From Bolinopsis microptera (lineage: Eukaryota > Ctenophora > Tentaculata > Lobata > Bolinopsidae), in NCBI RefSeq assembly GCF_026151205.1, contig NC_087079.1, positions 8,794,635 to 8,858,634 of the forward strand: 64,000 bases of DNA. Direction: 5' to 3'. Under the pieces are notes generated by a model. It was given only the letters and a program-made list of their open reading frames with translations, was not told where the DNA came from and did no database searches. Numbering within the stretch: the first letter of the stretch is position 1; each line of letters opens with the position of its first letter. Positions 1 through 64,000 of this stretch are shown here, piece by piece. The position numbers and the translations under genes are program-made.

Positions 1-3000
1 CTTTGGTATATCGGGAGGAAATAAGTCTTTTATCGACGACGGCAGAAGGCCAGGCATGTAAGTTATCTTGTGCATCAGAGTCAGAGCATTTTTTATGATG
101 ACCCCGTGTACAGATAATATTTCGTACTCTTTAAACGTAGTTTTAGTATGATCCGGAAGCTTACCGTCCTTGTAATAGTAATTCACGTAGCCCGGCATAA
201 CTGCTCGTATTCCCTGCTTTTGTTTAGTGAACAGTGATTCAATATGGGATTTTGCAGCAAAGCCCCAAACTAGTGAACAGAAATTTAAGTGAGATTGTAC
301 AAAACTTTGGAAGATCTGTAAGCGTGCTTTGATTGGTAATTTGCGTTTTATTTTGAACATAATACCTATAAACCGTGACATTTTTGTTTTGACGGCTCGG
401 ATGTGGCTGGCCCATTTTAGTTTGTCGTCGACGATAACTCCTAAAAACCTGGCCTCCGTTTTGCGTTCTATAGGAGAGTTGTCGATACTTACTTGTAGAG
501 ACGATAGATCTACCCGTCTTTTTGAAAATACCATATAGCAAGTCTTCTTCAGATTAAGAGCTAGGCCGTTCGAGTTAACCCATTTTATCAACACGTCAGT
601 GAGGTGGTTTACTTTGGATATAATGTCTTGTACATTTGATCCGGTGATAATAATGTTTGCGTCGTCTGCGTATAATATAAATTTAGCTAGGTTACTGATT
701 CCTGGTAAGTCATTGATATATATGACAAAGAGCAGGGGGCCTAATATGCTCCCTTGTGGAACACCGTATATCATAGATTCTAATGATGAATTGGAGCCGT
801 TTAGGGAAACAAATTGACTGCGACCACTGAGGTATGACTCGAACCATTTCAACGCAATGCCACGAATACCGTAATGCTCAAGTTTCCTGAGTAATGTCGC
901 GTGATCTAGGACGTCAAATGCCTTGCTATAGTCTAAAAGTAATAAAAGTGCTATTTGGTTCTTATTTAGAGAATGCAGAATAGAGCTCTGAGCATTGAGA
1001 AGTGCGTGCTCACATGATCTTCCTGGTCGGAATCCGTACTGATTCTCGAATAGAGAGTTATTCTTGTCGAGAAATTCTAAAACGCGTCTGTGCATTAGTT
1101 TTTCATAAATTTTTGAGAACGAGCCCAGAAGCGAAATAGGTCTATAATTCGCTACGTCGAGTTTACAACCTCCTTTGTGTATAGGTGTAACTTTTGCCGT
1201 TTTCAAAGCTTTAGGGAAAGCTCCCTCTACAAAAGATGTGTTAACTACTTTTGCTAAGGCGCATAAAAAATTTTGGCATGTGCTGGCTATTTTCAAGGGC
1301 TCAATCTTTGAATCGAGAGTTGCCTTATTTTTTAGGCCAATAATAATTCTATGAATCTCGGTGGGCCCAGTAGGTTCGAGGTAGATAGACGTTGGACATG
1401 ACCCGGTCAGATACTCCTGGAACCCCCCAGGATCGAAGGTCTGTCGGGAACTGATCTGAGACTTGATGTTGGCTGCGATGCTGGAAAAGTAGCCATTGAA
1501 CTTTTCAGCGACTGCCGAGTTAGTACTCAAGATCGTCCCGTCAGTATCCCTCAATCTGATTTGATCAGATCCCCGTCTTTTTCTGTTTAGCAGGCCGTTG
1601 ATTATCTCCCATTGTTTTTTGGAACAGTCCTGATATTTTTCAAATTGTTTTTTGTAATACCGCTCCTTGGCAATGTTAACGTGTTTACTGCAAAATAGTT
1701 TCATTTTGTCGTATGCAGCTATGTTTTCATCAGTAGGCTCTGTGATATTAAGATGGTATAATTGCTGTTTACGTGCACAAGCTGTTTCGAGCCATGGAAG
1801 TATCCACGGCTTCGGATCAGACCGTTCATTTTCACGACGATTACGATTACTCTTAACGGGGTATGCAGTGTTGTAATGTTTCATGTAGATTTCTGAGAAC
1901 TTGTCATACTGTTCACTCGCACTGCCTGATTCCCGCGCTTCCTCCCACGTCTCCCCTTCCAATAGCTCCTTGAACATAGCATTGCTGGCTTCATTCATAG
2001 TACGTGTTTCACGGTATTTTGTGGTATCGGTCCTATTTGAGTGTGTGGTGTGCTTTTGTGATACTGCACGTAACTTTATAGTGGTCAACGTTGCAAGATG
2101 ATCGGAGATGTCGAGTGTTAACACGTTGCTACTTAATGTGTTTTCAATATTATTTGTGTACACATGGTCAATAAGGGTGGCACTGTGGTCAGTGACTCGT
2201 GTTGGTTTTGAAACAGTTTGAACAAAACCATATTTTGCCAGTGTGTCAATGAGGTTCTGGCTTGAGGAATCAGTGTCATATTTAATAAGATCAATATTTG
2301 CATCGCCATGAAACATAACGTGTTTGCGTGAGTGTCTATCTAGTCTATTAAGTACGTGATCGAGTAAGCTAATGAACTTATTTGTATCTCTTGACGGTGA
2401 TCTGTATAAATTTACTATAACCTTGGTTTTGTTAAAACCTTTGCAATTATGAATTTTGACTAGTTGGAACTCGCCACTCATGTCTTCAGGATCCAGAGCT
2501 AAGTCAAGACGTTCAATTTTATCAAAATCGCACACACGTTTGTTTATATAGATTGCTAACCCACCTCCTCTCCCCGATTTTCGTAAAGGTGCTTGTATAA
2601 CAGGTTCGTGAAAACCCTCGATTGTGATATCATCAATACCATTAGGCAGCTTATCAATGTTACAGTTAGTTTCATTAAAGCATAACACATCACATTTTGA
2701 GAAGGTGTGGATTTCTTCTCTAAGATATGTTATGTTTTTTGCTAGTGATCGTATATTTAATGAAAAAACTTTCAACTCGTCTTTGGCGGAGTTTGTGACG
2801 TTTTTAGGTTCTTGATATTTGCACTTGGTTAAGATTTCGCTTATTTCATTCCAGTATTCGTTGTTCATGTCACTATTCTGATCTAAACTATTGCCGATGG
2901 AATTTATTACGTGCGAGCGATCATATGGATTGAAACTAAGACGTGATGCGTGAAGGTGGTCGAACTTATCATAGAGATCGAATGTCTCTACATTGTAACC

Positions 3001-3180
3001 TGGAATCATTGATTCGCAACATCTGATGCAACCTAACGTTTCCTGGAAACATTTCCTATGCACATGGCCCTCGCACCATGCACAAGTACGCAAGTTAGAC
3101 TTAGAGTAACACCAGCCCGGACAGGCCGTGCATTTGATTTTAATTTTTTGACTATTGCTAACTTCACCGTTTGTGTTCAT
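1..3180 (-). mobile_element. Non-LTR retrotransposon (CR1/Jockey-type LINE), uninterrupted ORF running off the left edge
   Basis: The minus-strand frame starting at the ATG at 3180-3178 reads without a stop to base 1, about 1060 codons, still open at the window edge. In order I see a Cys/His-rich finger (residues about 17-57, with CTAC, CAWC and CIRCC clusters); an APE-type endonuclease (about 130-365, with SLNIRSL, an FNET motif, HGDANID and a closing SDH); and a reverse transcriptase (about 600-880, with NYRPISLL, LDYSKAFD, a GVPQGSILGPLLF motif and YADD near 836). Such proteins nick target DNA and reverse-transcribe their own RNA. The endonuclease and RT motifs fit the CR1/Jockey/L2 group, though I cannot assign the clade. 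The intact frame over more than 3 kb suggests a young copy. Its 5' leader probably covers 3181 to about 3530. It lies in the KDM6A intron that follows the exon ending at 4081. Confidence 0.9.
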
Positions 3181-4080
3181 GATGTTTTTAAATTTCGTTG
3201 TGAATTGATTAATCAAAATAAATGTTTATGATAAGGTATATAAGAATATATATGAAAGTCAGACCTGCTTCGCGAAAACTAACAGTTTTGTGAGCTAACA
3301 GATCCTGACTGATACTAATTTACACTAACTGATTAATAATCTTAACTATCTAAAACTAACTATCTAGCGAGTGTGCTAGTAGAGCAGCTTAACTTTGACT
3401 GTACTGTACTAAAACGTGTAACTTTAACTTGACTGTAGCTTAACCTCAACTGTACGAAAACTTGCTTAGTTTGGAACTTGTAAGACCTCGCCTACAATTG
3501 CACTCCGCATTACCCGTCCGTTAACAAACAAAAAACAAAACAAAAAAACTTTCATTAGGTGTGTTGATGTGTAATCAAAATATCATGTCAAAGATTTGTG
3601 ATGAATATGAGAGTTGGACGATATATGTGTATGACTGCTAAGTACTAAAATTGTCTTTGATTAAAATTTCGTAGCTGAATAATGGAGATAGTGGTAAAAT
3701 GAAAATCTTATCTGTAGTATTGCTATTTTAGGGGTGGCAGATAAGAAGTGGGCCCATTTATGCATCTGATTGTTTCTGATTGTTTAGTCGTGAGAGCTTA
3801 TTTGTGACACAATTAAATTGAATTAAATTAAAACAGCACGTGATTACATGTGCCGTATCGTGGCCAGGAGTTGACTCGTACATATATCACCAACAGAATC
3901 TCCTACCAAAACTAAACTAAAAATTCTCCAGCGTGTGATCTATCCTCAGTCAAAATATGACTAGCATAACACTTGATCTACAGATCATAACATTTCATTT
4001 CCCGATAACAAAAACTGTCTCAGTCGCAAGAGTTATTGATTAGAACTTGTTAGATCAGAAGCCTAAAATACACTTTTTAC
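3181..4080 (-). other. LINE 5' leader and KDM6A intron remainder
   Basis: Non-coding. About 3181-3530 is A/T-rich with many short 'taact' and 'aactt' runs and an A-rich tract near 3525-3548, and probably represents the LINE 5' untranslated region. The rest is intron sequence after the GTAAAA donor at 4080-4079. No JmjC-domain exon is visible here. Confidence 0.5.
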
Positions 4081-7000
4081 CTGTGCTCCCCACTTTTTCT
4101 TATCCGATAAGTCAACATTTGTACCGAACTGTATCATCTTGAAATTAGTGAACCGCTTCGGTCCACGTCTTTTAACGCTGGCTAAGTCTTCGTGCTGAAA
4201 TACAGGAATGTTAAGGTTGTAATGCAGCCAAGACGGTTTTAGTATGTACATTAAAAATTATACTTCAGTTTTATATATAACTTAATATATCGTCACCTAT
4301 ATTATAGCTTGTACATAAAAAATATTGGTACCTCACTTTTATTATTTATAGATCTTTAAAACTTAATATCATCATCAAAAATTCAAAAGTTAGTACAAAT
4401 TTAATGGAATGTTATGTAATGAATAGTTCCAAACCTTGTCATTGCCTGATCTGTCTTGTTCTTCCTGTAGGAATTCTCTAAAAGTGCTAGCTTGGTATTG
4501 AGCATATTTTGTTATCGTTGAGTGGGAACGTGTACTTTCACACAGCCACTGCTTCTTTCTTCCCTGCCCGTTCTGAGATAATGTTAGTTTAGATAAATTT
4601 CGTGACCGATAAAGTTTATTACGCTGTAGCACTGATCTACCAAAATCGAATCACTTATTGAAATTGAACTGCAAGTTAAAGAATTCACATTTTTGACTAA
4701 TGACTGATGATGTCATGTTGTACAACAAAAGATAAACAAAACAGATCGAATCTAAACTAAAATTCGTAATCTGATCTACCTGAACATCCCAATTCTCGTC
4801 GGGAGACTGCTGCCACTGTGTCCTCACTTCCACCGGGTGGTCAGGGTTACTGTTCAACAAAGTCCGTGTGTTAAACATGGTCAAGTCCAGTCCCAGGACT
4901 TTGCAAAGTCCTTTGATGACAATGACTGGTTGTTGGGATTCCACACACAGGTCCCGGAGTGTTTTGGAGAATGCGTCTTCCCGCGTGGGAACCTGGAGAA
5001 GAAATGATGGGGTTAGGTGTGTGATAACAATAACATGAACCAGTTTTAAGCAGTATTTCGGATTCAAATTATATAGAAAAAAACTTTAAGCTGGCATCGC
5101 ATTAAAGCAGGGATTGGATTCTCATGACCGAAAGACATCATTTAAATCAAAATTGAAATATTTTCATGAATAAACGGAATTTAAAATATTTCATAGCACA
5201 TCGAGAAATATTTTGATTGTTGAGCAATGAATCCATACGTGCATACACATTACACAATCTAAGATATTAGAGGAAGTTTATCACAAATCCGGGCCCTGGG
5301 GTGAATGTTGTGACTACTTACTAGGGTTGAGTGTGTGATTACTTACTCTGATAGAGGGTGTGGTAGGGTTGAGTGTGTGATTACTTACTCTGATTGAGGG
5401 TGTGGTAGGGTTGAGTGTGTGATTACTTACTCTGATAGAGGGTGTGGTAGGGTTGAGTGTGTGATTACTTACTCTGATAGAGGGTGTGGTAGGGTTGAGT
5501 GTGTGATTACTTACTCTGATAGAGGGTGTGGTAGGGTTGAGTGTGTGATTACTTACTCTGATAGAGGGTGTAGTAGGGTTGAGTGTGTGATTACTTACTC
5601 TGGTAGAGGGTGTGGTAGGGTTGAGTGTGTGATTACTTACTCTGATAGAGGGTGTGGTAGGGTTGAGTGTGTGATTACTTACTCTGATAGAGGGTGTGGT
5701 AGGGTTGAGTGTGTGATTACTTACTCTGATAGAGGGTGTGGTAGGGTTGAGTGTGTGATTACTTACTCTGATTGAGGGTGTGGTAGGGTTGAGTGTGTGA
5801 TTACTTACTCTGATTGAGGGTGTGGTAGGGTTGAGTGTGGCAGGAGGAGGAGGGCGGGGAGGAGGAGAGGGTGGGGCGTTGTATACTTGCTTCATATCAC
5901 TGGCCTCTGACGGTATCTTTGCTGCCCAATGAGTCGGAACTGCAAATTTGGCTGTTAGCTCATCCTCCGATTATAACTTCAACAAAACATCATGATTCAA
6001 TCATATCTTCTGCATGAACAGTTAATACAATTACTAGTAGTTTAACTCGATTAAAAAGAATCATTTTGGACAATAAATCTTAGAATGACGACATAGTGTC
6101 GTACCTTCAGGTTTCTTGTCGAGTTTATTATCAGTTGAATTACCATCGCTAGTATCCATCTTCTCCTCTTTTTGTTGAGAAAATTTGCTCTACAAAATAT
6201 TTAAATAATTAAATAAATATGTATATTCTAACATTTATAACACGCTTCGACAGATACCCAAAAGAAGATACATTTAAGACATTCAAGCACGACTTAGAAC
6301 GGAAATATGATTTCCCGAGTGAATCAGCGGACATACAAAAGAAACTTTTAACGATATATCTAATTTATATCAAATTAACTATCTCATAAATACTAAATAA
6401 TAGCCCAATTAACACATGAATGAATCATATGCCACATTAAAACAATAAAATTGGCAGTTAAAATTCACAGATAAGTAGACAATCTGTTCCACCAATCATC
6501 TTACATTCAATTAAGCATTTAACAGTCTAAGATACAAAATAAAATATATGAAGTACGCTATTCTGACGCACGAGATGTTGGGTTTTGATCATTTTAAGGC
6601 TGTGTGTTGGCAAATTGAGGTCGGCTTTGGCAACTTTGCGGTCGGGTTTAGGTAAGATCAAGGTCAGAATATGTTGAGTCCCCATATAATATGTTAGAAT
6701 ACCTAAAGATACAAAACTCACGTCATTCTTAGTCTCCTTCTTGCTAGTGAGCTGAGCGGGTATGGGTAGTCTCCAGGCCTCCTGTATCTGGGGCAGACTG
6801 CTGTGTTGAGCTGCTCCTGTTCCTGATTTGCTGTTCAGCTGGCGTGATATCGCCTTTATGCGAGCCTGAGAGAGGTATTGTTATCAATAAGTCAATAGGT
6901 GTAGGATAACCTGGGCACGGCCAAAACTTTATATATTTTGATTTTAAACCGTCTAAGTAAAGATCTTCTTGGCTAAAACTCTATCGCTGGAGCTCAGATT

Positions 7001-10000
7001 ATGGTATGACTGTGGTCGACTTCAAGATGGTAGATACGGATCTAAATATAGAATAAAGTGATCTATAAATAGATCTAAAAGCCAAGGTGCCAACTCTCTT
7101 CGAACACCTTCTCCATCAACTTTATATTCAAACAATAATTACCTGCTGTACTAGCATTCGACGAAACTGCACTGGAAACTTGATAACTCTTACTTATATG
7201 CGATGTTTTTGAATGAGGCAAAATGTTCACCATAATAATAGTATGTTATATAATATGTATTATTTGTGAGTTTCGTAGCACGACTAGCAGGCTTTCCAAC
7301 GAGCTATGTGGGGTTCAAACCCCATTTTCTCACAATTTGGAACCCCTCTCCCTATATACTGTTTTATCAGAGTTTTACTGATTTACCTGTAGTTTAGCAA
7401 TAGGATCGTAGTATCCCTCCCCATCTAGATTCCTACTGAGCTCCACTGCCTTCTTGTAGCAAACCATTGCATCAGCCGGTTGCAGGTTCTGTTCGTACAA
7501 TATACCTGTAAAACATGCATGTGTGATATCACTGACACTATTAAAGGTTTAACGGGTGATATCATACGGTTCCCAGGGTTAACAACATGCGACATTATAA
7601 GGTTTGACTTATCTAATTGAAAATCTTTTCGAACACATACAAGAATACAGGATAACACAATTATTATAAAACATTTAAAACATGTGACATCATGGGTTTA
7701 ACTTTACGTTTGCAACACCGTGTCAAGTATACACATACCGTCATAAGAACCCATAAACCTTACTAACATCTACCACCGCCCACAGAAGCCTACCAACAAT
7801 ACAACTATTGTAAGAAAAAGTACAAGTTGATAGGTTAGGCCGCCAACTTGCACCCTTTACAACAATACAACTATTGTAAGAAAAAGTCAAGTTGATAGGT
7901 TAGGCCGCCAACTTGCACCCTTTACAACAATACTTCTTTGTTAGAAAAAGAGATTTTTACCTAAGTTAGTCCAGGCGGCACTGTGCTGAGAATCAATCTG
8001 CACCGCGCAAATGTACGCCTGCAGTGCATCCATGGGCTGGTGCTGATGCTGGTACAAAACTCTGAAATATTCATTAGGTTGAGGAGGGAATATTATGAAA
8101 TTTGTCCGTGTAATAATAACATTAGGAAGAGTGTTTTTGAGAAGTGAAACGAAATGAGTTAAAAGATTGCTGATTCCAGTGTGGCTCTCTTATACTATAC
8201 ATGGATTACCAATAATTGAAACGTAACTCACTTTAAAGACTTGAAATCAAATTTTAAGTACAACTCGGGCCTCGGCCTTATACAGTGTTTACTGTATAAC
8301 ACTTGCTGTTTACTGTATAATACTTACTGTATAAGAGCTTGCAGCTCCATCTGTATTTGAGATCTATTCCTGGATTTGAAGTCTATTGATCCATTCAAAA
8401 TACTGTACATGTAATTAGCATACATGTTAGGTTCGTCACAACATAGTATTCTGTCATGAGTTTGACGTGATAGTTTTAATATACGAATAAGTATTCAACG
8501 CTTGAGTGACTGAGAAATGAAAAATTGTTTAAATGGTTCACAACAAGCATTAGTTTTTTATTGTCCACAAAAACATCTAAAGTTGCCGAAAATATCATAA
8601 GTTAGCCAACAAAATGTGTTTAAACCTTACATAAATTTTTCGAATCCATAGAAAGGGCCTGACTGACCACACCCTCTTTTCTGACTCTAGTTTGAACTCT
8701 ACACAACTTTAACTAAAAATAAAGCTTTGTATCATATATATAAAGTTTATATTATATAAACGTACACACATCTCCGCCAAGTCCCCACATGACTGCTTTA
8801 CTGTAACTCATGAGGAACACACAAATTTACCCTTCTTCTATGTGATACACAACACAGCTATAACACAGATACTCAATATACAAATTGGCACTCTGACATA
8901 AAAGAAGAGATATTATAAGTCGTCATGTTACTCATTATATAATATCTCCGTTACTAAGGTTATACTATAGACCTCACTAACTGAGGGGAGGACACTTAGC
9001 GCACTCCTTCTAACACTGTGTAATTTAAATAACAATAGTATTATTATTATGTAACTCTGTAACTCTTTGTTATTAGTTATAATATTCATGAAATGATGAT
9101 GTGAGCCGTGGGCAAAGATTTTAATTAACGACAACGTCCTTTCGTGGCTATCAGTTATCACAAAAGTTAATGAACATTGAACAATTACAATAATAATGAA
9201 CAATAACAATAATAATGAAGAGTTTATAGTTAGTTACATTATATAATATGTATAAAGATAATGACTAACCCGATGGAACACCAAGTATCTGCATTACGAT
9301 CCAGTCTATCAATACTCTGTCTGTACGCTAAAAACGCTTCATTCACTTTGTTCTGTGCTGAATAACATCTCCCCAGAAAATACCAACTCTGTCAAATAAT
9401 AAAGGTAATTAATGAAGGTTCAACCTGATATAATCTATCGACTACATATTATATCAGTGTGTTTTATTAATACAGGAAGTTTAAATATAAAATATTGGAG
9501 TGGTATACTAACAAAACTAAACGAGTACTGCAATACAACGTGTACTTAGTGCTGTACTTAGTACTGCACTTAGTGCTGCACTTAGTGCTGCACTTAGTAC
9601 TGCACTTAGTACTGCACTTAGTACTGCACTTAGTACTGCACTTAGTACTGCACTTAGTACTGCACTTAGTACTGTACTTAGTACGGCACTTAGTACTGCA
9701 CTTAGTACTGCACTTGATATTGTACTTGATACTGCACTTAGTACTGCACTTAGTGCTGTACTTAGTGCTGCACTTAGTACTGCACTTAGTACTGTACTTA
9801 GTACTGTACTTAGTACTGTACTTAGTACTGTACTTAGTACTGTACTTAGTACTGTACTTAGTACTGTACTTAGTACTGTACTTAGCACTGTACTTAGTAC
9901 TGCACTTAGTACTGTACTCAGTACTGTACTTAGTAGTGTACTCAGTACTGTACTTAGTACTGTACTTAGTACTGTACTCAGTACTGCACTCAGTACTGCA

Positions 10001-12982
10001 CTTAGTACTTACTACCTGAGTCAATAAGTCTGGACATAACATTCGCATATTAATGAGATAGCATATAATGATATTGGCGAGTGTTACAATACACATGCGA
10101 TAACATGCAATCGCTCAAGCAGCAGATTGCGTCTAGGACAAACAAAAAACTCCACTTCTCTTCTAACCTGGCCATTGCTGGGATCAGTTTGTACAGATTC
10201 CAGCAGGAGAGGTTCTGCTTTCTGTATCCGGTGAATGTCGATGGTACTGGAGATACTGGAATGGTATAGCCAGCCTAGCTGCCTTAGTGTGCTGGCTCGA
10301 ACCTGGTGATGGGAATTTCAAAAACTGGGTACTTGTTATGTAAATTATGAGGAATTTATGTAAATTGTGAGGAAAGAGACTATGCCGGAAAAGGCTAATC
10401 TTTATAAATTTACCAAATTTGGATTTGAGCCAATATGTAGAAATAAACAAACTTATTTTGATTTATACAGCTCAATTATAACTCAGTTATTTAAAGTAGT
10501 ATGCGAAGTGATCTTGATAAAGAAACTTAATAAAGATAGGTAAAATTGTTACCTTGGACGGGACACTCTCCGTAGAAAGAATGGTTTCGTACATATCTTT
10601 AGCCAGGTTGAACTTTCCCTGAACCTCGTATAAATGGCCGATGTGGAAGCGGATCTCAAGAGGACTTAGAGAGCTGGGTGCAGTATCCAGGAGGGCGAGG
10701 TGGAAGTGCTGAAATGAGGGGGAGTTAATTGGTTTATTTAATTAATTATCAGTATGCAATGCTCAAATTTAATGGTTTTTTTATGCACCAAGTTCACGCC
10801 TTGATCTTGGCGCTTATCAGGGAACAGATGGTGCAAAACGTGAGATATACAATCGAATTCGTTAATTGGTTGATTGAAGCACGATAACTTTCCATTTTAT
10901 ATTTACTGAGAGTCCTGTCTTATTAAAAGGAATTGAGTTCGGCATATCTATCATATCTTAGAATCCAGAGGTTTTAAATTACAATTTTTCAAACATTACC
11001 GAGTCCGACTACAACCTTATACAGATTAGCATTATCATGGAAACATTGAATTATGTAACATATTTGAAATTTTAGACCCGAGATAATAGCCAAATACCAC
11101 GCCTTCCCACGGTCACAACGTACCTTCAGTGCAGCATTAAAGTCGTTCTTGTTTTTAAACATGATAGCAAGCCTGATGTGGACTTCGTTCTTGCGACTGA
11201 ATCCTGGATCAATATACAGGACTTGCTGCAGTGCTTTTGTTGCCCTGATAAAATGAGAGCAGGTTTATTATGTGGTAAAATGAGAGCAGGTTTATAATGT
11301 GATGATTTAACATGAATAATATAGAGTCTAAACTCTAAACAGTAAACTCCTAGTTTACAACAGGAGTGATATAGGGAAATGTTTAAAATGTGTTGTCAAG
11401 ATAAAGAATGAGCATGAAATCATCACGAAATTTAACATAACAAGTGTTTAAACGCCACTATTTTATTGCACACAACTGCACTCTGTAGTCTGAAGCAGTG
11501 AAACTGACCATTGAAAGGCGTTGAAGTGGAAGTAAACAAGACCCAGTCCGTACAGGAAGGCGGCGTTCTTCCAGTGTTCAGGGTGAAGTGTTATATACTC
11601 CTGGTACGCTGACATCGCTGGGGGATACAAAAATATAAGAGAAAGCATTTGAAAAACAGCTTGGAAACGGCTAGAAGTGCAGTTAAGTCCTTATCACGAA
11701 CTTAACAAGAATGATTATAATTTACTAATTATTAATTAATAACTAATATAATCTGACTAATTACCTTTGTCGTAATCCTCTAAAAGTAAGTGAAAATGTC
11801 CGAGCTGACAGAAGAGGTCAGGATTATCATAAGTTGAGTGAAGGAGCTTGTTCAGCTGCGATGTAGCCTAGAAACAGGGAGGTAGGGTAGCAGCTTAGCA
11901 GGTAAATAGTGGAACTAAAATCGAACTATTTACTTTTAGTTTTATTTTATCAGAGTGTTTATAGTTATGACTGTTTAGTGTTTACTAATGAAATTATTTG
12001 CAGCAGTCAGCTGGCACGCTCATGTTTAGCGTTACAAATCTCATTACTTTATTAACATTTCAAGGCTCAACCCCCCTCAGGGTTATGACATTTCACATTC
12101 ACACCATGTAGAACCTGGCCTTGCCCCTTACCATAACGTGAACCGAGTAGAAACCTGGCCTTGTTCTCCTAACCTGGCCTTTTTAGGGCCAGGGGGCCCT
12201 GTTCTCCCACCCTGATCTTTCCCCTTACCATAACGTGAACCGAGTAGAAACCTGGCCTTGTTCTCCTAATCTGGCCTTTTTGGGGGCAGGGGGCCCTGTT
12301 CTCCCACCCTGATCTTTCCCCTTACCATAACGTGAACCGAGTAGTAGAGTAACATGGCCTTGTCTTACCTGAGTCAAGTAAACTCTCTCTTCCTCAGCCT
12401 CTTTGTGTTCCTGACTCCCCTCCTCAGGACCCGGGCTAGAGTGTATCCTCAGGAACCCAAACAACCTGCTATCATACTGGCTCATACACTGGATCTCCTC
12501 CAGTTTAGAAGAAGGAGGAGGAGGAGGAGGAGGGTTACTCATAGGAAGAGGGGGAGGAGGATGTGACACCTGAGAGGAGAGGTGGACTGCATTTCTGATA
12601 GGAGGTTGGGGAGGAGGAGGACGGTTGGTGGTGTTGTCTGCAGCTGCTGGAGGGTGTTCCGGAGCTAGAGTGGAGATGGAATCTTTCGAAACAGCCACCT
12701 GTTGTGGTAATCTGATTAGAAACCTGATAGGGGGCTAACGTGATGGTTAGAAACGCTCATCTTACAGTTAATTTACTACAAGTACTAAGGATTGACAAGG
12801 ATCGGACTAATATGGTTTTCAAAAAGTATTAAGTAAAAGTATAGCAAGTCGAGAACTATTATCTTGTGCAAGGATTGTTAGTGCCCACAGATAGGGGCTT
12901 TTTGTTGAATTAATCAATAAAAATTTTAAATTTCATAAAAATATAATCTTACAGGTTGGGGAGGATGTGCGGACGATGTCAT
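4081..12982 (-). CDS. KDM6A: KDM6A/UTX-like histone H3K27 demethylase, N-terminal 16 exons (partial gene)
   Basis: Exons by position: 12982-12953, 12698-12369, 11867-11765, 11617-11509, 11244-11124, 10708-10553, 10302-10168, 9388-9270, 8061-7961, 7505-7387, 6865-6722, 6189-6105, 5939-5809, 4992-4780, 4572-4435, 4194-4081. All have AG acceptors and GT donors, all phases agree, and together they give 716 codons. The ATG follows an in-frame TAG. Residues 1-120 are proline-rich and end with [10 protein letters not shown], as in UTX. Residues 121-441 are TPR repeats, with [51 protein letters not shown] and TWCSIG nearly as in vertebrate UTX. The linker holds [33 protein letters not shown] and [13 protein letters not shown], which precedes the JmjC core in the family. 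The family removes H3K27 methylation in the nucleus within MLL3/4 complexes. The catalytic JmjC and zinc domains are absent from the window, and the next exons are probably beyond the LINE. Confidence 0.95.
5322..5838 (-). repeat. 42-bp minisatellite spanning the KDM6A exon 13 end and its splice donor
   Basis: About twelve tandem 42-bp units. On the minus strand each holds the coding stretch [10 protein letters not shown] followed by AGA|GTAAGT and VSNH-encoding intron sequence. GT dinucleotides sit at 5808-5807 and every 42 bp down to 5346-5345, with a degenerate extra GTAAGT at 5321-5320. As 42 is 14 codons and no unit has a stop, the frame stays open through the whole array. The conserved UTX exon end (LNPxTPSI) is therefore the repeated unit. 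Using the first donor joins in frame to VPTREDAF in the exon starting at 4992. Each later donor would add 14 residues. Confidence 0.95.
7796..7944. repeat. 66-bp tandem duplication in a KDM6A intron
   Basis: A unit beginning 'acaacaatacaactattgta' and running through 'gccaacttgcaccctt' occurs twice with near identity, followed by a partial third. It lies in the intron between exons 8061-7961 and 7505-7387. No coding content. Confidence 0.8.
9536..10010. repeat. 12-bp minisatellite (about 39 copies) in a KDM6A intron
   Basis: Tandem 'cttagtactgca' with frequent c/t change ('ctgta') and a few 'gctg', 'gata' and 'ctcag' variants. The array lies in the intron between the exon 10302-10168 and the exon 9388-9270. 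On the sense (minus) strand it reads TGCAGTACTAAG, so every unit holds a CAG (or TACAG) acceptor-like AG and a TACTAAG branch-like heptamer. The long open frames across it come from the 12-bp period and are not genes. Confidence 0.95.
12118..12360. repeat. 97-bp tandem repeat next to the KDM6A exon 2 donor
   Basis: 'ccccttaccataacgtgaac' recurs at about 12124, 12221 and 12318, giving a 97-bp period with the same C-rich 'cctggccttgttctcc' block between. The array ends eight bases before the donor at 12368-12367. About 2.4 copies. Confidence 0.85.
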
Positions 12983-13860
12983 GCCCTAACCCACGCCACC
13001 ATTCACTACCTAGCTCAGCAGATATACTTGTTAAATACTAAGTAACATTTAGCAGAAATAAGATACTATTGTCGGTGTTATTTCATATAGATTTGAGTTC
13101 ATTTTCTAAGAGAAACAATAAGAAATATTTCGTATCAGGTTTCCGGTAATATTTAAAAATGACGTACTATGATTTTTAAATAATTCAAAAATTTGCATTC
13201 GTTATATTAAGACGAAGTTTGTTTTCATGCCAAGTTGTATTTTATTGAGACTGTGCAATTAGGTACCCAGTTCTTTTTGCTTTTTGTTAGAGTGTTTCTT
13301 CTAATCGAAAGTCACATTTGTTTTATGTGGCAGTACAATGTTGAAATGATGTAAAAACCGCGCAGGATATTGTAAACAACGGAATAGATATTTTAAATTG
13401 GGCATTTAATCAACTTATTATGTGCTCACCCAAAAGTGCTATTGTCTTTACTTTCGACATTAAGTTGTGACCAGCACTATATTAACTATACGGCATAACA
13501 TGTGATAAAACTTAAATACACAGACAGATAGACGATAAAAGAGACAAAAGCTATGCTACTACATGAAACAAAAGTACACTGAACAACCCGAAACGAATTG
13601 CCAACTGCCTAGATCGACTACAACCCAATTACTGTCCTGAAAAATCAGCACCTCTAATATTCCTCATAACATATTATATCATAACATTTGCATACCAGGC
13701 AGAGAAAAAGAGTTAACAAGTCAACCTAACCCGATACAAGGAACACAGAGTTCTCACTATACCAAACACACATAGAATAAGTGCAGGCTGGTTAATGTGT
13801 ACACTGAAAGTATAGCCAACTAGCCCAATGTACATGGCTAATTGAGTGCAGGCGCTACCT
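12983..13860. other. KDM6A upstream region
   Basis: AT-rich non-coding sequence between the KDM6A start codon and the 28-bp array. It presumably includes the KDM6A 5' UTR and promoter, but I see no convincing TATA box or initiator. No other gene visible. Confidence 0.4.
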
Positions 13861-13866
13861 ACCGGA

Positions 13867-15634
13867 AACTAGAGGCAGGGAGGCAGTAAACTAGAGGCAG
13901 GGAGGCAGTTGTAATAAACTAGAGGCAGGGAGGCAGTTGTAATCAACTAGAAGCAGGGAGATAGTTATAATCAACTAGAAGCAGGGAGGCAGTTGTAATA
14001 AACTAGAGGCAGGGAGGCAGTTATAATAAACTAGATGCAGGGAGGCAGTTGTAATAAACTAGAGGCAGGGAGGCAGTTGTAATAAACTAGAGGCAGGGAG
14101 GCAGTTGTAATAAACTAGAGGCAGGGAGGCAGTTGTAATCAACTAGAGGCAGGGAGGCAGTTGTAATCAACTAGAGGCAGGGAGGCAGTTGTAATCAACT
14201 AGAGGCAGGGAGGCAGTTGTAATAAACTAGAGGCAGGGAGGCAGTTGTAATAAACTAGAAGCAGGGAGGCAGTTATAATCAACTAGAAGCAGGGAGGCAG
14301 TTGTAATAAACTAGAGGCAGGGAGGCAGTTGTAATCAACTAGAGGCAGGGAGGCAGTTGTAATCAACTAGAGGCAGGGAGGCAGTTGTAATCAACTAGAG
14401 GCAGGGAGGCAGTTGTAATCAACTAGAGGCAGGGAGGCAGTTGTAATCAACTAGAGGCAGGGAGGCAGTTGTAATCAACTAGAGGCAGGGAGGCAGTTGT
14501 AATCAACTAGAGGCAGGGAGGCAGTTGTAATAAACTAGAGGCAGGGAGGCAGTTGTAATAAACTAGAAGCAGGGAGGCAGTTATAATCAACTAGAAGCAG
14601 GGAGGCAGTTGTAATAAACTAGAGGCAGGGAGGCAGTTGTAATCAACTAGAGGCAGGGAGGCAGTTGTAATCAACTAGAGGCAGGGAGGCAGTTGTAATC
14701 AACTAGAGGCAGGGAGGCAGTTGTAATCAACTAGAGGCAGGGAGGCAGTTGTAATCAACTAGAGGCAGGGAGGCAGTTGTAATAAACTAGAGGCAGGGAG
14801 GCAGTTATAATAAACTAGAGGCAGGGAGGCAGTTGTAATAAACTAGAGGCAGGGAGGCAGTTGTAATCAACTAGAGGCAGGGAGGCAGTTGTAATCAACT
14901 AGAGGCAGGGAGGCAGTTGTAATAAACTAGAGGCAGGGAGGCAGTTGTAATAAACTAGAAGCAGGGAGGCAGTTATAATCAACTAGAAGCAGGGAGGCAG
15001 TTGTAATAAACTAGAGGCAGGGAGGCAGTTGTAATCAACTAGAGGCAGGGAGGCAGTTGTAATCAACTAGAGGCAGGGAGGCAGTTGTAATCAACTAGAG
15101 GCAGGGAGGCAGTTGTAATCAACTAGAGGCAGGGAGGCAGTTGTAATCAACTAGAGGCAGGGAGGCAGTTGTAATCAACTAGAGGCAGGGAGGCAGTTGT
15201 AATAAACTAGAGGCAGGGAGGCAGTTGTAATAAACTAGAAGCAGGGAGGCAGTTATAATCAACTAGAAGCAGGGAGGCAGTTGTAATAAACTAGAGGCAG
15301 GGAGGCAGTTGTAATCAACTAGAGGCAGGGAGGCAGTTGTAATCAACTAGAGGCAGGGAGGCAGTTGTAATCAACTAGAGGCAGGGAGGCAGTTGTAATA
15401 AACTAGAGGCAGGGAGGCAGTTATAATAAACTAGAGGCAGGGAGGCAGTTGTAATAAACTAGAGGCAGGGAGGCAGTTGTAATAAACTAGAGGCAGGGAG
15501 GCAGTTGTAATCAACTAGAAGCATGGAGGCAGTTGTAATCAACTAGAGGCAGGGAGGCAGTTGTAATAAACTAGAAGCAGGGAGGCAGTTGTAATAAACT
15601 AGAGGCAGGGAGGCAGTTGTAATAAATTAGAGAC
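13867..15634. repeat. 28-bp minisatellite, about 62 copies, with higher-order structure
   Basis: Unit 'ctagaggcagggaggcagtt' followed by 'gtaataaa' or 'gtaatcaa'. Units carrying 'agaagc' and 'gttataat' come back as a block at 13965, 14273, 14581, 14973 and 15253, that is at 308, 308, 392 and 280 bp (11, 11, 14 and 10 units), so multi-unit blocks were copied. The array is 0.9 kb upstream of the KDM6A start. No ORF. Confidence 0.95.
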
Positions 15635-15639
15635 AGGCT

Positions 15640-16807
15640 AGGGTGGCAATTGTAGTAAGCAGTTGTAAGGCAATCATAATACCGCGACCGTGTCTTTCAA
15701 TTTTAGTGCATTACGACCTTATCATTACTAGACTAGTAGTTTTATATTATACGAGTAACTATATTATCAATATTTGATACTATGGAAACCAACCATAATA
15801 CTATCATGGACATTGGACATGGTATCGGCTTCTAATTGATTAACCATGAAACAAATATTTGAACAGTATCGTCTGCACTGTTAGAAAGATAAATAAAACA
15901 AGCAAATTTTAGGAATCGAAATAAATAATCATTATATTCGAACGCCAGATTGCCAATTTAGCAGCTAAACTTAAGCAACATATAATTTTTACAATGCTCA
16001 ACTTAATAACGCAAAATACAAACTGAAAAGTTTCTTCATTGTAAGACTCATAGTTCAAAATGACTTAATTAAATCTGTTTGCACTTCCATAAATTTTGAT
16101 TTATCTAAACTCACTAAAAGTTGTTTTAAAATACTTTAATCTACGGACTGCTGAAAAATTATTAAATAAACCTCTAGTCTACTTTAAAGATTCTGACTGC
16201 AGGGAAGTGTTAAAAACAATTAAGAAATCGTTAAATTTATCATCATTATTATATTATTATTTACATACCATCGAATCCAAATTCAACCCATAGCAGCCCA
16301 AAATATCGCGTATTGAATCCTTAAAAATACCGATCATACTTTGTTTAAAAATAATTTTCAGTTATCACGGCAACCTGAGCCTAAGCCCCGCTTAAAGTTG
16401 CAACAGTGAACACACTGTAATTATTCCACAGAAAATAAGATTTAACAGCCATCACCTTCATCATGTATGTAACACGAATAGCAACTGTTCCACACAATAA
16501 TGAATAGCGTTATAAATTGCACAGCGTTATTGAAAAGCTTCCAATGTACGGCTTAAGTAAATTGAAAAGTATGGTTTATCATCCAACAGAATGAAGTGTA
16601 AATACAGTCCTAATTTAGGCGATTTAACAAAAACGTAACGTAATTTTAGAAAAAAGTGAAAATTATTACTTTTACAACTAAAAATATAAATTATAAGAAT
16701 TTAAAAATAATGCTAACAATTTTAGAATGGCAAGCATGAAGATTGAACTTTTGTATTTTCAAATTGATCGTGGTACGATTTTACTGTTTATCATAATACT
16801 GTATCAA
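15640..16807. other. Intergenic AT-rich sequence
   Basis: Between the 28-bp array and the MAP2K-like gene's poly(A) signal. AT-rich; one 65-codon open frame (16096-16293, plus) has no recognisable domain. I see nothing supportable in it. Confidence 0.5.
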
Positions 16808-16813
16808 TTTATT
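16808..16813 (-). terminator. Candidate poly(A) signal of the MAP2K-like gene
   Basis: AATAAA on the minus strand, 34 bp after the stop codon at 16847. Position and sequence fit a cleavage/polyadenylation signal. Confidence 0.5.
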
Positions 16814-16846
16814 CCTAAATTAAAGTGAGTAAGGATCGTCACAGGT

Positions 16847-18824
16847 CTAATTTTTGGTCAAATTGTTGTACCATTCAGCGACCTGTTTCTCTAGAATAAT
16901 CTCTCGCATGGATATGAACTTGTGCTTCATGATGTAGAACCTGCCGTTCTTAACTTTCGGGTACATCCGCTCATCCGGGTCTTTCTTCAGGCATTGGGCT
17001 ATAAAGTCGGCTAGGTTTGGTTCGTAACTGAAGATTATTTGATTTTGGAATAGTAGTAAAAGATTAAACTTATTTCGGACGACTAAGCTCATTTTAAAAT
17101 CACATTAAATAATTTTCAGATATGCTGGCCCCACTAATTTTATAGAAAAATTCTACAAAAACCAACCATACAGACACAAAAACTCACGCGGGATCAGATT
17201 TAGCAAGATACGGTGGTTCCTGTTTTAGTATCTTAGCCATCAGGTCGAACTGTGCTTTCATATCCTTACTGGCAAAGGGATGCTTCCTGGTGGCCAACTC
17301 CAGTGCAGACACACCTGTAATTTTACAGTTAGTTACAACTTACGGTATATAAAACATAGTTTGCCGTCGCATATCGTATTATAATTACTATATTACAGGG
17401 AAAATAATTGATTTGGTATTCCCGGTATTTGAGACTAAATTTTAAATAGATAGAAGCCGGAATTGGTACACTTTTCATTTTGGCATACCTAAGCTCCAGA
17501 TATCTGCGGTGCAATCAAATTTAGCCTCATTCTTCTTATCATCACAGTCTATTCTTTCAGGAGCAGCGTAACAGCTCGTTATAGTGGGATCACTAAAGGG
17601 GAACAACACGTTATTCAATGTTTTAAACAATGACTCGTTTATTGGTATGCAGGGACGACGGAAATCATGATATCTGATTTCATTTACAATCACTGGGTCG
17701 AAACGCAAGGTTGTCTTCTCTCAGACCTTAAAAGCAACGATAATTCTGAAGAAAAAACGATTAGATGATTAAATCGGCTAGACCTACTTTAAGCAATTAC
17801 CTAAAGCAATAAGAATTATAGAGATATCCCGATCCATCAAAATCTGATAGCTTTATTTGTCCCTCAGTGCCCAGCAAAATGTTCGCTGACATGATAGAGT
17901 TTGTCAATTATCAGTGGAGTTAGAATTTAGATAGCATATTCAATATTCACGAAGTCACACAGGACCAAAGCAAAGCAGAGACATTACATTTAGACCAATT
18001 CTGTCGAATTCTTATCTAAGAGATAAAATATCAGAGTCTCATAGTTTGCTGGCGACTTAATGGATTATCTAAGTTAATGTCACTGACCTGGCTTGACGTC
18101 TCTGTGAATTATCTTCTTGTCTTTCAAGTACACCAGAGCGTGTGATATACTGTAACAAAGAGTGGCCAGCACTTTAGCAGGGATGAGGGTATCTTTCTTT
18201 AAACAGATTTGGAGTATTTTTGCAAAACAAGTCTCCATTTTCTCCATACAAATGAAGGCTTCACCGCACATTTCGAAGTAACCATAGAGAGTAATGATGT
18301 TACTGTGTCCTCTTAGTTTTCGAAGATGTTCTATGTCACGAGTTACTTTCGTCTTTTTGTCCAGCTCATTCAGTTGGCCTAATCTCGTTTTCTTGAGAGC
18401 CATGACAGTATCTGCAAATATTCTGATATTAACAAATTTTTTATGGAAACATCAAAAATCAGCTACTTTACCATAAAAGCTAAGGCAATACAAGACAAGC
18501 TTCACCTGCTAGCATCAAATTTGCCAGAAGAGAACTCATGGATGTCACTTTGTATTACAAAGAAAGATAAAGGCACTTACCCGACTTTATGTGCTTGTAA
18601 CATTCTACTGTGCTATTACCACCCTTGCCAAGGAGAAGGGGTTCTTGACGCTCAAAGTGATCCAAGGAAACGCCTTTAAAATTCCTGTCATTAATTTTCA
18701 GAGAATTTATATCTCCTTTTGAGGTGTATCGACGCTCATTGTAATAACGTTCAGTAATAGATTCGATTGGAATTGCCCCAAAAGTTCCATGATTACTTTT
18801 AGGTCTTGATCGTGAACCATTCAT
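16847..18824 (-). CDS. Divergent MAP kinase kinase (MAP2K-like) dual-specificity kinase
   Basis: Exons: 18824-18581, 18411-18088, 17885-17801, about 17715-17489, 17314-17188, 17027-16847 (stop TAG). Product about 390 aa, normal for MKKs. Visible: a glycine loop LGKGGNSTV (the last glycine replaced), VMALKK with Lys88, HRDVKPAN with Asp186, LSDFDGSGYL, CYAAPERID, TADIWSLGVSALELATRKHPF, and a C-terminus ending in FISMREIILEKQVAEWY. Family members phosphorylate the Thr-x-Tyr loop of MAP kinases in the cytoplasm; the PYMAPERI-like and ELATRKHPF motifs point to MKK3/4/6 relatives. Oddities: DFD instead of DFG, a long activation segment (about 75 residues), and a junction problem. The DFD exon ends in phase 2, but the next open frame, bounded by an in-frame TGA at 17723-17721, only offers AG acceptors of phase 0 or 1. 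It could be an active divergent kinase, a pseudokinase or a slightly damaged copy. Confidence 0.82.
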
Positions 18825-19315
18825 TTCTAATGCTCATAATGTGTTCCTAATAGAGGAATGAATTTGTTAAATCATCATCAACGATAAAATAAGGAAAAAT
18901 GCAGATTAGAATATTGTTTCTTAAATTTATTGACTTCTGCAAAGAATTGGTCAGCAACAGAGTGTGAGATGTATGGGATCCTTGTCTGTTATAGGAAATG
19001 GCGGGACTACTGCAATGGTAAGGTAACATTCATCACAGATCATGAACCATAGCCCATAATCAATTTTACACTTATTACTGATGTTATGTCGATGAAATTG
19101 GCTAGATCTTTCTAAAAGTAATGACACTATCCCCTGTAAGATAATAAATAATTTGAACCAACACAAGTCAACAATTTTATAAAGGAGGGTGAGTCAGTAT
19201 ATAAAAATTGCGACAAGAAACTGAATTTAAATATTCAATTTTGATTGACTCAAAAGTTTCAGAAGATATCAAATAACACCCATCATCGAAAAGAATAAAT
19301 TAGCCTGAATTTAAT
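18825..19315. other. Short spacer between ZNF593-like and MAP2K-like genes
   Basis: 491 bp between the ZNF593-like stop codon and the MAP2K-like start codon, both on the minus strand. A minus-strand AATAAA at 18931-18926 could end the ZNF593-like transcript. No ORF of interest. Confidence 0.4.
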
Positions 19316-19765
19316 TTAGTTCATAACAGTAGATGACTCCAACTGGTTTTGTAATTCTTGGACCTGATCTTTATGTTGAGTAGTCATCAGACCTAAATGA
19401 ATAGGATACACTGGAGCTTCGGGTGTGGTATAACTTCCTAATCCAGCAGCCTTGTCAGCTTCAGCATGTGAGTACTGTGGTTCTGATAGGTATTTAATAC
19501 GCTTTTTGTGAGGTTTGGATCTTTCGTGCCTTACCAGATCTCCAGGATTCATAAAATATCTGTCACATGGCATACAGAAATGTTCACCCTTGCCAACTTT
19601 ATCATAATCACGTTTCTCCAGCTGTTTGACTAGTGCTGGTGTGGCTTTAATGATATTTGCTGAAATCTGATCAACGTCTGTTGCTCTACATCTGGTTCGT
19701 TTGGCTTTCTTCTGATCTAAAACTCTGTGATGATGGCGCTTCTTTGCATACTTTCCATTAGACAT
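19316..19765 (-). CDS. ZNF593: ZNF593/Bud20-type zinc-finger protein
   Basis: 149 aa with a basic N-terminus (KYAKKRHHHRVLDQKKAKRTR) and one C2H2 finger at about residues 63-83: HFCMPCDRYFMNPGDL then RHERSKPHKKR, that is C-x2-C-x12-H-x5-H. After it comes the family signature KYLSEPQYSHAEADKAAGLG plus SYTTPE, close to human ZNF593 (VEPYSQEEAERAAGMGSY). Relatives, including yeast Bud20, travel with pre-60S ribosomal particles and help their nuclear export. A strong acceptor, TTTTATTGCAG, ends one base before the ATG, so there is an upstream exon (UTR or a few codons) or a trans-splice site. The last 40 residues are less conserved. Confidence 0.88.
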   Translation of the reverse strand: MSNGKYAKKRHHHRVLDQKKAKRTRCRATDVDQISANIIKATPALVKQLEKRDYDKVGKGEHFCMPCDRYFMNPGDLVRHERSKPHKKRIKYLSEPQYSHAEADKAAGLGSYTTPEAPVYPIHLGLMTTQHKDQVQELQNQLESSTVMN

Positions 19766-19766
19766 C

Positions 19767-20130
19767 CTGCAATAAAACGGTAAGATATGGTTTTAAGATC
19801 AATAAAATCAGATTTATAATCTACGTTTTCATCAAATAAACTCACATAGTACACCAACTGTTTGACCGGAAATGCTGGAAAAATATTGGTGAAATAAGCT
19901 ACAAGTTCATATCTAAAGAGGCCAACAAAAATAAGTCCTTAAAATTCTCCAACATGAGCATGTTATTTTAAGCCAGTTTCGAATTAACAGTTGATGAGTA
20001 AGGCCACATATTTAAAACATATATAGCAATATTATAGTTTGAATGTTTCATAGCATATTGGGGCTGTACATGCAGCATGAAGACAAATGGAGTCGAAAAT
20101 AGTGTAAGCGGGCAATAATTTATTATTTGC
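19767..20130. other. Upstream region of the ZNF593-like gene
   Basis: AT-rich, non-coding on what I can see. It should hold the 5' exon and promoter of the ZNF593-like gene. No exon can be fixed. Confidence 0.35.
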
Positions 20131-20137
20131 AGAACTA

Positions 20138-20674
20138 ATGAGAACTGTGAAATGCAAGGATGTGCAGACTGAGCCAGTTCTTCTTCCAGTTGATGGTCTA
20201 GAGTTACCAAAGGGAACAGTCCTAGGAGACCAAGCCAGGCTGGACATTTCTGCAAGATCGATTTGGAATGCTTCAGAGAGGGCATATTTTGATGTAAGGG
20301 TATTTCATGCCCCAGCCCCCTCCAATGCAAGCAAATCGATCCCAGCAATGTACCTGTCCCATGAAAATGAGAAAAAGCGATGTTACAATGCAAGGGTTCT
20401 TGAAGTGGAGAAAGGAAGCTTCACACCTTTAGTGTTCTCGACTTCTGGTGGAATGGGTGGTGAAGCTGAGAGACTGGTCAAGAAGCTGGCCAGTAAGATG
20501 GAGTACCACACTGGCCAGAGGTACTCAGACGCTGTAGGATACATTAGAAAGCGCCTTCGCTTTGAAATCCTTAGAACAACAGTGATTTCTCTCCGTGGAG
20601 ACAGAGGTACGAGAAAAAACATTGTTGATATAAACAGTCTAGATCTTAACTTGGAGCCACAAGGCCAAGGGTAA
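20138..20674 (+). pseudogene. 5'-truncated transposon-type ORF (RFDVRVFxP family C-terminal domain)
   Basis: 178 codons. It holds ARLDISARSIWNASERAYFD then VRVFHAPAPSN, an EKKRCYNARVLEVEKGSFTP block, LVFSTSGGMGGEAE, and an arginine-rich end (RKRLRFEILRTTVISLRGDRG). From general knowledge this matches the C-terminal part of repetitive, reverse-transcriptase-associated proteins in invertebrate genomes. The D-x-n-FDVRV pattern could be a PD-(D/E)XK-like nuclease core, but that is my inference. The first residues (VKCKDVQTEPVLLPVDGLELP) fall in the middle of the family pattern, so the N-terminus is missing; no RT is nearby. Best read as a degraded mobile-element remnant of otherwise unknown function. 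Confidence 0.5.
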
Positions 20675-21719
20675 TTTTTGATTGTTAAGGGAATTTTTTG
20701 AATTCTTAAAGGGTTGATTTTATATAGGGTCACTGCTATTATTAAACTAAGCTCAGTTAATGTAAGAGCCGCTTTAGAAAGCACTGGAGTTCATCTCCAG
20801 GATTAAATTATATCGAGTTATACGATTTAGCTATAAGGCGGTTTATAAATGTTGTGTTTATTTTATGTTTTATTATCATTATATTATGTGTATGGACACG
20901 TTCATTGAAGTTTGAGGATATTGGTAAATATTAGTGACCCTACTAAATGGCACGATGATGTAAAATGTGTCACACTATAAAACTATATAAACCCTCAATG
21001 GTTAGGATAATCGTTTCATCCTCTAGATAAACTTTGTCGCATAACGATATCTTTATCAGACAATAAGATATCGTTTAAATGCGGCCGGCAGTGAGTTGTA
21101 AACTTTGTCACACTATAAAAACGTGACAGAGTTTATATGGACCCCTTGTTGCCGTGCTTGACCAAATTTTCGAATTTCAAATTTATAGGATAGTTGCATA
21201 TGACTATTATCTACATATTTAGCGACTTTTTTCGTTAAATGGTAGCACCATGTAAACTCCGTCACACATTTAAGAAATTTATATGAGGGATGTTTATGAC
21301 ATCCTGACAAGAAATGCCGAATAGTCTAGCATTATTTTGTGAGCTGAATGTGTTTGGAATTGTTCACATATTTCATTGTTATAGGCAAATACAAATACAG
21401 AAGGCAGAAATAGGTAAATTTAGTCACATAAATTTGTATGATATCTCAACATGTGTGAAATTGAGTAAATATTAGTATACCAACTTAAACACCCTATATT
21501 ACGTACTATGGATCAATTAACAATATTTCAACCATACGCCGGTCATATAAATTATTATATGGCAGTGATATGTTAACATTGGCAAAATTTCAACACCTGA
21601 ACAGGGTAAAAATTTGTGAATTTCGTCACAAAAAAAATATTATAACTTTATTTGCTCCGTGTTGGCAAAATAACTAATTTATCGACATAGTGATGGTGAT
21701 AAAGTAACATTATATACTA

Positions 21720-22500
21720 ATTGAGGTATTATATATATGATTCTTCAAAATAGGGGCAAGAAATGTAAATTTCGTCACATCAGCCATAGCATTAGTTAGA
21801 TAGATTTTCTTTCATATCAACTGCCCTTATTATAGCTAGAATGGATTTATACAGGAAATATAGAAACCCATGCCCATTTTTCATCACATTGAAATTATAC
21901 TGTTGGGGCAGGAAAAGTAAATTTTGTCACATTTCGGTAAATTAGTGATATCAAACTCAGCATTGTTAAACTTGGGTTCTGATTTGTTGAAAAATAACCA
22001 ACCAATAATTCCTGGAAGAAAATTGAATTTTAACTGAGGTATGGTTCTTTAAAATAGGGGCAAGAAATGTAAATTTCGTTACATACGTCATTTTAAAATT
22101 TAGATAGATTTTCTTTCATATCAATAGTCCTTATTATAGTTAGAATGGATTTATACAGGAAATATAGAAACCCATGCCAATTTTTCATCACATTGAAATT
22201 ATACTGTTGGGGCAGGAAAAGTAAATTTCGTCACATTTCAGTAACTTAGTAAAATTAAACTCAGCATTGTTAAACTTGAGTTCTATTTTTCTAAACAATA
22301 ACCAACCAATAATTCCTGGAAGAATATTGAATTCTAACCGAGGTATGGTTCTTCAAAATAGGGTCAAGAAATGTAAATTTTGTCACATACGAGTACGTCA
22401 TTGTAAAATTTAGATACAATTTCTTTCACGTGAACAGTCCTAATTACAGTCCGAAATGATTAATACAGAGATACAGGAAATATAAAAACCCCTGCCCATT
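21720..22500. repeat. 304-bp tandem repeat inside element A
   Basis: 'caaaataggggcaagaaatg' and 'ggggcaggaaaagtaaat' alternate, so one unit of 304 bp holds two copies of the 16-bp motif 152 bp apart. About 2.5 copies. The two halves are themselves diverged relatives. Confidence 0.8.
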
Positions 22501-22549
22501 TTATAATGTATGTAATATGTTAATCACAGACTATTTCATTCTATAATCA

Positions 22550-23111
22550 TTGTTTCCAAATTTAACCTATTTATGATGTCTTATCATTTTGTGACGATGT
22601 TTACATCAACTGCCCTATACTTGAATCAACTGTATCCGTGTATCGTCCTTATATAGAGTTTTCCCGCAAAATTTAACTTATTTACGATGTCGTATCATTT
22701 TGTGACGATGTTTACATCAACTGCCCTATACTTGAATCAACTGTATCCGTGTATCGTCCTTATATAGAGTTTTCCCGCAAAATGTAACCTATTTACGATG
22801 TCGTATCATTTTGTGACGATGTTTACATCAACTGCCCTATACTTGAACCAACTGTATCCGTATACTGTCCTTATATAGAGTTTTCCCGCAAAATGTAACC
22901 TATTTACGATGTCGTATCATTTTGTGACGATGTTTACATCAACTGCCCTATACTTGAATAAACTGTCTCCGTGTATCGTCCTTATATAGATTTTCCCCGC
23001 AAAATGTAACCTATTTACGATGTCGTATCATTTTGTGACGATGTTTACATCAACTGCCCTATACTTGAATCAACTGTATCCGTGTATCGTCCTTATATAG
23101 AGTTTTCCCGC
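22550..23111. repeat. 111-bp tandem repeat, five copies, inside element A
   Basis: Unit start 'aacctatttacgatgtcgta' recurs at 111-bp steps (22561, 22672, 22783, 22894, 23005). Each copy holds one reverse-oriented motif 'tgtgacgatgtttaca'. Copies are nearly identical, so the amplification is recent compared with the rest of the element. Confidence 0.95.
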
Positions 23112-23707
23112 CTTCCAAACCAAAATCAGATATAAATGATTTCGGAAATTCACCCAGAATTTCAAACTCCATATAATGTGACTATGTGACAGAATTTACA
23201 TCATTTCCTAATAACCAAGTGCATGTATTAGCTAACTTTTCAAAACAAGTTCATATTTTAGCCTTTTAGGGCTATGATTGGCAGAAGAACCATCAAATAA
23301 TGAGTTGAAAGGGTTTTGAGGACACCTCACAGTAGAAAAGAGGTCTCGTATTCTGAGTGTGACAAAGTTTACGAAATATTGCCTTAAAGCCGTTCGATCC
23401 GTGCCCTTTAACCAATGTTGTATCACAATTGTTAGATTGACCTAATCTACTATATTTCAGACCAAGGAATGATAATTGGGCAGCTATGGTAAACAATGTC
23501 ACAAAAATGTGACATTTTTTACATTATAGTGCCTAAAAGCAATACATTTTATTTCTGAGCAGTGCATATGGGAGTATGGGTCACGTGGCTAATGTTCTGA
23601 ACTTATGAACACGCTAGATTAATAGATGCTAAAATTAAGCCACTATCGTCGAAAACGCTATTTTAGAAATTTACCAATATCCTCAAACTTCAATGAACGT
23701 GTCCGTA

Positions 23708-26022
23708 TATTGTTTGAATAGTTTTATATTTTTAGTTAGTTTGGTAATGTTATAATATTCTTGATGTCAACTGTTTTATAGCGTGAATATTCTGTTATTC
23801 TAACAGCACCGTCAATATAATATAGTGTATTTTCCGAATTGCAGAATTTTTTGATAGGAAGATTAAAGCGGTTGACCAATTTTTCCCCAACACACAACAT
23901 TTAATAGGCTTCCAATTAGGTCAACAATGATATATTTGAAGCACACGAAAATTGTTTGATGGGACACTAAATAGTAGATTTGGGTAATCAAAAGTATCAT
24001 CCTTCAACGTGAAAAGTAATCTAAGGGATCGTTCACAATTTTTAACCCCCTCCCATAAAATTATACACTAGCGTAATCGTTGAAACAAGCCACAACGAAG
24101 TAGCCTATCGTATGAGGATAGCGTTCATATTATATATATCAGTAAAGCGCTCGATTTTAGCACGCCAATAACAAATTAAATGAACATCGAAGACTTGCAA
24201 ACAAAGCGTAATTTATCATGCATCATCTTTACTGGGCGGCGCTTGCAGCCTGTCATTCCACTGCAAATCTCTATGATAATGAACATGATTATGAACATAA
24301 ATTTAATAGCTTGGGGTCCCCAGGTAGCATCATATGTCATTTTAATTAATTTTTTGATTCATGTTTCGTATCCAAATATCAAATATCGGCGGCGCGCGCT
24401 TCGCGCGCGAAAAGTGGCATGCAACTTGCTCTAACCAGAGCCCTCTCGCTTGCAGTAGCGCGCGACCGCGCTTGTGAAACAAGCGCGTCACGCAGTACGC
24501 GTAGGCACATGGCTATGTGAAGCATGCAACGTATGTCAATTAATTTTATATACATAACAACATTATCAAAAATGTAAATTAAGGACTTAATTCTTATTTT
24601 ATCATTACACATTAGCTGTTGATAATATAATAACAAAAATCAAAAGCAATAAAATTAATCGTTTACTTCGTTTTTTGTGTTCATAAACACTGATTTGTGT
24701 TCATAAACACCGATTAAAAATTTGTAAAGCTATGCACTACTAGGCCGCGTGGTAAAATTGCACTGTGAACGAAGAGAAGAAAAATATTGCGTTTGAGAGA
24801 GCGCAGCCTAACCATGCACGAATTCATAATAATTCGAATCACCATTATAAAACATGACATCCGTGGCCTGTGGCCGGGCATGATGCATTACCAAATTGCA
24901 AACGTTGCCTGGCCCGACACGCGCGCCCCTCCCTGTGCACTGCGAGACGAAGCATAAATCAGATGTTATTATAAGTCACGCCACTAGAAGGGATGTAAGC
25001 AGTAAGGGGTTGACATTGTCCGTGTCAGCCTATATGCACGGCGCCAATATCCTCCCCCGCAACAACTAATAGTAATAGCTATGTCCTCGAGTAAACGGCT
25101 ACGAGTACGTCAGCACTCAGCAGCCAGGAATTAGACAATAAGATACGGCCACTGATTATTAAACCAACGTCGATCATAATTTCTATTTCTCTCTCGATGA
25201 TTTAAGCGGACATACAACTTTAAACTTGTCTTTCATCAACATGTGCACCATGCATGGTATAATATACTATTTGATCAGACGATGGCTTAAATTGAATTAA
25301 GAATTTTCTTCATACTTTTTTAGACAAGTTAAAATGCTGTGTTTGAAATTTATGATAAAACAAAATCTGCCTATGTCTTTACAAATTCAATTGGTGAAAC
25401 AGGCTGTGTAAACTTGATGTTGATATTGAACAACGTCTATTTTCTTACTATTTACTCACTTTAAAGAATTCTAACCATGGGTATTTTTACATGTTTAGCT
25501 GGTTTAGAACTTGATGAAAGTTCTGCAAAACTTATCTGCCTACCGAGGTGATAATCTTAAAACGGTACTTAACCAGAAGATAAGCACTTGCTTAAGTTAC
25601 CACATACCAACATGTGTGCTAATGGGACTGCAAACAGTTTTGGTACCGGTAGAGCAGTTAAGAGGCACAGGTGACTAGGTCTGAGAAGCTTGGAAATAAA
25701 GCCCGTGAAACATGATTTTGAAATATATATAAAGGGGGGATGTTCCTTTTACTAATTACTCATGAATATCCAACTGCTATTAACAAGAGGCTTAGATTTG
25801 GGGTTCTAGTCTATAAATTCGGTTTGAGCACGGTAAGATCATGCAGTGATTAGGTAATGAGATGATTATGCCAACTAATATGACTTTGAGTTTAAGTAAA
25901 CAGTATTAATAATAACAACCTAACGTTGGTATTAACCAGAGAGTCCCAAAAAGAAAAAAAGCATGCCATACTATTTTACATAATGATTATAACTGTAGCA
26001 TATCAATATCATATCCATAGCC
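23708..26022. other. Intergenic region with a CpG-rich patch
   Basis: Mostly AT-rich without a recognisable gene. 24383-24510 is unusually CpG-rich ('ggcggcgcgcgcttcgcgcg') with short palindromes and may be a small repeat or regulatory island. A 19-bp phrase 'tttgtgttcataaacac(t/c)g' is duplicated near 24675-24715. 24820-25130 is moderately GC-rich. I can support no exon here. Confidence 0.4.
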
Positions 26023-26092
26023 TTTATTTTCAATATAACTAAACTTTCTATAACGTTAAATATAACTTTGTACATCTTTTGTCCGATTTATT
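26023..26092 (-). terminator. Candidate CaMKI poly(A) signals
   Basis: Minus-strand AATAAA at 26092-26087 and again at 26028-26023, about 400-460 bp downstream of the CaMKI stop codon. Either could end a 3' UTR of ordinary length. Confidence 0.35.
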
Positions 26093-26488
26093 ATATTAGC
26101 TAAATACACATTAGTACGTAAATTTCCCAAAATAATTTCAGCACATGACCTAAGGATCAAAAAGAGGTATTTAAGGATACAAACCAAAAACAGTGTGATA
26201 TAATCTAAATCAAACAAAGTCAAGCAAATTAAACTGTAAATCGCCACCACAATATTATGGCAACTTAATAAATCTCTCTCAGAAATAACTGCAAAGCTCA
26301 AAACAGCCAAATTTCAGGTATCTCCAGGTATGGAATGTGTTTGATGATAATGACAAACTCCGAATCAGAATAATAGGATCTCTCCAACATAGCTTCCTCG
26401 AAACGGGACGCTATAAGTAACAAACTCAAAATATTAGGTATCTTGGTGCATAATCTCTCATCTTTTTCTTCCAAAGTTCGGGAAGTTT

Positions 26489-61020
<34,532 letters not shown>

Positions 61021-61430
61021 CTCTATGTGTTCAAGTTGTTAGTGAAATTAGAGAAGCCTAACATCTTTTATAAATTTAAGATCAATGAACATTGAACACG
61101 AATTAACGGATCAAATTACGAATACCAACGAACATAAATCAGAATAATCAAATCATACTGCACAGAAATTAAGATAAGGAACGTATATATATAACGATTG
61201 CATCTAATTTTGACATTGAACCCATAGCTTGAAAATAGTCAAGTGGGACAAAAAATCGTTTAAAAACAAAATTAAAAACTTAAATAGTGCTATGTCAACA
61301 AAGTGAGTTTAGCAAAAACAGAATAAGTAGTCAAACTTGCTGACCAACCAATGGTTATGATGAGATCTGCATTGTTTTCCTTTGATCCGTGACTTTTATA
61401 AGGTTGTAAGAAAGAATACCAATAATCCGT
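61021..61430. promoter_or_regulatory. CaMKI 5' UTR/promoter region (by position only)
   Basis: Directly upstream of the CaMKI start codon and ahead of the 30-bp array. AT-rich. No clear core-promoter motif; assignment rests on position, and a further 5' exon is possible. Confidence 0.3.
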
Positions 61431-61433
61431 TTG

Positions 61434-62128
61434 TGCACTGAACCCCTAGCAGAATACTATTTGTGTACTGAACCTCTAGCAGAATACTGCTTGTGTATTG
61501 AACCTCTAGCAGAATACTGCTTGTGCACTGAACCCCTAGTAGAATACTGCTTGTGCACTGAACCCCTAGCAGAATACTATTTGTGTATTGAACCTCTAGC
61601 AGAATACTGTTTGTGCACTGAACCCCTAGCAGAATACTGCTTGTGCACTGAACCCCTAGCAGAATACTATTTGTGTATTGAACCTCTAGCAGAATACTGC
61701 TTGTGCACTGAACCCCTAGTAGAATACTGCTTGTGCACTGAACCCCTAGCAGAATACTGCTTGTGCACTGAACCCCTAGTAGAATACTGCTTGTGCACTG
61801 AACCCCTAGCAGAATACTGCTTGTGCACTGAACCCCTAGCAGAATACTATTTGTGTACTGAACCTCTAGCAGAATACTGCTTGTGCACTGAACCCCTAGC
61901 AGAATACTGCTTGTGCACTGAACCCCTAGCAGAATACTGCTTGTGCACTGAACCCCTAGTAGAATACTGCTTGTGCACTGAACCCCTAGCAGAATACTGC
62001 TTGTGCACTGAACCCCTAGTAGAATACTGCTTGTGCACTGAACCCCTAGCAGAATACTGCTTGTGCACTGAACCCCTAGCAGAATACTGCTTGTGCACTG
62101 AACCCCTAGCAAGTAGCAGAATACTGCT
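61434..62128. repeat. 30-bp minisatellite, about 23 copies
   Basis: Unit 'cactgaacccctagcagaat' plus 'actgcttgtg'. Variant units ('tatttgtgtattgaacctct' and 'cctagtagaa') recur in patterns, for instance the 'tatttgtgta' type at 61458, 61578, 61668 and 61848. The 30-bp period gives long repetitive frames on both strands, which I do not regard as genes. Lies 0.4 kb upstream of the CaMKI start codon. Confidence 0.95.
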
Positions 62129-64000
62129 TGGAGCATTGCAGCGCCAGGTATCCCAGTGCATATTTGGAACATCGGTATTCTTTCTTACGACCCCTTACAA
62201 ATATAGGACATTTAAAGTAGCCCTACTTCAAATCATCACACACATTGATGCATGACGAATAATTTCAAAATAATCTAATACTGATTAAATAATATCAGAC
62301 AAAGCATTAACCATTATATTATCATATTATTTAATCATATTATAATATGATTGAATTTGGCAACCTTCCCAAATAATTCAGCTAAGGGTCGTGTCTTCCG
62401 CACCAATCCTAAATCAACGTTTCAACAGATCTAATTGTCAGAATTGGATAAAATTGTAGTGTTAGGTAGGGAGCACGGCTCTCGAGTCTCGACACTTAAA
62501 GTGAAACAAGGCAAATTACCAAATTATATAAGAATTGGCTAAAATAACCAATACAATAGATATGATGAAATTGTATGTGCAGAAAGACTTATGACTTATT
62601 GGATGGAATGGCAGTAAGGTTCTTAGATAAATAATGGTAACTAAACAATATAATAATTTCAATTTGAATGAAATTGGAGCTGGGTTAATTACTAATGAGT
62701 AGATCATGTTAAAGTTGGTGTATTAAAATTAAATATATTTCGCATATTAGCAAAGTGTTGGATGATAATTTCATTGAACTACGATACATGGCACCAGCAT
62801 AGGCTTAACATCTTGTGGACAAGAGTTTTAAATCAGAACACTATACAAACAAAGTGTTGCAAATTTTGCCATTAGGGCCCATAACAAAAACAATCTTGAT
62901 TCCGTTTATCATGCCACTAAAAGTACATAATTATTGATTGATAAAATTTTGTAATTCAGACACAACTAAAATGTTATCTTAACAGGATAACATTTTAGTA
63001 TCTATAAATCGTAATCGCGATTTACATTTAAAGATCACTTCAACATAATATTGACATACCTAGTACCTACCCATATGCTGTACCCTCATTTCATGCCAAC
63101 TCATCAATTTATTACCTACACCTTGACCACTATTAATAAGTAACTGTCGCAGTGATATTGCTAACATGTGACCATCTGGTTTTAATAGCAGACTACAGTA
63201 TTGCAATATGCAATCTACATCTGCTGTAGTTAAAGTTCGCATTCATTGGTAAACATTTAAACCGTGGCACATAGCACAATACAATTTTAACATTTAATGA
63301 GAATGTTCTAGATCAACAGGAACTGCAAATGTAAATAAAATTGGTTATCATTGGTTGTATGATACGTTACAGTTAAACTTAATCATAACCATCTCTATTT
63401 ACATATTTATTTGATCATCTAGTCACTGTCACGCAGGATAATGTACGATAAAATACAAATTTAAGTGTTTAGTATATCATAACATGCTTGTGCTACATGG
63501 AGTCGTTGCAGGAAGTTGATAATTGATAGATTTACCACACTGTTGCTCTAATAGTTAATACACATTTGCAGTTACATAATTTTAGGCTACAACTGTGGAC
63601 TAAATGTCTAACCTAGCGATGCTAAAAATAGATATTCCGTTTATGATGGGGCCAATTTAAAGGTTACTTAGAATATCGATGTACTGACAAATTATCTATT
63701 GACAGAGTGGAAAATACCAAGAATTGCAAAAAAAACACCAAGAATTGTACTTGCAGACCCTAAACCGTTACTCTGCAGCATGTATTAGTTTTAAAGACTT
63801 AAATGTAACATCTTTAAGCATAAACATTTAACATGCACGAATTCACTATATCAATGAGCATCTTTATGAGACTCACCACTTTAAAAACAATGAATGAAAT
63901 TTTAAGTTTGTTTTTAATTCAAATCTTATCAAGATGGTTCAAAAAACTATATAAAACTTGAGGATAATAAGTTGGAGGATCTTTCAGGATCGACAATCAA
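62129..64000. other. Right-edge sequence
   Basis: AT-rich. One minus-strand frame (63242-63060, 60 codons) contains DVDCILQYCSLLLKPDGHML, which has the look of a methyltransferase strand-loop (LLKPDG) seen in some transposon-borne proteins; too short to call. A 14-bp-stem hairpin lies at 62965-62999. Nothing else supportable. Confidence 0.3.

What the first reader, a model, noticed from the sequence alone, without database searches (positions are those of the whole stretch)
5322..5939. Splice-donor minisatellite: twelve in-frame copies of an exon end plus GTAAGT in a KDM6A gene
The 42-bp repeat unit is the very end of exon 13 (LNPTTPSIR, conserved in UTX) plus its donor and the first intron bases. 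The array offers twelve identical donors, each in frame, with no stops, so choosing donor n would add n-1 copies of a 14-residue [18 protein letters not shown] repeat just before the pre-JmjC linker. A tandem repeat that duplicates a splice junction in a chromatin enzyme could act as a length-variable linker or splicing rheostat and would be polymorphic between individuals.
Basis: partly seen in the sequence, partly recalled or inferred. Interest (0 to 1): 0.85.

Follow-up and report, generated by a model that had tools for sequence, protein, structure and literature searches.

The report
Splice-site minisatellite in KDM6 gene
A short DNA repeat at the end of one exon of a histone-demethylase gene, probably of a comb jelly, copies the splice signal twelve times; it is real, but similar repeats sit at exon ends of other genes of this genome and the best reading is that the first signal does the work and the rest are passengers.

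Summary
On the minus strand, 12 complete, indel-free 42-bp units (5832-5329) repeat the last 24 nt of a KDM6 exon plus GTAAGT and 12 further intron bases. They are in frame and stop-free until TAG at 5316-5314. Splicing from the first donor (5808) to the acceptor (AG 4994-4993) gives a gap-free match to human KDM6B.

The surroundings change the interpretation. Assembly statistics match Bolinopsis microptera, a comb jelly. The same gene has a second exon-end donor array, as do sushi-like, dynein heavy chain and Na/H-exchanger exons; copine-like and dynein exons carry acceptor-side arrays. Triple donor motifs at minisatellite spacing are 13- and 29-fold commoner than the reversed motif (single motif 1.23-fold).

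Of nine donor arrays read in frame, only this one is open to its last full unit; chance gives about 1.3 of 9. In the others read-through meets a stop, so an early donor must normally serve. I read the KDM6 array as a junction-spanning tandem expansion lying in the intron; in-frame longer isoforms are possible but unproven. The kind is in print (IFI6; boundary repeats in human genes). Its frequency in one genome is the interesting part. No RNA data were available.

The parts
5809..5939 (-).
   Evidence: [17 protein letters not shown] aligns without gap to human KDM6B (alignment printed) and over equal lengths to UTY and KDM6A; upstream boundary read from splice signals only
5322..5839 (-). 42-bp minisatellite (12.3 copies) spanning exon end, donor and first intron bases
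   Evidence: TRF; unit listing; single match in genome
5329..5832 (-). twelve complete 42-bp units, each 24 bp exon tail + GTAAGTAATCACACACTC; donors at 5808, 5766, 5724, 5682, 5640, 5598, 5556, 5514, 5472, 5430, 5388, 5346
   Evidence: U1 duplex energy -9.9 for each of the twelve
5304..5328 (-). degenerate 13th copy with donor GT at 5321 (out of frame) and first in-frame stop TAG 5316-5314; joins the rest of the intron
   Evidence: U1 duplex -7.2
4993..5303 (-). remaining intron up to acceptor (AG 4994-4993)
   Evidence: sequence
4780..4992 (-). next KDM6 exon (VPTREDAF...ENWDVQ), donor CAG|GTAGAT
   Evidence: E 1.1e-19 to KDM6B together with the exon tail; single match in genome

Best explanation
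It is an exon-end (splice-junction) minisatellite. A stretch spanning the exon/intron junction of KDM6 was duplicated in tandem, probably through the short shared CACA on the exon and intron sides, and then expanded to about 12 copies. Every copy had to carry exon tail plus donor because the seed did. The spliceosome mostly uses the exon-proximal donor (5808), so the normal protein is made and the array lies inside the intron. Because this intron is phase 0 and the unit is 3 x 14, occasional use of later donors would give in-frame proteins with extra [14 protein letters not shown] copies; that is tolerated leakage rather than an evolved switch. It is one of a class: exon-end and exon-start minisatellites occur at several genes of this genome. 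Shown: anatomy, frame, gene identity, other members. Inferred: seed mechanism, donor choice, lack of function.
For: Anatomy and frame. First-donor junction gives a gap-free match to human KDM6B and equal-length matches to UTY and KDM6A, so the insert-free form is the norm among solved KDM6 proteins. The gene looks intact: JmjC pieces 4e-19 and GATA-like zinc finger 3.1e-22 in Pfam; the PGHQENN exon matches UTY at 1.8e-25. Same architecture elsewhere: second array in the same gene at the end of the GATA-like exon (L032 3428-3640); sushi-like exons (L034, L048); dynein heavy chain (L049); Na/H exchanger (L044/L045); a 32-bp family (L033/L035, open frame only); acceptor-side arrays in copine-like L037 and L033/L035 and in a dynein exon, L050 (3.4e-9 to DNAH5). 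Triple AGGTRAGT 1176+1403 against 85+112 for the reversed motif; triple AGAGTAAGT 105+159 against 8+1; single AGGTRAGT 9340+9892 against 7906+7709. Openness of the KDM6 array is at chance level.
Against: No RNA: donor use is inferred. The 12 donors are equal by U1 pairing, and with equal competing donors the one nearest the 3' splice site is often favoured (general knowledge; SRSF1 promotes the intron-proximal choice in DOK7, passages of PMC5585400), which would favour donor 12 or 13, not 1. IFI6, the printed precedent, does use downstream repeat donors. The 18 intron-derived bases are identical in 12 of 12 units while the 24 exon-derived bases vary at three sites: too few changes to test selection. 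Of 27 arrays (24 unit families) not chosen by a donor motif, only 5 (4 families) were at a junction I could recognise, and 0 of 6 in the 36 kb taken at unselected places. Pfam gave no KDM6 family for the exon-13/14 junction protein itself; its identity rests.
Confidence: 0.7

Rival explanations
1. Splicing rheostat or length-variable linker: several donors are used, giving KDM6 proteins with 0 to 11 extra 14-residue repeats (up to 154 residues) before the linker exon, with functional consequences.
For: Phase-0 intron, 42-bp unit, no stop through 12 units; equal donor strength; IFI6 transcripts use two downstream repeat units as donors (PMC4526556).
Against: Openness is what chance gives among nine donor arrays (1 seen, 1.3 expected); sister arrays in dynein, Na/H exchanger and the other KDM6 exon would truncate the protein if later donors were used; the solved human proteins have no insert at this point.
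Confidence: 0.17
2. Constitutive coding repeat: the last good donor (5346) is always used and the protein carries 11 extra units.
For: Intron-proximal donors are often preferred among equals (general knowledge); the frame is open to that donor.
Against: The inserted form departs from every solved KDM6 sequence matched (9 of 9 matched over equal lengths, 3 alignments printed); most sister arrays cannot be read that way.
Confidence: 0.1
3. Assembly artefact or collapsed/expanded repeat error.
For: Only one assembly is available; repeats can be mis-sized.
Against: 518 bp is short against the PacBio reads named for the B. microptera assembly (PMC10232365, passages; species inferred); one match in the genome; interspersed unit variants; several independent arrays of the same build.
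Confidence: 0.03

Closest known systems
IFI6 (6-16, G1P3) splice-donor minisatellite, human (Turri, Cuin and Porter 1995, Nucleic Acids Res 23:1854)
   [quoted passage not shown] downstream repeat units are used as donors, giving three mRNA species (introduction of PMC4526556, passage read; the 1995 paper itself is not held, only its title was seen in reference lists).
   Different: Other gene, other phylum, other unit; in IFI6 donor use is reported, here it was not measured.
Internal tandem repeats at exon-intron boundaries of human genes in segmental duplications (PMC2812944)
   Same: Minisatellites of on average 30-bp units, some at exon-intron boundaries, that can be kept in or spliced out of the transcript (passages incl. 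abstract).
   Different: There a set of recently duplicated human genes, with novel introns formed in repeats; here an existing junction is copied 12 times, in a gene with one match in its genome.
Tandem repeats of comb-jelly genomes
   Same: Abundant: 13% of Hormiphora californensis by TRF (passage of PMC8527503).
   Different: The passages I read (12 of 13 places) do not mention junction-spanning arrays.

Membership tests
KDM6 (UTX/UTY/JMJD3) demethylase | Segment before JmjC similar to human KDM6 | tested here: met
   9 distinct PDB sequences matched, KDM6B, UTY or KDM6A in each, best 1.1e-19 (KDM6B)
KDM6 (UTX/UTY/JMJD3) demethylase | JmjC domain with the HxE and second His | tested here: met
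   Pfam JmjC 4e-19 on two pieces joined by X; PGHQENN exon to UTY 1.8e-25; AGAIHWVQA read; that these are the iron ligands is recalled
KDM6 (UTX/UTY/JMJD3) demethylase | GATA-like zinc finger after JmjC | tested here: met
   Pfam KDM6_GATAL 3.1e-22
KDM6A in particular (N-terminal TPRs) | TPR array | not tested
   upstream exons were not assembled; KDM6A versus KDM6B not resolved
Splice-donor minisatellite (IFI6 type) | Tandem units each holding a donor consensus, starting at a real exon end | tested here: met
Splice-donor minisatellite (IFI6 type) | More than one unit used as donor in mRNA | not testable with these tools
   no RNA data
Splice-donor minisatellite (IFI6 type) | Copy number polymorphic | not testable with these tools
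   one assembly; one match in it
Coding tandem repeat | Selection on the reading frame across units | tested here: inconclusive
   three variable sites in 12 units (two synonymous, one replacement); openness not above chance

The most novel reading that the evidence does not exclude
In this comb-jelly genome tandem amplification repeatedly strikes exon/intron junctions. Many genes carry arrays of up to dozens of copies of their own donor or acceptor, so that splice-site multiplicity, intron length and, where phase and unit length allow (as in KDM6), protein length evolve and may vary between individuals by repeat number. KDM6 would be a case in which a chromatin enzyme gains a tunable 14-residue repeat.
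Probability: 0.3. Interest if true: 0.75.

Novelty: new member of a known kind. Interest (0 to 1): 0.47.

Why it matters
As a single case it extends a known curiosity (the IFI6 donor minisatellite) to another phylum and a chromatin enzyme. The larger point is that one genome seems to hold many independent splice-junction minisatellites, in donor and acceptor versions; I recognised 11 unit families (7 among donor-motif arrays, 4 among others; two of the 11 by open frame alone). That is a natural experiment on how the spliceosome chooses among up to dozens of nearly identical sites, and a simple route to intron growth and new isoforms. It can be tested directly: the B. microptera annotation used Iso-Seq and RNA-seq reads (PMC10232365, passages).

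Tried and rejected
Chance or simple low complexity: rejected. Dispersed repeat or transposon: rejected, one match. COX1 search for species identity gave nothing; the SSU rRNA search did not complete. Species by a text search for the assembly size: the one animal genome listed, a Panagrolaimus phased assembly of 264.7 Mb with 876 contigs and N50 559 kb, did not match; Bolinopsis microptera did. Use of in-frame openness as evidence for coding: rejected. Selection test on unit variants: abandoned, too few changes. Unselected sample L039-L042 (36 kb): 6 arrays, none at a recognised junction; a result against high frequency. The L033 exon found no relative in Pfam or the PDB, so that family stands on an open frame. 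Set aside from the junction count: L036 28-bp array (about 30 nt before an acceptor), L046/L047 (unclear), L036 41-bp array (coding-like on both sides, unclear), L035 37-bp x 42 (cut by the fetched end). C4:676257 was listed but not fetched, and the 9-bp control array at C1:7.91 Mb was not fetched.

A CAGGTAAGT triple search did not complete and was dropped.

Full report
Observation. On the minus strand TRF finds a 42-bp array at 5322-5839, 12.3 copies, 98% matches, no indels. Listed unit by unit there are 12 complete units, 5832-5329. Each holds 24 bases of exon tail (AACCCTAC...ATCAGA) and GTAAGTAATCACACACTC. Eleven read [14 protein letters not shown] and one [15 protein letters not shown] 13th copy lacks 17 bases, still carries GTAAGT (5321), and brings the first in-frame stop at 5316-5314. 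The array has one match in the 264,652,675-base genome, at the window itself.

Gene. Joining the exon tail at donor 1 to the next exon gives [17 protein letters not shown]..., which aligns without a gap to LNPPTPSIYLESKRDAF of human KDM6B. The search matched 9 distinct PDB sequences at E <= 0.001, each KDM6B, UTY or KDM6A (best 1.1e-19). The three printed alignments are KDM6B; the UTY and KDM6A matches cover equal lengths in query and chain. Pfam did not name the joined exon pair. Downstream exons, in L032, give JmjC (Pfam 4e-19) and the KDM6 GATA-like zinc finger (3.1e-22), and the exon with PGHQENN matches UTY at 1.8e-25. So this is an apparently intact KDM6 gene. KDM6A versus KDM6B is not resolved and the TPR half was not tested. 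The linker exon has one match in the genome.

Whose genome. C1 is 26,206,493 bases and the total 264.65 Mb. Table 1 of PMC11797021 (section read) gives Bolinopsis microptera 265 Mb, largest chromosome 26.2 Mb, 13 chromosomes, GC 38.5%; the window's GC is 37.1%. The table has 346 scaffolds, here there are 232 contigs; this mismatch is unexplained. I take the species as very probable, not proven.

Origin of the array. The exon side of the array begins ...GCCACACTCAACCC and the intron side ends ...GTAAGTAGTCACAACATTC, while each unit boundary reads ...AATCACACACTCAACCC. The shared CACA is where a first tandem duplication could have been primed; this is inference. Any array seeded on this stretch must copy the donor in each unit.

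Not alone. Searching the genome for three AGGTRAGT at 8-38-base gaps gave 1176+1403 matches against 85+112 for the same pattern read backwards. Three AGAGTAAGT gave 105+159 against 8+1. The single 8-mer gave 9340+9892 against 7906+7709. These are counts of copies, not arrays, and listings are cut at about 100 rows. At the level of arrays, the listing shows 5 arrays within the first 2.51 Mb of C1. The listing for the reversed motif shows 5 arrays over C1 and C2 up to 13.5 Mb, one of them a 9-bp repeat that supplies 55 of the 100 listed rows. Clustering near chromosome ends may inflate the first figure: the 6 arrays listed lie within 0.7 Mb of an end (the list is cut in C4), and the list starts at an end.

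What the donor-motif arrays are. I fetched 12: the 5 listed, 5 of the 6 listed, and 2 from the plus-strand list. With KDM6 they make 10 unit families. Seven families sit on a splice junction. They are KDM6; a 32-bp family at two loci (exon ...YLMIALFTQ|GTACTTAC, open frame only, no hit in Pfam or the PDB); a sushi-like exon of L034 (Pfam Sushi 0.024, below cut-off); L037, where the exon lies on the other strand and the array copies its acceptor (Copine 1.5e-4, below cut-off); L044/L045, a Na/H exchanger exon (2.1e-10); L048, a sushi-like exon (0.0026, below cut-off); and L049, a dynein heavy chain exon (2.5e-13 to DNAH2, query residues 9-111 of 112, one copy of an internal duplicate left out). 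One more is probable (L043, open frame only, no Pfam hit). L036 is not on a junction and L046/L047 is unclear. In two of these families, the 32-bp one and L037, the search motif lay antisense to the exon.

Arrays not chosen by a donor motif. There are 23 in the window, L032-L037 and the unselected L039-L042, and 4 of the 5 listed control arrays (L050-L053): 27 arrays, 24 unit families by my count. Five arrays, 4 families, are on junctions. They are the second KDM6 array at the GATA-like exon (...KTLDGFVVLEE|GTTAGT); an acceptor array at L033 and L035 (open frame only, no Pfam hit); a second sushi donor array in L034 (Sushi 5.1e-5, above cut-off); and an acceptor array before a dynein exon in L050, where the match to DNAH5 (3.4e-9) starts at the first exon residue. 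L053 looks like a coding repeat inside an exon. The 36 kb of unselected sequence gave 0 of 6. So junction arrays are frequent, but most arrays I saw are elsewhere. Whether junctions are struck more often than a neutral placement with purging of exon-internal arrays would give remains open.

Function. For nine donor arrays I read the exon's frame into the array (for L043, L044, L048 and L049 only the first 2 to 5 donors had been fetched). In 7 of 9 a stop comes before the second donor, in one (L034, 34-bp unit) after six donors, and only KDM6 stays open through 12 donors. The frame was chosen by homology or as the open frame; for L033 a second open frame would pass two donors. A simulation with units of 28-55 bp and introns of 37% GC gives 32% multiples of three and 46% open among them, 14.7% jointly, hence 1.3 of 9 expected. 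The open frame of KDM6 is therefore no evidence for use. It does mean that leakage to later donors would be harmless to the frame. The sister arrays imply that the spliceosome of this animal can pick the exon-proximal donor, or at least enough of it, in the presence of many copies.

Known kinds. The IFI6 minisatellite with multiple splice donors (title in the reference lists of three papers; paper not held) is the same kind of object. Boundary tandem repeats in human duplicated genes are described in PMC2812944 (passages). For comb jellies, a search for ctenophore with minisatellite gave 2 papers, both unrelated by title and abstract start. A search for ctenophore, tandem repeats, intron and splice gave 9, of which I read passages of one, PMC8527503; it reports 13% tandem repeats and does not mention junction arrays in those passages. 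This is not proof that nothing is in print.

Verdict. A real and well-formed splice-donor minisatellite in KDM6. The rheostat reading is not excluded but not favoured. The frequency of such arrays in this genome is the lead worth following.

Noticed in passing
L032 3428-3640 (C8:8789427-8789639), minus strand: A second exon-end donor array in the same KDM6 gene, at the GATA-like zinc-finger exon: 26-bp and 7-bp units, GAG|GTTAGTTG; early in-frame stop.
   Followed up: yes
L049 260-586: A dynein heavy chain exon holds a 171-bp tandem duplication (57 codons, 100% matches by TRF) just before its own donor array.
   Followed up: partly
L050 402-1152: A 35-bp x 21 array copying the acceptor side of a dynein heavy chain exon, found with the reversed control motif.
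   Followed up: yes
L032 about 5128-6063, plus strand: An open frame that looks stomatin/SPFH-like (recalled, not tested) lies antisense within the span of the KDM6 gene; nested genes are common in the comb jelly Hormiphora (PMC8527503 passage).
   Followed up: no
window 3225-1, minus strand: Long non-LTR-retrotransposon-like open frame within the span of the KDM6 gene (judged by eye, family not searched).
   Followed up: no
L053 413-549: A 33-bp in-frame array that looks exon-internal and coding (QHSPLSATSLV-type), found with the reversed control motif.
   Followed up: no
C1:25.8M, C2:102k and 269k, C4:125k, 662k, 676k: The 6 AGAGTAAGT arrays listed (list cut in C4) lie within 0.7 Mb of a chromosome end; KDM6 does not (C8 at 8.8 of 18.5 Mb).
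   Followed up: partly
window 13867-15637, 58181-58889, 35324-35940: A 28-bp x 63 minisatellite and two very long, nearly pure dinucleotide tracts, TC x 354 and AC x 308.
   Followed up: no
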